A stretch of DNA of 64,000 nt from Agromyces sp. Soil535 (GTDB taxonomy: Bacteria; Actinomycetota; Actinomycetes; Actinomycetales; Microbacteriaceae): contig NZ_LMRW01000001.1 of NCBI RefSeq assembly GCF_001428255.1, forward strand, positions 436,504 to 500,503, in the 5' to 3' direction. The translations under genes were made by a program, and so were the position numbers. The notes under the pieces are model-generated. The model did not search any database. It was not told the DNA's origin and saw only the letters and a program-made list of their open reading frames with translations. This document shows, piece after piece, positions 1-64,000 of this stretch. How positions within the stretch are numbered: the stretch's first letter is position 1; every line of letters starts with the position of its first letter.

Positions 1-1
1 G

Positions 2-190
2 CACCCCGCTCACCGCGGGCACGGGTACGCGGCGATGCTCTCCGCGGCCGTCGCCGACCGGATCCTCGCGCGCGGCGAGACGCCGTTCCTGCACGCGTAC
101 ACGTCGAACCGCGCGGCCGTCGCGCTCTACGAGCGGCTCGGATTCGTGCTGCGTACGCCCGTCGAGGTGCTCGCGCTCGTCGCGAGCTGA
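2..190 (+). CDS. GNAT family N-acetyltransferase, C-terminal part (5' end outside window)
   Basis: The reading frame is open from base 2 to a TGA at 188-190 and gives about 62 residues. It shows the end of a GNAT fold: the acetyl-CoA pyrophosphate loop (HRGHGYAAML), a helix, then SNRAAVALYERLGF, the usual asparagine and tyrosine segment before the last strand. The family moves an acetyl group from acetyl-CoA to an amine. The substrate cannot be told from this fragment because the N-terminal half is missing. The truncation is caused by the window edge, not by mutation. Confidence 0.8.
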   Translation, partial: HPAHRGHGYAAMLSAAVADRILARGETPFLHAYTSNRAAVALYERLGFVLRTPVEVLALVAS

Positions 191-280
191 CCCCGGCATC
201 CGCTCGAACGCGGCACCCGAAGCTGCGGACGACTGGCTCCTCCTCGCACGGGAGGCTACGCCGCGGGCCCGGGATGCCGC

Positions 281-298
281 TACGGTGGCCTCGTGAGC
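281..298 (+). promoter_or_regulatory. -10 box of a leaderless promoter (hydrolase gene)
   Basis: TACGGT at 281-286 is followed by exactly 6 bases and then the GTG start at 293. There is no Shine-Dalgarno sequence. The spacing places the transcription start at or next to the start codon. The same arrangement recurs at six other genes in this window. Confidence 0.55.
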
Positions 299-1435
299 GA
301 CCAGATCTCCGCGAGCGTCGCCGATGGACTCGGCCACGTCACGCTCGACCGCCCTCAGGCGCTCAACGCCCTGAGCTACGAGATGATCCGCGAGCTCACC
401 GACGTCTTCGAGGCGTGGAGGGACGACTCCGAAGTCGGGGTCGTGGTGCTGGACGGCGCGGGGGAGCGGGGCTTCTCGGCAGGCGGCGACATCCGCGAGC
501 TCTACGACTACGCGGCGGACGGCAACGCCGCCGAGGCTCGCGAGTTCTTCCGCGCGGAGTATCGGCTCGACGCCATGATCGCGCGCTACCCGAAGCCGGT
601 CGTCGCGATCATGGACGGCATCACCATGGGCGGCGGCATCGGCCTCGCCGGGCACGCGGCGATCCGGGTGGTCACCGAGCGGTCGCGGGTCGCGATGCCC
701 GAGACACGCATCGGATTCACGCCCGACGTGGGCGGCTCGTGGCTGCTCTCGCGCGCTCCGGGCGAGCTCGGCGTGCACCTCGCCCTGAACTCCCGCACGA
801 TGGATGCCGCCGACGCGCTGCATGCCGGGTTCGCGGATGCGTTCGTGCCGTCCGAGCAGTTGCCGCACCTCGTGCAGGCGCTCGCCGAGCGCGCCGACCC
901 CGGCAGCCCGGCCGAGATCGTGATGCTTTTCGACGAGACGCCCGGCCCCTCCGCGCTCGCGCTCGCACGCGACTGGGTCGACGCCTGCTATTCGGCCCCG
1001 ACGGTTGCCGGGATCATCACGCGGCTGCGCGCGTTCGCCGAGGGTCGAGCGACGGCGCCGACTGCAGGTGGCGCGTCGAGTTCGTTCCCGCTGCATCCGC
1101 TCGACCCCGCCGCATCCGCGTACGCCGCAGCTGCCGCCGACGAGCTCGAGACCCTCTCGCCGACGGCCCTCACCGTCACCCTCGAGTCGGTGCGGCGCGC
1201 CCGCACGCTCCCGAGCCTCGAGGACGCACTGGAGCAGGAGTTCCGACTGGTCTCGTGGTTCATCGAGCAGCACGACCTGCGCGAGGGCATCCGCGCGCAG
1301 GTCATCGACAAGGACCGCGCGCCCAAGTGGAGCCCCGCCACACTCGATGGCGTCGACCCCGGACTCGCCGCGCACGTGATCGACACGCAGGTGCACGATC
1401 CGGTCTGGCCCGACCGCGCCGCATCTGCGGGTTGA
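293..1435 (+). CDS. 3-hydroxyisobutyryl-CoA hydrolase (enoyl-CoA hydratase/isomerase family)
   Basis: 380 residues with a crotonase fold. The N-terminal half has the oxyanion-hole segments GFSAGGDIRELY (near residue 63) and ITMGGGIGLAGH (near 110), then PETRIGFTPDVGGSW (near 142), which is typical of the hydrolase branch. The C-terminal region (about 260-360) matches the long tail of HIBYL-CoA hydrolases, as does the length. The expected reaction is hydrolysis of 3-hydroxyisobutyryl-CoA in valine breakdown, which feeds propionyl-CoA to the prp genes just downstream. The GTG start at 293 is supported by a -10 box six bases upstream. The TGA stop lies inside a GGGTTGAGGA word of the repeat family found next to it. 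A generic enoyl-CoA hydratase is the main alternative. Confidence 0.85.
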   Translation: MSDQISASVADGLGHVTLDRPQALNALSYEMIRELTDVFEAWRDDSEVGVVVLDGAGERGFSAGGDIRELYDYAADGNAAEAREFFRAEYRLDAMIARYPKPVVAIMDGITMGGGIGLAGHAAIRVVTERSRVAMPETRIGFTPDVGGSWLLSRAPGELGVHLALNSRTMDAADALHAGFADAFVPSEQLPHLVQALAERADPGSPAEIVMLFDETPGPSALALARDWVDACYSAPTVAGIITRLRAFAEGRATAPTAGGASSSFPLHPLDPAASAYAAAAADELETLSPTALTVTLESVRRARTLPSLEDALEQEFRLVSWFIEQHDLREGIRAQVIDKDRAPKWSPATLDGVDPGLAAHVIDTQVHDPVWPDRAASAG

Positions 1436-1440
1436 GGACC

Positions 1441-1566
1441 GGGTTGAGGAGCGCCGAAGGCGCGTCTCGAAACCCTGCGTCTCGAAACCCTGCGTCTCGA
1501 AACCCTGCCTCTCGAAACCGCCTGCACGGGCGGGTTTCGAGACGCCGCTTCGCGGCTCCTCAACCC
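1441..1566. repeat. Hairpin repeat element R1 with a tandem 15-bp unit
   Basis: The left end GGGTTGAGGAGC...GCGTCTCGAAACC is the inverse complement of the right end GGTTTCGAGACGC...GCTCCTCAACCC, so the whole segment can fold into a long stem. Inside the left half the unit GCGTCTCGAAACCCT is repeated head to tail at 1462-1476, 1477-1491 and 1492-1506, with a fourth shortened copy to 1519. It lies between the hydrolase gene and prpD. It belongs to the same family as the elements near 4971, 24004, 29953 and 31857. Confidence 0.85.
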
Positions 1567-1585
1567 ACGGCTGTGCCGCATTCGA

Positions 1586-1600
1586 TAGCGTGGGGGCGTG
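1586..1600 (+). promoter_or_regulatory. -10 box of a leaderless promoter (prpD)
   Basis: TAGCGT at 1586-1591 stands 6 bases before the GTG start at 1598 and no ribosome-binding site is visible. The promoter lies immediately after repeat R1, so prpD is probably transcribed independently of the gene upstream. Confidence 0.5.
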
Positions 1601-3136
1601 AAGACCCACCACCTGCGCACGCACCGGAGTGACGAGAACCTCGCTCGCGAGGGCCAGCTCGCCTGGCAGCTGGCGGGGGTCGCGACCGACCCCGTCGAGC
1701 TCGACGACGACGTGGTCGACATGGTCGTGAACCGGGTGATCGACAACGCGGCCGTCGCCGCGGCCTCGCTCGCCCGCAAGCCCGTGGTCTCGGCCCGCAG
1801 CCAGGCGCTCGCCCACCCCGTCTCGATCGGCGGCGACGGCGCCACCGTCTTCGGAGCGGATGCCGCACGTCGCACGTCGCCCGAGTGGGCCGCATGGGCG
1901 AACGGCGTGGCCGTGCGCGAGCTCGACTTCCACGACACGTTCCTCGCCGCCGAGTACTCGCACCCGGGCGACAACATCCCGCCGATCGTGGCGGTCGCCC
2001 AGCACCTCGCCGCGGGTCGCGGCCTCACCGGGCGCGACGTCGTGCGCGGCATCGCCACCGGCTACGAGATCCAGATCGACCTCGCGAAGGCGATCAGCCT
2101 GCACGAGCACAAGATCGACCACGTCGCGCACCTCGGCCCGTCGGCCGCCGCCGGCATCGGCACGCTGCTCGGCCTCGACCAGGAGACGATCTTCCAAGCG
2201 ATCGGCCAGGCGCTGCACACCACCACCGCCACACGCCAGTCCCGCAAGGGCGAGATCTCCACGTGGAAGGCGCACGCCCCCGCGTTCGCCGGCAAGATGG
2301 CCGTCGAGGCGGTCGACCGCGCGATGCGCGGCGAGACCAGCCCGGTACCGATCTACGAGGGCGAGGACGGCGTGATCGCGTGGCTCCTCGGCGGCCCCGA
2401 GGCCACGTACGAGGTGTCGCTGCCCGACGAGGGCGAGGCCAAGCGCGCCATCCTCGACTCGTACACGAAGGAGCACTCCGCTGAGTACCAGGCGCAGGCG
2501 TGGATCGACCTCGCCCGCAAGCTGCACGACGAGTACCCGCTGATCCTCGATGACCCCGACCTCGTCGAGTCGATCACGCTGCACACCTCGCATCACACGC
2601 ATTACGTGATCGGCTCGGGCGCGAACGACCCGCAGAAGTACGACCCGGATGCCTCGCGTGAGACGCTCGACCACTCCATCCCGTACATCTTCACCGTCGC
2701 CCTGCAGGACGGCACGTGGCACCACGCTGACTCGTACACGCCCGAGCGGGCGCACCGCGAGGACACGATGGCGCTGTGGAGGAAGGTGTCGACCGTCGAG
2801 GATCCCGAGTGGACGCGCCGGTACCACTCCAACGACATCGAGGAGAAGGCGTTCGGTGGCCGCGTCGTGATCAAGCTCGCCGACGGCGGCGAGATCGTCG
2901 ACGAGATCGCCGTGGCCGACGCGCATCCGCTTGGCGCCCGCCCCTTCGCGCGCGAGCAGTACGTGCAGAAGTTCCGCACCCTGTCGGAGTGGGTGCTCGA
3001 GGAGGCCGAGATCGAGCGGTTCCTCGACCTGGCGCAGCGACTGCCCGAGCTCGGGCCCGACGAGCTCGGCGGCCTCACGATCACCGCCGCGCCCGGCGCG
3101 CTCGTCGCGGTGGAGATCCCGACGGGTCTGTTCTAG
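1598..3136 (+). CDS. prpD: 2-methylcitrate dehydratase PrpD (MmgE/PrpD family)
   Basis: 512 residues, full length for PrpD. It dehydrates 2-methylcitrate to 2-methyl-cis-aconitate in the cytosolic methylcitrate cycle for propionyl-CoA. Recognisable segments are [15 protein letters not shown] (near 100), the HPGDNIPP loop (near 125) that helps form the active site, and [19 protein letters not shown] (near 210). The presence of prpB and prpC downstream confirms the assignment. The GTG start fits the -10 box six bases upstream. A short-chain dehydrogenase gene follows after only two bases, so the two are probably co-transcribed. Confidence 0.93.
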
Positions 3137-3138
3137 CA

Positions 3139-3966
3139 ATGGACGGCGGGGTCGTCCTCGTCACGGGAGCGTCGTCGGGCATCGGCGAGGCGACCGCCCT
3201 CGAACTCGTCGGCCGCGGCTTCATCGTCTACGGCGTCGCGCGCCGCCTCGACCGCATGGCGGGACTCGCGGCCCACGGAGTACACACGTTCGAGATGGAC
3301 GTGACGGATGACGCGTCCATCACGTCGGGCGTCGAGCGGATCCTGCGCGAGCAGGGCCGCATCGACGTGCTCGTCAACAACGCGGGGTACGGGTCGTACG
3401 GCGCCCTCGAGGACGTGCCGATCGAGGAGGCCCGCAGGCAGTTCGAGGTGAATGTCTTCGGGTTGGCGCGGCTCACCCAGCTCGTCCTCCCGCACATGCG
3501 CGCGCAGCGGAGCGGCAGGATCGTCAACGTCTCGTCGATCGGCGGAAAGTTCTACGAGCCGCTCGGCGCCTGGTATCACGCCACGAAGTTCGCGGTGGAG
3601 GGGTTGAGCGATTCGCTCCGGCTCGAGCTGCAGCCGCACGGCGTGCACGTCGTGGTCATCGAGCCGGGCGCCATTCGCACCGAGTGGGGCGCGATCGCCG
3701 CCGAGAGCGCGCTCGCCATGTCGGGAGGCACCGCCTACGGACGGCAGGCGAAGCGCCTCGCAGAGGTGTACGACGTCGCCGATCGGCCGGGTGTCGGCGC
3801 CTCGCCCCGGGTGGTCGCCGCGGTGATCGCGAAGGCGGCGACCGCGCGCCGACCTCGCACCCGCTACGCCGTGCCGTTCGGCGCGAAGGGGATCCTCTTC
3901 CTGCGCCGGATCCTCACCGACCGCGCGTTCGACTGGGTGATCCTGCGCGCGTACGGCATGAACTGA
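3139..3966 (+). CDS. SDR family oxidoreductase inside the prp cluster
   Basis: 275 residues of a classical short-chain dehydrogenase. It has the NAD(P)-binding TGASSGIG motif at the N-terminus, the NNAG motif near residue 77, a catalytic serine in VNVSS and the YHATK active-site Tyr/Lys pair. The VARRLDRM segment after strand 2 carries arginines, which suggests NADP. The ATG begins two bases after the prpD stop with no ribosome-binding site, so translation is probably coupled. No SDR belongs to the known methylcitrate cycle, so its substrate is unknown. The C-terminal RRPRTRYAVPFGAKG segment is seen in oxidoreductases often annotated as acting on ketones. Confidence 0.85.
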   Translation: MDGGVVLVTGASSGIGEATALELVGRGFIVYGVARRLDRMAGLAAHGVHTFEMDVTDDASITSGVERILREQGRIDVLVNNAGYGSYGALEDVPIEEARRQFEVNVFGLARLTQLVLPHMRAQRSGRIVNVSSIGGKFYEPLGAWYHATKFAVEGLSDSLRLELQPHGVHVVVIEPGAIRTEWGAIAAESALAMSGGTAYGRQAKRLAEVYDVADRPGVGASPRVVAAVIAKAATARRPRTRYAVPFGAKGILFLRRILTDRAFDWVILRAYGMN

Positions 3967-4064
3967 GCCCGGCAGCACGTCAGCCGGCCCGCGGCCGTTC
4001 GCTCCTGAGCCCGGCAGCGGTCGCCCCTTCCGCCGCGATTAGGCTGGATCGGAGGAGGCCCACC

Positions 4065-4964
4065 ATGCTCTACGCCCAGACCCCGCCCGCCGAGAAGCGC
4101 CGGCTCTTCCGCGAACGGCTCGCGAGCGGCGAACTCCTCCGCTTCCCGGGGGCGTTCAACCCGCTGTCGGCCCGGCTCATCGAGCAGAAGGGCTTCGACG
4201 GCGTCTACATCTCGGGTGCGGTGCTCTCGGCCGACCTCGGCCTGCCCGACATCGGGCTCACGACGCTCACCGAGGTCGCCGGCCGGGGCAGGCAGATCGC
4301 CCGCATGACCGAGCTGCCGGCGATCATCGATGCCGACACCGGCTTCGGCGAGCCGATGAACGTGGCCCGCACCGTGCAGGAGATGGAGGACGCCGGCCTC
4401 GCCGGCCTCCACATCGAGGACCAGGTGAACCCCAAGCGCTGCGGGCACCTCGACGGCAAGCAGGTCGTCGACGAGCACACCGCCCTCCAGCGTATCCGCG
4501 CCGCCGTCGATGCCCGCCGCGATCCCGACTTCCTCATCATGGCCCGCACCGACATCCGTGCGGTGGAGGGCCTGCCCTCCGCGGTCGACCGCGCCAGGAA
4601 GCTCGTCGACGCGGGTGCCGACGCGATCTTCCCCGAGGCGATGGCCTCGCTCGACGAGTTCGCCGCCATCCGCGCCGCCGTCGACGTGCCGCTGCTCGCC
4701 AACATGACCGAGTTCGGCAAGAGCGAGCTCTTCACGGTGGAGCAGCTGGCGGATGTCGGCATGAACATCGTGATCTGGCCGGTGTCGCTGCTGCGCCTCG
4801 CCATGGGCGCCGCCGCCCGGGGACTCGACGAGCTCGAGGCATCCGGAACCCTCAACGGGCTGCTCGGCGAGATGCAGCACCGCGCCGACCTCTACGAGCT
4901 CATCGACTACGAGGGCTACAACCACTTCGACACGTCGATCTTCAATTTCCGCGTGGCCCGCTGA
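4065..4964 (+). CDS. prpB: 2-methylisocitrate lyase PrpB
   Basis: 299 residues. It cleaves 2-methylisocitrate to pyruvate and succinate, the last step of the methylcitrate cycle. The isocitrate-lyase-superfamily signature is present as KRCGH (near residue 125), the form typical of methylisocitrate lyase rather than isocitrate lyase (KKCGH). PGAFNPLSARL, the metal-binding DADTGFG and MARTD segments are also in place. The ATG at 4065 is preceded by a strong ribosome-binding site, GGAGGAGG at 4051-4058. TAGGCT at 4040-4045 is a possible separate -10 box, so prpB may not depend only on the prpD promoter. Confidence 0.93.
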   Translation: MLYAQTPPAEKRRLFRERLASGELLRFPGAFNPLSARLIEQKGFDGVYISGAVLSADLGLPDIGLTTLTEVAGRGRQIARMTELPAIIDADTGFGEPMNVARTVQEMEDAGLAGLHIEDQVNPKRCGHLDGKQVVDEHTALQRIRAAVDARRDPDFLIMARTDIRAVEGLPSAVDRARKLVDAGADAIFPEAMASLDEFAAIRAAVDVPLLANMTEFGKSELFTVEQLADVGMNIVIWPVSLLRLAMGAAARGLDELEASGTLNGLLGEMQHRADLYELIDYEGYNHFDTSIFNFRVAR

Positions 4965-4970
4965 GGCGCT

Positions 4971-5126
4971 CGCGGGTCGAGGAGCTGCGCAACGGCGTCT
5001 CGAAGCCCGCCGACGCACATGTACGCCCGCCGACGCACATGGGTTTCGAGTCGGGCTGGTTTCGAGACGCGCGGGTTTCGAGACGCGCGGCTTCGCCGCG
5101 CTCCTCAACCCGCGCTCCTCAACCCG
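4971..5126. repeat. Hairpin repeat element R2, rearranged copy
   Basis: Between prpB and prpC lies a rearranged member of the family. It holds several GGTTTCGAGACGCGC words and a doubled right end, GCGCTCCTCAACCC appearing twice before 5127. The word GCCCGCCGACGCACATG is repeated directly at 5005-5021 and 5025-5041 with a 20-base period. The left arm has GGGTCGAGGAG and is degraded. The element separates prpC from prpB, and a new promoter starts at its right edge. Confidence 0.75.
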
Positions 5127-5134
5127 CTAACGTC

Positions 5135-5140
5135 TAGGCT
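5135..5140 (+). promoter_or_regulatory. Probable -10 box for prpC
   Basis: TAGGCT at 5135-5140 stands just outside repeat R2, about 49 bases before the prpC ATG. TAACGT at 5128-5133 is an alternative. With a repeat hairpin between prpB and prpC, a separate promoter for prpC is plausible. No convincing -35 box was seen because that position falls in the repeat. Confidence 0.35.
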
Positions 5141-5188
5141 GGGTGAGCGGTCGCGCCGCAGCGGCCGCGTCGTCACGCGAGGAGCACG

Positions 5189-6352
5189 ATGAGCGATCAG
5201 CAGGGAGCTGCACCGGTCGAGCAGGGCCCGGTCATCTACAAGGGGCTGGCCGGCGTGCCGGTCGACTATACGGCCATCTCGAAGGTGAACTCCGACACGA
5301 ACTCGCTGCTGTATCGCGGTTACCCGGTGCAGGAGCTCGCGGCATCCGTCACCTTCGAGGAGGTCGCCTACCTGCTCTGGAACGGCGAGCTGCCGGATGA
5401 CACGCAGCTCGCCGAGTTCGAGGAGCGCGAGCGGGGCCACCGCGGCCTCGACCACGAGGTCAAGCGCATCATCGACGAGCTGCCGCTCACCGCGCATCCG
5501 ATGGACGTCGTGCGCACGGCGGTGAGCGTCATCGGTGCGAGCGACCCGAAGACGCCCGATGACTCCCGCGAGGCCAATCTCGACAAGGCGTTCCGCCTGT
5601 TCGCGAAGCTCCCGTCGATCGTCACGTACGACCAGCGGCGCCGACACGAACTCGAGTTCGTCGAACCCCGCGCCGACCTCGGCTACTCGGCCAACTTCCT
5701 CTGGCAGGCGTTCGGCGAGGCGCCCGAGCTCGCGGTCGTGAACGCGTTCGACGTGTCGATGATCCTCTACGCGGAGCACTCGTTCAACGCGTCCACGTTC
5801 ACCGCACGCGTGATCACGTCGACGCTCTCCGACCTGTACTCGGCCGTCGTCGGCGCGATCGGCGCCCTCAAGGGCGCCCTCCACGGGGGCGCCAATGAGG
5901 CGGTCATGCATGCCTTCGAGGAGATCGGCCTGGGCGAGGGCAGTGCCGAGCGCGCCGTCGCCTGGCTCGACGACGCACTCGCGCACAAGCGCAAGATCAT
6001 GGGCTTCGGGCACCGGGTCTACAAGCACGGCGACTCGCGTGTGCCCACCATGCGTGACGCCCTCGAGCGCATGGTCGAGTTCTACGACCGGCCCGACCTG
6101 CTCGAGCTCTACGTGGCGCTCGAGACCGGAATGGAGCAGCGCAAGGGCATCCTGCCCAACCTCGATTACCCGACCGGGCCGACCTACCACCTGATGGGCT
6201 TCGACACTGCGATGTTCACGCCGCTGTTCGTGGCGAGCCGGGTCACGGGGTGGACGGCCCACATCATGGAGCAGGCAGCGTCGAACGCCCTGATCCGGCC
6301 GCTGTCGGTCTACAACGGCCCCGAGGAGCGGCACGTCCCCGTGAAGGGCTGA
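5189..6352 (+). CDS. prpC: 2-methylcitrate synthase (citrate synthase family) PrpC
   Basis: 387 residues. It condenses propionyl-CoA (and usually acetyl-CoA) with oxaloacetate. Citrate-synthase landmarks are GALHGGANEAVM with the first active-site histidine (near residue 232), MGFGHRVYKHGDSR with the second (near 270), and the aspartate-bearing NLDYPTGPTYHLMGF (near 325). The length matches the short actinobacterial 2-methylcitrate/citrate synthases. The assignment over a general citrate synthase rests on the neighbouring prpD and prpB. The ribosome-binding site is CGAGGAG before the ATG. Confidence 0.9.
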   Translation: MSDQQGAAPVEQGPVIYKGLAGVPVDYTAISKVNSDTNSLLYRGYPVQELAASVTFEEVAYLLWNGELPDDTQLAEFEERERGHRGLDHEVKRIIDELPLTAHPMDVVRTAVSVIGASDPKTPDDSREANLDKAFRLFAKLPSIVTYDQRRRHELEFVEPRADLGYSANFLWQAFGEAPELAVVNAFDVSMILYAEHSFNASTFTARVITSTLSDLYSAVVGAIGALKGALHGGANEAVMHAFEEIGLGEGSAERAVAWLDDALAHKRKIMGFGHRVYKHGDSRVPTMRDALERMVEFYDRPDLLELYVALETGMEQRKGILPNLDYPTGPTYHLMGFDTAMFTPLFVASRVTGWTAHIMEQAASNALIRPLSVYNGPEERHVPVKG

Positions 6353-6355
6353 GCC

Positions 6356-7018
6356 ATGTCGCACGTCTTCCTCGAGATGACGATGACGGTGGACGGCTTC
6401 ACGGCCGCGCCGGGCGTGAGCATCGAGCATCCCCTCGGCATAGAAGGTGAGCGCGTGCACGAGTGGCTGTTCGGCACCGGCACCGGCGACCAGCCCCGCG
6501 AACGGGCGATGTTCAACCCCGGCTACGGCACTGATGGGGCAGCGGATGCCGCGCCAGACGAGATCGACCGCAGCGTAGCCGCCCGCATGTTCGACACGAC
6601 CGGCGCATTCGTGATGGGCCGGCGCACGTTCGACGTCGGCGAGGGCCCGTGGGGCGACGAGTCGACGTTCGAGGGTCGCCCGTGCTTCGTGGTGACGAAC
6701 CGGCCGCGGGAGCCGTTCGTGCGGGGCGGATCGCACTTCGAGTTCGTCACCGGCGGGGTCGCCGAGGCCGTGGCCCGCGCGAGCGAGGCCGCGCACGCGG
6801 CATCCGTGTGCATCCTCGGCGGCGCGGATGTCGCGCGCCAGGCGCTCGCCGCCGAGCTGGTCGCCGAAGTGAGGCTGCATCTCGTGCCGGTGCTGCTCGG
6901 CGAGGGCAGCCGGCTGTTCCCCGAGGAGCGGACCGAGCGCGTGGAGCTCGAGCCGCTCGGCGTCGAGCAGGGCGCCCGCGCCACACACCTGCGCTATCGC
7001 GTGGTGCGCGGCGACTGA
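6356..7018 (+). CDS. Dihydrofolate reductase family protein (RibD C-terminal-like)
   Basis: 220 residues with the RibD_C/DHFR-like fold: HVFLEMTMTVDGFTAAPGV at the N-terminus, GAFVMGRRTFDVGEGPW (near 85), CFVVTNRPRE, and VCILGGADVARQAL with the nucleotide-binding glycines (near 155). Such proteins are NADPH-dependent reductases of largely unknown substrate. True folate or riboflavin enzymes have more conserved active sites, so a housekeeping role is not implied. It begins three bases after the prpC stop and may be read through from it, but nothing links it to propionate metabolism. Confidence 0.8.
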   Translation: MSHVFLEMTMTVDGFTAAPGVSIEHPLGIEGERVHEWLFGTGTGDQPRERAMFNPGYGTDGAADAAPDEIDRSVAARMFDTTGAFVMGRRTFDVGEGPWGDESTFEGRPCFVVTNRPREPFVRGGSHFEFVTGGVAEAVARASEAAHAASVCILGGADVARQALAAELVAEVRLHLVPVLLGEGSRLFPEERTERVELEPLGVEQGARATHLRYRVVRGD

Positions 7019-7144
7019 ACTGTCGCCCGGCCATCGTGCCGCGGCATCCGCTCGGTTCGCAGAACCGCACAATCACGTGGCGCCGACCGACTGAACCGAC
7101 TGTGGCGACCCGCCAATGATCGATGATCGACCACGGATCCGTCA

Positions 7145-7161
7145 TACAGTCGTGGACTATG
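7145..7161 (+). promoter_or_regulatory. Possible -10 box before thioesterase gene
   Basis: TACAGT at 7145-7150 lies 8 bases upstream of the ATG at 7159. That is two bases more than the spacing at the best leaderless starts in the window. It supports choosing 7159 over the upstream in-frame ATG at 7123. Confidence 0.35.
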
Positions 7162-7722
7162 CACATGCTGTTCCGCACGCTGCTCCACATCCTGTTCCTG
7201 TCGCGGCGCAAGCCCGACCTCGGGCACTACGACGTCGCCCGCACGAACTTCATCACGCTGCCGACCGACCTCGACATCAACCGGCACATGAACAACGGCG
7301 TGTACTTCTCGATCATGGATGTCGCCCGGTTCGACATGCTCGTGCGCAACGGCGTCTGGCGGTCGTTCCGCGAGAAGGGCTGGTACCCGGTCGTTGCAAG
7401 CGAGACGATCACCTTCCGCAAGTCGCTGAGCCTCTGGGAACGCTTCACGATCGAGTCGAAGCTCGTCGGCTACGACGACAAGGCCGTGTACATGGAGCAG
7501 CGCTTCGTGCGCCCTGGCCCTGACGGCAGGCCCGAGGTGTACGCCCAGGGCTTCATCCGGGCGCGCTTCCTCCGCAAGTCGGGCGGCACGGTGCCGACCG
7601 CGGAGCTCATCGAGGAGTTCGGCGCCCTCGAGGGTGAGGGCATCCCCGAGTGGATCGAGCGCTGGGGCGCGGATGTCGCGCTGCCGGCCACCCGGGCCGA
7701 GGCACCCTCGGTCTGGCACTGA
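7159..7722 (+). CDS. Acyl-CoA thioesterase-like hotdog-fold protein
   Basis: 187 residues from the chosen ATG. The hotdog signature is TDLDINRHMNNGVYFSIMDVAR (conserved Asp, Asn, His and MNN), as in 4-hydroxybenzoyl-CoA thioesterase and THEM6-like proteins. The hydrophobic start MHMLFRTLLHILFL could be a membrane-associating segment, also typical of the THEM6 type. An in-frame ATG at 7123 would add 12 residues but overlaps the likely promoter. It is convergent with the AI-2E family gene. The substrate cannot be told. Confidence 0.75.
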   Translation: MHMLFRTLLHILFLSRRKPDLGHYDVARTNFITLPTDLDINRHMNNGVYFSIMDVARFDMLVRNGVWRSFREKGWYPVVASETITFRKSLSLWERFTIESKLVGYDDKAVYMEQRFVRPGPDGRPEVYAQGFIRARFLRKSGGTVPTAELIEEFGALEGEGIPEWIERWGADVALPATRAEAPSVWH

Positions 7723-7733
7723 TCCGCGGGCGA

Positions 7734-7751
7734 CGGATGCCGCGGCATCCG
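7734..7751. terminator. Bidirectional terminator-like palindrome between convergent genes
   Basis: CGGATGCCGCGGCATCCG is a perfect 18-base palindrome that can form a 7-bp stem with a CGCG loop. It lies between the stops of the thioesterase gene and the AI-2E transporter gene. There is no T-run, as is common in high-GC actinobacteria. The same word occurs at other places in the window, including in coding DNA, so function as a terminator is inferred from position. Confidence 0.45.
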
Positions 7752-7771
7752 CTCGGCCCTTCCGGACCCCG

Positions 7772-8881
7772 CTAGGAGCGCGCCTTCATCGGCACGACGA
7801 CCTCCTTGATGATGAGCAGGATGCCGGCCGCGATGGGGATCGCGACGAGCGCACCGGGGAGACCGGCGAGCGTGCCGCCCGCGAGGGCGGCGATGAGCAC
7901 GATCGAGCCGGGAACCTGCACGGCCTTGCTCATCACCCTCGGCGTGAGGATGTAGGCCTCCACCTGCATGTAGACGAGCATCGCGGCCAGCACGATGATC
8001 GCGGACAGCGGCGAGACGAAGAGCGCCAGGACGGTCATCGCGATGGTGGTCAGCACCGTGCCGATGAGCGGGATGAGCGTGATGAAGAACGCGGCGACCG
8101 CGATCACGAGGGCGTACGGCACCTGCGCGACCGTGAGCACGAGCAGGCTGAACACCGCGTTGAAGAACGCGAGGATCACCATGCCGCTGAGGTAGCGGCC
8201 GACGTTCTGCATGATGCGCTCGGCATAGTCGACAACCCGGTCGCGGTGCGACGCCGAGATGAGCGTGTAGATCGCCGCCTTCGACGAGTCCAGCGTGGCG
8301 ATGAAGTAGATCGTCAGGATGAAGATGAAGAATCCCGTCGAGATGCCGCCCACGATCGCGAGCCCCACGTTGAGGGCACCGCCGCCGATCGTCGCCCAGG
8401 TGTTGGGATCGCTGATGAGGCCGACGACCCAGTTGTAGATCGTCCCGATGATGCCGCCGGTGCCCGACTGCGCGTCCTGGAACCACTGCTGCGACTGCAG
8501 GTCCTTGTACATCTGCGGCAACTGCTCGACGAACGTGACCGCCTGGGTGATCACGAGCGGCAGCACGAGCCAGAGGAGGCCGGCGATCACGAGCACGAAC
8601 AGCAGGATCACCGTCACGATCGCGACGCCGCGCTTCATGCCGCGGCGCTGGAACCAGCGCACGAGCGGGTCGAGGCCGAGCGTGATGAAGGTCGCGGCGA
8701 AGACCGAGAACAACACGCCCGACATCTGGAGCAGCGTGAGCGCGAGGCCGACCGCGAGGAGTAGGCCCAGCGTCGCGATGAACGCCCAGACGAACGGCCG
8801 GTTCGCCATCAGGTTCGCGTGCCGCTCCCGCAGGCTCGACCGCTCGTCGGCCTCGCGGGCATGTCGCACGATGCTCTTCAC
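7772..8881 (-). CDS. AI-2E family transporter (UPF0118)
   Basis: 369 residues with the UPF0118 pattern: two N-terminal membrane helices (about 25-75), one near 85-110, a long extracytoplasmic stretch with FVEQLPQMYKDLQSQQ, then at least four C-terminal helices including YALVIAVAAFFITLIPLIG and the GLPGALVAIPIAA end motif. The family is named from an E. coli autoinducer-2 exporter, but other members act as ion antiporters, so substrate is open. The GTG start is supported by TAGACT six bases upstream on the minus strand (8888-8893). It stands alone, convergent with the thioesterase gene. Confidence 0.85.
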   Translation of the reverse strand: MKSIVRHAREADERSSLRERHANLMANRPFVWAFIATLGLLLAVGLALTLLQMSGVLFSVFAATFITLGLDPLVRWFQRRGMKRGVAIVTVILLFVLVIAGLLWLVLPLVITQAVTFVEQLPQMYKDLQSQQWFQDAQSGTGGIIGTIYNWVVGLISDPNTWATIGGGALNVGLAIVGGISTGFFIFILTIYFIATLDSSKAAIYTLISASHRDRVVDYAERIMQNVGRYLSGMVILAFFNAVFSLLVLTVAQVPYALVIAVAAFFITLIPLIGTVLTTIAMTVLALFVSPLSAIIVLAAMLVYMQVEAYILTPRVMSKAVQVPGSIVLIAALAGGTLAGLPGALVAIPIAAGILLIIKEVVVPMKARS

Positions 8882-8887
8882 GGCGTC

Positions 8888-8893
8888 AGTCTA
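8888..8893 (-). promoter_or_regulatory. -10 box of a leaderless promoter (AI-2E gene)
   Basis: Read on the minus strand this is TAGACT, followed by the six bases GACGCC and the GTG start at 8881. No ribosome-binding site is visible in the gap. Confidence 0.5.
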
Positions 8894-8998
8894 GGGGTGA
8901 GGATGCCTCGCACCGGCGAAGCGCACCGCCGAAGCGCACGGCCGGACTGCGACGCGCAGCGCCGCGGCATCCGGTCGACGACGGCCGAACGCGTCACG

Positions 8999-9508
8999 TC
9001 AGCTGCGCGCTGCCGCCGGCACGTGCAACTCCTCGTAGTGCTCGGAGAGAACCGGGTAGTACTGCTCCCACTCGGGGAGCTCCCGACCGGCCCGGGCCGC
9101 GACGAGGCGGTCGAGGTAGTAGTCCCATCCGGGGCCCATCGTCTTGGCATCGGCAGGGTCGTGCAGCCGCTGGGCGAAGGTGAGCGTCGTCATGCCGCCG
9201 GCCTCGAGCAGATGGCAGAACACGCGGATGCCGCCGGGTGCCGGTCCGGAGTCGGCGAGGAAGCGGTGGGGCGGGTCGCACTCGAGGATGCTCACGTTCT
9301 CCCACTCGCCGCCCTCCTCGAAGGTCATGCGGAAGCGCACGCCACCCGTCTCGGGCCGTCCGGTGTAGGTGCCGATCCAGGCCTGCATCGCCGTGGGATT
9401 CGTGAGGCTGAACCACACGTCCTCGATCGGCGCCTTGAACAGGCGGTCGAACTGCAGGTAGAGGCCGTCTGGCTTCACCATGTAGTGGCCGGTCGGTTTC
9501 GCGGTCAT
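8999..9508 (-). CDS. SRPBCC (AHSA1/START-like) domain protein
   Basis: 169 residues forming one SRPBCC domain: LQFDRLFKAPIEDVWFSLTNPTAMQAWIG is the usual first strand and helix, followed by FRMTFEEGGEWENVSILECDPPHRF and the long last helix beginning DYYLDRLVAARAG. Such domains bind hydrophobic ligands. Bacterial members of this AHSA1 branch are mostly uncharacterised. The gene is separate from its neighbours and gives no pathway clue. Confidence 0.8.
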   Translation of the reverse strand: MTAKPTGHYMVKPDGLYLQFDRLFKAPIEDVWFSLTNPTAMQAWIGTYTGRPETGGVRFRMTFEEGGEWENVSILECDPPHRFLADSGPAPGGIRVFCHLLEAGGMTTLTFAQRLHDPADAKTMGPGWDYYLDRLVAARAGRELPEWEQYYPVLSEHYEELHVPAAARS

Positions 9509-9563
9509 CTTGGCCCCCCGCTCGTCGTGGATTTCAGGCTAAACCCGTGGCGTGTCAAACCAC

Positions 9564-9579
9564 TAGAGTTGGCGCCATG
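9564..9579 (+). promoter_or_regulatory. Possible -10 box before small membrane protein gene
   Basis: TAGAGT at 9564-9569 is followed by seven bases and an ATG at 9577, which would make a leaderless transcript. An internal ATG at 9646 has GAGG at 9637-9640 and would then use a normal leader. Confidence 0.4.
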
Positions 9580-9972
9580 GGTTCCAAGGGGGGCGCGCAG
9601 CGCAAGCCGAATCATCCGTCCAGCGGGCAGTCGCACGAGGAGACGATGAACGTCACCGAGGGCAGATCGGGGCTGTGGGGCGCCCTCGCGGGCCTCTTCA
9701 CCTTCGCGCTCATCGCCGTGCCGCTCTCGGCGGCGTTCTCGTTCGCGACGCATCCGAACACGCAGCAGCTCTTCGCGGGTCGCCTCGATGAGATCTCGCA
9801 GGGCGGGTACGTCGCCTTCTGGTGGATCGTCACGATCTTCCTCCTGGCGCTGCCGTTCCTCGTCGGCTATGCCATCGCGAGGTTGTCCGGCCGTTCGCTC
9901 GTGATCGTGGGTGCAATCATCGCGCTCTTCGTGATCGCGATCCTCGTGCTGGGGCAGATGTTCGTCTTCTGA
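9577..9972 (+). CDS. Small membrane protein of unknown function, three helices
   Basis: 131 residues from ATG 9577, or 108 from ATG 9646, which has a ribosome-binding site. The first 23 residues of the long form are polar and poorly constrained, so the shorter form may be the main product. Three hydrophobic segments follow (SGLWGALAGLFTFALIAVPL, YVAFWWIVTIFLLALPFLVG and VIVGAIIALFVIAILVLGQM), with a loop after the first holding HPNTQQLFAG. I do not recognise a family. It is followed 15 bases later by the TfoX-like gene and may be co-transcribed. Confidence 0.7.
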   Translation: MGSKGGAQRKPNHPSSGQSHEETMNVTEGRSGLWGALAGLFTFALIAVPLSAAFSFATHPNTQQLFAGRLDEISQGGYVAFWWIVTIFLLALPFLVGYAIARLSGRSLVIVGAIIALFVIAILVLGQMFVF

Positions 9973-9987
9973 TCGATCGGGGGAGCC

Positions 9988-10362
9988 ATGCAGCTCGCGA
10001 AGGCGTCGGACGATGCCAAGGCGCTGTTCACCTCGGTGGTGCCCGATGATCCACGCGTCGTCGTGAAGCCGATGTTCGGCAACCTCGGCGCGTTCGTCAA
10101 CGGCAACATGTTCGCAGGCCTGTTCGGCGACCGCATCGGAGTGCGCGTCCTCGACGAAGCCGCGCGTGCCGAGCTCGCTGCGACTCCGGGTGCCGGGCCG
10201 TTCGGGCCGGAGGAGCGCCCGATGGGCGGCTATGTGGCCGCGCCCGAGACGTGGGCGAGTGAGCCCGACCGCCTGGGCGAGTGGGTGGCGCGGGCCTTCG
10301 ACGAGGTCGCGGCGCTTCCGCCGAAGGCGCCGAAGCCGCCCAAGGGCGGCGCCAAGCGCTGA
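9988..10362 (+). CDS. TfoX/Sxy N-terminal domain protein
   Basis: 124 residues comprising only the TfoX N-terminal domain: VVVKPMFGNLGAFVNGNMFAGLFGDRIGVRVLDE contains the family's KxMFGxxxxxxxGxMFAxxxxxxxxLR pattern. MGGYVAAPE near residue 87 is also typical. The tail is a Lys/Pro-rich stretch, KAPKPPKGGAKR, that could contact nucleic acid. TfoX activates competence genes in gamma-proteobacteria, but the small actinobacterial single-domain versions have no known role. The ribosome-binding site is GGGGGAG before the ATG. Confidence 0.8.
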   Translation: MQLAKASDDAKALFTSVVPDDPRVVVKPMFGNLGAFVNGNMFAGLFGDRIGVRVLDEAARAELAATPGAGPFGPEERPMGGYVAAPETWASEPDRLGEWVARAFDEVAALPPKAPKPPKGGAKR

Positions 10363-10407
10363 TCCCAGCCGGCCCCGTGGGGTTCCGGTGCACGTCACCT
10401 CGGGGCG

Positions 10408-10851
10408 TCAGCCGCGATCGGATGCCGCATCGAACACGTCGCGCGCCGCGGTGATCTCCTCGTGGTTGGCGGCGGCCCAGCCGACCAGGCCGAGCACGGG
10501 CTCGGCGAGCGAGCGACCGAGGTCGGTGGAGGCGTACTCCACCCGCGGTGGGATCTCGGCGTAGCTCGTGCGGGAGACGAGCCCGTCGCGCTGGAGGTTC
10601 CGGAGCGTCTGCGTGAGCATGCGGTGCGAGATGCCGTCGATGCGGCGCTGGAGTTCCGTGAAGCGGAGCGGTCGCTCGTCGAGGAGTCCGATCACGAGCA
10701 GGCTCCACTTGTCTCCCACACGGGAGAGCACGTCGCGGATGACGCGGCTCGACGGGTGGTCGACGCTGCACGTCGACGACGGGACGTTGGGGTGGTCGGC
10801 GAGGGTGCGGCCTGCGAACGGCGCAGACGCCGCGGCATCCGTGGTGGTCAT
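10408..10851 (-). CDS. HxlR family transcriptional regulator
   Basis: 147 residues with a winged-helix HxlR domain: VIRDVLSRVGDKWSLLVIGLL, RFTELQRRIDGISHRMLTQTLRNLQRDGLVSR and YASTDLGRSLAEPV. A single cysteine, C28, lies just before the domain, where YodB/HypR/QsrR-type members carry their redox- or quinone-sensing cysteine. The start at 10851 has GGGGAGAG upstream. The gene is divergent from a DoxX-like gene, and the region between them holds three inverted-repeat sites, so this protein very likely controls that gene and itself. Confidence 0.88.
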   Translation of the reverse strand: MTTTDAAASAPFAGRTLADHPNVPSSTCSVDHPSSRVIRDVLSRVGDKWSLLVIGLLDERPLRFTELQRRIDGISHRMLTQTLRNLQRDGLVSRTSYAEIPPRVEYASTDLGRSLAEPVLGLVGWAAANHEEITAARDVFDAASDRG

Positions 10852-10880
10852 CTGGTGCTCTCCCCTCGTTCCTTCCGATA

Positions 10881-10956
10881 CGCACCTCGAGGTGCGTGAC
10901 GCACGATGAAGTGCGGGGGACCTGTCGGCTAAAGTCACCGATCGTGCGTCACGCAC
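10881..10956. promoter_or_regulatory. Operator array between hxlR-type and doxX-type genes
   Basis: Three related dyads are packed here. CGCACCTCGAGGTGCG (10881-10896) is a perfect palindrome. GTGCGTGACGCACGAT (10892-10907) and ATCGTGCGTCACGCAC (10941-10956) are exact inverse complements, and each contains the near-palindrome GTGCG-N3-CGCAC. HxlR proteins bind such dyads as dimers. The layout suggests two dimers spaced about 49 bases apart across both divergent promoters. Confidence 0.65.
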
Positions 10957-10986
10957 TGATGGTAACCGACCGGTCTGGAGAGTCCC

Positions 10987-11346
10987 ATGATCATCGCCCT
11001 GTGGATCGTCACCGCGCTGCTCGCCCTCGTCTTCCTCGCGTCCGGCTTCATGAAGTCCACGACGCCGCGCGAGAAGCTCCTGCCGAGGATGGCCTACATG
11101 GAGGACCTGTCCGACGGGCAGGCCCGCGTCGTGGGCGTGCTCGAGTTCCTCGGCGCGCTCGGCCTCGTGCTGCCGGCGGCCACGGGCATCCTGCCCTGGC
11201 TCACGCCCGTCGCCGCCTTCGCACTCGCGCTCACCATGGGCGTCGCCACGGGGCTGCACGTGAGGCGGCGGGAGTCGTTCGTGCCGAGCGTGGTGCTCGG
11301 CGTCGTCGCGCTTGCCGTGGGCATCGGGTGGGTGCTGCTCGGCTGA
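10987..11346 (+). CDS. DoxX-like membrane protein
   Basis: 119 residues, four hydrophobic segments: IALWIVTALLALVFLASGFM, ARVVGVLEFLGALGLVLPA, TPVAAFALALTMGVATGLH, VVLGVVALAVGIGWVLLG. The SGFMKSTTPREKLL segment after helix 1 and the GVLEFLGALGLVLP helix fit the DoxX family, integral membrane proteins linked to quinone, thiol or oxidative stress. It is divergent from the HxlR regulator with an operator array in between, the same pairing seen for quinone- and electrophile-responsive DoxX/DoxD genes in other bacteria. Confidence 0.8.
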   Translation: MIIALWIVTALLALVFLASGFMKSTTPREKLLPRMAYMEDLSDGQARVVGVLEFLGALGLVLPAATGILPWLTPVAAFALALTMGVATGLHVRRRESFVPSVVLGVVALAVGIGWVLLG

Positions 11347-11354
11347 TTCCCTCG

Positions 11355-11381
11355 TTCCATACCATGCGGTATGGTATGGAA
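11355..11381. promoter_or_regulatory. TetR-type operator before second DoxX-like gene
   Basis: Inverted repeat CCATACC-ATGC-GGTATGG (11357-11374), nested in a larger dyad with arms TTCCATACCAT and ATGGTATGGAA. TATGGT inside it could be the -10 box. The sequence resembles the operator at 12344-12363 upstream of the TetR gene (CGTACC-N4-GGTACG), so one regulator probably binds both. Confidence 0.6.
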
Positions 11382-11408
11382 CATGACTTTACGTCAACGA
11401 GGCGCCCG

Positions 11409-11768
11409 GTGACCGCATTGCCCGACCCGATCTGGCCGGTCGTGGTACTCGCTGCGATCCAGCTCTTCGACGGCGTGATCAGCTGGAAGCCCGTGCCCTT
11501 CGTCGCGAAGTGCTTCGACGACGTGCACTTCCCTCGGAAGTGGTGGTGGGTCCTCACGCCGATCAAGTTCGCCGCGGCGGCCGGGCTGGTCGCCGGCATC
11601 TGGATCCCGTACCTCGGCCTCGTCACCTGCGTCGCGCTCGTCGCCTACTTCCTCGTCGCGATCGGCATGCACGTCGCGGCTCGCGACTTCGGGCGCAACC
11701 TGTTCGTGAACGCCACGGGCATGCTCGTGATCTGCGTCGCGACGACGCTGTGGTGCTTCCTGCTCTGA
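11409..11768 (+). CDS. DoxX-like (DoxX_2) membrane protein
   Basis: 119 residues from GTG 11409, which has a GAGG site at 11399-11402. Upstream in-frame starts would fall inside the operator. Four hydrophobic stretches are seen: LPDPIWPVVVLAAIQLFDG, FAAAAGLVAGIWIPYLGL, CVALVAYFLVAIGMHVAARD and NATGMLVICVATTLWCFLL. The FPRKWWWVLTPIKFAAAAGLV segment fits the DoxX-like family. It is the second DoxX-type gene within 500 bases, but under a different kind of operator. It converges on a TetR gene that probably represses it. Confidence 0.72.
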   Translation: MTALPDPIWPVVVLAAIQLFDGVISWKPVPFVAKCFDDVHFPRKWWWVLTPIKFAAAAGLVAGIWIPYLGLVTCVALVAYFLVAIGMHVAARDFGRNLFVNATGMLVICVATTLWCFLL

Positions 11769-11776
11769 GCCCGCAC

Positions 11777-12337
11777 TCAGGCGTCGTCTTCGGCGGGCAC
11801 CGCCTCGAGCAGCAATTCGTAGATCGAGCGCAGCTCCTCGGCATCGACGGGGGGCACGATGGCGGCGGCCCCGAGTGACACGAGGTACGGCACGAGGGCC
11901 GCGGTGCGCGCCGCGGCATCCGTCTCGGCCGCCGGACGCCATGCCGCCTGCAACGCCTCGATCGCGGCGGCGTCGATGCGCGCCTGCGTCGCGCGCGCCT
12001 CGGGATCGGCGTACGCCCACGCACGCACCGCGGCGTCGAGCTCGGGGCGACGAAGTCCGTCGTCGCGCGAGACGAGGGTCGTCAGCCAGGCGAGCGTCGC
12101 CCGCGTGCCCTCGCCCCCGCGGGACTCGATCGCCGCGGCGAGCGAAGTGCGCGCCTGCTCCTCGTAGTGCGCGAGCAACGCGCGGCGGAAGTCGGCCGCG
12201 CCGTCGAAATGGTGGTGGAACGAGCCCTTCGTCACGCCGAGCCGCGCCGCCAGCCCGTCGATGCGGAGGCCGTCGACGCCCTCGCTCGCGAGCACGGCGA
12301 GTCCCTCGTCGAGCCAGCGCGCGCGTGTGATCCGCAT
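11777..12337 (-). CDS. TetR/AcrR family regulator
   Basis: 186 residues. The N-terminal helix-turn-helix reads GLAVLASEGVDGLRIDGLAARLGVTKGSFHHHFDG (about residues 12-46). The C-terminal ligand domain has IDAAAIEALQAAWRP. The ATG at 12337 is preceded, on the minus strand, by TACGGT and six bases, so the mRNA is probably leaderless. The -10 box is one arm of an operator (12344-12363), which implies autorepression. It converges on the DoxX-like gene, whose promoter carries a related operator. Confidence 0.85.
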   Translation of the reverse strand: MRITRARWLDEGLAVLASEGVDGLRIDGLAARLGVTKGSFHHHFDGAADFRRALLAHYEEQARTSLAAAIESRGGEGTRATLAWLTTLVSRDDGLRRPELDAAVRAWAYADPEARATQARIDAAAIEALQAAWRPAAETDAAARTAALVPYLVSLGAAAIVPPVDAEELRSIYELLLEAVPAEDDA

Positions 12338-12343
12338 GCAGAC

Positions 12344-12363
12344 ACCGTACCTGAGGGTACGGT
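12344..12363. promoter_or_regulatory. TetR autoregulatory operator overlapping its -10 box
   Basis: ACCGTACC-TGAG-GGTACGGT is a perfect dyad with 8-base arms. Read on the minus strand the start-proximal arm contains TACGGT (12344-12349), which is six bases from the ATG of the TetR gene and so is its -10 box. Occupancy by the repressor would block RNA polymerase directly. Confidence 0.65.
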
Positions 12364-12376
12364 GGGGCGCGTCAGC

Positions 12377-13984
12377 TCAGGCGGTCTCCGCGTCCAGCAC
12401 GGCCATCGCCGCATTGTGGCCGCCGATGCCGCTCACCGCGCCGCCGCGCACGGCGCCGGAGCCGCAGAGCAGGATCCGCGGATGCCGCGTCCCGACCCCC
12501 CAGCGCTCGGCCGGCGTCGCGAGCGGCGCGCCGTCCTCCGCCCACGGCCACGACAGCGGTCCGTGGAAGATGTTGCCGCCGGGCATGCGGAGGGCCTCCT
12601 CGAGGTCGAGCGTCGTCTTCGTCTCGATGCACGGGCGGCCGGCGGCATCCGTGGCGATGACGTCCTCGATGGGCTCGGCGAGCACCGAGTCGAGCGATGC
12701 GAGCACGGCGGCCTGCAGCCGGTCGCGGAGCTCGTCGTTGCCGAACCGCTCGAGGAGCCGGTGCGGCACGTGCAGCCCGAAGACGGTGAGTGTGTGGGTG
12801 CCGGATGCCGCGAGCTCGGGCGAGAGGATCGACGGGTCGCTCAGGGTGTGGCAGTAGATCTCGCACGGGAGCGGTGACGGGATGCCACCGCGTGCGGCCG
12901 TCGTGAACGCCGCGTCGAGCTGCGACGCGAGCTCGTTGATGTGGAACGTGCCGGCGAACGCCGCCTCGGGGGCCACCTCCGTGTCACGGAGCCGCGGGAG
13001 GCGGGTGAGCACCAGGTTCACCTTCACCTGGGCGCCCTCGGGCTCGGCCAGGCGGCGCAGGCGCTCGCGCACCACGGGCGGCACGTCGATCACGGCGTCC
13101 GTCGCTCCGGCCGCAAGAAGCCGATCGAGCACGACGGGCGCGACATTGGCGAGCACGGTGCCGACCGTCACCGTGTGCTCGGCGCCGCCGTGCGAGTAGC
13201 GCACGCGCCCCTCGGGATCGACGGCGAGCACCTCGGCCCCCGTGACGAGCTCGGCGCCGGCGTCACGGGCTGCGCGCGCGAGCTCGCCGCTGACGGCTCC
13301 CATGCCGCCGATGGGCACGTTCCAGTCGCCGGTTCCGCCACCGATCACGTGGTAGAGGAAGCAGCGGTTCGCGTCGAGGCCGGGGTCGTCGAGGTCGGTG
13401 AACGTGCCGATGAGGCCGTCGGTCGCGACGACGCCGCGCACGAGGTCGCTTGTGAACCGCTCGTCGAGGACGCGGCCGAGCGGCTGCTCGATGAGGTCGC
13501 TCCACGCGCGGTCGTCTCCAACGAGCTCGCGGGCCTCCGACCGGGTGAGCAGCGGCTCGGTGAGGGTGGGGAAGAGCCGCTCGGCGAGCCGGCCGGTATC
13601 GGCGTAGAAGTCGTTCCACGCGGCGGCATCCGCCTCGGCGCCCACGCGCTCGAAGGCTGCGACCACCTCCGGGCCGGCCTCGTGGTCGACGAGCAGCCCT
13701 CGCTCGGGGTCGGCCGGGTCGGGTGTGTACGACGAGAAGCGCCGCCGCACGAGGCGCACGTCGAGCCCGAGGTCGTCGATGATGCGCTGCGGAAGGAGGC
13801 TCACGAGGTACGAGTAGCGGGAGAGGCGCGCGTCGACGCCGTCGAACGCCTGCGCCGAGACGGCGGCGCCGCCGAGGTGGTCGTCACGCTCGAGGACGAG
13901 CACGGAGCGTCCGGCACGGGCGAGGTAGGCGGCGGCCGTCAGGCCGTTGTGTCCGCCGCCGATGATCACGACGTCGTGGGGCAT
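12377..13984 (-). CDS. FAD-dependent phytoene-desaturase-like oxidoreductase
   Basis: 535 residues. The N-terminus HDVVIIGGGHNGLTAAAYLARAGRSVLVLERDDHLGGAA is a dinucleotide-binding motif ending in the acidic residue that binds FAD ribose. The C-terminus GAVRGGAVSGIGGHNAAMAVL closes the FAD site. The family (COG1233) includes carotenoid desaturases and the PYROXD2 branch. The VIGGGTGDWNVPIGGMGAVSGEL segment is close to the latter. No carotenoid genes are near, so a carotenoid role is not supported. The ATG at 13984 follows TACGCT by six bases. An ATG ten codons upstream is less likely. Confidence 0.82.
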   Translation of the reverse strand: MPHDVVIIGGGHNGLTAAAYLARAGRSVLVLERDDHLGGAAVSAQAFDGVDARLSRYSYLVSLLPQRIIDDLGLDVRLVRRRFSSYTPDPADPERGLLVDHEAGPEVVAAFERVGAEADAAAWNDFYADTGRLAERLFPTLTEPLLTRSEARELVGDDRAWSDLIEQPLGRVLDERFTSDLVRGVVATDGLIGTFTDLDDPGLDANRCFLYHVIGGGTGDWNVPIGGMGAVSGELARAARDAGAELVTGAEVLAVDPEGRVRYSHGGAEHTVTVGTVLANVAPVVLDRLLAAGATDAVIDVPPVVRERLRRLAEPEGAQVKVNLVLTRLPRLRDTEVAPEAAFAGTFHINELASQLDAAFTTAARGGIPSPLPCEIYCHTLSDPSILSPELAASGTHTLTVFGLHVPHRLLERFGNDELRDRLQAAVLASLDSVLAEPIEDVIATDAAGRPCIETKTTLDLEEALRMPGGNIFHGPLSWPWAEDGAPLATPAERWGVGTRHPRILLCGSGAVRGGAVSGIGGHNAAMAVLDAETA

Positions 13985-13990
13985 CCCACG

Positions 13991-13996
13991 AGCGTA
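13991..13996 (-). promoter_or_regulatory. -10 box of a leaderless promoter (FAD oxidoreductase)
   Basis: On the minus strand TACGCT is followed by CGTGGG and the ATG at 13984. The spacing is the six bases seen at the other leaderless genes of this window. Confidence 0.5.
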
Positions 13997-14057
13997 GACG
14001 AGCGTCCGCGGCATTCGACGCGCTCGTCTACGCTGCTGGGGTCATGCGCAGGTGCGC

Positions 14058-14879
14058 TCAGCGCGCCCGGCGCATCGCCTGCACGCCGAGCACGATGCCG
14101 ATCGCGCAGGTCACGGCCGCCGCGATCACGCCGCCGATCACCGACGGGTCGCCGAAGTCGCCCGCGAGCAGCGCCCGCTCGGCGGCCACGAGGTAGCTCA
14201 GCGGGTTGACCGCCGCGGCGACCTGCATCCACTCGGGTCCGTCCTCGAGCGGGAGCAGCATGCCCGAGAGGATCATCAGCGGGAACAGCAGCGTCTGGTG
14301 CACCATCCAGAACATCCAGTCGCGGTTGCGGCAGGCGAGCGCCAGGCGATAGCTCAGCGCGCCGAAGCCGATGCCGAACACCGCGAGCACGGCGAGGCCG
14401 GCGATGAGACCCGGCACGTCGAGCCGGAACCCGAACGGCACCGCCACGAGCACCACGATCGTGCCCTGGATGACGAGCGGCACGACCTCCTTGAGCGCGC
14501 GCCCCACGAGCAGGGCGCTCCGCGACAGCGGGGCGACGAGGGTGCGCTCGTGCGACCCCGTCTGCATCTCGAAGAGCAGGTTCGCGCCCGTCGACGCGGT
14601 GCCGAACAGGGCGACCATCACGAGGATGCCCGGCACGAACCACTGCAGGGTGCCCGAGACGTCGCCGCCCGACGCGCCGACGAGCAACGGCCCGAACAGG
14701 CCGAGGAAGACGAGCGGCTGCACGAGCGAGAAGATGACGCTGAACGGGTCGCGCACGAGCGGGCGGGACTCGCGCGCGAAGACGGTGGCCGTGTCGTGCA
14801 CGAAGCCGGTGGGGCGGGCGGATGCCGCGGGCCGCTCGGGTGCGGCGGCGGTCGGTGCGGCGGGGCTGATCGTGTTCAC
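14058..14879 (-). CDS. ABC-2 type exporter permease (DrrB-like)
   Basis: 273 residues with six hydrophobic segments (VIFSLVQPLVFLGLFGPLL, WFVPGILVMVALFGTA, VVPLVIQGTIVVLVAVPFGF, LIAGLAVLAVFGIGFGALS, LLFPLMILSGMLLPL, VIGGVIAAAVTCAIGIVLGV). The LSGMLLPLEDGPEWMQVAAAVNPLSYLVAAERAL stretch is diagnostic of the ABC-2 membrane family used by daunorubicin-type exporters. It forms the transporter with the ATPase encoded 120 bases upstream on the same strand. The leader GGAGCATCACC gives a weak ribosome-binding site. The exported compound is unknown. Confidence 0.88.
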   Translation of the reverse strand: MNTISPAAPTAAAPERPAASARPTGFVHDTATVFARESRPLVRDPFSVIFSLVQPLVFLGLFGPLLVGASGGDVSGTLQWFVPGILVMVALFGTASTGANLLFEMQTGSHERTLVAPLSRSALLVGRALKEVVPLVIQGTIVVLVAVPFGFRLDVPGLIAGLAVLAVFGIGFGALSYRLALACRNRDWMFWMVHQTLLFPLMILSGMLLPLEDGPEWMQVAAAVNPLSYLVAAERALLAGDFGDPSVIGGVIAAAVTCAIGIVLGVQAMRRAR

Positions 14880-14999
14880 GGTGATGCTCCTTCTGTGTCG
14901 TGAGAACAGGTGATTGCGTTGGGATGGTGCGCGTGGTTCCTGAATCCGGGACCGGCGCGGTGTGTCTTCCTGCCTTCGGGACGAGGGCCGCCCCTCTGC

Positions 15000-15998
15000 T
15001 CAGCCCGCGGAGACGAGCTCGCCCCCGGGAGCCGCCGCGGCAGCCTCCTCGCGGAGGCTCCGACCCGTGAGCGCGAGGAACACGTCGTCGAGGGTCGGCT
15101 GGCGGTGGGTTGCCGCGACGACCTCCAGGCCGGCGTCGCCGAGCTCGCGGATGTAACGGGGGAGGGCTCGGTCGCCGCCGTGCGCCGTGACGGTGACGAC
15201 GGTGTCGTCGGCCTCGCCGCCGATGCGGGACGCGGCGGACGCGGCATCCGTCGCCGTGCCGAAGGTGAGCGTCACCCGGTCGCCGGCGAGCGAGGACTTG
15301 AGCGCCCACGCCGTGTCGTCGGCGATGACCGCGCCGTGGTCCATCACCATCACGCGTTCGGCGAGCTGGTCGGCCTCGTCGAGGTAGTGCGTGGTGAGGA
15401 AGATCGTGGTGCCCGTGGCGCGGCGGAGGTCGACGATGTGGTCCCACAGGTTCGCGCGGCTGTGCGGGTCGAGTCCGGTGGAGGGCTCGTCGAGGAACAG
15501 CAGCTCGGGGCGGTGGATGAGTCCGAGCGCGATGTCGAGCCGGCGCTTCTGGCCGCCGGACAGCGACTGCACCTGCCGGTTCGCGACCTGTCCGAGCTCG
15601 AGCGACTCGATGAGCTCGGCGGCCCGCGCCCGGGTCTCGCGGCGGCCCATGCCGTAGAACGCGCCCTGCGCGTGCAGCTCGTCGCGCACCCGCTGGGTGT
15701 GGCCACCAGAGGTGCCCTGGCCGACGTACCCGATGCGGCGGCGCACCCCGGCGGGGTCGTGGCGGACGTCGAAGCCCGCGACCGTGGCCTCACCCGCGGT
15801 GGGCGGGAGCAGGGTCGTGAGCATGCGGAGGGTCGTGGACTTCCCGGCGCCGTTCGGGCCGAGGAAGGCGACGAGCTCGCCATCGGCCACATCGAGGTCG
15901 ACGGCTCGGACGGCCTCGACGACCTGCCGCTTGGAGCGGAACGTCTTCGTGAGGCCTCGGGCGGTGATCATCCGGTTGGTTCGATTCGCGCTGTTCAT
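15000..15998 (-). CDS. ABC exporter ATP-binding protein (DrrA-like)
   Basis: 332 residues. Walker A is GPNGAGKST, the signature is LSGGQKRRLDIALGL, Walker B is LLFLDEPSTGLD and the H-loop is TTHYLDEADQLAE. After the ATPase domain comes the extra C-terminal region of DrrA-type subunits (about 225-332) with THRQPTLDDVFLALTGRSL. It powers the permease encoded next. The ATG at 15998 is chosen because upstream sequence runs into the divergent regulator's promoter. DrrA-type pairs often give self-resistance or export lipids and antibiotics. Confidence 0.9.
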   Translation of the reverse strand: MNSANRTNRMITARGLTKTFRSKRQVVEAVRAVDLDVADGELVAFLGPNGAGKSTTLRMLTTLLPPTAGEATVAGFDVRHDPAGVRRRIGYVGQGTSGGHTQRVRDELHAQGAFYGMGRRETRARAAELIESLELGQVANRQVQSLSGGQKRRLDIALGLIHRPELLFLDEPSTGLDPHSRANLWDHIVDLRRATGTTIFLTTHYLDEADQLAERVMVMDHGAVIADDTAWALKSSLAGDRVTLTFGTATDAASAASRIGGEADDTVVTVTAHGGDRALPRYIRELGDAGLEVVAATHRQPTLDDVFLALTGRSLREEAAAAAPGGELVSAG

Positions 15999-16058
15999 GC
16001 GCCCAGTCTTCCGAGGTATCCGGTCACTTCCTGTCCTGATTCGGGAAATACTTGGACC

Positions 16059-17057
16059 ATGGCCGCGACCACCTCGAGAACCCTGGAACTCCTCTCCCTG
16101 CTGCAGAGCCACCGGCACTGGTCGGCGCGCGAGCTCGTCGACCGCCTCGGCGTGAGCGAGCGCACGCTGCGCCGCGACATCGAGCGCCTGCGCGAGCTCG
16201 GCTACCGCATCGAGTCGATGCGGGGGAGCGCCGGTGGTTACCGACTCGAGGCGGGTACCGGGCTGCCACCGCTGCTGCTCAGCGACGACGAGGGGGTCGC
16301 GATCGCGGTCGGCCTGCGCTCCCAGGCCACGGCCGGACTCCGTGGCGCCGAGCACACGACCCTCAGCGCGCTCGCCAAGATCGAGCAGGTGCTGCCGCCC
16401 GCGCTGCGCCGCCGCATCGACGCGCTGGCGTCGCACGCGACCATCGGCGCCGGTGGGCGCGAGGCATCCGCCCGCCCCACGCCCGAGGTCGACACCGAGC
16501 TGCTCGGCCTCCTCGCGCTCGGATGCCGCGACTCCGAGCGACTGCGGTTCACCTATACGGATGCCGCGGGCGAGTCCACCTCGCGGGTCGTCGAGCCCTA
16601 CCGGCTCGTGCCCGTGGCGCGCCGCTGGTACCTGCTCGCCTGGGACCGGCAGCGCGAGGACTGGCGCACGTTCCGGCTCGACCGCATCAGCGACCTGTTC
16701 GAGACACGGGTGCACTTCGAGCCGCGGCCGATGACCGACGAGGCCGCACGCGCACGAGTGGAGACCGCGCTGCGCTGGCGCGACCGCAGCGTGCGCGCGC
16801 GGGTCGTGGTGGACCTGCCGCGGGCCGAGCTCGTCGACCACCTCGGGTGGTACGGCCGGGACGTCGTGGCCGACGGGCCGGCCCGCTGCGTGTGGCCGCT
16901 CGAGGCCGACACCGTCGAGAACCTCGTGGTGGCGCTCATGTGGGTGCCGCGGGGCATCGGCTACCGCGTCGACGGGCCCCCCGAGGTGCTCGAGTTCCTG
17001 GCGGCACAGGCCGAGCGGTTCACCGCAGCGGTCGGACTTCGGGGCGACAGCCGGTAA
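16059..17057 (+). CDS. HTH/WYL domain transcriptional regulator
   Basis: 332 residues. The N-terminal DeoR-like helix-turn-helix reads LELLSLLQSHRHWSARELVDRLGVSERTLRRDIERLRELGYRI. A WYL domain follows (about 145-230) with LRFTYTDAAGE, the RRWYLLAWDR core and FRLDRISDL. A WCX-like C-terminal domain ends the protein. WYL domains sense nucleic-acid or metabolite ligands. It is divergent from the DrrAB-type genes with 60 bases between, so it very likely controls the exporter. Confidence 0.87.
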   Translation: MAATTSRTLELLSLLQSHRHWSARELVDRLGVSERTLRRDIERLRELGYRIESMRGSAGGYRLEAGTGLPPLLLSDDEGVAIAVGLRSQATAGLRGAEHTTLSALAKIEQVLPPALRRRIDALASHATIGAGGREASARPTPEVDTELLGLLALGCRDSERLRFTYTDAAGESTSRVVEPYRLVPVARRWYLLAWDRQREDWRTFRLDRISDLFETRVHFEPRPMTDEAARARVETALRWRDRSVRARVVVDLPRAELVDHLGWYGRDVVADGPARCVWPLEADTVENLVVALMWVPRGIGYRVDGPPEVLEFLAAQAERFTAAVGLRGDSR

Positions 17058-17077
17058 TCCTCGGGTAGGACCGGGGC

Positions 17078-17300
17078 ATGACCAAGCTGAGCGTGAGTCT
17101 GCCTCCGGCCGATGTGGCCTTCATCGACTCGATCGCCGTGCAGTTCGACGGCAATCGCTCGGCGGCGATGCACGACCTCGTTCGCCTGGGGCGCGAGCTC
17201 GCGGCCGCGGATGACTACGCTGCCGCGTTCGACGAGTGGGAATCGTCCGGCGATGCGAGATGCCTGGGAGTCCGTCACCGCTGACGGGCTCTCGGAGTGA
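17078..17300 (+). pseudogene. Ribbon-helix-helix antitoxin gene with a frameshift near its 3' end
   Basis: The frame from ATG 17078 gives MTKLSVSLPPADVAFIDSIA then a typical RHH DNA-binding half and FDEWESSGDA, after which it runs into an unrelated RCLGVRHR and stops at 17284. Dropping one base near 17258 restores DADAWESVTADGLSE and a TGA at 17298-17300. That is the expected acidic, Trp-bearing tail of MazE/ParD-like antitoxins, and its stop overlaps the toxin GTG as GTGA. The tail normally wraps the toxin, so the encoded 68-residue protein may bind DNA but neutralise poorly. A programmed +1 shift or a sequencing error are alternatives. Confidence 0.7.
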
Positions 17301-17659
17301 GACGTGGCGACGTCGTCGTCGTCTCCCTCGATCCCGTCCTGTCCGCAGAGGCATCCAAGAGCCGCCCCTGTGTGCTCGTGAGCAACGACGGCGCGAACTC
17401 GGTGGCGACGCGGCTCGGCCGGGGTGTGGTGACGGTCGTCCCGCTCACGTCGAACGTCGCGCGTGTGTTCAGCGGCTTCGAGGCTCTCGTGTCCGATCGC
17501 GGTGAGCTCGCGACGATGGGCCTCCGGGCGCCGTTGAAGGCGCAGGCCGCGCAACTTCGCGCGGTGTCGGTCGAACGTGTGCGAAGCACCATCGGTCGAT
17601 GCCCTGCTCGGGTGCTCGATGCGATCGATGAGGCCATCAGGTTCCATCTGTCCTTGTGA
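17297..17659 (+). CDS. MazF/PemK family endoribonuclease toxin
   Basis: 120 residues with the MazF fold: MRRGDVVVVSLDPVLSAEASKSRPCVLVSNDGAN holds the RGD-Pro loop and the catalytic arginine strand, and VVTVVPLTSN holds the threonine/serine active-site strand. The C-terminal helix SVERVRSTIGRCPARVLDAIDEAI is complete. The family cuts mRNA at short sequences to arrest growth. The GTG start overlaps the ancestral stop of the antitoxin. No truncation is visible, so an active toxin stands beside a damaged antitoxin gene. Confidence 0.82.
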   Translation: MRRGDVVVVSLDPVLSAEASKSRPCVLVSNDGANSVATRLGRGVVTVVPLTSNVARVFSGFEALVSDRGELATMGLRAPLKAQAAQLRAVSVERVRSTIGRCPARVLDAIDEAIRFHLSL

Positions 17660-17662
17660 GCC

Positions 17663-17680
17663 GCACGCGCTCCCGCGTGC
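17663..17680. terminator. Hairpin between convergent toxin and META genes
   Basis: GCACGCG-CTCC-CGCGTGC forms a perfect 7-bp stem with a four-base loop, directly between the stop of the toxin gene and the stop of the lipoprotein gene. Position favours a bidirectional terminator. Confidence 0.5.
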
Positions 17681-18082
17681 TCACCCGGTTCGCGGCAACG
17701 TGCCGATCTCGTCGCCCGATTCGTCGAAGACGGTCATGGTCGACCCGTCGACGGTGGCCGTGGCGAGCCCGGAGAGCCACGTGTCGATGTCTTCGCAGGC
17801 CATGAGCGTCGTGGCGACGTTCTCGAACGTGACGGTGTCGCCCTCCTCGGTCCACTCGCCGTTCATCTGGTTGCAGCCGTCGGTGCCGGTGAGTGTGCCG
17901 TCGTCCTCGAGCACGAGCGAGGGCTCGGTGGTCTCGCCGGTGTCGCCCCAGGTGCCGGCCGCACTCTCGGAGCCGCCGCCGTAGCCCGTTCCCCCACCGC
18001 CCGTGGCGCACCCCGCAAGTGCGAGGGCCGCAGCCACGAGGATCGTGCCGGTGCGTGTCATGGACCGCAGCATCCGTGCCAT
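17681..18082 (-). CDS. META domain lipoprotein
   Basis: 133 residues. A signal peptide ends in the lipobox LAGC with cysteine 25, followed by a Gly-rich linker. The remainder is one META domain: TWGDTGETTEPSLVLEDDGTLTGTDGCNQMNGEWT includes the conserved GCNxxxG motif. META domains are found in cell-surface proteins such as HslJ. Their function is unclear, with links to stress resistance. The second in-frame ATG at 18061 (MTRTGTILV) is an equally good start. The protein should be anchored to the outer face of the membrane. Confidence 0.8.
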   Translation of the reverse strand: MARMLRSMTRTGTILVAAALALAGCATGGGGTGYGGGSESAAGTWGDTGETTEPSLVLEDDGTLTGTDGCNQMNGEWTEEGDTVTFENVATTLMACEDIDTWLSGLATATVDGSTMTVFDESGDEIGTLPRTG

Positions 18083-18104
18083 GGGCGCCAGCGTACTCCG
18101 ACCC

Positions 18105-19016
18105 TCAGCGACCGGCTGGGACCGCCGTCGCGCGTGCCGCCCTCGCGAGCGCGTCCCGGCAGGCGACGACGGCCGGGCGGGCGGCCGCCGCCAAGCGGGT
18201 GGAGCTGAAGACCTCGCGCTGCGGATGGCCCGGCAGGTCGACGAGCGTGACGCTCGGCGCCTCGCCCGCCCAGACGAGGTCGGGCAGCAGGCCCACGGCG
18301 TTGCCCGAGCGGATGAGCCGGATGTGCGCCATGAGGTCGGCGGTCTCGAAGCGCACGTCGGGCTCGAACCCTGCGGCGCGGCAGAGCTGCTCCGCCCACT
18401 CGCGCGAGGCGGTGCCCTGCGGCTCGAGCACCCACGGCATTCCGGATGCCGCGGCGAGGCCGTCGACGACGGGCCGCGCCGTGTGCGGCGGCAGCGCGAG
18501 CCGGATCGCGTCGGCGGCGAGGTGCACGCGGTCGAGGTCGTCGCGGTGAGCGCGCGTGTGCCCGGGATACTGCTCTGCGATCACGAGGTCGAAGTCGCGC
18601 GCCGCGACCTCGAAGAGGCCCACGTCGGGCTCGCGCTCGGTGACCTCCACGCGCAGGTCGGGGTGCTCGCTGCGGAGCAGGGTGAGGGCCTGCGGCACCA
18701 TGGCGTGGGCCGCGGACTGGAACACCGCGATGCGCACGGTGCCGCCGACCGCGGTGAGCGAGCGCGCGACATCCGACTCGGCCTCCTCGAGCCGGTCGAG
18801 CACGGCGCGGGCGTGACTGACGAGCAGCTCCGCCTGCGGGGTGAGCTGCACCCGTCGCCCGACCTGCACGAGCAGGGGAACCCCGGCCTCCTTCTCGAGC
18901 TGGCTGAGCTGCTGCGACACCGAAGACGGACTGTACGAGAGCGCCTCGGCGACGGCGGCGAGCGTACCGCGCTGGCTGAGCTCCACGAGCAGCCGCAGGC
19001 GTCGCACGTCGAGCAT
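18105..19016 (-). CDS. LysR family regulator, probable regulator of putA
   Basis: 303 residues. The helix-turn-helix is RLLVELSQRGTLAAVAEALSYSPSSVSQQLSQLEKEAGVPLL at the N-terminus, followed by a periplasmic-binding-like effector domain with TVRIAVFQSAAHAMVPQAL. The start at 19016 has an excellent ribosome-binding site, GGGGAGGA. It is divergent from putA, and the shared intergenic region has two direct copies of TACCGAACGG. Control of putA, probably with proline or a catabolite as effector, is inferred from this layout. Confidence 0.87.
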   Translation of the reverse strand: MLDVRRLRLLVELSQRGTLAAVAEALSYSPSSVSQQLSQLEKEAGVPLLVQVGRRVQLTPQAELLVSHARAVLDRLEEAESDVARSLTAVGGTVRIAVFQSAAHAMVPQALTLLRSEHPDLRVEVTEREPDVGLFEVAARDFDLVIAEQYPGHTRAHRDDLDRVHLAADAIRLALPPHTARPVVDGLAAASGMPWVLEPQGTASREWAEQLCRAAGFEPDVRFETADLMAHIRLIRSGNAVGLLPDLVWAGEAPSVTLVDLPGHPQREVFSSTRLAAAARPAVVACRDALARAARATAVPAGR

Positions 19017-19092
19017 GAGGTCCTCCCCTTGCCGAGTCGCCCGAATCCGTACGGAAACGGGCCACTCGGGATGGCGATTGATCATTCGATTC

Positions 19093-19136
19093 TACCGAAC
19101 GGTATCCGTCGGATTCATTCGCTGTACCGAACGGAT
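19093..19136. promoter_or_regulatory. Candidate LysR sites between lysR and putA
   Basis: TACCGAACGGTA (19093-19104, arms TACCG/CGGTA) and TACCGAACGGAT (19125-19136) are direct repeats 32 bases apart, about three helical turns. A separate palindrome CCGTACGG lies at 19047-19054. Two phased sites in a divergent LysR promoter fit a recognition plus activation site arrangement. Confidence 0.55.
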
Positions 19137-19202
19137 GTCACGGCGCACACTGGAAGCTGCACGGCACACCTCAGCGTGCCCGAAGTGAAGGACACTACCC
19201 TC

Positions 19203-22200
19203 GTGACCATGTCGAATGCCGCCACGGATCTCGCGCCGAGCACCGACCACGTCGTCGCCCTCGTGCGCCGCTGGCTCGCCGAGAGCGCCGAACACCCCGC
19301 AGACCCGGCCGCCGAGCGCCTCGCAGGGGTGCTGAAGGACCCGAACGGGCTCGCGTTCACCGTGGGCTTCGTCGACGGCGTCATGCGGCCCGAAGACCTG
19401 GGCGTCGCCGGCCGCAACCTCGAGCAGGTCGCGAGGCTCACGCCGAAGTTCCTGCCGTGGTACCTGCGCGCCGCGATCCGCCTCGGCGGGTTCGTCGCCC
19501 CGGTGTTCCCATGGGTGGTCATCCCGATCGCCCGGCGCGTGCTGCGCCAGATGGTCGGCCACCTCGTGCTCGACGCGACCCCCGAGAAGCTCGGGCCCGC
19601 CATCGCCACGCTTCGCGAATCGGGCAACCGCCTGAACCTGAACCTCCTCGGCGAGGCGGTGCTCGGCGAGGACGAGGCCGATCGGCGCCTGCGCGGCACC
19701 TACGAGTTCCTCGCCCGCGACGACGTCGACTACGTGTCGATCAAGGTGTCCAGCGTCGTGAGCCAGCTCTCGATGTGGTCGTTCGACGAGGCGGTCGCCA
19801 AGGTGGTCGCGAAGCTCACCCCGCTCTACGAGCTCGCCGCCGCTTCGACGGGCTCGGTTTCGACGGGCTCAACCAACAGGGGCAAGTTCATCAACCTCGA
19901 CATGGAGGAGTACCGCGACCTCGACCTCACGATCGCGGTGTTCACGACCCTGCTCGACCAGCCGCAGCTCCGCGGCCTCGAGGCGGGCATCGTGCTGCAG
20001 ACCTACCTTCCCGACGCCCTGGGCGCCATGCAGGAGCTCACGGCGTGGGCGACCGCCCGCCGGCAGGCCGGCGGCGCACCGATCAAGGTGCGCGTCGTGA
20101 AGGGCGCCAACCTCGCCATGGAGCACGTCGACGCCGCCATCCACGGCTGGCCGCTCGCCACCTACGACACCAAGCAGGACTCCGACACCAACTACAAGCG
20201 GGTGCTGCACTGGTCGATGACGCCCGAGCACACCGACGCCGTGAAGCTCGGCGTCGCCGGCCACAACCTCTTCGACGTCGCCCACGCGTGGCTCACCGCC
20301 CTTCAGCGCGGCGTCGCGTCCAGCGTCGAGTTCGAGATGCTCCTCGGCATGGCGATCGGCCAGGCCGAGGCGGTGCGCCGAGACGTCGGCAACCTCCTCC
20401 TGTACACGCCCGTCGTGAACCCGACCGAGTTCGACGTGGCGATCGCCTACCTCATCCGCCGGCTCGAGGAGAACGCGAGCCAGGACAACTTCATGTCGGC
20501 CGTGTTCGAGCTCGACCGCGACCAGCGACTGTTCGAGCGCGAGCGCACCCGGTACGAGCGGTCGCTCGCAGCACTCGAGGCGGACACTTCGACGCTGCTC
20601 AGTGGAACTGCCGCGCGCGTGCCCGCCCCGAACCGCACCCAGAACCGACGCGCCGAGTGGACGGATGCCTCGCTCGCCGCGGCGATGGCCGTGGCCGACG
20701 CTCCCGCACCCGGCACCGAGCACGAGGACGACGCGTCGCTCACGAGCACCGTGCTCGAGATCGTGCGCGGCTCCGGGGGCCTCGACGTCGATGCAGCGGA
20801 TGCCGCGGCATCCGGTGCCCTGGCCGCTCCGACCGGCCCCGGCGCCACCCCCGGCTTCCGCAACGAACCCGACACGGACCCCGCACTCGCCGCGAACCGC
20901 GAGTGGGGACGCCGCATCCTCGCGCGGGTGCCCGGGTCGCCGCTCGGTCTGGACACGATCGCGCGGGCGCGCATCGTCGATGCCGCGACGCTCGAGTCCG
21001 TGATCCGGACCGTGGCCGCGAACGGCCGCGCCTGGGGCCAGCTGCCCGGGTCCGAGCGCGCAGCGGTGCTGCACCGCGCCGGCCTCGCGCTCGCGGCCAA
21101 CCGCGACCGTCTCATCGAGGTGATGGCGGCCGAGACCGGCAAGACCATCGCCGAGGCGGACCCCGAGGTCAGCGAGGCGATCGACTTCGCGCACTACTAC
21201 GCCGAGCGCGCGCGCGAGCTCGACCACGTGCAGGGCGCCGTCTTCGTGCCGCCGAAGCTCACCGTCGTGACGCCGCCGTGGAACTTCCCCGTCGCGATCC
21301 CCGCGGGCGGCGTGCTCGCCGCGCTCGCCGCTGGCTCGGGCGTCATCATCAAGCCGGCGAAGCTCGCCCAGCGTTCGGGCGCCGTCATGGTCGAGGCGCT
21401 CTGGGAGGCGGGCGTGCCCCGCGAGCTCCTCACCCTCGTCGACCTCGGCGCGCGCGAGCTCGGCACCCAGCTCGTCTCGCATCCCGCGGTCGACCGGGTC
21501 ATCCTCACGGGCGCGTACGAGACCGCGCAGCTGTTCCGCTCGTTCCGCAACGACCTGCCGCTGCTCGCGGAGACGAGCGGCAAGAACGCGATCATCGTGA
21601 CGCCGTCGGCCGACCTGGACCTCGCGGCATCCGACGTCGTGAAGAGCGCCTTCGGCCACGCCGGCCAGAAGTGCTCGGCCGCGTCGCTCGTGATCCTCGT
21701 GGGCTCGGTCGCGAGGTCCGAGCGGTTCCACCGCCAGGTCGTCGACGCCGCCGCGTCGCTGCGCGTCGGCTACCCCGAGCAGGCGCTGAGCCAGATGGGC
21801 CCGATCATCGAGCCCGCGAACGGCAAGCTGCTGCACGCCCTCACCCAGCTCGGCATCGACGAGGAGTGGCTCGTCGAGCCCAGGCAGCTCGACGGCACCG
21901 GCCGCCTCTGGTCGCCCGGCATCCGCACCGGCGTGAAGGCCGGCTCGTACTTCCACCTCACCGAGTTCTTCGGGCCCGTGCTCGGCGTGATGCACGCCAG
22001 GGACCTCGACGAGGCCATCCGCATGCAGAACGCAGTGGACTACGGCCTCACGGCCGGGCTGCACTCGCTCGACCCCGACGAGGTGGCGACCTGGATCGAC
22101 CGCGTCCAGGCGGGCAACCTCTACGTGAACCGCGGCACCACCGGCGCCATCGTGCAGCGCCAGCCGTTCGGCGGCTGGAAGCGCTCGGCGGTCGGCGCGG

Positions 22201-22883
22201 GCGCGAAGGCCGGCGGCCCGAACTACCTGTTCGGCCTCGGCGAGTGGATGCCGCAGCACGGCACCTCCTCGAGCACCCTCCACCTGCGCGGCCTCGAGAA
22301 GCGCGTCACCGAGCTCATCGAGGCGTCGCAGCCGGCCCTCGACTACGAGTCGTTCGACGTGCTGCGCCGCTCGGCCCTCTCCGACGAGGTCGCCTGGGCC
22401 GAGGAGTACGGCGTCGTGAAGGACGTGTCGGGCGTCGGCGTCGAGCGCAACCTGTTCCGCTACCGGCCGCTGCCCGTCACCATCCGCATCGGCGAGGCGT
22501 CGACGCTCGCCGAGGGCCTGCGCATCATCGCGGCCGGCCTGCTCGCGAAGGCCCCGCTCACCGTGTCGACGGCGATCGAGCTGCCGAAGGCCGTGCGCAC
22601 CATCCTCGCCGCACGCGACGTGCGCGTCATCCGAGAGGGCGACGCCGCGTGGCTGGACCGCGCCGCGAAGGGCGGCATCACCACCTCGCGCGTGCGCCTC
22701 GTCGGCGGCGGCGCATCGGCACTCGCCGAGGCCCTGGGCGGCACTCCGGATGTCGCGGTGTGGTCGCACCCCGTCACGCCGTCGGGCCGCGTCGAGCTGC
22801 TGCCGTTCCTGCACGAGCAGGCGATCTCGATCACGAACCACCGCTTCGGCAACCCCACGACCCTCACGGACGGCGTGATCTAG
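19203..22883 (+). CDS. putA: Bifunctional proline dehydrogenase / L-glutamate gamma-semialdehyde dehydrogenase
   Basis: 1226 residues from GTG 19203 (AAGGA ten bases upstream; ATG 19209 is possible). Proline is oxidised by the FAD-linked PRODH domain (about 120-440), with RVVKGANLAMEHVDAAIHGW and the closing YLIRRLEENAS motif. P5C is then oxidised to glutamate by the ALDH domain (about 560-1020), with TPPWNFPVAIPAGG, LLAETSGKNA and FGHAGQKCSAASL, catalytic Cys 824. The last 200 residues are the usual PutA tail. The linker near 520-535 is an Ala/Ser/Asp tract. A repeat-derived insertion sits near residue 214-225. The TAG stop is part of the target duplication of an insertion sequence. Confidence 0.93.
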   Translation: MTMSNAATDLAPSTDHVVALVRRWLAESAEHPADPAAERLAGVLKDPNGLAFTVGFVDGVMRPEDLGVAGRNLEQVARLTPKFLPWYLRAAIRLGGFVAPVFPWVVIPIARRVLRQMVGHLVLDATPEKLGPAIATLRESGNRLNLNLLGEAVLGEDEADRRLRGTYEFLARDDVDYVSIKVSSVVSQLSMWSFDEAVAKVVAKLTPLYELAAASTGSVSTGSTNRGKFINLDMEEYRDLDLTIAVFTTLLDQPQLRGLEAGIVLQTYLPDALGAMQELTAWATARRQAGGAPIKVRVVKGANLAMEHVDAAIHGWPLATYDTKQDSDTNYKRVLHWSMTPEHTDAVKLGVAGHNLFDVAHAWLTALQRGVASSVEFEMLLGMAIGQAEAVRRDVGNLLLYTPVVNPTEFDVAIAYLIRRLEENASQDNFMSAVFELDRDQRLFERERTRYERSLAALEADTSTLLSGTAARVPAPNRTQNRRAEWTDASLAAAMAVADAPAPGTEHEDDASLTSTVLEIVRGSGGLDVDAADAAASGALAAPTGPGATPGFRNEPDTDPALAANREWGRRILARVPGSPLGLDTIARARIVDAATLESVIRTVAANGRAWGQLPGSERAAVLHRAGLALAANRDRLIEVMAAETGKTIAEADPEVSEAIDFAHYYAERARELDHVQGAVFVPPKLTVVTPPWNFPVAIPAGGVLAALAAGSGVIIKPAKLAQRSGAVMVEALWEAGVPRELLTLVDLGARELGTQLVSHPAVDRVILTGAYETAQLFRSFRNDLPLLAETSGKNAIIVTPSADLDLAASDVVKSAFGHAGQKCSAASLVILVGSVARSERFHRQVVDAAASLRVGYPEQALSQMGPIIEPANGKLLHALTQLGIDEEWLVEPRQLDGTGRLWSPGIRTGVKAGSYFHLTEFFGPVLGVMHARDLDEAIRMQNAVDYGLTAGLHSLDPDEVATWIDRVQAGNLYVNRGTTGAIVQRQPFGGWKRSAVGAGAKAGGPNYLFGLGEWMPQHGTSSSTLHLRGLEKRVTELIEASQPALDYESFDVLRRSALSDEVAWAEEYGVVKDVSGVGVERNLFRYRPLPVTIRIGEASTLAEGLRIIAAGLLAKAPLTVSTAIELPKAVRTILAARDVRVIREGDAAWLDRAAKGGITTSRVRLVGGGASALAEALGGTPDVAVWSHPVTPSGRVELLPFLHEQAISITNHRFGNPTTLTDGVI
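19842..19874. repeat. Repeat fragment inside putA reading frame
   Basis: Two copies of TTCGACGGGCTC follow each other (CTTCGACGGGCTCGG, then TTTCGACGGGCTCAACCA). This word resembles the dispersed TTTCGA...CTCAACC repeats of these genomes. It is translated in frame as STGSVSTGST between the PRODH strands ending LYELAAA and KFINLDMEEYRDLDL, where homologues normally have a short linker. Confidence 0.6.
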
Positions 22884-22884
22884 G
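22879..22884. repeat. Left target-site duplication of the IS (TCTAGG)
   Basis: TCTAGG here and at 23990-23995 flank the insertion sequence directly. The left copy contains the TAG stop codon of putA. On the other strand the same CTAG gives the stop codon of the transposase. Confidence 0.8.
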
Positions 22885-23878
22885 TGTGCTGCCCAGGCAG
22901 GTTGGTCAATCTGCTGATGGGTGGGTGGCCGCCGATCGCGGTGTGGGGCCGATGGTGATTGTAGGCGTGCAGCCAGGCGGGGAGTGCGTTGCGGCGGGCT
23001 GATTCGGAGTTGTAGTGCCGGGAGTATGCCCAGCCGTCGGCGAGGGTGCGGTGGAAGCGTTCGATCTTCCCGTTGGTCTGTGGTCGGTAGGGGCGGGTGC
23101 GCTTCGGACGGATACGCAGCTCTGTGCAGGCATCGCGCCAGGCGAAGGAACGGTAAGCCGAGCCGTTGTCGGACAGGACCCGTTCGACCGTCACGCCTCG
23201 GTCGGCGAACCAGCCCACCGCGCGGTGGAGCACGGCGACCGCGGTGGCCGCGGTCTCATCGTCGTGGATCTCGGCATAGGCGACACGAGAGTGGTCGTCG
23301 ATGACGGTATGGATGAATGCGGTCCCGGTGACCATGTCTCCGGCGATGCCTCGTCTGCCGGTTCGTTTCGCTGTGACCGCTCTGTTCCGCATCCCGGAGG
23401 AACGACCGACGTATCGCCAGCCTCCGCCGTCGGGGATGTTGCCGAGCTTCTTCACATCGACGTGGATCAACGCACCCGGCGTCGCGTGTTCGTAGCGACG
23501 GGCCGGCTCGCCGGTGCGCACGTCGACGTGGCTGAGCCGGTTCACCCGGCAACGAGTCAGGACCGCATGCACCGTCGATGCCGGCATGCCCAGCTCCGCG
23601 CCGATCGCGACTGGGCCTAGCCGCTTCTTCCACCGCAGATGCACGACCTTGCGGACTAGGATCCGCGAAGTCTTGTTCGGGCTCGAATGCGGACGTGAGG
23701 AGCGGTCCTGCATGCCTGCCTCGCCCATCTCGACGTAGCGACGCGCCCAGCGTTCCGCGGTCCGCCACGACACCCGGAAGTAGCTCGCGGCTGCGGCGAT
23801 CGTCCACGCGTCTTCGACGACTTTCTGCGCGAGCCGGAGCCGTTGGCGGGGTGTCAAAGCAGCATTAGCGTGGGACAC
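22880..23878 (-). CDS. IS481 family transposase
   Basis: 332 residues. An N-terminal helix-turn-helix region (residues 5-110) with TPRQRLRLAQKVVED and AAASYFRVSWRTAERWARRY precedes an rve catalytic core. The acidic residues are in LIHVDVKKLG, LSDNGSAYRS and NGKIERFHRTL (DDE). The ending YNHHRPHTAIGGHPPISRL is the family hallmark. The GTG start has GGGAGG as ribosome-binding site, but this lies in one arm of a hairpin (see 23879-23940). The TAG stop is supplied by the CTAG target site outside the element's terminal repeat. Confidence 0.93.
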   Translation of the reverse strand: MSHANAALTPRQRLRLAQKVVEDAWTIAAAASYFRVSWRTAERWARRYVEMGEAGMQDRSSRPHSSPNKTSRILVRKVVHLRWKKRLGPVAIGAELGMPASTVHAVLTRCRVNRLSHVDVRTGEPARRYEHATPGALIHVDVKKLGNIPDGGGWRYVGRSSGMRNRAVTAKRTGRRGIAGDMVTGTAFIHTVIDDHSRVAYAEIHDDETAATAVAVLHRAVGWFADRGVTVERVLSDNGSAYRSFAWRDACTELRIRPKRTRPYRPQTNGKIERFHRTLADGWAYSRHYNSESARRNALPAWLHAYNHHRPHTAIGGHPPISRLTNLPGQHT

Positions 23879-23989
23879 GAGGACCTCCCTGGTCTCGAGT
23901 GAGGGAACTAGACAGCTCCACTCTCGACCGGGAGGTCCTCACCCGTCTATCGACACGTCACAACTCAACCAACGTCCCTGGGCAGCACA
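22885..23989 (-). mobile_element. IS481-family insertion sequence, complete, 1105 bp
   Basis: The ends are imperfect inverted repeats, TGTGCTGCCCAGG followed by eight more positions, matching at 19 of 21. Six-base target duplications TCTAGG flank it. It carries one transposase gene on the minus strand. Intact ends, intact duplication and an uninterrupted transposase suggest a recent insertion. Removing the element restores a continuous putA stop and downstream sequence. Confidence 0.9.
23879..23940 (-). promoter_or_regulatory. Hairpin masking the transposase ribosome-binding site
   Basis: On the minus strand GAGGACCTCCC (from 23940) pairs perfectly with GGGAGGTCCTC (from 23889), which abuts the GTG start and contains the Shine-Dalgarno GGGAGG. 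Only transcripts that begin outside the element would carry both arms. A promoter within the 40-base loop region would give mRNA lacking the first arm. This is the arrangement other insertion sequences use to escape activation by read-through transcription. Confidence 0.6.
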
Positions 23990-23995
23990 TCTAGG
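23990..23995. repeat. Right target-site duplication of the IS (TCTAGG)
   Basis: Matches the left copy at 22879-22884 exactly. Confidence 0.8.
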
Positions 23996-24003
23996 CCGGG
24001 TAC

Positions 24004-24098
24004 GGGTTGAGGAGGCCGCGCAGCGGCCGTCTCGAAACCCGGCGTTCGGGCGTCAGGGTTTCGAGACGTGTCGGCCTACTGCCGGCGCTCCTCAACCC
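24004..24098. repeat. Hairpin repeat element R3
   Basis: GGGTTGAGGAGGCCGC...GTCTCGAAACCC on the left pairs with GGGTTTCGAGACG...GGCGCTCCTCAACCC on the right, with an inner GGCCGC-GCA-GCGGCC hairpin. It lies between the convergent putA (originally) and histidine kinase genes and ends six bases before the kinase stop, so it may serve as a two-way terminator. Confidence 0.85.
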
Positions 24099-24103
24099 GC
24101 GGC

Positions 24104-25378
24104 TCAGGCTCGCCCGCGGGTCTCGGAGTTTCTGAGGCTGAACTCGGCCACCAGGCCGCCGCCCGGCCGCGGGTGGAGTTCGAGCTCACCGCCATGGGCT
24201 GCTGCGACGGCCCGCACGATCGACAGCCCGAGTCCGAACCCCTCGCGATCGGCCCGGCGTGACGCCTCACCGCGATGGAAGGGTTCGCCGAGCGCCGCGA
24301 CCTCGGCGTCGCTCAGTTCGCGGCCGGTGTTCTCCACGGTGAACCCGGGCCGTGGCGGGTCGACCCGCACGATGACGACGCCGCGGTCGTCGTTGTAGCG
24401 CATGGCATTGTCGAGCAGGTTGCGCACGGCGAGGCGGAGCAGCTCCTCGTCGCCGTCGACGACGGTGGGGGTGGCGGTGGCGGATGCCTCGAGCGCGATG
24501 TCCACCCCCCGCTCTGCCGCGTCGGCTTCGACCTCGGTCACCGCTGCGGCGAGGATTGCGCCGAGGTCGACCCGCACCCGGTCGGCCGTGCGGATGCGCC
24601 CCCGCGCGAGCACCAGCAGCGCGCCGATGAGGCGCTCGCTGTGCGCGTTCGCCGAGAGCGCCCGGCGCACCGCCGGTTCGAGCTCGGCGGGCACCCTGCC
24701 CTGTTCGAGCGGGATCTCCAACGCCGCACGCGTCACCGTGAGCGGCGTGCGCAGCTCGTGCGACGCGTTCTGGATGAACCGGTCCTGCGCCTCGAAGCCG
24801 GTGTGCAGGCGGTCGAGCATGCCGTCGATCGTGTCGCCGAGCTCCTTGATCTCGTCATCGGGGCCCGCGAGCTCGAGACGGCGGTCGAGCTCGTCGGTCG
24901 TGATGCGACGGGTGAGCGCGGTGACCTCGGCGATGCGGCTCAGCGAGCGGCGTGCGAGCCAGCCGGCCAGCAGCACGGCGACGATCGCGAAGACCGCGAT
25001 GACGGCGACGGATGCCACCAGCAGGCTGCCGAGCACCTCCTCCGAGAGCGCCCCCGAGTACTCGTCGAGCGTCGCCTCGAGGCCCTCGGGTGTGATGTGC
25101 TCGATGCTCCCCGACGGACCCGCCTCGGCGCCGAACGGGATGTCATCCTGCACCGCGATGCAGCTGGTGGACGGCGCGGCGCCCGAGGATTTCGCGGTCT
25201 GCACCGAGGTGCAGACCGTGGCGCCCGAGGCGGACAGGAAGAAGGTCTGCACGAGCAGGTATTGCACGGCGAGCAGGCCGATGCCCGCGGCGACGAATAT
25301 CACCGCGATCGTGATCGTCAGCCGGGTGCGGAAGCTCCACCGGCGCTGCGAGGTGTCGGGCTGCGTGTCAGAGGTCAT
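24104..25378 (-). CDS. Two-component sensor histidine kinase
   Basis: 424 residues. Membrane helix 1 (about 18-40, LTITIAVIFVAAGIGLLAVQ), an extracytoplasmic domain of about 95 residues with two cysteines, helix 2 (about 125-150, VLGSLLVASVAVIAVFAIVAVLLAG), HAMP, then the HisKA motif NASHELRTPLT and an HATPase domain with LLDNAMRYNDD and GFGLGLSIVRAVAAAHGG. It phosphorylates the regulator encoded just upstream. The regulator's stop is two bases before this ATG, so translation is coupled. The pair is divergent from a MacAB-like export operon and probably senses the compound exported. Confidence 0.9.
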   Translation of the reverse strand: MTSDTQPDTSQRRWSFRTRLTITIAVIFVAAGIGLLAVQYLLVQTFFLSASGATVCTSVQTAKSSGAAPSTSCIAVQDDIPFGAEAGPSGSIEHITPEGLEATLDEYSGALSEEVLGSLLVASVAVIAVFAIVAVLLAGWLARRSLSRIAEVTALTRRITTDELDRRLELAGPDDEIKELGDTIDGMLDRLHTGFEAQDRFIQNASHELRTPLTVTRAALEIPLEQGRVPAELEPAVRRALSANAHSERLIGALLVLARGRIRTADRVRVDLGAILAAAVTEVEADAAERGVDIALEASATATPTVVDGDEELLRLAVRNLLDNAMRYNDDRGVVIVRVDPPRPGFTVENTGRELSDAEVAALGEPFHRGEASRRADREGFGLGLSIVRAVAAAHGGELELHPRPGGGLVAEFSLRNSETRGRA

Positions 25379-25380
25379 GT

Positions 25381-26040
25381 TCACTCGATCCGGTAGCCGA
25401 GGCCCGGCGTGTTGTCGATCAACCACGGGTGCCCGAGCTTCTTGCGAAGTGTGTGCACCGCGAGGCGCACGGTCGCCGCGCTGTGCTCGCCCGGTTCGTC
25501 CCAGGCGAGGTCGAGCAGGCGTCGAGGCGAGAGGTAGCCGCCGTCGGCGGCGAGCAGCGCTTCGAGCACGGCGAGCTCACGTCGCGTGAGGCGCACCGGG
25601 CGCCCGTCGCGTTCGGCGAGCCGACGGACCGGGTCGAGGCGAACCCCGCCGCGTTCGAGCACCGCGTCGGCCGCGGCATCCCCTCGCCGCCGGCCGAGCG
25701 CACGGATGCGGGCCAGCAACTCGACGTACGCGAACGGCTTCGCGAGGTAGTCGTCGGCTCCGAGGTCGAGGCCGCGAACCCGGTCGCCGACGGCGCCGGC
25801 CGCGGTGAGCATCAGGATGCGAGCCGGATGCCCCTGCGCCACGAGGGTGCGACACACGGCGTCGCCGGACAGCACCGGGAGGTCGCGGTCGAGGAGCACG
25901 ACGTCGAAGTCGCTCTCGGCCAGGCGCTGCAGCGCCGCGGCTCCGTCGTGCACGACACCGACGCCGAAGCCGTCGAGGCGCAGGCCCTCGGACAGCGTCT
26001 CCGCGAGTTCGACCTCGTCTTCCACGACCAGCACGCGCAT
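25381..26040 (-). CDS. OmpR/PhoB family response regulator
   Basis: 219 residues. The receiver domain has phospho-acceptor D51 in VVLLDRDLP, acidic residues E7/D8 and the K of YLAKPF. The DNA-binding wing is LTRRELAVLEALLAADGGYLSPRRLLDLAWDE...VRLAVHTLRKKLG. A ribosome-binding site GGAGGAACG precedes the ATG. A tandem CGTTTGC repeat with an 11-base period lies upstream (26072-26089), so it probably controls its own genes and the divergent export operon. Confidence 0.92.
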   Translation of the reverse strand: MRVLVVEDEVELAETLSEGLRLDGFGVGVVHDGAAALQRLAESDFDVVLLDRDLPVLSGDAVCRTLVAQGHPARILMLTAAGAVGDRVRGLDLGADDYLAKPFAYVELLARIRALGRRRGDAAADAVLERGGVRLDPVRRLAERDGRPVRLTRRELAVLEALLAADGGYLSPRRLLDLAWDEPGEHSAATVRLAVHTLRKKLGHPWLIDNTPGLGYRIE

Positions 26041-26071
26041 CGTTCCTCCACCTCGATTGTGCCCCGCACCG

Positions 26072-26089
26072 CGTTTGCGGAACGTTTGC
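26072..26089. promoter_or_regulatory. Tandem OmpR-type binding site
   Basis: CGTTTGC at 26072-26078 and again at 26083-26089, an 11-base period, is the head-to-tail arrangement bound by OmpR/PhoB dimers. It sits midway between the divergent regulator and lipoprotein genes. Confidence 0.6.
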
Positions 26090-26158
26090 CCAAGTGCGAC
26101 ATCGAGCCAACGCCCCCGAGCCTAGAACTGGGCTGTATCCGACCACGAGGAGACAGCA

Positions 26159-26917
26159 ATGTTCCGATCCACACACCCACGAGCGTTCGCCGGCCTCGCG
26201 GCCGCCGCGGTCTGCGCGAGCTTCCTGCTCGCGGCCTGCTCCGGGGCATCCCCGGAACCGAGCCCGCAGGCCACCGACGACGCCGCGACCGAGAAGTTCA
26301 TCGCGTGCCTGCAAGCCGGCGGACTCGATGCGCGCACGGGCCAGAACGGACGCGTGCTCGTGAAGGTGCCCATCGAGGTCGACTCGGAGGGCGGCATCGA
26401 GATGGGCCCGCCGCCGAAGGCGGGCGGCGGTGGCAACGTCTCGCTGGAGATCATCGACGGTTCCGCGTACCAGGGCGTCGACGACGCCGACAGCTTCCTC
26501 GAGGAGTGGGGCATCGCGCCGATCTACGCGGACTGCGAGGCCGAGGTGCCCGAGTTCGAGCAGCCCTCCGCCGACTTCGGCGGGCCGGACGGCGAGGGGC
26601 TCGACCCCGAATTGGATGCCGCCCAGACCGAACTGCTGCTCGCATTCGCCGAGTGCGCCCGCGAGAACGGAGTCGCGGACTTCCCCGATCCCGAGGACGC
26701 GTCGATGGTCCTGCCCGAATCGATCGACGAGGCGACCCTCAGGAGCATCCTCACCGCCTGCGGCGACGACCTCGCCGACAGCGAAGCGCCGCTCTCGGTG
26801 CGACTGCAGGGCAGCCCCGGCCAAGGCGGCGGCGAGGACCTCGGCCGGGTCTTCGAGGACTTCCCCGAGCTCACCGACAAGGGCCTCATGGTCTCGGCGG
26901 GGGCGGGCGAACGATGA
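26159..26917 (+). CDS. Lipoprotein of unknown function, first gene of export operon
   Basis: 252 residues with a signal peptide and lipobox LAAC (cysteine 27). Two related segments occur, EKFIACLQAGGLDA (near 45) and LLAFAECARENGVADFPDPE (near 165). Each resembles the FAxCMRxxGxxxPDP motif of actinobacterial surface proteins encoded beside MacAB-like exporters. The rest is acidic and Gly/Pro-rich. The ribosome-binding site is CGAGGAGA. It overlaps the next gene by ATGA. A role as a ligand-binding partner of the transporter or sensor is inferred. Confidence 0.78.
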   Translation: MFRSTHPRAFAGLAAAAVCASFLLAACSGASPEPSPQATDDAATEKFIACLQAGGLDARTGQNGRVLVKVPIEVDSEGGIEMGPPPKAGGGGNVSLEIIDGSAYQGVDDADSFLEEWGIAPIYADCEAEVPEFEQPSADFGGPDGEGLDPELDAAQTELLLAFAECARENGVADFPDPEDASMVLPESIDEATLRSILTACGDDLADSEAPLSVRLQGSPGQGGGEDLGRVFEDFPELTDKGLMVSAGAGER

Positions 26918-28005
26918 CCGGGTCGACGCGGAGACGTGCGGGCACGATCGTCGCGAGCGCCGTGGTGCTGGCGCTCGCCGGAGCAGGCGTCGTCGGCTGG
27001 GTGTGGTCGACGAACCGCCCCGGCGATTCCGCGGAGACATCCGGCGAGCCCGTCACGAGAGCGGCCGAGCGGGTGACGCTGACGAGCGGCCTGCTGCTGT
27101 CGGGCACGCTGAGCTACGGCGACCCCCTGCAGTTGCAGGGCGGCGGATCCGGCATCGTCTCGGCATTGCCGGCGGCGGGCGACATCATCGGCATCGGCCA
27201 GCGCGTCTACGAATCGAGCGGCGCACCGATCGTGCTGTTCCGCGGTGAGAGACCGTTCTGGCGGCCGCTCGAGGTGGGCATGACGGATGGCCCGGATGTG
27301 CGCCAGCTCGAGCAGAACCTCGCCGACCTCGGCTTCACCGCCGGCATCGACCTCGACATCGACGACACGTTCACCGGCAACACCGCCGCCGCCGTCAAGG
27401 CCTGGCAGGCCTCGCTCGGCGTCGAGAAGACCGGCTCGGTCGCGGTCGGCGCCGTCGTCGCCGTCGACGCTCCGTCGATCCGCGTGGACTCGCTCACGAG
27501 ACTGCTCGGCGAACCCGACGGCGGGGCGGTGCTCGAGTACACGGAGACCACGCTGCGCGGCTACGCCGACCTCACCGAGGCGCAGGAACGCGAGATCGCC
27601 ACCGGAACCCCGGTGACGCTCACCCTCAAGGACGGCACGGAGGTCGCCGGATCCATCTCGTCGATCGAGCCGTCCCTTCCCGCCGCCGACGAGACGTCGG
27701 AGGACACCCCCGCCCAGGCCGTGGTCGATGTGGAGGCGCAGGAGCCCGTCGCCGCGGTGGGGCCGTCGACGGTGCGCATGAAGCTCGGTGAGGAGACGGT
27801 CGACGACGCGCTGGTCGTGCCCGTGACGGCGCTCGTCGCCGCGGGAGACGACGGCTACGCGCTCGACGTGATGCGTGGCGGCGAGGCCGTGCGCATCCCC
27901 GTCGAGATCGGGCTCATCGCCGACGCGCGCGTGCAGATCGTGTCAAGCGGCGGGGACGGGCTCGACCCGCTCGAAGCCGGCGAAGAGGTGGTGGTCGGAT
28001 CATGA
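26914..28005 (+). CDS. Peptidoglycan-binding-domain, MacA/HlyD-like membrane fusion protein
   Basis: 363 residues. One N-terminal membrane helix (about 10-32) is followed by a beta-rich region, then a PG_binding_1 domain (VGMTDGPDVRQLEQNLADLGF...DDTFTGNTAAAVKAWQASLGV, about 125-175). The second half has the barrel and hairpin features of efflux periplasmic subunits, e.g. GTPVTLTLKDGTEVAGSISSIEP and DALVVPVTALVAAGDDGYALDV. It overlaps its neighbours on both sides by four bases. It likely links the ABC transporter to the cell wall, the usual organisation in Gram-positives that lack TolC. Confidence 0.82.
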   Translation: MTGSTRRRAGTIVASAVVLALAGAGVVGWVWSTNRPGDSAETSGEPVTRAAERVTLTSGLLLSGTLSYGDPLQLQGGGSGIVSALPAAGDIIGIGQRVYESSGAPIVLFRGERPFWRPLEVGMTDGPDVRQLEQNLADLGFTAGIDLDIDDTFTGNTAAAVKAWQASLGVEKTGSVAVGAVVAVDAPSIRVDSLTRLLGEPDGGAVLEYTETTLRGYADLTEAQEREIATGTPVTLTLKDGTEVAGSISSIEPSLPAADETSEDTPAQAVVDVEAQEPVAAVGPSTVRMKLGEETVDDALVVPVTALVAAGDDGYALDVMRGGEAVRIPVEIGLIADARVQIVSSGGDGLDPLEAGEEVVVGS

Positions 28006-28691
28006 GCGGACCCGTGCTCGAACTGCACTCGGTGAGCAAGACGTATGCGGGCCATCAGCCCGTCGAGGCGCTGCACGAGGTGTCTTTGCAGGTGCACGCG
28101 GGCGAGCTCACGGCCGTGGTCGGCGCATCGGGGTCGGGCAAGACCACGATGCTCTCGATCATGGGCACCCTCGACACTCCGAGCTCGGGGGAGGTCGTCG
28201 TCGCCGGCGTCGAGGCCGGCCGACTCGATGAGGCGCGGCGTTCCGCGCTTCGCGCCGAACGGTTCGGATTCGTGTTCCAGCAATTCTTCCTGCTGCCCGC
28301 CTTCAACGCACTCGACAACGTGGCGACGGGCCTGCTCTACGCCGGCGTCGGCATCGCCGAGCGTCGTCGGCTGGCACAGCACGCTCTCGAGCGGGTGGGA
28401 CTCGGTCACCGCCTCCATCACCGGCCCGGCGAGCTCTCGGGCGGTGAGCAGCAGCGCGTCGCGATCGCCCGGGCGCTCGTCGGCCGCCCCGACGTGCTTT
28501 TCGCCGACGAGCCGACCGGTGCGCTCGACTCCACCACCGGCGCTGGCATCGTCGAGCTGCTCCGTGAGGCCGCCGACGACGGTGCGGCGGTGGTCGTGAT
28601 CACCCACGACGAGCACATCGCGGGGTCGCTCGACCACCAGGTCGGGCTGCACGACGGGCGCATCGTCACCACGCAGGCGGTGCCGTCATGA
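28002..28691 (+). CDS. MacB-type ABC transporter ATP-binding protein
   Basis: 229 residues of a single ATPase domain. Walker A GASGSGKTTM, Q-loop FGFVFQQFFLLP, signature LSGGEQQRVAIARAL, Walker B VLFADEPTGALD and H-loop VITHDEHIA are complete. Sequence type (LolD/MacB/FtsE-like) and the FtsX-type permease that follows mark a type VII mechanotransmission exporter. Typical jobs are export of peptides or resistance to them. ATGA overlaps join it to both neighbours. Confidence 0.92.
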   Translation: MSGPVLELHSVSKTYAGHQPVEALHEVSLQVHAGELTAVVGASGSGKTTMLSIMGTLDTPSSGEVVVAGVEAGRLDEARRSALRAERFGFVFQQFFLLPAFNALDNVATGLLYAGVGIAERRRLAQHALERVGLGHRLHHRPGELSGGEQQRVAIARALVGRPDVLFADEPTGALDSTTGAGIVELLREAADDGAAVVVITHDEHIAGSLDHQVGLHDGRIVTTQAVPS

Positions 28692-29938
28692 CGCGCTCCC
28701 CGCGACCCGAGCGCACGAAGCACCGCCGCCTCAGCCTGCCCGAGCTGCTCCGAACGGCCGTCGCGGGGCCGCGCTCGCGGCCGCTGCGCACTGTGCTGTC
28801 GGCACTCGGCATCGCGATCGGCATCGCCTCCCTCACGGCGATCACCGGCATCGCGGCATCCGACCGGGCACAACTGCTCGCCGAACTCGACCGGCAGGGC
28901 GCGAACCTGCTCGTGATCCAGCCGGGCACCGACCCGGCCGGCGACCCGGTCAGCATTCCGTCGACGGCCCCCGGGATGCTCGAACGGGTCGACGGGGTCG
29001 ACGGGGTCGGCGTCATCGAGAAGGTCGCCGACGCCGCTTCGGTGTATCGCACCTCGATCGTGCCCGCTTCGCAGACCGGCGGGCTGGGCGTGCGCGTCGC
29101 GAACCTCGGACTGCTCGACGCGCTCGACGGCGCTCTCGCCGACGGCGAATGGTTCGACGAGGCCGGCGCGTCGCTGCCGACGACCGTGCTCGGCTCGACG
29201 GCGGCCGCACGACTCGGTGTCGCCGAGATCGGCCAGCGGGTCTGGATCGGCGGCGAGTGGCACGCCGTCATCGGAGTGCTCGAACCGCTCGGACTGGCAT
29301 CCGATCTCGACTCGATGGCGTTCATCGGCAAGGAGTGGGCGGACACCCGCTGGCCGGCCGATGCGGTCGACCCCGCTGAGCTCATCGACACCGAGCAGGC
29401 CTCGCGCATCGACGCCGTCTTCGTGCGCAGCCTGCCCGGCGCGGTCGAATCGGTGCGCCCGATGCTCGCCCGCACGGCGAACCCGTACTCGCCCTACCTC
29501 GCCGTCTCGAAGCTTTCAGATCTCGTCGATGCGCGGGCGACCGCCGACGCGACCCTGTCGTCGCTCGCGGTCGGTCTCGCGGCGATCGCGCTGCTCGTCG
29601 GCGGCATCGGCATCGCGAACACGATGGTGGTCGCCGCGCTCGAGCGACGCGGCGAGATCGGACTGCGCCGTGCCCTCGGCGCCCGGAGCGGCCAGATCGC
29701 AAGCCAGTTCCTGACTGAGGCGGCCATCCTCGCACTGTTCGGCGGAATCGCCGGCGTGGTCATCGGCGCGCTCGTCGTCGTCGGCTACGCCGCCTCGAAA
29801 CAGAGCGTCGTCGTGCTGCCGGTCGAGGTGCTCGTGGGCGGGCCCATTGCGGCACTCGTCGTCGGGGTGATCGCCGGACTCTATCCGGCGCTGCGCGCGG
29901 CCCGGCTCGCGCCGACGGAGGCGCTCCGGGCGGTGTGA
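28688..29938 (+). CDS. MacB-type ABC transporter permease (FtsX family)
   Basis: 416 residues. A first membrane helix (about 38-60, PLRTVLSALGIAIGIASLTAITGIAA) is followed by a large extracytoplasmic MacB_PCD domain and then three helices from about 290 to the end (SLAVGLAAIALLVGGIGIANTMVVAALERRGEIGLRRALGA, FLTEAAILALFGGIAGVVIGALVVVGY, VEVLVGGPIAALVVGVIAGLYPALRAARLAPTEALR). The last motif is diagnostic. It ends the operon and is followed by hairpin repeat R4. Confidence 0.92.
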   Translation: MTRSPRPERTKHRRLSLPELLRTAVAGPRSRPLRTVLSALGIAIGIASLTAITGIAASDRAQLLAELDRQGANLLVIQPGTDPAGDPVSIPSTAPGMLERVDGVDGVGVIEKVADAASVYRTSIVPASQTGGLGVRVANLGLLDALDGALADGEWFDEAGASLPTTVLGSTAAARLGVAEIGQRVWIGGEWHAVIGVLEPLGLASDLDSMAFIGKEWADTRWPADAVDPAELIDTEQASRIDAVFVRSLPGAVESVRPMLARTANPYSPYLAVSKLSDLVDARATADATLSSLAVGLAAIALLVGGIGIANTMVVAALERRGEIGLRRALGARSGQIASQFLTEAAILALFGGIAGVVIGALVVVGYAASKQSVVVLPVEVLVGGPIAALVVGVIAGLYPALRAARLAPTEALRAV

Positions 29939-29952
29939 CGTTCGACGGGTGC

Positions 29953-30046
29953 GGGTTGAGGAGGCCGCGCAGCGGCCGTCTCGAAACCCGACGTTCGGGC
30001 GGTGGGATTTCGAGACGCGTCGGCCTGCGGACGGCGCTCCTCAACG
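29953..30046. repeat. Hairpin repeat element R4
   Basis: GGGTTGAGGAGGCCGC...GTCTCGAAACCC pairs with GATTTCGAGACGC...GGCGCTCCTCAACG, with two mismatches against the family consensus at the right end. It separates the convergent export operon and RimB-like gene and ends six bases from the latter's stop. Confidence 0.85.
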
Positions 30047-30051
30047 CGCGG

Positions 30052-30531
30052 TCAGCGCCCGCGGTTCAGTCGCCGCACCGGGCGCGGGGCGCGTCCGCCG
30101 AGGAAGGACTCGCCTGCGGCCACGAGGAAGCCGTTCTTCAGCGCCTCGCGGCCGATGAGCATGCGGAAGCCCATCTCGTCGCGATTGGTGAGCGAGATCT
30201 CGGTGGCCATGGTGCGGCCGATCAGCCTGACGTCCATGAGCACGACGATGCGCTCCTCGCTGTGCCCCGACGAGCTGCGCACCGTACGGCGGTCGTGCAC
30301 GGGCCACTCGACGACCACGGCGTCCTCCTCGCTGTCCTGCCACGGGTGCACCCCGAACCGCACGCCGTCACGACCGTCGGGCAGCACGATCTCCTCGAGA
30401 TCGAAGGCGTGCAACGACGACGTGCGCGCGCCGGTGTCGAGCTTCGCCTTGATCCAGCGCACCCCGATTCCGGGCAGGCTCACCCATTCGCGCCATCCGG
30501 CGATGATGCTTGAATAGGGGGGCCCCGTCAC
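30052..30531 (-). CDS. RimB-like retropepsin-type protease (putative ATP-dependent zinc protease family)
   Basis: 159 residues with IIAGWREWVSLPGIGVRWIKAKLDTGARTSSLHAFDLE at the N-terminus. The DTGA motif and the preceding KAKLDTGA strand are typical of this aspartic-protease-like family (historically called ATP-dependent zinc protease). MLIGREALKNGFLVAAGESFLGG at the end is also diagnostic. In Pseudomonas the homologue RimB removes glutamate tails that RimK adds to ribosomal protein S6. Here it is divergent from a RimK-like gene only 23 bases away, so the same add/remove pairing is likely. Confidence 0.85.
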   Translation of the reverse strand: MTGPPYSSIIAGWREWVSLPGIGVRWIKAKLDTGARTSSLHAFDLEEIVLPDGRDGVRFGVHPWQDSEEDAVVVEWPVHDRRTVRSSSGHSEERIVVLMDVRLIGRTMATEISLTNRDEMGFRMLIGREALKNGFLVAAGESFLGGRAPRPVRRLNRGR

Positions 30532-30554
30532 CCCACCATCCTCTCAGGGCCCGA

Positions 30555-31748
30555 ATGATGAAACTTGCGATCCTCTCTCGCGCCCCGCAGGCGTACTCCA
30601 CGCAGCGACTCCGGGCGGCGGCTCTGCAGCGCGGCCACCAGGTGCGGGTGCTGAACACGCTGCGCTTCGCGATCGATCTCTCGGGCGCCGAGCCCGACCT
30701 GCAGTACCGGGGCCGGCCGCTGTCCGACTACGACGCGATCCTGCCGCGCATCGGCAACTCGATCACGTACTTCGGCACCGCCGTGGTGCGCCAGTTCGAG
30801 CAGATGGACGTCTACACTCCGAACACCGCCAACGGCATCACGAACGCACGCGACAAGCTCCGGGCGAACCAGATCCTCTCGCGCCACAACATCGGCATGC
30901 CGGCGACCGCGTTCGTGCGCAATCGCGCCGACGTGCGGCCGGCGATCGCGCGCGTCGGCGGCGCGCCGGTCGTGATCAAGCTCCTCGAGGGCACGCAGGG
31001 CATCGGCGTCATCCTCGCGCCCGAGGTCAAGGTCGCCGAGGCGATCATCGAGACGCTGCACTCGACGAAGCAGAACGTGCTGATCCAGCGGTTCATCAAG
31101 GAGAGCCGCGGTCGCGACATCCGTGCCCTGGTCGTCGGCGACCGCGTGGTGGCCGCCATGCGGCGAGTGGCGAGCGGCGACGAGTTCCGTTCGAACGTGC
31201 ATCGCGGCGGCACGGTCGAGCGCGTCGAGGTGACCCCCGAGTACGAGCAGGCAGCCGTGCGCTCGGCGCAGATCATGGGCCTGAAGGTCGCGGGCGTCGA
31301 CATGCTCGAGGGTGCAGAGGGCCCGCTCGTGATGGAGGTGAACTCGTCGCCCGGCCTGCAGGGCATCGAGACCGCGACGAGGCTCGATGTGGCCGGCGCG
31401 ATCATCGACTACATCGCGAACCAGGTCGCGTTCCCCGAGATCGACGTGCGCCAGCGCCTGACCGTCTCGACCGGGTACGGCGTCGCCGAGCTCCTCGTGC
31501 ACGGCGGCGCGGACCTCGTCGGCAAGACCATCGGCGAGTCCGGCCTGGGGGAGCGCGACATCACGGTGCTCACGTTGCACCGCGGCACGAACGTGATCCC
31601 CAACCCGCGCAGCCGCGTCGTGCTGGAGGGGGAGGACCGCCTGCTCTGCTTCGGCCGGCTCGAGGAGATGCGCTCGATGATCCCCGAGCGGCGCCGGCGC
31701 CGGGCGAAGGTGCGCAAGCTCCCGAAGGAGCCGATCCCCGAGACGTGA
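30555..31748 (+). CDS. rimK: RimK-like ATP-grasp ligase fused to a C-terminal RCK_C (TrkA-C) domain
   Basis: 397 residues from ATG 30555 (the adjacent ATG 30558 is equally good). Residues 1-300 are RimK: MKLAILSRAPQAYSTQRLRAA, DAILPRIGNSITYFGTAVVRQFEQMDVYTPN, IKLLEGTQGIGVIL and VDMLEGAEGPLVMEVNSSPGLQGIE, the metal- and ATP-binding end. Residues 310-385 (YGVAELLVHGGADLVGKTIGESGLGERDITVLTLHRG...LEGEDRLLCFGRLEEM) form an RCK_C domain, which in ion channels binds small ligands such as cyclic nucleotides. The expected activity is addition of glutamates to a protein C-terminus. The extra domain suggests ligand control. Confidence 0.85.
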   Translation: MMKLAILSRAPQAYSTQRLRAAALQRGHQVRVLNTLRFAIDLSGAEPDLQYRGRPLSDYDAILPRIGNSITYFGTAVVRQFEQMDVYTPNTANGITNARDKLRANQILSRHNIGMPATAFVRNRADVRPAIARVGGAPVVIKLLEGTQGIGVILAPEVKVAEAIIETLHSTKQNVLIQRFIKESRGRDIRALVVGDRVVAAMRRVASGDEFRSNVHRGGTVERVEVTPEYEQAAVRSAQIMGLKVAGVDMLEGAEGPLVMEVNSSPGLQGIETATRLDVAGAIIDYIANQVAFPEIDVRQRLTVSTGYGVAELLVHGGADLVGKTIGESGLGERDITVLTLHRGTNVIPNPRSRVVLEGEDRLLCFGRLEEMRSMIPERRRRRAKVRKLPKEPIPET

Positions 31749-31856
31749 CGCTCCGTTTCGGGATCGAAAGCATGAGGACGCGACTTCCAGCTGTCGCTCG
31801 TTCCTGTTCCGGATGCCGCTGCGGCGTGTCGTCTGTGTTCGTGCTGCGCGGGCTGC

Positions 31857-31953
31857 GGGTTGAGAGGCCGCGCAGCGGCCGTCTCGAAAACCCGACGTTC
31901 GGGCAGCCGGGTTTCGAGACGCGTCCGGCTGCGCCGGGCGCTCCTCGACCCAC
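31857..31953. repeat. Hairpin repeat element R5
   Basis: GCGGGTTGAGAGGCCGCGC...GTCTCGAAAACCC pairs with GGGTTTCGAGACGCG...GGGCGCTCCTCGACCC. The left end has lost one base relative to the GGGTTGAGGAGG of other copies. It lies between convergent rimK and the GntR gene and ends eight bases from the latter's stop. Confidence 0.85.
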
Positions 31954-31960
31954 GGGCTCG

Positions 31961-32323
31961 TCAGCGCTCCGCGTCGAGCGCCGACTCGACGAGCGCCAGC
32001 GCCGTCGTGCGGTCGACGCCGAGGTGGTGCACCCGATCGGCGTACGCGATCGCCGCGAGCTGCGCCTCGCGCGTGGTCGGGTCGCCGGTCGCCGAGACGA
32101 AGCTGCCGGCCCGGCCGCGGGTCTCGATCACGTGGTCGGCCTCGAGCGCGCGATAGGCCTTGGCCACGGTGTTCACGGCGAGGTCGAGCTCGGCGGCGAG
32201 CGCACGCACGGTCGGCATGCGCGTGCCCGGAGCGAGGGTGCCGTCGGCCACGGCCTCGACCACCTGGCGCCGCAGCTGCTCGAACGGCGGTGCGGATGCT
32301 GCGTGGTCGATCGACAGCCTCAT
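31961..32323 (-). CDS. Small GntR family regulator (YtrA-like)
   Basis: 120 residues: MRLSIDHAASAPPFEQLRRQVVEAVADGTLAPGTRMPTVRALAAELDLAVNTVAKAYRALEADHVIETRGRAGSFV is a complete GntR winged helix. Only a short C-terminal helical tail follows, as in the YtrA subgroup, which usually controls ABC transporter operons. No such operon is adjacent. The ATG overlaps the stop of the YwqK-like gene (ATGA), so it is the last gene of a three-gene operon with Lrp and YwqK-like proteins. Confidence 0.87.
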   Translation of the reverse strand: MRLSIDHAASAPPFEQLRRQVVEAVADGTLAPGTRMPTVRALAAELDLAVNTVAKAYRALEADHVIETRGRAGSFVSATGDPTTREAQLAAIAYADRVHHLGVDRTTALALVESALDAER

Positions 32324-32802
32324 GCGTCGCCCGCTCCGCCCGCGGCATCCGTCGCCGGGCCGAAGTTCCGCTCGTACCTGAGGGAGCCGTCGGGGTGGTA
32401 GCTGCGCCAGACCCCGACCTTCCGGCCGTCGACGTACTCGCCCTCGTCGATGAGCTCGCCGGAGGCGTGCCACCGCCGCCACGGACCCACCTGCACGTTC
32501 CGCACGAAGGCGCCCGCCTGCAGCGGGCCCCCGCCCTCGCGCCACCAGCGCCACGGCCCGTCGAGGGCGTCGTCGACGCGCCCCCCGATCGCCTTCAGTC
32601 GCCCGTTGCGGTACCAGACACGCCAGAGCCCCTGCTGCGCGCCGTGCACGTACTCGCCCTCGGCCGACACCTTGCCGTTCGCGAAGTGCTCCTGCCAGTG
32701 GCCGTGCTTGCGGCCGTCGTCGTCGAGCGCGTTCGGGGCGGACTCGCTCGGTGCGGCCTCGCTCGAGGTGAACTCGATCGGCCCGCCCGCGGCATCCGTC
32801 AT
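32320..32802 (-). CDS. MORN-repeat / YwqK-like protein
   Basis: 160 residues. After a variable N-terminal 25 residues come repeated MORN-like units of about 20-23 residues: HGHWQEHFANGKVSAEGEYVHG, GLWRVWYRNGRLKAIGGRVDD, GPWRWWREGGGPLQAGAFV, GPWRRWHASGELIDEGEYVDG and GVWRSYHPDGSLRYERNFG. Such repeats form beta-sheets and in YwqK-type proteins have been annotated as antitoxin-like. No partner toxin is recognisable here. It lies between an Lrp and a GntR gene and overlaps the latter, an unusual setting. Confidence 0.78.
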   Translation of the reverse strand: MTDAAGGPIEFTSSEAAPSESAPNALDDDGRKHGHWQEHFANGKVSAEGEYVHGAQQGLWRVWYRNGRLKAIGGRVDDALDGPWRWWREGGGPLQAGAFVRNVQVGPWRRWHASGELIDEGEYVDGRKVGVWRSYHPDGSLRYERNFGPATDAAGGAGDA

Positions 32803-32804
32803 GG

Positions 32805-33242
32805 TCAGTCCCGGTTGCGGTTCACGAGCCGTGAGAGCACGATCGCGCTGCGCGTGTGGTCGACGTTCGGGGCGATGCGCACGCGTTCGAGCGCGTCCTC
32901 GAGCGACGTGATGTCGCGGGCGCGCATGTGCACGATCGCGTCGGCGCTGCCCGTGACGGTGCCGGCGTACACCACCTCGGGAACGCCCTGGAGGATGCGC
33001 TGCAGCTCGTCGGGGGCCACCGTGCCCCGGCAGAACAGCTCGACGTAGGCCTCGGTGCTCATGCCGTCGACGGCGGGGTCGACCTGGATGGTGAACGAGC
33101 GGATGACCCCGTCGGCCACGAGGCGGTCGACGCGGCGCTTCACGGCCGACGCCGACAAGCCCACGGACGACCCGATATCGCCGTAGCCGGCCCGCGCGTT
33201 CTGGCGGAGCAGGTCGAGGATGGCGCGGTCGAGGTTGTCCAT
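32805..33242 (-). CDS. Lrp/AsnC family regulator
   Basis: 145 residues. The N-terminal helix-turn-helix is LDRAILDLLRQNARAGYGDIGSSVGLSASAVKRRVDRLVADGVIRSF, followed by a RAM ligand domain (AYVELFCRG...VVYAGTVTGSADAIVHMRARD). The start at 33242 follows TACACT by six bases and is leaderless. In many actinobacteria a regulator of this type sits next to ddaH-rocD. Here those genes are 3 kb away, so amino-acid control of them is possible but not shown. A partial dyad at 33265-33290 may be its operator. Confidence 0.88.
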   Translation of the reverse strand: MDNLDRAILDLLRQNARAGYGDIGSSVGLSASAVKRRVDRLVADGVIRSFTIQVDPAVDGMSTEAYVELFCRGTVAPDELQRILQGVPEVVYAGTVTGSADAIVHMRARDITSLEDALERVRIAPNVDHTRSAIVLSRLVNRNRD

Positions 33243-33248
33243 GCTCGG

Positions 33249-33290
33249 AGTGTACGTCGAATCCTTGCGTCAGAACAGGACTTGACGCGA
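33249..33290. promoter_or_regulatory. Lrp gene promoter and candidate operator
   Basis: On the minus strand TACACT (33249-33254) lies six bases from the ATG at 33242. Upstream, TTGCGTC and GACGCGA (33265-33290) form an imperfect dyad with one mismatch in seven and a 12-base spacer, a position where autoregulation would act. Confidence 0.4.
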
Positions 33291-33411
33291 GAATCCTGCG
33301 CGAGACCGCGAAGGCGGCGTCGCCCTCGGCGCGAAATCCGGAGATGAGCGCGCGAAGGCCGAGCTCGAAGGCGGATGCCGACCGCACGGCATCCGTCGTC
33401 AGGGGCGGTCC

Positions 33412-33426
33412 TAGGCTCGAAGCATG
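33412..33426 (+). promoter_or_regulatory. -10 box of a leaderless promoter (LLM oxidoreductase)
   Basis: TAGGCT at 33412-33417 is followed by six bases and ATG 33424. No ribosome-binding site is present. Confidence 0.5.
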
Positions 33427-34227
33427 ACCCTCGATTCCCCTGTGCGCCTCGGCATCCAGGTGCAGCCGCAGCATGCCCGCTATCCCGCCATCCGTGACGC
33501 CGTGCTCCGCCTCGAGGACCTGGGCGTCGACATCGTCTTCAATTGGGACCACTTCTTCCCGCTCTCACGGGGCCACGAGGGGATGCACTTCGAGGCGTGG
33601 ACGATGCTCGGCGCGTGGGCCGAGCAGACCGAGCGCGTCGAGTTCGGCACGCTCGTGAGCTGCAACTCGTACCGCAACGCCGACCTGCAGGCGGACATGG
33701 CCCGCACCCTCGACCACATCAGCGCGAAGGGCGGCGGGCCAGGACGGTTCATCTTCGGCACCGGCTCCGGGTGGTTCCAGCGCGACTACGACGAGTACGG
33801 CTACGAGTTCGGAACCCCCGGAACCCGCCTGAACGCGCTCGCCGATGCGATGCCGCGCATCGAGGCGCGCTGGGCCAAGCTGGACCCGCCGCCCACGCGC
33901 AAGATCCCGGTCATGATCGGCGGCAAGGGCGAGCAGAAGACGCTCCGGATCGTGGCGAAGCACGCCGACATCTGGCACTCGTTCGTCTCGCCCGCCGACC
34001 TGCCGCACAAGCTCGACGTGCTCGCGCGCTGGGGCGAGAAGGTGGGGCGAGACGTGTCGGAGATCACGGTGTCGAACGAGCTCACCCGTCGCCGGGTGGA
34101 CCTCGAGTACGCGGATGCCCTCTACGACGCCGGCGTGCGGCTGTTCACGCTCGGCATCGGCGGACCCGACTACGACCTCTCCCTCGTGCCCGAGTGGCTC
34201 GCGTGGCGCGACGCGAAGAACGGGTAG
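33424..34227 (+). CDS. LLM class F420-dependent oxidoreductase
   Basis: 267 residues of the luciferase-like TIM barrel: VRLGIQVQPQHARYPAIRDAVLRLEDLGVDIVFNWDHFFPL, FEAWTMLGAWAEQTERVEFGTLVSCNSYRNADLQADMARTLDHIS, RFIFGTGSGWFQRDYDEYGYEF and KIPVMIGGKGEQKTLRIVAKHADIWHSF. These are typical of actinobacterial F420-dependent members. FMN use cannot be excluded. Substrate unknown. The stop abuts the stop of the convergent membrane protein gene with no base between. Confidence 0.85.
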   Translation: MTLDSPVRLGIQVQPQHARYPAIRDAVLRLEDLGVDIVFNWDHFFPLSRGHEGMHFEAWTMLGAWAEQTERVEFGTLVSCNSYRNADLQADMARTLDHISAKGGGPGRFIFGTGSGWFQRDYDEYGYEFGTPGTRLNALADAMPRIEARWAKLDPPPTRKIPVMIGGKGEQKTLRIVAKHADIWHSFVSPADLPHKLDVLARWGEKVGRDVSEITVSNELTRRRVDLEYADALYDAGVRLFTLGIGGPDYDLSLVPEWLAWRDAKNG

Positions 34228-34971
34228 TCAGTTCCCGGCGATCGGGAGGACGTCGCCTGCGTACTGCCGGGGCGTCAGCTCGGCCGTGCCGTCGGGGAGG
34301 ATGGTGCCGCGGACGAGGCCCTCGTCGCCCGGGAGGGACACCTCGACCCACAGGCCGCCTTCGGGGAACATGCCGTTGTGCGTGCAACTGGACGCGGTGA
34401 ACTCGCTCGGCAGCGTCACGACGGCGCAGACCTCCGCGCCGCCATGGAGGCGTGCGATGCGCAGGGACACGCCGTCGGGGCGGGTGAGGAGCAGCCGGTA
34501 CTCCGTCGGTGCGATGCTGTCGCGGGGATAGGCCGCCGTCGGCACATCTGCCGGGGTGGGCTCGGCCTCGTAGAGGCGCGACACGGCCGTGTCGGCGATC
34601 GGGATCACGGACGCATCGAGCTCGGGGGCCGCGGAGACCGCCACGGTCGACGGCTCGGGAACAGCCGTTCGCGCGCCGACCTGCCACCCCACGGCGACCC
34701 CGATGAGCAGGGCGGCCGTGCCGGCGGCGATCGCCCACTTCAGGGGCTTCGCCGCAGCCGTGTCGGATGCCTCGCCGTCGGGTCGCATGGCGGGAGTGGT
34801 CGGCGCACCCGCGGCATCCGTTCGCTCACGCTCCGCCTCACCCGCCGCACGCTCGCGCCGGATCAGCTCGAGCTCGGCGATGGCCGCGGCCCGCTCGGCG
34901 TCGCTCGCGCCGACGCCGTACGCCAGCAGCTGCAGTCGGCGCATCCGTTCGTCGTTGGGGGCCTGGTCCAT
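34228..34971 (-). CDS. Single-pass membrane protein, paralogue 1
   Basis: 247 residues. A cytoplasmic N-terminal part of about 70 residues begins ERMRRLQLLAYGVGASDAERAAAIAELELI, a helical pattern resembling a short zinc-free anti-sigma-like or coiled segment. One membrane helix follows (KPLKWAIAAGTAALLIGVAVGWQVG, about 75-97), then an extracytoplasmic domain of 150 residues with two cysteines (AEVCAVVTL, TASSCTHNG). The downstream neighbour (35100-35873) is a clear paralogue. I do not recognise a named family. The soluble domain may sense or bind something outside the cell. Confidence 0.75.
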   Translation of the reverse strand: MDQAPNDERMRRLQLLAYGVGASDAERAAAIAELELIRRERAAGEAERERTDAAGAPTTPAMRPDGEASDTAAAKPLKWAIAAGTAALLIGVAVGWQVGARTAVPEPSTVAVSAAPELDASVIPIADTAVSRLYEAEPTPADVPTAAYPRDSIAPTEYRLLLTRPDGVSLRIARLHGGAEVCAVVTLPSEFTASSCTHNGMFPEGGLWVEVSLPGDEGLVRGTILPDGTAELTPRQYAGDVLPIAGN

Positions 34972-35099
34972 GTGCCCTCGGTCCGACCGGTGGGGAGCCG
35001 GTCATCATCAGGATGCCCCCGACGGCGCGCCGCGGCAAGGGGCCTGCGCGCGCACACCGCGGCATTCGCGCCGCACGGCGCGAACCGAAGAACGGGGCG

Positions 35100-35873
35100 T
35101 CAGCCCTCGGCGACCTGAATGGGACCGGGCACGTAGTGGCTCGGCGTGAGCTCGACGGTGCCGTTGGGGTGGATGATGCCGCGGATGAGTCCCACGTCTC
35201 CCTGCACGAAGGCTTCGACCGTCAGGCCGCCTTCGGAGAACTGACCGTCACGGGTGCATGAGCCCGTCGTGAAGACCCCGGGGATCGCGAGGACGGCGCA
35301 GACGTCAGCGCCGCCATCGAGCCGGCTGACATACAGCGCCACGCCGTCGGCGCGTGTCACGAGCAGGCGGTAGTCGGTCGGCGCGATCCGCGGGTCGGGC
35401 GTCGCCGACTGCGGCACGTCCGCTGGGCCCGGCGTGGACTCGAACAGCTTCAGCACCGCCGTCTGGTCGATCGGGATCATGAAGCCGTCGAGCTCGGGTG
35501 CCGTGGAGACGGCCGCCGCCGACGGCTCGGAGGTCGACATTCGCCCGCCCGCCTGCCAGCCGACCGCGACGCCGACGAGCAGTGCGACCACGCCGACGGC
35601 GATCGCCCACTTCAGGGGCTTCGCCGCGCCGCCGCGGGATGCCCCGGATTCGGTCGCCGTGGCGAGTGCACCGGTCGAGGCGGGCGGGTGGGGCGCGTTC
35701 CCGGGATCGAGGGGCGGCGCCTCCGCCCGCTCGCTGACCGCCTCGGCCTCGGCCCGCTCATTCCGCAGCGTCTCGAGTTCGGCGAGGGCCGCGGTCCGTT
35801 CGGCGTCGCTCGCGACGGCGCCGTACGCGAGTCGCTGCAATCGCCGCATCCGCTCGTGGGCGGGATCGTCCAT
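35100..35873 (-). CDS. Single-pass membrane protein, paralogue 2
   Basis: 257 residues with the same plan as the preceding gene: ERMRRLQRLAYGAVASDAERTAALAELETLRNERAEAEAV, membrane helix KPLKWAIAVGVVALLVGVAVGWQAGG (about 84-106), then DYRLLVTRADGVALYVSRLDGGADVCAVLAI with cysteines in the same places and a conserved LTPSHYVPG end. The linker before the helix is longer. Sequence just upstream of both starts is also similar (GGGGAGCCGG followed by ATCAGGATGC), so the duplication included the promoter. Confidence 0.75.
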   Translation of the reverse strand: MDDPAHERMRRLQRLAYGAVASDAERTAALAELETLRNERAEAEAVSERAEAPPLDPGNAPHPPASTGALATATESGASRGGAAKPLKWAIAVGVVALLVGVAVGWQAGGRMSTSEPSAAAVSTAPELDGFMIPIDQTAVLKLFESTPGPADVPQSATPDPRIAPTDYRLLVTRADGVALYVSRLDGGADVCAVLAIPGVFTTGSCTRDGQFSEGGLTVEAFVQGDVGLIRGIIHPNGTVELTPSHYVPGPIQVAEG

Positions 35874-36212
35874 GCGGCCTCCGTCGGTCCGGCCCGGCGG
35901 GGGAGCCGGGTCGTGCATCAGGATGCACCACTCCGGTGCCCGTGAGCAACCGCTCTCACGCGCGCACCGCCGCATCGGGGCCCCGCACCGCGCACGAATA
36001 CGGCGAATCAGCCGCGAACGAGCAGGAAGATTGCGCACGACGCCCGGAACTTCGAGCGAAATTGGGGTCACACTGAGATTGGCGTCTCGACGGCGGCGCG
36101 ACCCGAAGCGCCGCCGTCGGGGCTCGCAAGAGCGACCTGGTCCGCCGACATTGCCAACAGGGGATGTTGCGCACGGAGCGCCGCGGCATCCGCCGACCCA
36201 TCGAGGAGTGAG
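35874..36212. other. Intergenic region between paralogue 2 and ddaH
   Basis: 339 bases without a convincing gene. The left part holds the paralogue promoter region, including the ATCAGGATGC word shared with the first paralogue. The right part holds a strong hairpin (36088-36119) and the ddaH ribosome-binding site CGAGGAG just before ATG 36213. GC content is slightly lower around 36040-36080. No RNA gene was recognised. Confidence 0.5.
36088..36119 (+). terminator. Strong hairpin upstream of ddaH
   Basis: CGACGGCGGCGC, loop GACCCGAA, GCGCCGCCGTCG gives a perfect 12-bp stem about 94 bases before the ddaH ATG. There is no T-run. It could insulate ddaH from upstream transcription or, if inside its leader, act as an attenuator. 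Confidence 0.4.
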
Positions 36213-37073
36213 ATGTCGACCGTGATCGAAACCGACGAGCAGTCAGGCACTCGGCCCGAGCGCCGGGCCACCGGGCGCAGCGTCCTCATGTGCCGCCCCG
36301 AGCACTTCACCGTGGTCTACCGGATCAACCCGTGGATGAATCCCGCCGAGCCGACCGACACGAGCCTCGCGCTCCAGCAGTGGCAGGCGCTCCACGACAC
36401 CTACGTCGCGCTCGGCTACGAGGTGCACCTCATCGACCCGATCGAGGGCCTGCCCGACATGGTCTACGCCGCCAACGGCGGATTCGTGATCGACAACATC
36501 GCGTACGGCGCGAAGTTCACCCACGCCGAGCGCCAGCCCGAGGGCCCGGCGTACATGGACTGGTTCCGCGCGGCGGGATTCGACGTGCGAGAGCCCGAGG
36601 AGGTCAACGAGGGCGAGGGCGACTTCCTGCTCGTGGGGGAGACGATCCTCGCCGGCACGGGGTTCCGCAGCGACTCGGTCTCGCACCAGGAACTCGGACG
36701 CATCTACGAACGCGACGTCGTGACACTGCGGCTCATCGACCCGAACTTCTATCACCTCGACACGGGCGTCGCCGTGCTCGACACCACGCCTGGCCAGGAG
36801 CACATCGCCTACCTGCCGAGCGCGTTCGACGCGGCATCCGTCGCGGTGCTGCAGGCGCGGTTCCCCGACGCGATCATCGTGAACGAGACGGATGCCGCGG
36901 TGCTCGGCCTCAACTCGTTCAGCGACGGGTACAACGTGATCATCGCGTCGCGGGCGACCGACTTCGAGCGGCAGCTGCGCGCGCACGGCTACCACCCGAT
37001 CGGCGTCGACCTCTCCGAGCTGCTGCTCGGCGGCGGCGGCGTCAAGTGCTGCACCCTGGAGCTGCGCCGATGA
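36213..37073 (+). CDS. ddaH: Dimethylargininase / amidinotransferase-fold arginine-modifying enzyme
   Basis: 286 residues of the amidinotransferase (pentein) fold. The arginine-guanidinium site is set by LMCRPEHFTVVYRINPWM, LPDMVYAANGGFVI, EGEGDFLLVGETILAG and the catalytic His in FYHLDTG, and the nucleophilic cysteine is in GGGGVKCCTLELRR (C279 or C280). Homologues paired with rocD in actinobacteria are annotated as dimethylarginine dimethylaminohydrolase. Conversion of arginine itself (deiminase or dihydrolase-like) is an open alternative and would feed ornithine to RocD. Stop and rocD start overlap as ATGA. Confidence 0.85.
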   Translation: MSTVIETDEQSGTRPERRATGRSVLMCRPEHFTVVYRINPWMNPAEPTDTSLALQQWQALHDTYVALGYEVHLIDPIEGLPDMVYAANGGFVIDNIAYGAKFTHAERQPEGPAYMDWFRAAGFDVREPEEVNEGEGDFLLVGETILAGTGFRSDSVSHQELGRIYERDVVTLRLIDPNFYHLDTGVAVLDTTPGQEHIAYLPSAFDAASVAVLQARFPDAIIVNETDAAVLGLNSFSDGYNVIIASRATDFERQLRAHGYHPIGVDLSELLLGGGGVKCCTLELRR

Positions 37074-38293
37074 AGACCACGACAGACCGCACCACCGACG
37101 CGATCGCGCTCGAGGACGAGCACACCGCCCACAACTACCACCCGCTGCCCGTGGTCGTGGCATCCGGCGAAGGCGCCTGGGTGACCGACGTCGAGGGCCG
37201 CCGCTACCTGGACTGCCTCGCCGCCTACTCGGCCGTGAACTTCGGTCACGGCAACCCGCGGCTCATCGCGGCGGCGCGCGAGCAGCTCGACCGCATCACG
37301 CTCACGAGCCGCGCGTTCCACAACGACCGGCTGGGGCCGTTCGTCACGGAGCTCGCCGCGCTCTGCGGCAAGGACATGGTGCTGCCGATGAACACGGGCG
37401 CCGAGGCCGTGGAGTCGGGCATCAAGGTCGCCCGTGCCTGGGGCTACCGGGTGAAGGGCGTGGCACCGGATGCCGCGAACATCATCGTGATGACCGGCAA
37501 CTTCCACGGGCGCACCACCACGATCATCTCGTTCAGCGACGACCCCGATGCCCACGACGACTTCGGGCCGTACACGCCCGGCTTCCGCATGGTGCCCTAC
37601 GGCGACGCCGCGGCGGTCGATGCCGCGATCGACGAGAACACCGTCGCGGTGCTCGTCGAGCCGATCCAGGGCGAGGCGGGCATCGTGGTGCCGCCCGTCG
37701 AATTCCTTCCCGAGTTGCGCGCGCTCACCCGGGAGCGGAACGTGCTGCTGATCGCCGACGAGATCCAGTCGGGCCTCGGCCGCGTGGGTGCCACGTTCGC
37801 GTGCGAGCTCGTGGGCGTCGTGCCCGACCTGTACCTGCTCGGCAAGGCGCTCGGTGGCGGCATCGTGCCGGTCTCCGCCGTCGTCGGCGACCGGGACGTG
37901 CTCGGCGTGCTCCAGCCCGGCCAGCACGGCTCGACCTTCGGCGGCAACCCGCTCGGCGCGGCGGTCGGGCTCGAGGTCGTACGCATGCTCGCGACCGGCG
38001 AGCCCCAGGAGCGCGCCCGCGCGCTCGGCGCGCACCTGCAGGACCGGCTCGTGTCGCTCGTCGGCAGCGGGCTCGTCGCGGTGCGCGGCGCGGGCCTCTG
38101 GGCGGGCGTCGACATCGACCCGGCGATCGCGACCGGACGCGAGGCGTGCGAGGCGCTCATGCGCCGCGGCGTGCTCGCGAAGGACACGCACGGCCCGACG
38201 ATCCGGCTCGCGCCGCCGATCGTGGTTGAGCAGGCCGACCTCGACTGGGCGGTCGACCAGCTCGAGGCCGTCCTCGCCGAGCTGCGGGGATAG
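37070..38293 (+). CDS. rocD: Ornithine--oxo-acid transaminase
   Basis: 407 residues, class III PLP aminotransferase. NTGAEAVESGIKVARAWGY, NFHGRT, ADEIQSGLGRVGATFACE and the PLP lysine in LLGKALGGGIVPVSAVVG are in place, as is the substrate segment CLAAYSAVNFGHGNPR characteristic of ornithine aminotransferase. It moves the delta-amino group of ornithine to 2-oxoglutarate, producing glutamate semialdehyde, which PutA's second domain can oxidise. It is translationally coupled to ddaH. Confidence 0.92.
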   Translation: MKTTTDRTTDAIALEDEHTAHNYHPLPVVVASGEGAWVTDVEGRRYLDCLAAYSAVNFGHGNPRLIAAAREQLDRITLTSRAFHNDRLGPFVTELAALCGKDMVLPMNTGAEAVESGIKVARAWGYRVKGVAPDAANIIVMTGNFHGRTTTIISFSDDPDAHDDFGPYTPGFRMVPYGDAAAVDAAIDENTVAVLVEPIQGEAGIVVPPVEFLPELRALTRERNVLLIADEIQSGLGRVGATFACELVGVVPDLYLLGKALGGGIVPVSAVVGDRDVLGVLQPGQHGSTFGGNPLGAAVGLEVVRMLATGEPQERARALGAHLQDRLVSLVGSGLVAVRGAGLWAGVDIDPAIATGREACEALMRRGVLAKDTHGPTIRLAPPIVVEQADLDWAVDQLEAVLAELRG

Positions 38294-38304
38294 CCGCCGA
38301 CGGC

Positions 38305-39039
38305 TCAGTCCTCGGTCACGGTGATCGAGCCGTTCGATGTCCGCAGGTCGAGGGTGAACGCTCCGTCGGGATCGTTGGGCACGCCGATCTCGGTGCTGCC
38401 GTTCGAGGTGTCGGTCAGGACCCGGTACGAGTCCGGCGGCACGGTGACCTCGATCGCCCCGTTCGACGTGCTCGCCTCCACGTCCTGCGGCTCGCCGAGA
38501 CTGAGCTCGATCGCCCCGTTCGACGTCGAGACGCGCACCCCGTCGCCGGAGAGGTCGCGCCCATCGATGCGACCGTTCGACGTCTCAGCCTGCACCCCGC
38601 CCGCCACGTCCTCGAGCTCGATCCGGCCGTTGTTCGTCTCCACGTCGACTTCGCCGACCGCGCGAAGCTTGATCGCCCCGTTCGACGTCGAGCCGCTCAC
38701 GTCGACGCCCGCGGGCACGTCGATGGTGTAGTCGACCGAGCATCGGCGGCCGCAGCCGTGGAGCTCGAGGGTGTCGCCGTCCAGTTCATGGGTCTCGCCG
38801 AAGCTGCGTTCGCCCCGGTACGACACGGTGCGCTCGACGGTCGTCTCGGTCGCACCCTCGACGCCGCGCACGGTCACGCTTCCCGAGGGGTCGACGAGCT
38901 CGATCGCGCGGATCTCGCCGCTCACGGTGGTCTCGTCGCTGAACCGATGCGGCGGCGCGAGCAGGGCGCACCCGCCGAAGGTGCCGACGACCATCACCGT
39001 CGCCGCCGCCGCGACCGAGGCGCGCATGAACCTGTTCAT
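38305..39039 (-). CDS. DUF4097-like surface protein with TSNG repeats
   Basis: 244 residues. An N-terminal hydrophobic segment ends in FGGC (C24), a weak lipobox. The second half consists of at least seven units of about 20 residues each built around TSNGxIxL (TSNGAIKL, TNNGRIEL, TSNGRIDG, TSNGAIEL, TSNGAIEV, TSNGSTEI, TSNGSITV), which would stack as a right-handed beta-solenoid with an asparagine ladder. This fits the DUF4097/adhesin-like beta-helix group. The start has GGGGGAAGA upstream. Probably outside the cell; function unknown. Confidence 0.8.
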   Translation of the reverse strand: MNRFMRASVAAAATVMVVGTFGGCALLAPPHRFSDETTVSGEIRAIELVDPSGSVTVRGVEGATETTVERTVSYRGERSFGETHELDGDTLELHGCGRRCSVDYTIDVPAGVDVSGSTSNGAIKLRAVGEVDVETNNGRIELEDVAGGVQAETSNGRIDGRDLSGDGVRVSTSNGAIELSLGEPQDVEASTSNGAIEVTVPPDSYRVLTDTSNGSTEIGVPNDPDGAFTLDLRTSNGSITVTED

Positions 39040-39209
39040 GGTCTTCCCCCTTGCCGACCCGGCGGCACACGGCAGGCGTTCGCGGCACCCGGTCGTCAAC
39101 GCCGACACTACCGCGCACGCGTGGCTGCCACCATGGTCGGCGGCGCCACCGCGGTACGATGACGCCAGGCCGCCGAAGGCCCGACAGGCGGCTCGGTCAG
39201 GGGTGGACG

Positions 39210-39704
39210 ATGGCACTGAGCAAGAAGGAGAAGGCCGCCTCCAAGGCACTCGAAGCTGCCAAGGATGCGGTTGCCGAAGCGAAGCGGCTGGCGGAGAAGG
39301 TCGACAAGAGCGCCCGCAGGAAGGCGGCGAAGGTCGAGGCGAAGCTCGGCTCGGTCCTCGAGGACGCGCGGGCGACGAAGGCGAGGTCCAAGGCGGCGCG
39401 GAAGCCGGCGAAGTCGAAACCGCCGGCGAAGCCCGTGAAGTCGAAACCGCCGGCGAAGCCCGCGAAGTCCGCGACCAAGCCGAAGACCGCCTCGGCGAAG
39501 CCCGCGAAGTCCGCGACCAAGCCGCAGACCGCCTCGGTGAAGGCCCCGTCAGCGAACGCATCCAAGGCGGCATCGGCGACCGGGTCGTCGGACGGGCTCG
39601 AGACGCAGACCGTCGCGCAACTTCGCCAGCTCGCGAGAAGGCGAGGACTGCGGGGATACTCGCGGTTCACGAAGGCGCAACTGGTCGTTTCCCTCCGCGG
39701 CTGA
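39210..39704 (+). CDS. Histone H1-like Lys/Ala-rich protein with C-terminal SAP/Rho-N-like motif
   Basis: 164 residues. Residues 1-60 are a charged helix rich in Ala, Lys and Glu. Residues 60-120 are KPAK/KPPAK repeats like histone H1 tails. The last 36 residues, ETQTVAQLRQLARRRGLRGYSRFTKAQLVVSLRG, have the helix-turn-helix form of a SAP or Rho N-terminal motif (VAQLRxxARxxGLxGxSxxxKxxLV). Two internal DNA repeats (27 and 42 bases) encode the tail. A nucleoid-associated role is likely by analogy. The repeats make the tail length prone to change between strains. Confidence 0.75.
   Translation: MALSKKEKAASKALEAAKDAVAEAKRLAEKVDKSARRKAAKVEAKLGSVLEDARATKARSKAARKPAKSKPPAKPVKSKPPAKPAKSATKPKTASAKPAKSATKPQTASVKAPSANASKAASATGSSDGLETQTVAQLRQLARRRGLRGYSRFTKAQLVVSLRG
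39409..39540 (+). repeat. Tandem coding repeats in the H1-like tail
   Basis: GTCGAAACCGCCGGCGAAGC recurs with a 27-base period near 39413 and 39440. Then GCGAAGCCCGCGAAGTCCGC begins near 39453 and again near 39495, a 42-base (14-residue) period, encoding AKPAKSATKPKTAS and AKPAKSATKPQTAS. Near identity suggests recent slippage or unequal crossing-over. Confidence 0.7.
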
Positions 39705-39777
39705 AGCTCGAGGGCGTCGGGTCGCCTTCCGTGCCGAGTGCGGCGGCGCCCGACATCCGTTCCGAGCAGGAGGTCCC

Positions 39778-42700
39778 GTGACCGCTGACGTCCCCGGCAT
39801 CCTCGACCGCTCCGCGCTCGCGGCGGCGCCCCGCACGCTCGTCGACGTGTTGCGCGAGACCACGCACGCCCACCCCGACGCCTCCGCGCTCGAGGATGCC
39901 GCGGGCGCGCTCAGCTACCGCGAGCTCATGGCGCGCGTGGTGCGAACCGCAGTGCGCCTGCACCATGAGGGGGTTCGTCGCGGGGATCGCGTCGGCATCC
40001 GCATGCCCTCCGGCTCTCGGGAGCTCTACGTCGCCATCCTCGGCGTGATGGCCGCGGGCGCGGCGTACGTGCCCGTCGACGCCGACGACCCCGATGAGCG
40101 CGCCCGGCTCGTCTTCGGCGAGGCCGACGTGCGCGGGGTGGTCTCAGGGGGCGGCGTGTTCGAGCCGAACGGCGGGACCGAGTCGGATGCCCCGCCGGCC
40201 GGCCTCTTCGACGGAACCCCGCCGCACCCGAGCACGCACGTGATCCCCGTCCCGACGCCGCCGGAGCTCGACGACGACGCGTGGATCATCTTCACCTCGG
40301 GATCGACCGGCACGCCCAAGGGCGTGGCGGTGCGCCACCGCTCAGCAGCCGCGTTCGTCGACGCCGAGGCGAAGCTCTTCCTGCAGGACGCGCCGCTCGG
40401 GCCGGGGGATCGCGTGCTCGCGGGGCTCTCTGTGGCGTTCGACGCCTCGTGCGAGGAGATGTGGCTCGCGTGGCGGCACGGCGCCTGCCTCGTGCCCGCG
40501 CCGCGGAGCCTGGTGCGCAGTGGCATGGATCTCGGGCCGTGGATGGTCACGCACGGGATCACCGTCGTCTCGACGGTGCCGACGCTTGCCGCGCTGTGGC
40601 CCGCGGAGGCGATCGAGAACGTGCGGCTGCTGATCTTCGGCGGCGAGGCGGTTCCACCCGAGCTCGCCGCACGGCTCGTCTCCCCCGAGCGCGAGGTGTG
40701 GAACACCTACGGCCCGACCGAGGCCACCGTCGTCGCCTGCGCCGCGCTGCTGGACGGCGTCGGCCCGGTGCGCATCGGGGTGCCGCTCGACGGCTGGGCG
40801 CTCGCCGTCGTCGATCCCGACGGACGGCCCGTCGGCGAGGGCGAGGTGGGGGAGCTCATCATCGCCGGGGCCGGACTCGCCCGCTACCTCGACGCCGAGA
40901 AGGACGCCGCCAAGTACTCGCCGATGCCGACGCTCGCCTGGGAACGCGCCTACCGGTCGGGCGACCTGGTCGTGTTCGACCCGGATGGCCTTCTCTTCCA
41001 GGGCCGTGTCGACGACCAGGTGAAGGTCGGCGGCCGGCGGATCGAGCTCGGCGAGATCGAGGCGGCGCTGCAGGCGCTCCCCGGTGTCACGGGAGCGGCG
41101 GCGGCGGTGCGCCGCACCGAGGCGGGCAACCAGGTGCTCGTCGGCTACCTCGCCGCCGACGGCGAATTCGATCGAGTCGCGGCCCGCGCCCGTCTCGCCG
41201 AGGAGCTCCCCGCCGCGCTCGTCCCGCTGCTCGCCGTGGTCGACGAGCTGCCGACCCGCACCTCGGGCAAGGTCGACCGCGACGCCCTGCCCTGGCCGCT
41301 GCCGGGGGTGGTTCCGGATGCCGCAGGGCTCGGGGCATCCGCGGCCTGGCTGGCCGAGCTGTGGCAGGCGGTGCTGGGCGTGCCGGTCTCGGAGCCCGAC
41401 GCGAGCTTCTTCGACCTGGGCGGCGGATCGCTCGCCGCCGCACAGCTCGTGAGCCGCATCCGGGCGCGCGACCCTGAGTTCACCGTCGCCGACATCTACG
41501 ACCGCCCTCGCCTCGGCGCCATGGCCGACGAGGTCGAGGCGCGGGTGTCCGACACCGCCGGATCGGACGCCGCGACGTTCCGGCAGCCCGTGCCGACGCC
41601 ACGCGGCACGCAGTGGGTGCAGACGCTCGCCGGGGTGCCGCTGTTCATCCTGAGCGGGGCCCGATGGCTGCTCTACCTGCTCACCGCGACCACGATCCTC
41701 ACCGCGGTCTCCGCCGACTTCGCATTCCTGCCGACCGTCCCGATCTGGGTGCTCATCGTGGGGCTCGCGCTCTTCGCGACGCCCTTCGGCCGCATGGCGA
41801 TCGCCGTGGTCGGTGCACGGGTACTGCTCGCGGGGCTCGAGCCGGGTGACTACCCGCGCGGCGGCGCCGTGCACCTGCGCATGTGGCTAGCCGACCAGAT
41901 CGCCCACCAGGTCGATGCGGTCGGGTTGTCGGGGGCGCCGTGGGTGACGAACTACGCGCGGGCGCTCGGCGCCAGGATCGGGCAGGACGTCGACCTGCAC
42001 ACCCTTCCGCCGGTCACCGGGATGCTCACGATCGGCGACCGCGCCGCGGTGGAGCCCGAGGTCGACCTCGCGGGCACGTGGATCGACGGCGATGTCGTGC
42101 GCATCGGCCGTGTGCGCATCGGGGCGGGTTCGACGATCGGCGCGCGCAGCACGCTGCTGCCGGGCGCGCGCATCGGCAAGCGGGCCGAGATCGCCCCGGG
42201 CTCGGCCGTCTTCGGTCGAGTGCCGTCGGGTCAGCGCTGGGCGGGGTCGCCGGCGGAGCGGGTCGGCCCCGCCCACATCACGACGGACGAGCCGCCGCGG
42301 CCCAGACGCTGGCTCTTCGCGTACGGGCTCTCCTCGCTCCTCCTCTCGCTCCTGCCGATCGCGGCGTTCGCGGCCGGAGGCGCGGTGATCGCCGCGGGGA
42401 TGGCCGGATCGGCCACGCTCGGGGAGGCCGCGCTCCGTGCGCTGGCGTGGCTCGTGCCGGCGACGCTCGTGGCCGGCGTCGCCTTCGCGGGCCTCGTCGT
42501 GATCGCCGTGCGGCTTCTCGCGATCGGCCTGGGTGAGGGGCGGCATCCGGTGCGCAGCCGCGTCGGATGGCAGGCGTGGACCACCGAGCGATTGATGGAT
42601 GCCTCGCGCACGATCCTGTTCCCGCTCTACTCGAGCCTCTTCACCCCGGTGTGGCTGCGCCTGCTCGGGGCGGAGGTCGGACGCGACGTCGAGGCATCCA

Positions 42701-43722
42701 CCGTGCTGCTCATCCCCTCGATGACGACGATCGACGACCATGCCTTCCTCGCGGACGACACCATGGTCGCCTCCTACGAGCTGCAGGGCGGGTGGATGCG
42801 GCTCGAGGGCGCCCGCATCGGCAAGCGGGCGTTCCTCGGCAACTCGGGCATCGCCGCGGCCGGCCACCGGCTCGCGCGGGACACGCTCGTGGCCGTGCTC
42901 TCGGTGGCGCCCGCGAAGTCGAAGCCCGGCACGTCCTGGCTCGGCTCACCGCCGATGCGCCTGCGCCGCTCGGCCCTCGAGGTCGACGAGAGCCGCACCT
43001 ACCGCCCTTCCTCCCGGTTGCGCATCGCGCGCACGCTCTGGGAGCTCTGCCGCATCGTGCCGGTGTTCGTCACCTGCGCGATCGGGCTCGGCGTGCTGTT
43101 CACGCTCGCGGCGCTCACCTCCGCGTTCGGCGCCGTGGTGGCGCTCCTCGTCAGCGGGGTCGTGATGCTCGCGGCCGGGGCGGTGGCCGCCATCGCCTCG
43201 ACGATCGCGAAGTGGGTGTTCGTCGGCCGCATCCGGGCGGGGGAGCATCCGCTCTGGTCGAGCTTCGTCTGGCGCACCGAGGTGTCGGACACGTTCGTCG
43301 AGATGGTCGCCGCGCCGTGGTTCGCGCAGGCCGCGGCCGGAACCCCGGCCCTCGCCGTGTGGCTGCGCACCCTCGGCGCCCGCATCGGCCGTGGCGTCTG
43401 GTGCGACAGCTACTGGCTGCCCGAGGCGGATCTCGTGACGCTCGGCGACGGATCCACCGTGAACCGCGGCTGCGTCGTGCAGACGCACCTGTTCCATGAT
43501 CGAATCATGAGCATGGACCAGGTCACCCTCGAGCCCGGCGCGACGCTCGGCCCGCACAGCGTGATCCTGCCCGCCGCTCGCATCGGCGCGCACGCCACCG
43601 TCGGGCCGGCCTCGCTCGTGATGCGCGGCGAGGTGGTGCCGGTCGGCAGCCGATGGAGCGGCAACCCGATCGGCCCGTGGCGCGTCGTCCGCTTCGCCGA
43701 CTACCACGTGCAGGTGCGCTGA
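39778..43722 (+). CDS. Pls/PosA family non-ribosomal peptide synthetase (A-T-membrane/LbH)
   Basis: 1314 residues. An adenylation domain (about 20-520) shows FTSGSTGTPKG (A3, near 172), NTYGPTEATV (A5, near 309), YRSGDL and GRVDDQVKVGGRRIELGEIE (A7-A8) and SGKVDRDALP (A10). A carrier domain follows, with FDLGGGSLAAAQL and the phosphopantetheine serine near 550. There is no classic condensation domain. Instead come alternating membrane helices and three hexapeptide left-handed helix blocks (about 740-825, 960-1060, 1200-1290), the terminal region found in epsilon-poly-lysine synthetase-like enzymes. GTG start with AGGAGG upstream. It probably makes a homopolymer or short peptide at the membrane; the monomer is unknown. 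Confidence 0.88.
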   Translation: MTADVPGILDRSALAAAPRTLVDVLRETTHAHPDASALEDAAGALSYRELMARVVRTAVRLHHEGVRRGDRVGIRMPSGSRELYVAILGVMAAGAAYVPVDADDPDERARLVFGEADVRGVVSGGGVFEPNGGTESDAPPAGLFDGTPPHPSTHVIPVPTPPELDDDAWIIFTSGSTGTPKGVAVRHRSAAAFVDAEAKLFLQDAPLGPGDRVLAGLSVAFDASCEEMWLAWRHGACLVPAPRSLVRSGMDLGPWMVTHGITVVSTVPTLAALWPAEAIENVRLLIFGGEAVPPELAARLVSPEREVWNTYGPTEATVVACAALLDGVGPVRIGVPLDGWALAVVDPDGRPVGEGEVGELIIAGAGLARYLDAEKDAAKYSPMPTLAWERAYRSGDLVVFDPDGLLFQGRVDDQVKVGGRRIELGEIEAALQALPGVTGAAAAVRRTEAGNQVLVGYLAADGEFDRVAARARLAEELPAALVPLLAVVDELPTRTSGKVDRDALPWPLPGVVPDAAGLGASAAWLAELWQAVLGVPVSEPDASFFDLGGGSLAAAQLVSRIRARDPEFTVADIYDRPRLGAMADEVEARVSDTAGSDAATFRQPVPTPRGTQWVQTLAGVPLFILSGARWLLYLLTATTILTAVSADFAFLPTVPIWVLIVGLALFATPFGRMAIAVVGARVLLAGLEPGDYPRGGAVHLRMWLADQIAHQVDAVGLSGAPWVTNYARALGARIGQDVDLHTLPPVTGMLTIGDRAAVEPEVDLAGTWIDGDVVRIGRVRIGAGSTIGARSTLLPGARIGKRAEIAPGSAVFGRVPSGQRWAGSPAERVGPAHITTDEPPRPRRWLFAYGLSSLLLSLLPIAAFAAGGAVIAAGMAGSATLGEAALRALAWLVPATLVAGVAFAGLVVIAVRLLAIGLGEGRHPVRSRVGWQAWTTERLMDASRTILFPLYSSLFTPVWLRLLGAEVGRDVEASTVLLIPSMTTIDDHAFLADDTMVASYELQGGWMRLEGARIGKRAFLGNSGIAAAGHRLARDTLVAVLSVAPAKSKPGTSWLGSPPMRLRRSALEVDESRTYRPSSRLRIARTLWELCRIVPVFVTCAIGLGVLFTLAALTSAFGAVVALLVSGVVMLAAGAVAAIASTIAKWVFVGRIRAGEHPLWSSFVWRTEVSDTFVEMVAAPWFAQAAAGTPALAVWLRTLGARIGRGVWCDSYWLPEADLVTLGDGSTVNRGCVVQTHLFHDRIMSMDQVTLEPGATLGPHSVILPAARIGAHATVGPASLVMRGEVVPVGSRWSGNPIGPWRVVRFADYHVQVR

Positions 43723-45098
43723 TGGATCCGGCCGAGATCGGCGCCGACACCGCCGGCGACGCCTACCTGCCGCACAGCGGCAACGGCGGGTACCTCACCG
43801 TCTCGAACGCGCTGACCCTGAAGTACCGCATCGCACGAAACCGCCTCGACGGCGTCGCCGAACTGCGCCTCCGCGCGAGTCGGCGACTGGCCCAGTTCAG
43901 CCTCGACCTCGTCGGCCTCACGGCCTCGCGGGTGCGGGTCGACGGTCGCAAGGCCGAGTTCCGGCAGAGCCAGGGCAAGCTCCGCATCACCCCGGTGCGG
44001 CCGATCGAGCCGGGTTCCACCGTCGGGGTGATCGTCGAGTACGGGGGCGCCCCCCGACCCCGGCGCACCAGATGGGGAACGATCGGCTGGGAGGAGCTCG
44101 ACGACGGCGTGCTCGTCGCGTCGCAGCCCTCTGGCGCGCCGACCTGGTTTCCGTGCAACGACCACCCGGCCGACAAGGCGAGCTACCGCCTGCGCTTCGA
44201 GACGGATGCCGCCTACACCGTGGTCGCGAACGGCGAGCTCGTCGAGCACCGCATCGTCGGCGGGCAGGGCATCTGGACGTACGAGCAGCGGGAGCCGACC
44301 TCGAGCTACCTGCTCATGCTGCAGGTCGGGCGGTACACGAGGCGATCGCTCGCGTTCGACGGCGCGGAGTGCGCGGTGTTCTTCCCACGGGCGCTGGAGC
44401 GCGAGGTGCGCGCCGATTTCGCCGACCTGCCGCGGATGCTCGAGGTGTTCGAGGAGCGCTTCGGCCCGTACCCGTTCGAGCGGTACGCCGTCGTGGTCAC
44501 TGACGACGAGTTGGAGATCCCGCTCGAGGCCCAGGGCCTGGCGGTCTTCGGCTCGAACCACGTCGACGGCGAGGGCGGCGAGGAGCGGCTCATCGCGCAC
44601 GAGCTCGCGCACCAGTGGTTCGGCAACAGCGTGGGTGTCGCAAGGTGGCAGGACATCTGGCTGAACGAGGGGTTCTGCTGCTACGCCGAATGGCTGTGGT
44701 CGGATGCCGCGGGCCAAGCCTCCGCCGACGAGCTCGCTCGCCACCACCACGCCGTGCTCGCCCAGCTGCCCGCCGACCTCCTCATCGGCGATCCCGGACC
44801 CTCGTACATGTTCGACGACCGGCTTTACAAGCGTGGCGCGCTGACCCTGCATGCGCTGCGGCACGAGCTCGGCGACGTCGCGTTCTTCGACCTGCTGCGA
44901 GAGTGGACGGCCACGAAGCGCCACGGAAGCGCGACGACCGCGGAATTCATCGATCTCGCCGACGCCCGCACCCACCGCGACCTGGGGGAGTTCTTCGAGT
45001 CGTGGCTGTACCATCCGGCACTGCCCCCTCTTCCCGCCCCGGTCCCTGCGCCGGGAGAGATCAGAGGCGCACCGGGGGCCTCGCGAGGGCGACGCTGA
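43722..45098 (+). CDS. M1 family metallopeptidase (aminopeptidase)
   Basis: 458 residues, starting on the last base of the NRPS stop codon (TGATG), so translation is coupled. The zinc site is HELAH (293-297) with the third ligand in NEGF (Glu 316), and the catalytic DRLYKRGALTLHALR tyrosine segment follows. The exopeptidase GxMEN loop is not seen; EIPLEAQGLAVFG (near 266-278) lies where it would be expected, an altered loop that could change or restrict the substrate. No signal peptide. Its coupling to the NRPS suggests it acts on the NRPS product or precursor, which is inference. Confidence 0.85.
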   Translation: MDPAEIGADTAGDAYLPHSGNGGYLTVSNALTLKYRIARNRLDGVAELRLRASRRLAQFSLDLVGLTASRVRVDGRKAEFRQSQGKLRITPVRPIEPGSTVGVIVEYGGAPRPRRTRWGTIGWEELDDGVLVASQPSGAPTWFPCNDHPADKASYRLRFETDAAYTVVANGELVEHRIVGGQGIWTYEQREPTSSYLLMLQVGRYTRRSLAFDGAECAVFFPRALEREVRADFADLPRMLEVFEERFGPYPFERYAVVVTDDELEIPLEAQGLAVFGSNHVDGEGGEERLIAHELAHQWFGNSVGVARWQDIWLNEGFCCYAEWLWSDAAGQASADELARHHHAVLAQLPADLLIGDPGPSYMFDDRLYKRGALTLHALRHELGDVAFFDLLREWTATKRHGSATTAEFIDLADARTHRDLGEFFESWLYHPALPPLPAPVPAPGEIRGAPGASRGRR

Positions 45099-45723
45099 CG
45101 AGGCATCCGTCGATCCGGAGGTCCGTGAGCCGGTACCGCGCAGGTCGGTCGGGGACGTGCGCGCGATCGCGGCCGAAGACCACCGAGGCGGGTTCGACGC
45201 GGAGGCCGCGGCCGTCGGCCTTCAGCACCGCCTCCGCACGGACCCAGCGACGGATCGCCGTGCGGCGCGAGCCGCCGAGGAGCTGCACGACGGCCGCGCG
45301 CCGGTCGGTCTCGGCCTCGCGCGATCGCGCGGCGCGGGGCCGCTCCACGTCGACGCCGACCGCGATGCCCGAGGGCGCGAGTGCCGCGATCACGAGTGCG
45401 GAGCACGATGCGAGGCTCACCGACGGCGGCGAGCCCGAGGCATCCGGCCAGTGCACCCGAGGTCGGCCATGGTCGCCGCCGCAGCGCTCGCACCTGGCCA
45501 CCACGACCACCTCCTCCGGTCGCACGGCGCCGAGCCTCGCCGCGAGGTCGCGCAGGAGCATCCGGCCGAGCAGGAAGCGATCGCGTGCGGCGGGATCCGC
45601 CGTGTCGGCGGCGCGCGCACGCTCGGGCCCGTCGAGGAGGTGCAGGGCCCGCGCGCGGTCGAACTCGGCGGGATCGGCCCAGGCGAGCCGGACGCCTCCG
45701 TCGATCGCCGCCCCAGCGCTCAT
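45061..45723 (-). CDS. 4'-phosphopantetheinyl transferase superfamily protein
   Basis: 220 residues. The Sfp-type motifs are present: VSLASCSALVIAALAPSGIAVGVDVERPR (metal-binding Asp and Glu in GVDVE, near 125) and RRWVRAEAVLKADGRGL (near 160; Glu and Lys of the W-x-x-(K)EA-x-x-K motif, with Arg-Ala in place of the usual Lys). RFLLGRMLLRDLAA is the usual N-terminal helix. It transfers phosphopantetheine from CoA to carrier domains. It converges with and overlaps the end of the M1 gene by 38 bases. The NRPS carrier domain two genes away is the obvious target. Confidence 0.83.
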   Translation of the reverse strand: MSAGAAIDGGVRLAWADPAEFDRARALHLLDGPERARAADTADPAARDRFLLGRMLLRDLAARLGAVRPEEVVVVARCERCGGDHGRPRVHWPDASGSPPSVSLASCSALVIAALAPSGIAVGVDVERPRAARSREAETDRRAAVVQLLGGSRRTAIRRWVRAEAVLKADGRGLRVEPASVVFGRDRAHVPDRPARYRLTDLRIDGCLVSVALARPPVRL

Positions 45724-45920
45724 GTTCGTTCCTCGATGTCCCTGACGGATGTCGCGGCGAATCGTCGGCCGCCGCTCGCCAGTCCATCACCCGGGCGATG
45801 GGGCTGCAAGCAGACTCGTCGCGCTCGCGGCCTCCGGCCGGCCGTCGAGGGACCCTTCGCAGCAGACGGCCACCACGGGCGGTTACGATAGCGCGGATAC
45901 GCCCGCCCGAGGTGAGGGAG

Positions 45921-46718
45921 CGAATGGCCGGCACACTCGTCGTGATCCCGACCTACAACGAACGCGAGAACCTCGCCGACACGGTGGCCCGTGTGCGCGC
46001 CGCGGTGCCCGCGGCATCCGTGCTCGTGGTCGACGACAGCTCGCCCGACGGCACCGGCGAGCTCGCCGACGAGCTCGCGGCGGCCGACTCCGCCGTGCAG
46101 GTGCTTCACCGCACGACGAAGGACGGCCTCGGCGCGGCCTACCTCGAGGCGTTCCGCTGGGCGCTCGAACGCGGATACGATCCGATCGTGCAGCTCGACG
46201 CCGACGGCTCGCACCTTCCCGAGCAGCTGCCGCGCCTGCTCGACCGGCTCGAGGCGACGGATGCCACTGCCAGCCCCGCCGATCTGGTGATCGGGTCGCG
46301 GTGGGTGCCCGGCGGCTCGATCGAGAACTGGCCGCGGCGGCGCGAGCTCCTCTCGCGCTGGGGGAGCGCGTACGCCCGCGTGGCGCTCGGGCTCGACACC
46401 CGCGACGCGACCGCGGGGTACCGCGCATTCCGTGCGGCGGCGCTGCGGCGCATCCGCCTGGAGGACGTGAACACGCGCGGCTACGGGTTCCAGGTCGACA
46501 TGCTCTGGCACGCGCGCGAGGCCGGCCTCACGGTCGTCGAGGTGCCGGTCACGTTCGTGGAGCGGGCGCGCGGGCGCTCGAAGATGAACCCGGCGATCGT
46601 GCTGGAGGCCATGGTGCGCGTGACGGGATGGGGGCTGCGATCGCGGTTCGGCCGCCGTGCGGCGACGCAGTCGGCGAACGGCGGCAGCGGGTCGGCGGCG
46701 GGTCGCTCCCGCGCCTGA
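45921..46718 (+). CDS. Polyprenol monophosphomannose synthase (GT2)
   Basis: 265 residues. GT2 fold with VVIPTYNERENLADTVARV, VLVVDDSSPDGTGELADEL, the metal-binding VQLDADGSHLPEQLPRLL and VIGSRWVPGGSIENWP. The VPVTFVERARGRSKMN segment is diagnostic for dolichol/polyprenol-phosphate mannose synthases (DPM1/Ppm1). It makes polyprenyl-phosphate mannose for extracytoplasmic mannosylation of glycolipids or proteins. No N-terminal or C-terminal membrane domain is fused, so an acyltransferase (Lnt/Ppm2) would be separate. The ribosome-binding site is GAGGGAG. The tail after 245 is low complexity. Confidence 0.9.
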   Translation, partial: RMAGTLVVIPTYNERENLADTVARVRAAVPAASVLVVDDSSPDGTGELADELAAADSAVQVLHRTTKDGLGAAYLEAFRWALERGYDPIVQLDADGSHLPEQLPRLLDRLEATDATASPADLVIGSRWVPGGSIENWPRRRELLSRWGSAYARVALGLDTRDATAGYRAFRAAALRRIRLEDVNTRGYGFQVDMLWHAREAGLTVVEVPVTFVERARGRSKMNPAIVLEAMVRVTGWGLRSRFGRRAATQSANGGSGSAAGRSRA

Positions 46719-46846
46719 CGCGCATCCTCGGAAGTCCCGACCGGCTGCGAACCCGGTTCCGGGGGAACGGTCGGGTCGCGGCGACGATCGGTCGGGTGCG
46801 AACGCTCGCCGTCCGCGAGGCTGGTGCCCTGGCCTGAAGGAGCACC

Positions 46847-48058
46847 ATGTCATCGAACACGCTGTCGACCTCGACGTCGTCCATAGGCGCCGCGCCGGGG
46901 ACCTCGGCGTCGGTCGTCCGCCCGGCCGCCTGGTTCGCGGTCGTCTCGCTCGGCCTCGGCGTCTTCACCCTCGTCACCAGCGAATTCCTGCCGGCGAGCC
47001 TCCTGCCGCCCATCGCGGCCGAGCTCGGCATCACCGAGGGCACGGCCGGCCAGCTCGTCACCGCCACGAGTATCAGCGGCATCATCGGCGGCCCGCTGAT
47101 CGTCTCCGCCCTCCCGCGGATCGACCGGCGTTGGGTGATGACCGGCCTCACCACGCTCGCGATCGCGTCGAACGTGCTCGTGGCCATCGCGCCCGCGTTC
47201 GGGCTCATGCTCGCGTCGCGACTGCTCCTCGGCATCGCCCTCTCGGGATTCTGGGCGATGTCGCTCGCCGTGACGGCGCAGCTCGTGCCTGCCGAACGGC
47301 TGGGCCGGGCGATGACCATCGTGAACGCGGGCGTCTCGCTCGCGACGATCGCCGCAGTGCCGGCCGGCGCGTACTTCGGCGAGCTGCTCGGCTGGCGTGC
47401 GGTCTTCCTCCTCGCCGCCGGCGCGGGCTTGGTCACGCTCGCCGCGCAGCTCGCGACGCTGCCCTCCGTTTCGCCGAGTGGCGCGCCCGGGTTCCGTGCG
47501 CTGCTCCGGACCGCGCGGACCCCGGTCGTGGCCATCGGCATCCTCGCCATCGTGCTCATCGCGGGCGGCCACTTCATGGGCTTCACCTACCTGCGCCCGG
47601 CCTTCGAGGGCATCGACGGGCTCACGCCCGAGCTGCTCGCGGTCCTGCTCCTCGTCTACGGCGTCGCCAGCTTCGTGGGCAACGCGGTCGCCGGGCCGAT
47701 CGCCGACCGGCGCCTGGCCGTGCTGTTGATCGCCTCGCCCGTCGCCATCGGTGCGGGCACCGTGGTGTTCGCGCTGCTCGGCTCGAGCCTCGCGCTCGCA
47801 TTCGTGACGGTGTTCGTCTGGGGCCTCGGGTTCGGGGCCGTGCCGACCATGGTGCAGACGTGGATCGCGCGCGTGGCGCCCGACCGGCTCGAGAGCGCCG
47901 GCGGCCTCGTGGTCGCCGCCTTCCAGATCGCGATCACGATCGGCGCTGCCGTCGGCGGCCTCCTCGTCGACACCGTCGGCGTGCAGGCGGCCTTAATCGG
48001 CGGCGGCATCGCCGCGGTGCTGGGCGCGGGCGTGCTCAGCTCGGCGCGAACCCGCTGA
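46847..48058 (+). CDS. MFS transporter (DHA1/NepI-like exporter)
   Basis: 403 residues with 12 predicted membrane helices. The first helix LGLGVFTLVTSEFLPASLLPPIAAELGITEGTAGQLV and the SRLLLGIALSGFWAMSLAVTAQLVP segment are typical of the NepI/AraJ-like DHA1 group, exporters of nucleosides, sugars or drugs. AAGGAGC is the ribosome-binding site. It converges on an AraC-type gene but probably is regulated independently. Substrate unknown. Confidence 0.85.
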   Translation: MSSNTLSTSTSSIGAAPGTSASVVRPAAWFAVVSLGLGVFTLVTSEFLPASLLPPIAAELGITEGTAGQLVTATSISGIIGGPLIVSALPRIDRRWVMTGLTTLAIASNVLVAIAPAFGLMLASRLLLGIALSGFWAMSLAVTAQLVPAERLGRAMTIVNAGVSLATIAAVPAGAYFGELLGWRAVFLLAAGAGLVTLAAQLATLPSVSPSGAPGFRALLRTARTPVVAIGILAIVLIAGGHFMGFTYLRPAFEGIDGLTPELLAVLLLVYGVASFVGNAVAGPIADRRLAVLLIASPVAIGAGTVVFALLGSSLALAFVTVFVWGLGFGAVPTMVQTWIARVAPDRLESAGGLVVAAFQIAITIGAAVGGLLVDTVGVQAALIGGGIAAVLGAGVLSSARTR

Positions 48059-48064
48059 GCCGCG

Positions 48065-48946
48065 TCAGGCGACGGTGCGCACGGCGGAGCGGCGCCAGTG
48101 GCTCGGCGATACGCCCGCATGCCGCCGGAACGCGCGGCTGAATCCGGCGTCGCTCTCGTAGCCGAGTTCGTAGGCGATGTCGCCGACCGCGGCGCCGGCG
48201 CGGAGCATCCGCTCGGCTCGTTCCATCCGCACGCGCGTCAGGTAGCGGGCGGGGGTGTCGCCGACGGCGTCCCGGAACTGCTCGGCGAACTGCGAGCGCG
48301 AGGCGCGGGCGAGTCGTGCCAGCGACTCGACCGTCCACGGCGAGCCCGGGTCGTCGTGGATCGCCTCGAGCGCGCGGCCGAGGTGCGGGTCACGCTCCGA
48401 GGCGAGCCACTCGCGGGCGTTGCCGCAGCCGCGTTCGAGCCAGATGCGCACGGCCGCGGATGCCACGACGTCGGCCAGCCGGCCGATGACCGAGCCGCTG
48501 CCGGCGCGATCGCTCGATGCCTCGCGGTGCATCGTCTCGAGGAGCGAGGCGAAGATCGGCTCGTGCACGCGGAAGCCGCACGTGTACAGCACGGACGGCA
48601 TGACCCGCGTCGCGATCGCGTCGCTGCCGTTGAGGGCGAGCGAGCCGCTCAGCAGCCGGGCCTCGTGCGCCGTGCGAAGTTCGGCCGGCCCGCCGTGCGG
48701 CAACAGCACGAAGTCGCCGGCCTGCATGTCGAGCGGCTCGGCGTCGTCACGGCGCAGCTGCACGTCTCCCGTCGCCACGTAGTGGAAGCGGATGCCGCGC
48801 CCGTCGTCGTGTCGCGGCGGCCCCGCCCGCAGCTCGCGATGGCCGAACTCGAGCACGCTCCAGTGCAGGCGCTCGAGTACCGCGTCGATGCTGCCCTCGG
48901 CATCGACGATCGCGGCGGGGCCGGCGCCGGCTTCGATCGCGCTCAT
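48065..48946 (-). CDS. AraC family regulator with cupin N-terminus
   Basis: 293 residues. The N-terminal half is a cupin_6-type sensor (FHYVATGDVQL, MQAGDFVLLPHGGPAELR). The C-terminal 100 residues have two helix-turn-helices: ALEAIHDDPGSPWTVESLARLARASRSQFAEQFRDAVGDTPARYLTRVRMERAERML and VGDIAYELGYESDAGFSRAFRRHAGVSPSHWRR. The ATG at 48946 is chosen; an in-frame ATG at 48997 would add 17 residues. In other genomes such regulators are usually divergent from the MFS or oxidoreductase they control, but here the MFS gene is convergent. Confidence 0.87.
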   Translation of the reverse strand: MSAIEAGAGPAAIVDAEGSIDAVLERLHWSVLEFGHRELRAGPPRHDDGRGIRFHYVATGDVQLRRDDAEPLDMQAGDFVLLPHGGPAELRTAHEARLLSGSLALNGSDAIATRVMPSVLYTCGFRVHEPIFASLLETMHREASSDRAGSGSVIGRLADVVASAAVRIWLERGCGNAREWLASERDPHLGRALEAIHDDPGSPWTVESLARLARASRSQFAEQFRDAVGDTPARYLTRVRMERAERMLRAGAAVGDIAYELGYESDAGFSRAFRRHAGVSPSHWRRSAVRTVA

Positions 48947-49034
48947 GTGAGCTTCAAGCGTGACGGGCGGTGGATCATTCCCCGCCGCCGTGCGCACGGA
49001 GCGCGAGGACGGCGCCGACGAGCTCGGCCGGGGC

Positions 49035-50312
49035 TCAGCCCGCGAGCAGCAGCGGCTCCGCGACGAGGCGCTCCCGCGCCCGGCGTCGCGCGCCCACGAG
49101 GGCGGCGTCGGTGCCGACGCGTCCCGCCGCGATCGGTGGGATCGACGCCAGCACGCCCCCGCCGATGGTCGGCCGGTTCGATCGGTAGGCGGTGTCGATG
49201 TCGCTGATGAGCTGCGACCAGTAGCCGCCGACGACTACCACCGCGGGGTCGATGGCCGGCACCACGACCTGCAGGGCCCGGCCGATCCACAGGGCGGCGT
49301 CGAGCCACGACCAGCGCGCGCGGTCTTCCGCCGCGGCGACCCGGGCGACGAGCTCCTCGAGCGCTGCGCCGTGCCCGTGCACGTCCGCGAACGCGTCGAG
49401 GCCGGCTCGTTCGAGCACGACCTCGGGCGCGGCGACCGTGGCGAGGCATCCGTGCTGCCCGCACTCGCAGCGCACGCCGCCCTGCATCACCGGAAGATGC
49501 CCGAAGGTCGCCGCCAGGCCGTGGGCGCCGTGCAACGGCACGCCGCCCACGATCGCCGCCGCGGCGACGCCCGTGTCGCCCGCGATGTAGAGCACGTCAT
49601 CGACACCGGGCAGCAGCCCGCGCTCCGCGACGGCCGCGGCGAGTGCTGCGGGCTGCAGCGCGAGGGGCAGCAGCAGCGCGGGCTCGACCTCGGTGAGCGC
49701 GGGCATGCGAGCGCGCAACTCGCCGAGCACGTCGACCGGTTCCGCGCCGAGGCGGGCGTCGGTGACCACCACAGGGGGCGTGCCGGCGACCGCGCCGTCG
49801 ACGAGCACGGTGACGTCGGCGATCGGATGCCCCGACCGCTCGGCCTGCGCCAGCGCCCTGCCGAGCGCGATGCTGACGGCGTCGAGGACACGGACAGAGG
49901 CGGGGACCGACGGTGCACCGTCGCCCTCCGGCGCGCTGTCGGCATCCTCACCGGCCACGGGGACGGCGAACCGCGAGAGCTCCACGCCGGAGAGGCTCGC
50001 GATCGTGGCCACCGCCTCGTCGGGCCGGATCAGCGTGGTGACGAGCACGTGATCGGCGGCCGACAGGGAGAGCGGCGTCGCGCGCCCGTCGCCCGTGGGG
50101 TCGTGTTCGGCGGCGCGGAGGATGCCCGCCTCGATGAGGCGCGAGGTGAGCCCGGCGATCGCGCCGCGGCCGAGGCCCGTGGCGGTCGCGAGTTCGCTGC
50201 GGGTCGCCGGCCCGTGCGTCACGAGGTGTTCGAGGACGATGCTGGAGTGTTCGAGGTGCGCGGCCAGCGGGCCGGTCGTGGTCGGAACCGATGTCTCGCC
50301 GACATGCGTCAT
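49035..50312 (-). CDS. ROK family transcriptional regulator
   Basis: 425 residues. An N-terminal winged helix (SSIVLEHLVTHGPATRSELATATGLGRGAIAGLTSRLIEAGIL) precedes a ROK kinase-like domain with ADVTVLVDGAVAG, IAGDTGVAAAAIVGGVPLHGAHGLAATFGHLP and the zinc-binding CxCGxxGCL motif as CECGQHGCL. Such proteins sense sugars or amino sugars and usually repress sugar-uptake genes. It lies 86 bases downstream of the carboxylesterase gene on the same strand. Its regulon is not evident from the window. Confidence 0.86.
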   Translation of the reverse strand: MTHVGETSVPTTTGPLAAHLEHSSIVLEHLVTHGPATRSELATATGLGRGAIAGLTSRLIEAGILRAAEHDPTGDGRATPLSLSAADHVLVTTLIRPDEAVATIASLSGVELSRFAVPVAGEDADSAPEGDGAPSVPASVRVLDAVSIALGRALAQAERSGHPIADVTVLVDGAVAGTPPVVVTDARLGAEPVDVLGELRARMPALTEVEPALLLPLALQPAALAAAVAERGLLPGVDDVLYIAGDTGVAAAAIVGGVPLHGAHGLAATFGHLPVMQGGVRCECGQHGCLATVAAPEVVLERAGLDAFADVHGHGAALEELVARVAAAEDRARWSWLDAALWIGRALQVVVPAIDPAVVVVGGYWSQLISDIDTAYRSNRPTIGGGVLASIPPIAAGRVGTDAALVGARRRARERLVAEPLLLAG

Positions 50313-50398
50313 GTCGCAAGCATGCTGGGCGTGTCGCCGCTGGTCACGTACCCCGTTCGGGGGCACAGGCCGGGCGCCTCGCCACAACCCCGACCCGA

Positions 50399-51904
50399 TC
50401 AGGGTGCGACGAGCGGGCGTACTCCTGCGTAGCCGTCGGCGGCGGTGCGCGACGGGGTGTCGTAGACGCGCGCAGTGCCCGCGGCATCCGTGAACCGCGA
50501 CCAGCCTGGGTCGCCGTGCTGCACGAACGCGACCGCGCCGCCGTGCACGTCGTCGGCGAGGGCCTGCGGCGGGTGCTCCCCGGCGATCGCGCCGACGCGC
50601 TCGGCGCCGAGGCAGTCGAAGAAGAACGGCACGTCGACGCAGTGCACGGCGCTGCCGAAGTTCGGCGACCTCCACGAGAAGCGGTAGAGCCAGGTGGGCG
50701 CGGCGCCGCGGGCGCGGGCGATGCGCAGGGCGAGGGTGCGGAACATCCGGTCGGTGAGGTAGCGGCCCACGATGGCAGCCGTTCCGCGCCTGGTGACCTC
50801 GCGGTTCGCGGCGAGGTACGCCGAACGGGCGCCGCCCTTCAGCCCGACCTTGCCGAGGAGATAGCGCGCCGGGACCCACCGCAACTTGTCCTTCGCCCCG
50901 TCGAGGATCATCGAGAACTCGTCGTCGGTCGCGCCGAGCACGAGCGGCTTGTCGGCGCCGATGCCCGCGCGGATCGCCTCGACCGTCGCCATCGGCACGA
51001 GGTCGCCGTCGATCACCGGGCCGAGGCTCAGGCCGCCGTCGATGAAGCTGCGCAACCCGTCGAGCGGGTTCCCGCCTTCGACGGATGCCGTCAGCTTCTG
51101 CTGCAGCTCCAGCACCCGCTCCTCGCTGAGCCTGGAGAGGCCCGCCCGGGTCGGCTCGACCCCGCCCGCCTCGGCGAGCCTGCGTCCGAACGCCTCGGCG
51201 TCGGCGAGCGAGACATCCGCCGCCGCCCCCGAGATGCTGTACACGGCGGCGATGAGCGGCTGCGCCTTCGGCATGCCGAGCAGCGCGAGCACCGCGCCGC
51301 CGCCCGCCGACTGGCCCGCGATCGTGACGCGTGCCGGGTCGCCGCCGAACGCCGCGACGTTGTCGCGCACCCACTCGAGGGCGAGCAGCCAGTCGAGCAC
51401 GCCGCGGTTCAGCGGGGCGTCCGCGATCCAGCCGAAGCCGTCGAATCCGAGCCGGTACGACACCGACACCGTGACGACGCCGTCGCGGTTGAACGCCGCG
51501 CCGTCGTACCACGGGCTCGCGGGCGAGCCGGCGAAGTAGCCGCCGCCGTGGACGTAGACCAGCACCGGAAGGCCCTCGCCGACTGCGGTGGGTGCCGGGG
51601 CCGGGGTGAAGACGTTCACGTTCAGCGTCGACTCACCGGGCACCGACGGCTCGGGGATGAGCGTCACGCCGGGGTCGCCGCGCTGCGCCGTCGCCCCGAA
51701 GTCGAGCGCATCGCGCGCGCCCTCCCACGGCCGGTGCGGCACGGGCGCCGCGAAGCGCAGCTCGCCCACGGGCGCCTCGGCGAACGGGATGCCGAGGAAG
51801 GCGGCGGATGCCCCGGCCGTGCCGGGTTCGCCGCGCCACGCGCCGCGCACGCGCCCGGCGGTGGTGTCGGCCTCGACGAGGGTTCCGGTGCTGGTCTGGG
51901 TCAC
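50399..51904 (-). CDS. Type B carboxylesterase
   Basis: 501 residues of the alpha/beta-hydrolase carboxylesterase family: PVLVYVHGGGYFAGSPASPWYDG (oxyanion hole), NVAAFGGDPARVTIAGQSAGGGAVLAL with the nucleophilic serine (near 200), LGATDDEFSMILDG for the acid and HCVDVPFFF for the histidine side. No signal peptide, so intracellular. GTG start with AGGAGC seven bases upstream. That ribosome-binding site is contiguous with the stop of a truncated MFS gene, showing the esterase was once second in an MFS-esterase operon. It may remove acyl groups from imported glycosides (inference). Confidence 0.88.
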   Translation of the reverse strand: MTQTSTGTLVEADTTAGRVRGAWRGEPGTAGASAAFLGIPFAEAPVGELRFAAPVPHRPWEGARDALDFGATAQRGDPGVTLIPEPSVPGESTLNVNVFTPAPAPTAVGEGLPVLVYVHGGGYFAGSPASPWYDGAAFNRDGVVTVSVSYRLGFDGFGWIADAPLNRGVLDWLLALEWVRDNVAAFGGDPARVTIAGQSAGGGAVLALLGMPKAQPLIAAVYSISGAAADVSLADAEAFGRRLAEAGGVEPTRAGLSRLSEERVLELQQKLTASVEGGNPLDGLRSFIDGGLSLGPVIDGDLVPMATVEAIRAGIGADKPLVLGATDDEFSMILDGAKDKLRWVPARYLLGKVGLKGGARSAYLAANREVTRRGTAAIVGRYLTDRMFRTLALRIARARGAAPTWLYRFSWRSPNFGSAVHCVDVPFFFDCLGAERVGAIAGEHPPQALADDVHGGAVAFVQHGDPGWSRFTDAAGTARVYDTPSRTAADGYAGVRPLVAP

Positions 51905-51914
51905 GGTGATGCTC

Positions 51915-51995
51915 CTATCGGACGCTCTTGATGGGGATGAGCACGAGCGCCGCGGCGATCACCGCGACGATACCGAACACGAACAGTCGGCAGGG
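51915..51995 (-). pseudogene. 3' remnant of an MFS transporter gene
   Basis: On the minus strand the frame ending in TAG at 51917-51915 reads RLFVFGIVAVIAAALVLIPIKSVR. It is the last membrane helix of an MFS carrier and matches in style the end of the intact carrier in this window (LFPVGIVLSLLGAVAVWPIKAV). Upstream of about 51995 the frame leaves MFS-like sequence and GC content drops. The rest of the gene is gone, most simply by deletion. Confidence 0.65.
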
Positions 51996-52085
51996 GCTAG
52001 CACCAAAACCGAATGGCGCTAGGCAATGAGTATGCAGCGCCGCCGCCCCAGAATTCAACCGCTGGACGAAACGCCCAGTATCCGC
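51996..52085. other. Deletion scar / AT-richer junction with operator-like words
   Basis: This 90-base stretch is less GC-rich than its surroundings and has no gene. It contains AAAACC (52005-52010) and CGCTAGG (52017-52023). AAAACCGAA is shared with the promoter at 52697, and CGCTAGG is the complement of the CCTAGCG words near 57524 and 57556, as if a promoter-operator of the same regulator type was left behind. Confidence 0.4.
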
Positions 52086-52664
52086 TCAGGCCTTGCGCGT
52101 GACGAGGTGCCAGAGGTAGGCGACGTGGTCGGCCATGTCGATCGAGGGGTCGAGCATCCACTGGGTCTGCAGGCCGTCGGCCGCGGCCAGGAAGAGGTTC
52201 GAGATGCGGTCGGGGTCGAGGTCGGGGTCGATGTTGCCGGCCCGCTGCTCGTCGCGCACCAGCTGGCCGAACAGCGCGCGGAACTGCTCGTAGCGCTCGA
52301 CGAAGAACTCGTGGGCCGGATGCTCGGGGTCGCCGGCCTCTGTGGAGACCTGGGCGTAGAGCTGCACCAGCCCAGGCACCTCCGAGTTGTGGCGGATGAC
52401 GGCGAAGAACCCCTCGATGGGATGCTCGAGCTCCCCGTCGAAGGCGGCCGCGTCGACCTCGTCGCGCTTGCGGAGGATCTCCTGGAAGAGCTCCTCCTTC
52501 GATGCGAAGTAGTGCAGGAGCCCGGCCTGGCTGAGGCCGACGGCATCGGCGAGCTCGCGCACGCTCGTGCGGCGATAGCCGTTGCGCGCGATCACGTCGA
52601 GCGCCGCGGTGAGGATCTCCTCGCGCTTCGCGACGCCCTTCGCGTACGAACCCCTGCGTGCCAT
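52086..52664 (-). CDS. TetR family regulator (divergent from MFS-GH3 genes)
   Basis: 192 residues. The helix-turn-helix is ILTAALDVIARNGYRRTSVRELADAVGLSQAGLLHYFASKEELFQEILRKRDE, preceded by GSYAKGVAKRE. The C-terminal ligand domain ends AADGLQTQWMLDPSIDMADHVAYLWHL. It is a paralogue of the regulator at 56761 (same GSYAK lead, same DGLQxQWLLDxxxDM segment). Divergence from the MFS/GH3 pair and an overlapping dyad at 52697-52719 mark it as their repressor, probably relieved by a beta-glucoside. Confidence 0.88.
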   Translation of the reverse strand: MARRGSYAKGVAKREEILTAALDVIARNGYRRTSVRELADAVGLSQAGLLHYFASKEELFQEILRKRDEVDAAAFDGELEHPIEGFFAVIRHNSEVPGLVQLYAQVSTEAGDPEHPAHEFFVERYEQFRALFGQLVRDEQRAGNIDPDLDPDRISNLFLAAADGLQTQWMLDPSIDMADHVAYLWHLVTRKA

Positions 52665-52687
52665 ACCTGCATGGTACGGACTCCTCG

Positions 52688-52719
52688 TTGCAAACGAAAA
52701 CCGAACGTTATATGGTTTT
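52688..52719 (+). promoter_or_regulatory. Promoter and TetR operator of the MFS-GH3 operon
   Basis: TTGCAA (52688-52693), a 17-base spacer and TATGGT (52711-52716) make the best sigma-70-type promoter in the window. The dyad AAAACC-N11-GGTTTT (52697-52719) covers the spacer and -10 box, as expected for a TetR operator. Confidence 0.65.
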
Positions 52720-52755
52720 GCTCACTCAGTGTCGAGACCCCGAGAGGACCCCACC

Positions 52756-54033
52756 ATGACGACGGCGTCAGCCCCCACCCCAACGCTCGAACCCCACGGC
52801 ACCGACGAACCGCGACCCCTCGTGAGGGGCAGCCTCAAGCGGTTGCTCGGCTGGATCATCCCGGCGAACCTCTCGATCTTCATCCTCTGGGGCGCGATCC
52901 CCGGCGTACTCCTGCCGCTGCAGGTCGCCGGCATCGACGAGGCGAACAAGGTCGCCAACCTCGCCCTCATCACGACGGTCGGCGCGTTCGCAGCGATGAT
53001 CGCGCAGCCCGTCGCCGGCATGATCTCCGACCGCACGCGCTCGCGGTTCGGACGCCGCGCACCCTGGATGGTCGCGGGCGTGCTCATCGGGGGACTCGCC
53101 CTCGTCGGCATGGCGCTCGCGAACGGCCTCGCCCAGATCGCCATCGCGTGGACGATCGTGCAGATCGCCTACAACTTCGCCCAGGGCCCGCTCAGCGCCA
53201 TCCTCCCCGACCGGGTGCCCCACGCCGCCCGCGGCACGTTCGCCGCGCTCGCCGGCGCCGGCGCCATGTTCGGTGCGCTCGGCGGCCAGATCGCCGGCTC
53301 GGCGCTGCGCTCGGACATCCCCGCGGCCTACATGCTGCTCGCGGGCCTCGCGCTCGTGGTCATCACGCTCTTCGTCGTCTTCAACCCCGACCACTCCAGC
53401 CGCGACCAGGTCAACGAGCGCTTCTCCCTGCGCGCATTCCTCAGCACGTTCTGGGTCAACCCGGTCAGGCACCCCGACTTCTTCTGGGCCTTCACCGGCC
53501 GCCTGCTGCTCTACACCGGCTACTTCGCCGTGACCGGCTACCAGCTCTTCATCCTGTCGGACTACATCGGCCTCGGCGACGCGGCCGTCGAGTCCATCCC
53601 GCTGTTCGGCCTCGTCGGCCTGGTGGGCATGATCGCGGCGATGCTGGTCGGGGGTCCGCTCTCCGACCGGCTCAGCCGCCGCAAGGTGTTCGTGTTCGGG
53701 TCGTCCGTCACGGTCGCGGCGGCTCTGGTCGTACCCCTCGTCATGCCCACGTTCACGGGCTGGCTCATCTTCACGCTCGTCGCCGGCCTCGGCTTCGGAA
53801 TGTTCCAGTCGGTCGACCAGGCCCTCATGAGCGAGGTGCTCCCATCGAAGGACTCGTACGCGAAGGACCTCGGCGTCGTCAACATCGCCGCGACCCTGCC
53901 GCAGACCCTCGCACCCGCCGTGGGCGGCGCGATCGTGCTGGCCTTCGGCGGCTACGCTGCGCTGTTCCCGGTCGGCATCGTGCTCTCGCTCCTCGGCGCC
54001 GTCGCCGTCTGGCCGATCAAGGCGGTCAAGTGA
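52756..54033 (+). CDS. MFS transporter, probable glycoside carrier
   Basis: 425 residues, 12 membrane helices. MISDRTRSRFGRRAPWMVAGVLIGG is the MFS loop 2-3 motif in the form seen in sugar carriers, and GPLSDRLSRRKVFVFG its second copy. SIFILWGAIPGVLLPLQVAGIDEANK begins helix 1. It is the first gene after a TetR-controlled promoter, and the next gene encodes a cytoplasmic GH3 glucosidase, so uptake of beta-glucosides or short oligosaccharides is the likely role. Confidence 0.85.
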   Translation: MTTASAPTPTLEPHGTDEPRPLVRGSLKRLLGWIIPANLSIFILWGAIPGVLLPLQVAGIDEANKVANLALITTVGAFAAMIAQPVAGMISDRTRSRFGRRAPWMVAGVLIGGLALVGMALANGLAQIAIAWTIVQIAYNFAQGPLSAILPDRVPHAARGTFAALAGAGAMFGALGGQIAGSALRSDIPAAYMLLAGLALVVITLFVVFNPDHSSRDQVNERFSLRAFLSTFWVNPVRHPDFFWAFTGRLLLYTGYFAVTGYQLFILSDYIGLGDAAVESIPLFGLVGLVGMIAAMLVGGPLSDRLSRRKVFVFGSSVTVAAALVVPLVMPTFTGWLIFTLVAGLGFGMFQSVDQALMSEVLPSKDSYAKDLGVVNIAATLPQTLAPAVGGAIVLAFGGYAALFPVGIVLSLLGAVAVWPIKAVK

Positions 54034-54094
54034 TGACGGATGCCGCCGCGCAGAGCTCAACCGCCACCAGGGCCTCAACCGGAAGGAACCGACC

Positions 54095-56422
54095 ATGACC
54101 GACACCCTGAACCCTGCGACGAATGCCGCCGCGGCATCCGCCATCGATCGCACCGCCGCCGAGGTCGTCGCCGACCTCACGCTCGAGGAGAAGGCGTCGC
54201 TGACCAGCGGCGCGAGCTTCTGGACGACCAAGCCCGTCGAGCGGGTGGGCCTGCCGGCGATCATGCTCACCGACGGCCCGCACGGCGTGCGCAAGCAGCG
54301 CGAGGGCAGCGACCACCTCGGGATCGGCGACAGCGTGCCCGCGACGTGCTTCCCGCCGGCGGTCGCGCTCGGCTCGTCATTCGACCCCGAGCTGCTCGAG
54401 CGCGTCGGCGCGGCCCTCGGCGAGGAGTCGCAGGCCGAGCGCGTCGGGGTGCTCCTCGGCCCGGGCATCAATATCAAGCGCTCGCCGCTGTGCGGCCGCA
54501 ACTTCGAGTACCTCTCCGAGGACCCGCTCGTGTCGGGCGTGCTCGGCTCGGCGCTCGTGCGCGGCCTGCAGTCGCAGGGCGTCGGCGCGTCGCTCAAGCA
54601 CTTCGCGGCGAACAACCAGGAGGCCGACCGCATGCGCGTCTCGGCCGACATCGACGAGCGCCCCCTCCGCGAGATCTACCTGCGCGGCTTCCAGCGCGTC
54701 GTCGAGGACGAGCAGCCGTGGACCGTCATGTGCTCGTACAACCGCCTCAACGGCGTCTACACCTCGGAGGACCCCTGGCTCCTCACGAAGGTGCTCCGCG
54801 ATGAGTGGGGCTTCGACGGCCTCGTCGTCTCGGACTGGGGCGCCGTGAACGAGCGCGTCACCGGCCTGGCGGCCGGCCTCGACCTCGAGATGCCCTCGAG
54901 CGAGGGTCGGACCGATGCCGAGCTCGTCGCAGCGGTGCGCTCGGGCGTGCTCGACGAGCGCCTGCTCGACACGGCCGCGCGCCGCAACGTCGAGCTCGTG
55001 CAGAAGGCGGTGCGCGGCGCGCGATCATCGCAGGTTGAGCGTGTCGAAACCTACGACGCCGACGCCCACCACGCGCTCGCCCGCGAGGTCGCCGCCGCAT
55101 CGATCGTGCTGCTGAAGAACGACGACGCCGTGCTGCCGCTCGCCGCCGGAGCCACAGGGGAGGGCACTGCCGTCGCCGTGATCGGCGAGCTCGCGCGCAC
55201 GCCGCGCTATCAGGGCGCCGGCTCGTCGCAGATCAATCCGACCAGGCTCGACAACGCGCTCGACGAGATCCGTGCGCACGCCGGTGCCGGTGCCGAGGTG
55301 CCGTTCGCGGCGGGCTATGCCGACGACGGGGCGATCTCCGAGGAGCTCACCGCAGAGGCGGTCGCCGCGGCATCCGCAGCCGACACCGTGCTGCTGTTCC
55401 TCGGCGTGCCGGCGGCGCTCGAGTCCGAGGGCTTCGACCGCGACGACATCGAGCTGCCCGCTGCGCAGCTCGCGCTCGCCGACGCCGTGATCGCGGCGAA
55501 CCCGCGCACGGTCGTGGTGCTCGCGAACGGCGGCGTCGTGCGCCTGTCGGGGCTCGCCGACCGCGTGCCTGCGATCGTCGAGGGGTGGCTCCTCGGCCAG
55601 GCCGGCGGCGGCGCGATCGCCGACGTGCTCTACGGCGTGGTGAACCCGTCGGGTCGCCTCGCGGAGACGATCCCGGTGCGCCTCGCCGACAGCCCGGCGT
55701 ACCTCGACTTCCCGGGCGAGCACTCGCACGTGCGCTACGGCGAGGGCCTCTTCGTGGGCTACCGCTGGTATGACGCGCGCGAGCTCGAAGTGTCGTACCC
55801 GTTCGGACACGGACTCTCGTACACGGCGTTCGCATACTCGGATGCCTCGGTGTCGGCCGATGATTCGGGCCTCACCGTGCGCGTCACCGTGACGAACACG
55901 GGCGACCGCAACGGGGCCGAGGTCGTGCAGGTGTACACGTCGCTGCCCGGCTCGCGGGTGGTGCGCGCCCCGCGAGAGCTCAAGGGCTTCGCGAAGGTCG
56001 CGCTCGCGGCCGGCGTGTCCCGCGAGATCGTGGTGCACGTGCGCCGCGAGGACCTCGCCTACTGGGACACCCGTGTCGACCGCTGGGTCGTCGAAGGCGG
56101 CGCCTACGCGGTGGAGGTCGGGGCGTCGAGCCGCGACATCCGTGCGACCGCCTCGGTCGAGGTCGAGGGCGACGCCGTGCGCGTGCCGCTCACGATGGAC
56201 TCGTCGATGGGCGAGGTGTTCGCGCATCCCGTGGCGTCGCAGCTCATCATGCAGGCGTTCGCGGCCGGCGGCGACAGCGCCACGAGCGCGCTGATCGCCG
56301 ACCCGTCGCTGTTCAAGATGATGGAGTCGTTCCCGGTCGGGCGCCTCGCGGGGTTCCCCGGCGGGCCGTTCGGGCGCGAGCAGGTGGAGCAGCTGCTGGC
56401 GGCGGCGAACGCGCAAGGCTAG
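54095..56422 (+). CDS. Glycoside hydrolase family 3 beta-glucosidase
   Basis: 775 residues. The GH3 N-domain has TDGPHGVRKQ, GRNFEYLSEDP, the KHFAANNQE motif and nucleophile Asp 247 in VVSDWGAV. The C-domain begins ASIVLLKNDDAVLPL. The fibronectin-like domain (VTVTNTGDRNGAEVVQVY) ends the conserved part, followed by about 85 residues (MDSSMGEVFAHPVASQLI...) typical of actinobacterial intracellular members. There is no signal peptide. It hydrolyses beta-glucosides brought in by the MFS carrier. Residues 310-319 (SSQVERVETY) are encoded by a repeat fragment. Confidence 0.92.
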   Translation: MTDTLNPATNAAAASAIDRTAAEVVADLTLEEKASLTSGASFWTTKPVERVGLPAIMLTDGPHGVRKQREGSDHLGIGDSVPATCFPPAVALGSSFDPELLERVGAALGEESQAERVGVLLGPGINIKRSPLCGRNFEYLSEDPLVSGVLGSALVRGLQSQGVGASLKHFAANNQEADRMRVSADIDERPLREIYLRGFQRVVEDEQPWTVMCSYNRLNGVYTSEDPWLLTKVLRDEWGFDGLVVSDWGAVNERVTGLAAGLDLEMPSSEGRTDAELVAAVRSGVLDERLLDTAARRNVELVQKAVRGARSSQVERVETYDADAHHALAREVAAASIVLLKNDDAVLPLAAGATGEGTAVAVIGELARTPRYQGAGSSQINPTRLDNALDEIRAHAGAGAEVPFAAGYADDGAISEELTAEAVAAASAADTVLLFLGVPAALESEGFDRDDIELPAAQLALADAVIAANPRTVVVLANGGVVRLSGLADRVPAIVEGWLLGQAGGGAIADVLYGVVNPSGRLAETIPVRLADSPAYLDFPGEHSHVRYGEGLFVGYRWYDARELEVSYPFGHGLSYTAFAYSDASVSADDSGLTVRVTVTNTGDRNGAEVVQVYTSLPGSRVVRAPRELKGFAKVALAAGVSREIVVHVRREDLAYWDTRVDRWVVEGGAYAVEVGASSRDIRATASVEVEGDAVRVPLTMDSSMGEVFAHPVASQLIMQAFAAGGDSATSALIADPSLFKMMESFPVGRLAGFPGGPFGREQVEQLLAAANAQG
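55031..55052. repeat. Repeat fragment inside the GH3 reading frame
   Basis: CAGGTTGAGCGTGTCGAAAC matches the GGTTGAG...TCGAAACC words of the dispersed repeats. It is translated as QVERVET in the linker between the two GH3 domains, a site tolerant of insertions. Confidence 0.55.
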
Positions 56423-56461
56423 CGGCACCGTCCGAAGGGGTCATCGCTTCCCACTCCGCGC

Positions 56462-56502
56462 GACTCCGGCACTGATGCTGTTCTGGCATCAGTGCCGGAG
56501 TC
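56462..56502. terminator. Strong hairpin terminator after the GH3 gene
   Basis: GACTCCGGCACTGATGC and its exact complement form a 17-bp perfect stem with loop TGTTCTG, 39 bases after the GH3 stop. The right arm also contains the stop codon of a small minus-strand frame, so it may end transcription from both sides. Confidence 0.75.
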
Positions 56503-56683
56503 GTCCTGCGCTGTTGCCGTCGGTGGCTGCTCGTCGCAGACCTCGCCAGAGCGCGAGCGAGAGGACGCCGAGCAAGTACGGTGGGAGCGCCGCGCCCCAC
56601 CAGAGGAAGCCCGAGAACGTCATCGCCGCGAAGGAGAGGACGACCGCGGCGAAGCCCACCAACGCACGATGCGAGCGCGTCAA
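56489..56683 (-). CDS. Small two-helix membrane protein (uncertain)
   Basis: From a TTG at 56683 the frame gives 64 residues: two hydrophobic helices (ALVGFAAVVLSFAAMTFSGFLWW and LPPYLLGVLSLALWRGLR) with basic ends, then a polar tail. Helix-loop-helix with Trp and Pro at the turn looks like a real small membrane protein and not chance frame. The start is uncertain since no ATG or good ribosome-binding site is present; an upstream ATG would overlap the TetR gene. It lies downstream of that TetR gene on the same strand. No family recognised. Confidence 0.45.
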   Translation of the reverse strand: MTRSHRALVGFAAVVLSFAAMTFSGFLWWGAALPPYLLGVLSLALWRGLRRAATDGNSAGRLRH

Positions 56684-56760
56684 GGGGCCGCTGCGGCAAC
56701 CGCCGGCATCGTCAGCAGCAGGTGCTCGGGGAGTGGCCGTTCCGAGGTGACGTGACTCGG

Positions 56761-57423
56761 TCAGGTCGCGTCGAGGTCGACGATGCTCCGCAGGTACGCG
56801 TCGAGCTCCTCGGCCATGTCGACGCTGTCGCGATCGAGGAGCCACTGCACCTGCAGGCCGTCCATGAGGGCCACGGTGGCGCGGGCGGCGCTTTCCGGGC
56901 GGATGCCGGGCCGAAGCGTGCCGCGTTCAGCGCACCGGGTGAAGGAGCGCGTGAGCCTCCCGATGGTGTCCGTGTAGCGTCTCACGAAGTAGCCGTGCGC
57001 CGGGTGGTCGGGCGAGGTCGCTTCGGCCGAGAGCGTGCAATACAGGTCGACGACGCCCGGCACGGACGCGTTGTAGCGGGCGAGCTCGACGAGGCCGCGC
57101 AGGGTCTCGCCGGGGTCCTCGGCGTCGAGCGGCACCATCGTGATCGACTTCTGGTCGCGCAGGTCGAGCACCTCGGCCAGGAGCGCGCTCTTGTTGGGGA
57201 AGTGATGCAACAGCCCGGCCTCGCTCATGCCGACCTCGGCGGCGACTTCGCGCAGCGAGCCCGCACGGTACCCGCCCTTCGCGAACACCGCGAGCGCGGC
57301 CTCCAGGATCGCGGCGCGCTTCATGCCGGTCTTGGCATACGAGCCACGAGGCTTGCGCCGACCGGTTGCGGCGGGCTGATCTGTCGTCTCATCAGCCTTT
57401 TCGCCAGCCGTTGTCTCGCTCAT
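56761..57423 (-). CDS. TetR family regulator (divergent from oligosaccharide ABC importer)
   Basis: 220 residues. A disordered, charged N-terminus of about 25 residues precedes GSYAKTGMKRAAILEAALAVFAKGGYRAGSLREVAAEVGMSEAGLLHHFPNKSALLAEVL, a full helix-turn-helix. The ligand domain ends VALMDGLQVQWLLDRDSVDMAEELDAYLRSIVDL. It is a paralogue of the regulator at 52086. Divergence from the importer and AAAACCTAGCG repeats between them suggest it represses the importer and GH1 gene. Confidence 0.88.
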   Translation of the reverse strand: MSETTAGEKADETTDQPAATGRRKPRGSYAKTGMKRAAILEAALAVFAKGGYRAGSLREVAAEVGMSEAGLLHHFPNKSALLAEVLDLRDQKSITMVPLDAEDPGETLRGLVELARYNASVPGVVDLYCTLSAEATSPDHPAHGYFVRRYTDTIGRLTRSFTRCAERGTLRPGIRPESAARATVALMDGLQVQWLLDRDSVDMAEELDAYLRSIVDLDAT

Positions 57424-57517
57424 CGTGCACCTCCTGCGTCTTCGCAGACGAGCCTATTCGTCTGAGGGAGCCATGCGGCATCCGCCCCCTCAGCACATGC
57501 TGCCACCTGAAGAAATA

Positions 57518-57574
57518 AAAACCTAGCGATCACTAGAAATTCTTTCGTGAAAACCTAGCGGACACTCGGGTTTC
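57518..57574 (+). promoter_or_regulatory. Operator region of the ABC importer / TetR pair
   Basis: AAAACCTAGCG occurs at 57518-57528 and 57550-57560, exactly 32 bases apart. The second copy is followed by GGGTTT (57568-57573), making an AAACC...GGTTT dyad like the one before the MFS-GH3 operon. The region is unusually AT-rich for this genome. Confidence 0.6.
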
Positions 57575-57637
57575 GTGCTAACTTCCGTTTCACGAGGCGA
57601 TCCGCAGTGGTATCGCCCCCAATCAAGAGGACCGAAG

Positions 57638-59158
57638 ATGCTCCGATGGAGAACAGCCGCAGCAGCCGTCGCCATCACCGGCGCACTCGCATTGACGAGT
57701 TGCGCCGCTGACGGGGGAGGATCCACTGACGGCGGAGGCAACCTGACGCTCGGTGCGATTCTCGCGCCGACCACGCTCGACCCGGCCGGCTCGGAATGGG
57801 GCAACCGTGCCCCCTACTACCAGGCCGTGTTCGACACGCTCCTGCTCGCGACGCCCGAGGGGACGATCGAGCCGTGGCTCGCGACCGAATGGTCGTACAA
57901 CGAGGACAACACCGTGCTCACCCTGACCCTGCGCGACGACGTGACGTTCAGCGACGGCTCGAAGCTCACAGGCGACGTGGTGAAGCAGAACCTCGAGCGC
58001 TTCAAGGCGGGAACCTCGCCTGACGCCGGCTACTTCTCGGGGATCGCCTCGATCGAGGCGCCCGACGAGACGACGGTCGTCATCACGCTCTCGGCGCCCG
58101 ACCCGGCGATGCTCAACTACCTCACGCGCGACCCCGGTCTCATCGGCAGCGCCGAGTCGTTCGAGAGCGAGGACCTCGCAACCAACCCCGTCGGCTCGGG
58201 GCCGTACATCCTCGACACCGACGCGACCGTCACCGGCACCAGCTACGTCTACACGAAGAACCCCGACTACTGGAACCCCGACGTGCAGCACTACGACGGG
58301 CTGACGATCAACGTGCTCGGCGACGCCACCGCCGCCCTGAACGCCATCAAGGCGGGCGAGGCGAACGGGGTCAAGCTCATCAGCAACGACAACCTCGCCG
58401 AGGTCGAGGGCGCCGGCTGGACGGTGAACGCGAACGAGCTCGACTTCCAGGGGATGCTGCTGCTCGACCGTGCGGGCACCATGAACCCGGCCCTCAACGA
58501 CGTTCGCGTGCGCCAGGCGTTCAACTACGCCTTCGACCGAGAGGCGTTGCTCACTGCGCTGCAGACCGACCACGGCACCGTGACCACCCAGGTCTTCCCC
58601 GAGACGTCCGACGCCTACGACCCCGCCCTCGACGACTACTACACGTACGACCCCGACAAGGCGAAGGAACTCCTCGCCGAGGCGGGCTACGGCGACGGGC
58701 TCACCGTCTCGATGCCGAGCTCCACCCTGCTCGGCGAGGCGACCTACACGCTGATCTCGCAGCAGCTCGCCGACGTGGGCATCACGGCGGAGTACACCGA
58801 CCCGGGCAACAACTTCATCGCCGACCTGCTCGCACCGAAGTTCCCCGCGTCGTTCATGGCCCTGGAGCAGAACCCCGACTGGCAGCTGATCCAGTTCATG
58901 ATCGCTCCGACGGCCGTGTTCAACCCGTTCCACTACGAGGACCCGAAGGTCAACGAGTACATCCAGCAGATCCAGTTCGGCGATGAGGCCACCCAGGCCT
59001 CGGTCGCCAAGGAGCTCAACACGTACATCGTGGAGCAGGCCTGGTTCGCCCCGTTCTACCGCGTGCAGGGCAGCTACGGGACGGACGCCAACACGACCGT
59101 CGAGATGCTCCCCACCAACGCGTACCCGGCAATCTACGACTTCCAGCCGAAGGGCTGA
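57638..59158 (+). CDS. ABC transporter substrate-binding lipoprotein (family 5)
   Basis: 506 residues. The signal peptide ends in LTSC with cysteine 22. The mature part is an SBP_bac_5 (oligopeptide/dipeptide-type) fold with LTLTLRDDVTFSDGSKLTGDVVKQNLERFK, NPVGSGPYIL, KNPDYWNPDVQHYDGL and VRQAFNYAFDREAL. Family 5 proteins bind peptides, but clusters with glucosidases commonly transport cello- or other oligosaccharides, which is favoured here by the GH1 gene at the end. The ribosome-binding site is AAGAGG. A hairpin follows the gene and may keep its mRNA more abundant than the rest. Confidence 0.88.
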   Translation: MLRWRTAAAAVAITGALALTSCAADGGGSTDGGGNLTLGAILAPTTLDPAGSEWGNRAPYYQAVFDTLLLATPEGTIEPWLATEWSYNEDNTVLTLTLRDDVTFSDGSKLTGDVVKQNLERFKAGTSPDAGYFSGIASIEAPDETTVVITLSAPDPAMLNYLTRDPGLIGSAESFESEDLATNPVGSGPYILDTDATVTGTSYVYTKNPDYWNPDVQHYDGLTINVLGDATAALNAIKAGEANGVKLISNDNLAEVEGAGWTVNANELDFQGMLLLDRAGTMNPALNDVRVRQAFNYAFDREALLTALQTDHGTVTTQVFPETSDAYDPALDDYYTYDPDKAKELLAEAGYGDGLTVSMPSSTLLGEATYTLISQQLADVGITAEYTDPGNNFIADLLAPKFPASFMALEQNPDWQLIQFMIAPTAVFNPFHYEDPKVNEYIQQIQFGDEATQASVAKELNTYIVEQAWFAPFYRVQGSYGTDANTTVEMLPTNAYPAIYDFQPKG

Positions 59159-59161
59159 GTC

Positions 59162-59201
59162 GACTCCCGGCCCGTCCCGGACCACCGGGGCGGGCCGGGT
59201 C
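59162..59201 (+). terminator. Intercistronic hairpin after the binding-protein gene
   Basis: GACTCCCGGCCCG...CCGG pairs with CCGG...CGGGCCGGGTC, a long GC stem with few mismatches and a short loop. It lies within the operon, between the binding protein and permease genes. Such hairpins usually give partial termination or protect the 3' end so that the binding protein is made in excess. Confidence 0.55.
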
Positions 59202-59249
59202 CCACACCAGGGCCACGGGCCCAATCTTCCGACGTCAACGGAGACCCTC

Positions 59250-60191
59250 ATGCTTCCATTCGTGTTGCGACGCCTGGCATCCGGTGTCGTGCTCGTGTTC
59301 GTGATCTCGGTGATCGCGTACACGCTCCTGTACCTCGGCGGCGGTGATATCGCCCGCCGCATCCTCGGCCAGTCAGCCACCCAAGAGACGGTCGACCAGA
59401 AGGCCGCAGAGCTCGGCCTCGACCAGCCCCTCTTCGCGCAGTTCTGGGACTGGCTGACCTCCGCACTGCAGGGCGACCTCGGTCGGTCCTGGTTTACCGG
59501 GCAGCTCGTCGCCACCGGCGTCTCGGGCCGTCTCGCGGTCACGCTCTCGATCGTGATCGGGGCAACGCTCGTGTCGGCGATCGTCGCCGTCGTCCTCGGC
59601 GTGCTCGCGGCACGCCGGGGTGGTTGGATCGACAGCGTTGTGCAGTTCGTCACCGTGATCGGCTTCGCGATCCCGGGCTTCCTCATCGCCCTGTACCTCG
59701 TGCTGATCTTCGCCATCAACCTGCACTGGTTCAAGGCCACCGGGTACATCCCGTTCACGACCTCGCCATCCGGCTGGGTCGCCTCGGTGACCCTCCCGAT
59801 CATCGCGCTCTCGTTCGCCGCGATCGCCGCGGTCGCGCAGCAGGTGCGTGGGTCGGTCCTGGACGCCCTCTCCCGCGACTACGTGCGCACGCTGCGCAGC
59901 CGCGGCCTGAGCATGAACCGCGTCGTCTACAAGCACGTGCTGCGGAACGCCGGCGGACCGGCGCTCGCCATCCTGGCGCTGCAGTTCATCGGCCTCCTCG
60001 GCGGCGCCATCATCATCGAGCGGGTGTTCGCCCTCCCGGGCCTCGGCCAACTCACCGTCGAGGCGACCTCGGCGGGCGACATCCCGATCGTCATGGGGAT
60101 CGTGATCGTGACCGCGATCATCGTCGTCGTCGTCAACCTCCTCATCGACATCGCCCAAGCCGCGCTCAACCCGAAGGTGAGACTGTCATGA
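59250..60191 (+). CDS. ABC importer permease (DppB/OppB type)
   Basis: 313 residues with six membrane helices. The first is VLRRLASGVVLVFVISVIAYTLLYL. The EAA loop is RTLRSRGLSMNRVVYKHVLRNAGGPALAILALQFIGLLGGAIIIERVFALPGLG, typical of the OppB family. Ribosome-binding site CGGAGA. Its stop overlaps the start of the next gene as ATGA. Confidence 0.9.
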   Translation: MLPFVLRRLASGVVLVFVISVIAYTLLYLGGGDIARRILGQSATQETVDQKAAELGLDQPLFAQFWDWLTSALQGDLGRSWFTGQLVATGVSGRLAVTLSIVIGATLVSAIVAVVLGVLAARRGGWIDSVVQFVTVIGFAIPGFLIALYLVLIFAINLHWFKATGYIPFTTSPSGWVASVTLPIIALSFAAIAAVAQQVRGSVLDALSRDYVRTLRSRGLSMNRVVYKHVLRNAGGPALAILALQFIGLLGGAIIIERVFALPGLGQLTVEATSAGDIPIVMGIVIVTAIIVVVVNLLIDIAQAALNPKVRLS

Positions 60192-62056
60192 CCGCGATCA
60201 CCCCGACCCCCGACATCCCCACGCCCCAGGCGCATGCCTCGCTGCTGCGCCGGCTGGTGAAGCGGCCGCTCGGCGCGATCTCGTTCGCGTTCATCGTATT
60301 CGTCGGGCTCGTCGCGATCTTCGGGCCGATGCTCGCCCCGTACGATCCGAACAAGGCCTCCCTGCAGCTGGTGCTCGCCCCGCCGAGCGCCGAGCACCTC
60401 CTCGGTGGCGACAGCGCAGGCCGCGACGTGTTCTCACGCCTGCTCGCGGCCACGCAGGTCAGCGTGGCCGCCGCCCTGCTGGCCCTCGTGGTCGCCCTCA
60501 TGATCGGCGTGATCGCCGGCCTCATCGCCGGCTACTACCGCGGATGGTTCGACAGCGTGAGCGCCTGGTTCACGGCGCTCGTCATGTCGCTGCCGGGCCT
60601 CGTGGTGCTGCTCGCCGCGCGTGCGGTGGTCGGGCCGTCGGTCTGGATCTCCATGATCATCTTCGGCGTGATCCTCTCGCCCGCGTTCTACCGCCTCACC
60701 TACGTCGCCGTCACGGCCGTGCGGAACGAGCTCTACGTCGACGCCGCCCGGGTCTCGGGCCTGAGCGACGGCCGCATCATCTCGCGGCACATCCTGTACG
60801 TCGTCCGAGCGCCCATCATCATCCAGTCCGCGATCATCGCGAGCATCGCCATCGCGATCCAGGCCGGGCTGGACTTCCTGGGCCTCGGCGACACGTCCCT
60901 CCCCACCTGGGGTGGCATGCTGAACGACGGCTTCGCCAACATCTACAAGGCGCCGCTGCTCATGCTGTGGCCGTCCCTCGCCATCGCGCTCACGTCGATC
61001 GCGCTCGTGCTGCTCGCCAACGCCATGCGCGACGTGCTCGAGCGCACCGTCGTCGTGCGCCGCAGGCGGCGCCGTGCGGTCGCCACCGCCACCGGCTCGG
61101 TTGCCGCGGTCACCACCTCCATCGGCGCAGTGACCGGCTCCACCGAGGCGGCGCTCGACGACGAGCTCGCGGCAGTGAAGCCCATCGAGCACCGCGACGA
61201 CGACCGGGCCGCAGCCCGCACCGGCGAGGTCGTGCTCAGCGTCACCGACCTCCGCGTCGGCTACGAGACCGACAAGGGCTCGACCGAGGTCGTGCACGGG
61301 GTCTCGCTCGACATCCGCCGCGGCGAGGTGCATGGTCTGATCGGCGAGTCGGGCTCCGGCAAGACGCAGACCGCGTTCGCGGTGCTCGGCCTCCTTCCCC
61401 GCGGCGGCCGCATCACGACCGGCAGCGTCGAGTACGAGGGCGTGCGCCTCGACCACGCCTCGGAGCGCGAGTTCACCGCGATCCGGGGACGGCGGATCGG
61501 GTACATCCCCCAGGAGCCGATGTCGAACCTCGACCCGTCGTTCACGATCGGCAGCCAGCTGGTCGAGCCGCTGCGCGTCGGCCTCGGCCTCAGCAAGAAG
61601 GCCGCGACCGAGAAGGCGCTCGCGCTGCTCGACCGCGTCGGCATCCCCGACCCGAAGCGCACGTTCGCCGCGTATCCGCACGAGATCTCCGGCGGGATGG
61701 CGCAGCGCGTGCTCATCGCGGGCGCGGTCTCGACCGACCCCGACCTGATCATCGCCGACGAGCCCACCACGGCGCTCGACGTCACGGTGCAGGCCGAGGT
61801 GCTCGACGTGCTGCGCGGCCTCCAGGAGGAGCGCCACATGGCGATGCTCCTCGTGACGCACAACTTCGGCGTCGTCGCCGACCTGTGCGACCGCGTGTCC
61901 GTCATGCAGGCGGGCCGCATCGTCGAGACCGGCCCCGTCCGCTCGATCTTCCACCACGCCGAGCACCCGTACACCGAGTCGCTGCTCGCCGCGATCCTCG
62001 ACGAGGGTCCGGCCCGGCCGCCGCTCGGCCTCTCCACGGAAGGAGCACTCCGATGA
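60188..62056 (+). CDS. Fused ABC importer permease (DppC type) and ATPase (DppD type)
   Basis: 622 residues. The permease half (1-290) has RLVKRPLGAISFAFIVFVGLVAIFGPMLAPYDP, GGDSAGRDVFSRLLAATQVSV and EAA loop DAARVSGLSDGRIISRHILY. A basic RRRRRR stretch and an Ala/Thr/Ser-rich linker (about 285-345) join it to the ATPase half, with Walker A GESGSGKTQ, signature ISGGMAQRVLIAGA, Walker B DLIIADEPTTALD and the DppD-type end ARPPLGLSTEG. Permease-ATPase fusions of this kind are seen in actinobacterial Opp systems. ATGA overlaps join both neighbours. Confidence 0.9.
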   Translation: MTAITPTPDIPTPQAHASLLRRLVKRPLGAISFAFIVFVGLVAIFGPMLAPYDPNKASLQLVLAPPSAEHLLGGDSAGRDVFSRLLAATQVSVAAALLALVVALMIGVIAGLIAGYYRGWFDSVSAWFTALVMSLPGLVVLLAARAVVGPSVWISMIIFGVILSPAFYRLTYVAVTAVRNELYVDAARVSGLSDGRIISRHILYVVRAPIIIQSAIIASIAIAIQAGLDFLGLGDTSLPTWGGMLNDGFANIYKAPLLMLWPSLAIALTSIALVLLANAMRDVLERTVVVRRRRRRAVATATGSVAAVTTSIGAVTGSTEAALDDELAAVKPIEHRDDDRAAARTGEVVLSVTDLRVGYETDKGSTEVVHGVSLDIRRGEVHGLIGESGSGKTQTAFAVLGLLPRGGRITTGSVEYEGVRLDHASEREFTAIRGRRIGYIPQEPMSNLDPSFTIGSQLVEPLRVGLGLSKKAATEKALALLDRVGIPDPKRTFAAYPHEISGGMAQRVLIAGAVSTDPDLIIADEPTTALDVTVQAEVLDVLRGLQEERHMAMLLVTHNFGVVADLCDRVSVMQAGRIVETGPVRSIFHHAEHPYTESLLAAILDEGPARPPLGLSTEGALR

Positions 62057-62922
62057 CCGACCTCCTCCTCGACGTCGACGACCTCGAAGTCGAGTACCCA
62101 GGCAAGGGCTTCCGTGCGAAGCCGTTCCAGGCCCTGAAGGGCGTCTCGATCGACATCAAGCCCGGCGAGACCGTCGGCCTGGTCGGCGAGTCCGGCTCGG
62201 GCAAGACCACGCTCGGCCGGGCCGTGCTCGGTCTCGCACCGGTCACCGGCGGCAAGGTCCGCTACCGCGACCGGGACATCTCGCACCTCCACCGATCCGA
62301 GCGCCGCGACCTGTCGAGCGAGATCCAGGTGGTCTTCCAGGACCCGTACTCCTCGCTCAACCCGTCGCTCACGATCGAGCAGATCCTCATCGAGCCGCTC
62401 ACGGCTCGGGGCGTCTCCAGTGCGGAGTCGAAGAAGCGCGTCGGCGACCTCCTCGACTACGTGCGACTGCCGGGCGACGCCCGGAGCAGGCTCCCGCGCG
62501 AGTTCTCCGGCGGTCAGCGCCAGCGCATCGCCATCGCGCGAGCCCTGGCGCTCGACCCGAACCTCATCGTGTGCGACGAGCCGGTCTCGGCACTCGACCT
62601 GTCGACCCAGGCGCGGGTCCTCGACCTCTTCATCGAGATCCAGGAGCGCACGGGCGTCGCCTACCTGTTCATCTCGCACGACCTGGCCGTGGTCCGCCAC
62701 ATCAGTCACCGGGTCGCGGTCATGTACCGCGGCGAGATCGTGGAGACGGGTGCCGGCGACCAGGTGACCGCCCGGCCGCAGCATCCGTACACCCAGCGGC
62801 TCTTCATGGCCGCGCCCGTGCCCGACCCCGACCGCCAGGAGATCCGGCGCGTCGAGCGACGCCGCCTGATCGACGAGCAGCGCGCCGCCGCCGCCGCGGG
62901 CACCGAGGCCGACGCCGCCTGA
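62053..62922 (+). CDS. ABC importer ATP-binding protein (DppF/OppF type)
   Basis: 289 residues. Walker A GESGSGKTTLGRAVLGL, Q-loop VVFQDPYSSLNPSLTIEQILIEPL (OppF hallmark), signature FSGGQRQRIAIARAL, Walker B LIVCDEPVSALD and H-loop FISHDLAVVRHI. The oligopeptide C-terminal end HPYTQRLFMAAPVPDPDRQ is present. It is the second ATPase of the heteromeric importer. Confidence 0.92.
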   Translation: MTDLLLDVDDLEVEYPGKGFRAKPFQALKGVSIDIKPGETVGLVGESGSGKTTLGRAVLGLAPVTGGKVRYRDRDISHLHRSERRDLSSEIQVVFQDPYSSLNPSLTIEQILIEPLTARGVSSAESKKRVGDLLDYVRLPGDARSRLPREFSGGQRQRIAIARALALDPNLIVCDEPVSALDLSTQARVLDLFIEIQERTGVAYLFISHDLAVVRHISHRVAVMYRGEIVETGAGDQVTARPQHPYTQRLFMAAPVPDPDRQEIRRVERRRLIDEQRAAAAAGTEADAA

Positions 62923-62950
62923 CCGGCACCCACCACACACGAGGACGACG

Positions 62951-64000
62951 ATGACCGAGACCAACACCCCTGCCCGACTCGACCTCCCCGCCGACTTCGC
63001 ATGGGGCGTCGCCACCGCCGCCTACCAGATCGAGGGCGCCGTCGCCGAGGGCGGCCGCGGCCCGAGCATCTGGGACACGTTCGTCAGGCAGCCGGGCGCG
63101 ATCTTCCACGGCGAGGACGGCGACGTGGCGGTCGACCACTACCACCGCTGGGCCGAGGACCTCAACCTGATGGCCGAGCTCGGCATCCCGGCCTACCGGC
63201 TCTCCCTCTCGTGGGCACGCCTGCAGCCGACCGGCCGCGGCGCGCTGAACCCCGAGGGTGTCGCGTTCTACCGCGAGCTGCTCGAGGGCTGCCGCGCCCG
63301 CGGCATCGAGCCCTACGTCACGCTCTACCACTGGGACCTGCCCCAGGCGCTCCAGGACGAGGGCGGCTGGCCGGCCCGCGAGACCGCGTTCCGCTTCGGC
63401 GAGTACTCGGCGCTCGTGGCCGACGCCCTCGGCGACCTCGCCGAGCACTGGATCACGATCAACGAACCGGTGTGCGCGTCGTTCCTCAGCTACTCGTGGG
63501 GCATGCAGGCGCCGGGCCACTCCGACGACACCGAGGCCACGCGGGCCGCGCATCACCTGCTGCTCGCGCATGGCCTCGCGCTCGCCGCGTTCCGCGAGCG
63601 TCGGCCACAGGCGAAGCTCGGCATCACGAACCTCATCAGCAACCTGAACCCGGCCACCGACAGTGAGGCGGATGTCGCGGCGACGCGCGTCGTCGACATC
63701 CGCTTCAACCGCATCTTCCTCGAGCCCGTCTACCACGGCTCGTACGGCGAGGACGTCGCCCGGGTGTTCGGGATGCACGGCATCACCGTCGAGGAGACCG
63801 ACGACGGCCTCGTGCGCCGCGGCGACCTCACCCTCATCTCGGCGCCGACGGACTTCGCCGGCGTCAACCACTACACGAACACGCTGATCTCGGCCGACCC
63901 CGAGGCTCCCAACGGCACGCGCATGACGCAGGTCGAGCCGACCCCGACGACGTTCGACTGGTCGGACACGCCCGACGCGCTGCGCGACGTGCTGCTCCGC
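62951..64000 (+). CDS. Glycoside hydrolase family 1 beta-glucosidase (3' end outside window)
   Basis: The first 350 residues are present. LPADFAWGVATAAYQIEGAVAEGGRGPSIWDTF is the family signature. DVAVDHYHRWAEDLNLMAELGIPAYRLSLSWARLQP follows, YVTLYHWDLPQAL is complete and the acid/base Glu 172 lies in TINEPVC. The nucleophile motif (TENG) would lie beyond base 64000. No signal peptide, so it acts on imported substrate. 28 bases after the ATPase gene with GAGGACG as weak ribosome-binding site, therefore part of the importer operon. Confidence 0.92.
   Translation, partial: MTETNTPARLDLPADFAWGVATAAYQIEGAVAEGGRGPSIWDTFVRQPGAIFHGEDGDVAVDHYHRWAEDLNLMAELGIPAYRLSLSWARLQPTGRGALNPEGVAFYRELLEGCRARGIEPYVTLYHWDLPQALQDEGGWPARETAFRFGEYSALVADALGDLAEHWITINEPVCASFLSYSWGMQAPGHSDDTEATRAAHHLLLAHGLALAAFRERRPQAKLGITNLISNLNPATDSEADVAATRVVDIRFNRIFLEPVYHGSYGEDVARVFGMHGITVEETDDGLVRRGDLTLISAPTDFAGVNHYTNTLISADPEAPNGTRMTQVEPTPTTFDWSDTPDALRDVLLR

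Follow-up and report, generated by a model that had tools for sequence, protein, structure and literature searches.

The window, by which we mean the whole 64,000-nucleotide stretch of Agromyces sp. Soil535 DNA analyzed here, contains a mobile element that we assign to the IS481 family. Its transposase matches the family model NF033577 with 334 bits (cut-off 224; E 7.7e-100), as a DDE transposase of the IS481 type, and it has Pfam matches to rve_3, rve and LZ_Tnp_IS481. By eye, the hallmarks of the family are present as well: an NCTAGN target, a 6-bp duplication, and inverted ends with TGT. NCTAGN is the target given for an IS481-family element in passages of PMC6794481. The main parts of the element are as follows.

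22885..23989, minus strand: IS481-family element, 1105 bp, limits set by eye
23965-23989 and 22885-22909: inverted ends, 21 of 25 bases alike by eye, the first 13 identical
23990..23995: 6-bp direct repeat TCTAGG (CCTAGA on the minus strand), the NCTAGN target copy at the left end
22879..22884: 6-bp direct repeat (CCTAGA on the minus strand) at the right end; its TAG at 22882-22880 is the transposase stop
22880..23878, minus strand: transposase reading frame, 332 amino acids, GTG start at 23878-23876

Several relatives align to the element over the whole of its positions 1-1105, and the sequence at its inverted ends is TGTGCTGCCCAGG. In ISRe46, the transposase stop codon likewise lies inside the right repeat, as described in part of PMC6794481. 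The insertion point is the stop codon of a large, oppositely oriented reading frame (18003-22883), which has retained a TAG of its own and resembles, by eye, a PutA-type enzyme; the stop codons of both this frame and the transposase come from the CTAG of the target. Two inverted repeats, CGGGTTGAGGAGG.../...CTCCTCAACCCG and CGTCTCGAAACCC/GGGTTTCGAGACG, lie at 24003-24099, in the gap that separates the element from the end of a pair of minus-strand reading frames running in the same direction (24104-26040; by eye, a sensor kinase and a response regulator); they are possibly the terminator of those two frames, or else an intergenic repeat.

Our interest is in the leader of the transposase gene, where a long hairpin is formed by the following parts.

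23940-23930, minus strand: 5' arm of the hairpin, GAGGACCTCCC, the exact complement of the Shine-Dalgarno arm, 40 bases upstream of it
23913..23922, minus strand: apical block AGTGGAGCTG, at sense positions -44 to -35, comprising the inner stem and loop of the hairpin
23889-23879, minus strand: 3' arm of the hairpin, GGGAGGTCCTC, containing the Shine-Dalgarno sequence GGGAGG 5 nt before the GTG

The original prediction for this locus held that the two arms are exactly complementary, lie 40 bases apart and cover the Shine-Dalgarno sequence of the transposase, and the window sequence bears this out. The 3' arm directly abuts the GTG, and the 11-mer occurs in exactly two copies in the whole window, both of them the arms of the hairpin. 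The stem exceeds the 11 bp first proposed: GAGGACCTCCCGGTC and GACC-A-GGGAGGTCCTC form its two sides, capped by an inner hairpin. The 101-nt leader has a minimum free energy (MFE) of -52.8 kcal/mol (z -4.87), and none of 200 dinucleotide shuffles is as low. For the 70-nt hairpin alone the MFE is -44.1 (z -4.9), and for its antisense strand it is -40.1 (z -4.6). A search of Rfam over 22700-24200, with E up to 5, returned no relevant match for the hairpin; the sole match (E 2.1) falls within the coding sequence, on the opposite strand.

Relatives of the element were drawn from two sources: genomes of the window's family, 151 of 398 of which contain a DNA match (often a short one), and named genomes, from which we used the best 80 of 535 loci. 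Of 112 tblastn hits we set aside L001, which duplicates the window, L003, which duplicates L005, and 13 more whose leaders were short or duplicated; this left 97 non-redundant leaders, window included. The hairpin is present in 91 of them, again counting the window. These 91 form the alignment used below; it leaves out L035, whose contig ends before the leader, and the hairpin-less L027, L028, L030, L031 and L033.

When the arms were checked for conservation and covariation on these 91 rows, as the original prediction had proposed, the pairing held up on both counts. In the outer 10-bp helix 97.1% of cells are standard pairs, and five pairs change on both sides. The 15-pair structure as a whole has 96 double-change cells, against a mean of 32.6 in shuffled alignments, none of which reaches 96 in 500 trials; controls with slid partners give at most 20. 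Parsimony on one FastTree tree of the transposase counts 22 paired substitutions (9+4+6+2+1), on a quick tree that omits the first 15 residues, holds 76 of the 91 rows and has 53 of its 139 inner branches under 80. Judged by these patterns of substitution, the hairpin is genuine, and selection acts to maintain its pairing.

The arms themselves come in several types, and GAGGACCTCC, GAAGGCCTCC, GAAGACCTCC, GAGAACCTCC, GAGTACCTCC and GAAGGTCTCC all have exact complements in the leaders that contain them. The spacing between the arms is variable, yet the base of the stem is fixed at the start codon. The apical block is found exactly in 66 of the 91 leaders and as GTGGAGYTG in 79 (window included), and one pair of the inner stem stays U-G or U-A in 86 of 88 cells. 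By eye, the stretch from the inverted end to the first arm varies in length and sequence (L046, L067 and others), and many leaders contain TGTGACGAC and a small ACGAC..GTCGT hairpin before the first arm.

Among more remote relatives, on plasmids, stems at the same place occur with other arms in a Phyllobacterium plasmid element (CATCCGGTCC/GGACCGGATG), in a Rhodococcus plasmid element (GGGCTGGTCCTT/AGGGACCAGCCC) and in IS1122 on a Clavibacter plasmid (GAGGCCTCCTGGC/GCCAGGAGGCCTC). Among the six distinct leaders from Pseudomonadota, five (L167, L173-L176) have a stem of at least 10 pairs, one mismatch allowed; the stems of this group extend into the start codon, and their arms are unrelated to those of the window. 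The Rhizobium etli leader has only a broken version of the stem, and an Agrobacterium element (L169, 27% identity) has no stem of this kind at its transposase start. In an additional set of 30 loci, we judged the hairpin to be present in 28 (imperfect in L195 and L211) and absent in L184, while L193 has no leader.

Searched against 396 genomes from the window's phylum, a covariance model, R1, matches in 29, in some of them weakly. A transposase start lies beside the motif at 25 of its 35 loci. L119 and L120 are L115 and L117 on the opposite strand; L128, L133 and L134 are decayed copies (partly by eye); and L121, L142, L144 and L146-L149 (E 1.5e-5 to 8.2e-4) we classed as chance or unclear. 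L117, which belongs to the window's own genome (C1:2923), is a recognizable hairpin before a decayed remnant of a transposase.

The original prediction overlooked a conserved promoter-like site on the other strand, just inside the coding region.

23877..23880, plus strand: predicted start of an antisense RNA, at the base of the hairpin, placed about 7 nt downstream of the -10
23866..23871, plus strand: predicted antisense (Pout-like) -10, TAGCGT, inside transposase codons 3-5
23843..23848, plus strand: predicted antisense -35, TTGGCG, 17 bases before the -10

In the first 100 coding bases of the 91 elements, the antisense strand contains 88 occurrences of TANNNT, against 33 expected, and these always lie at sense nucleotides 8-13 (88 of 91 leaders, window included); the three hairpin leaders without it are L046, L111 and L020. 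Codon 4 ends in T in all 91, whether the residue is Ala, Gly, Arg, Pro or Val, and elsewhere in the gene GCT accounts for 200 of 2843 Ala codons. Among full-length reading frames this T is found in 85 of 85, as compared with 6.3 predicted by codon usage, which is the strongest synonymous constraint in any of 330 columns. The next five constrained columns (354, 358, 366, 376 and 377) lie at the 3' end of the gene; this end extends into the right inverted repeat, where constraint on the DNA is to be expected. The TA is also kept, despite ACC as codon 5, in eight elements whose N-terminus is altered. Upstream of the -10, TTG occurs at a distance of 17 bases in 28 of the 91 elements and at no other spacing of 15-20. 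This follows from Gln codon 12, which is always CAA (28 CAA, 0 CAG), while elsewhere in the gene the ratio of the two codons is 174:437. The antisense strand also folds well, with z-scores of -5.4 and -6.0 in two relatives, beside the -4.6 of the window.

We counted the stem and the -10 together in 156 distinct leaders. Both are present in 133 and neither in 10, and TANNNT occurs in 133 of the 145 leaders with a stem of at least 9 pairs. Nine leaders have such a stem without the -10: six from Pseudomonadota (L167, L172-L176), L237, and L075 and L169, whose starts were wrongly placed in this count. L046, L111 and L020 have the stem and T at nucleotide 12 without TANNNT; the one remaining leader, L035, is an artefact. 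TANNNT is absent from the first 30 nt of the six distinct Pseudomonadota leaders, also when these are counted from the right ATG; four of the six have CATTCT on the antisense strand at sense nucleotides 14-19, and two do not. Taken together, the codon patterns show that the antisense -10 is constrained beyond the needs of the protein. The site is a predicted promoter and a conserved one, and it would probably be active as such; what speaks against it is that three hairpin leaders and the Pseudomonadota leaders have no TANNNT there and that the -35 is present in just 28 of 91.

What the hairpin does to the sense transcript can be predicted by folding. With both arms included, the median unpaired fraction of the Shine-Dalgarno region over the 91 elements is predicted to be 0.10; it is 0.43 for a transcript starting between the arms, and 0.39 when the upstream part is shuffled. 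The original prediction held that transcripts entering from outside would fold and those starting between the arms would not. Its first part is supported, in that predicted folding buries the Shine-Dalgarno sequence; the internal start that it also calls for found no such backing, since a consensus scan of the window leader gave no sense promoter between the arms or upstream of them. By this folding model, the hairpin most likely serves to conceal the start of the transposase gene in any transcript in which both arms are present. The same leader, when scanned, has no terminator-like site. On the sense strand, the 66 nt preceding the start codon contain just 6 TANNNT in all 91 elements, but this scarcity is not counted as evidence, because the flanks (15 seen, 60 expected) and the coding sequence (2 seen, 49 expected) are also poor in it.

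Neither of two attempts to tell which strand folds was informative. The sense MFE is below the antisense MFE in 78 of the 91 leaders, which says little because shuffled sequences behave alike (77 of 91). Departures from standard pairing give contradictory answers for the two stems: read on the sense strand, the outer stem has 4 G-U versus 12 A-C, and the inner stem has 73 G-U versus 6 A-C (19 versus 6 once a single pair, U-G in most cells, is set aside). We therefore rejected this criterion.

The elements that lack the hairpin have a common feature. Both hairpin and -10 are absent from ten elements, L027, L028, L030, L031, L033, L180, L184, L217, L230 and L231 (L033/L180 and L027/L217 being near-copies), and an eleventh, L237, has no -10 and an unrelated stem. 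All eleven have a reading frame upstream of the transposase. In L027, L030, L217, L230 and L231 the left inverted end lies beyond that frame; it was not seen in the other six. Pfam matches in five scanned frames are to a glyoxalase fold, MerR/TipAS, DUF2938 and two MFS transporters, and the frame in L180 is annotated as cmx. Passenger stop codon and transposase start overlap in L031 and L033. The state of the hairpin changes three times on the tree, twice on supported branches, and in both of these cases the -10 is lost alongside it. With two to three independent losses (sign test p 0.5), joint loss is beyond statistical test, because the losses are too few. The pattern fits the idea that a hairpin blocking upstream transcripts would be incompatible with an upstream gene. 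By eye, an unrelated strong stem lies between passenger frame and transposase in L027, L217, L184, L231 and L237; in L184, for example, GCCTTCCTGGG/CCCAGGAAGGC covers a stretch resembling a Shine-Dalgarno sequence. It looks as though these elements had either evolved a block anew or retained a terminator.

We propose, with a probability of roughly 60%, that the hairpin is one half of an IS10-like RNA-IN/RNA-OUT module that controls the transposase gene. An mRNA entering from outside would contain both arms, fold, and bury the Shine-Dalgarno sequence and start codon. In IS10, transcripts from outside hide the transposase start site in this way, an effect called fold-back inhibition. A promoter within codons 3-12 would give rise to an antisense RNA whose 5' end lies at the base of the hairpin; transcription would proceed outward across the hairpin, and the product would adopt its mirror-image fold (RNA-OUT). 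This RNA would then base-pair with the transposase mRNA that the element itself makes, at the 5' end of that mRNA, with first contact at the conserved apical loop. The hairpin would presumably lower translation, and the fact that related elements keep both the hairpin and the likely antisense promoter suggests that self-silencing is shared among them.

A broader statement, for which we would put the odds slightly below even, is that a large part of the IS481 family, in Actinomycetota and Pseudomonadota, shares an undescribed module in which a single stretch is both the fold-back switch of the mRNA and the body of an antisense RNA (promoter in codons 3-12), and which is lost whole by elements with passenger genes, some of these having a stop/start overlap in its place. 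Members of the IS481 family occur widely, and resistance genes travel with some of them, as in TnRErm46 (described in part of PMC6794481). If the broader statement is true, a shared regulatory RNA would explain quiet elements in actinobacteria, and the hairpin would be an RNA family supported by covariation and without a match in Rfam. The passenger-carrying elements would serve as a natural comparison for the purpose of fold-back inhibition.

The alternative that we take most seriously, though we consider it unlikely, is that the hairpin represses every transposase mRNA, the element's own included. In that case the mRNA would start upstream of the first arm and be opened in trans by a protein or by an antisense RNA, as in ISPpu9. 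This would agree with the failure to find a promoter between the arms, and the conservation of GTGGAGYTG in 79 of 91 leaders is expected of a binding site. There are also precedents in passages on other elements: IS200's own transcript has a stem-loop that sequesters its ribosome-binding site (PMC12594629), and the antisense RNA of ISPpu9 has been proposed to open such a structure (PMC8450116). On the other hand, the stretch from inverted end to first arm is by eye the least conserved part of the leader and varies in length, in the window it has no consensus promoter, and the transposase mRNA of Bordetella IS481 starts 19 nt from the antisense start (as reported in part of PMC11774165). We regard it as improbable, more so than the preceding alternative, that the element has fold-back inhibition from an internal sense promoter and no antisense RNA at all, with codons 3-5 constrained by some binding site or by an overlapping upstream reading frame ending at nucleotides 12-14. 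These nucleotides do form a stop in the -1 frame in 128 of the 136 hairpin leaders with T at nucleotide 12. But the -1 frame has a start codon in just 78 of the 136, compared with 91 of 136 for a control frame, and the eight leaders with TAC at nucleotides 12-14 still keep TANNNT; the overlapping frame is thus unsupported. Moreover, the T at nucleotide 12 disappears together with the hairpin.

The two remaining alternatives deny the RNA fold any function. The arms could be an element of the DNA, that is, an inverted repeat for transposase or repressor, or a cruciform, with RNA folding incidental. A symmetric operator would also gain compensatory changes, and on the sense strand the outer stem departs more often by A-C than by G-U (12 to 4). 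We nevertheless consider this reading very improbable: the arms are wholly different in distant subgroups while their position at or inside the start codon is constant, the spacing of the arms varies while the stem base stays at that codon, and one pair of the inner stem is almost always U-G or U-A (86 of 88 cells). Finally, the hairpin could be a chance palindrome in a leader rich in G+C: when 130 nt are shuffled, the mean stem is 5.8-8.5 bp, but individual stems do reach 10 pairs and more, with maxima of up to 17. Chance does not place them in the same position in 91 of 97 leaders with paired substitutions (z -4.87 in the window), and we take this explanation to be refuted by the comparison.

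The regulatory arrangement that we prefer, a fold-back hairpin read from the other strand as an antisense RNA, has parallels in several known systems. In IS200, passages of PMC12594629 and PMC3196728 describe a stem-loop in the 5' UTR of tnpA's own transcript that sequesters the ribosome-binding site. The window element is similar in having a stem-loop over the ribosome-binding site of a transposase, although the family is different; IS200 moreover uses another, separate stem-loop to terminate transcripts that impinge on it (PMC3196728, in part), whereas the scan of the window element detected no terminator-like site. In ISPpu9 (Asr9/Ssr9), according to sections of PMC8450116, a 5' UTR structure buries the RBS and an antisense RNA covers the 5' UTR. 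The window element is alike in its buried RBS and in its antisense cover, both predicted here. The antisense RNA of ISPpu9 is thought to activate by opening the structure (PMC8450116, same sections).

A parallel from the same transposase family is IS481 of Bordetella pertussis, for which portions of PMC11774165 report a promoter Pin and an antisense promoter Pout inside the transposase reading frame, with 5' ends that overlap by 19 nt. Pout was mapped by 5'RACE, the transposase start lies 19 nt from the antisense start, and the authors liken this control to that of IS10 (PMC11774165). The original prediction knew of no such description for IS481, which needs correcting: IS10-like antisense control had already been proposed there, in a text without words for a hairpin. 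Bordetella IS481 (Pin/Pout, Rfi2; PMC11774165, in the same portions) thus resembles the window element in its family and, as far as predicted for the latter, in its antisense promoter within the reading frame and its overlapping 5' ends. It differs in that the words hairpin, stem-loop and secondary structure do not appear in the main text, and in its printed -10, CATGCT, which (compared as printed) is unlike the window's TAGCGT and resembles the CATTCT of four of the six distinct Pseudomonadota leaders. By analogy only, the Bordetella geometry (19 nt) would put the sense start of the window element between the arms. In the open-access literature searched, we recognized no description of this hairpin in IS481 elements.

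The last comparison is with IS10. The inverted repeat inside the window element covers the Shine-Dalgarno sequence, as fold-back inhibition of the kind known from IS10, IS50 and IS200 calls for, and its pairing is maintained in relatives. On this evidence the element would work like IS10 control and is a candidate member of that class. IS10 is of an unrelated family and sequence. A further difference is that most carriers examined here are Actinomycetota, which are not known to have an ordinary Hfq. The antisense RNA of IS10 is complementary, over its first 35 nt, to the part of the mRNA where translation begins (PMC5006887, in part). The two systems are alike in that an antisense promoter lies close to where the transposase gene begins (RNA-IN/RNA-OUT in the same passages of PMC5006887; predicted here), and the window element is unlike IS10 in that the base of the stem, the predicted antisense start and the start codon all coincide.
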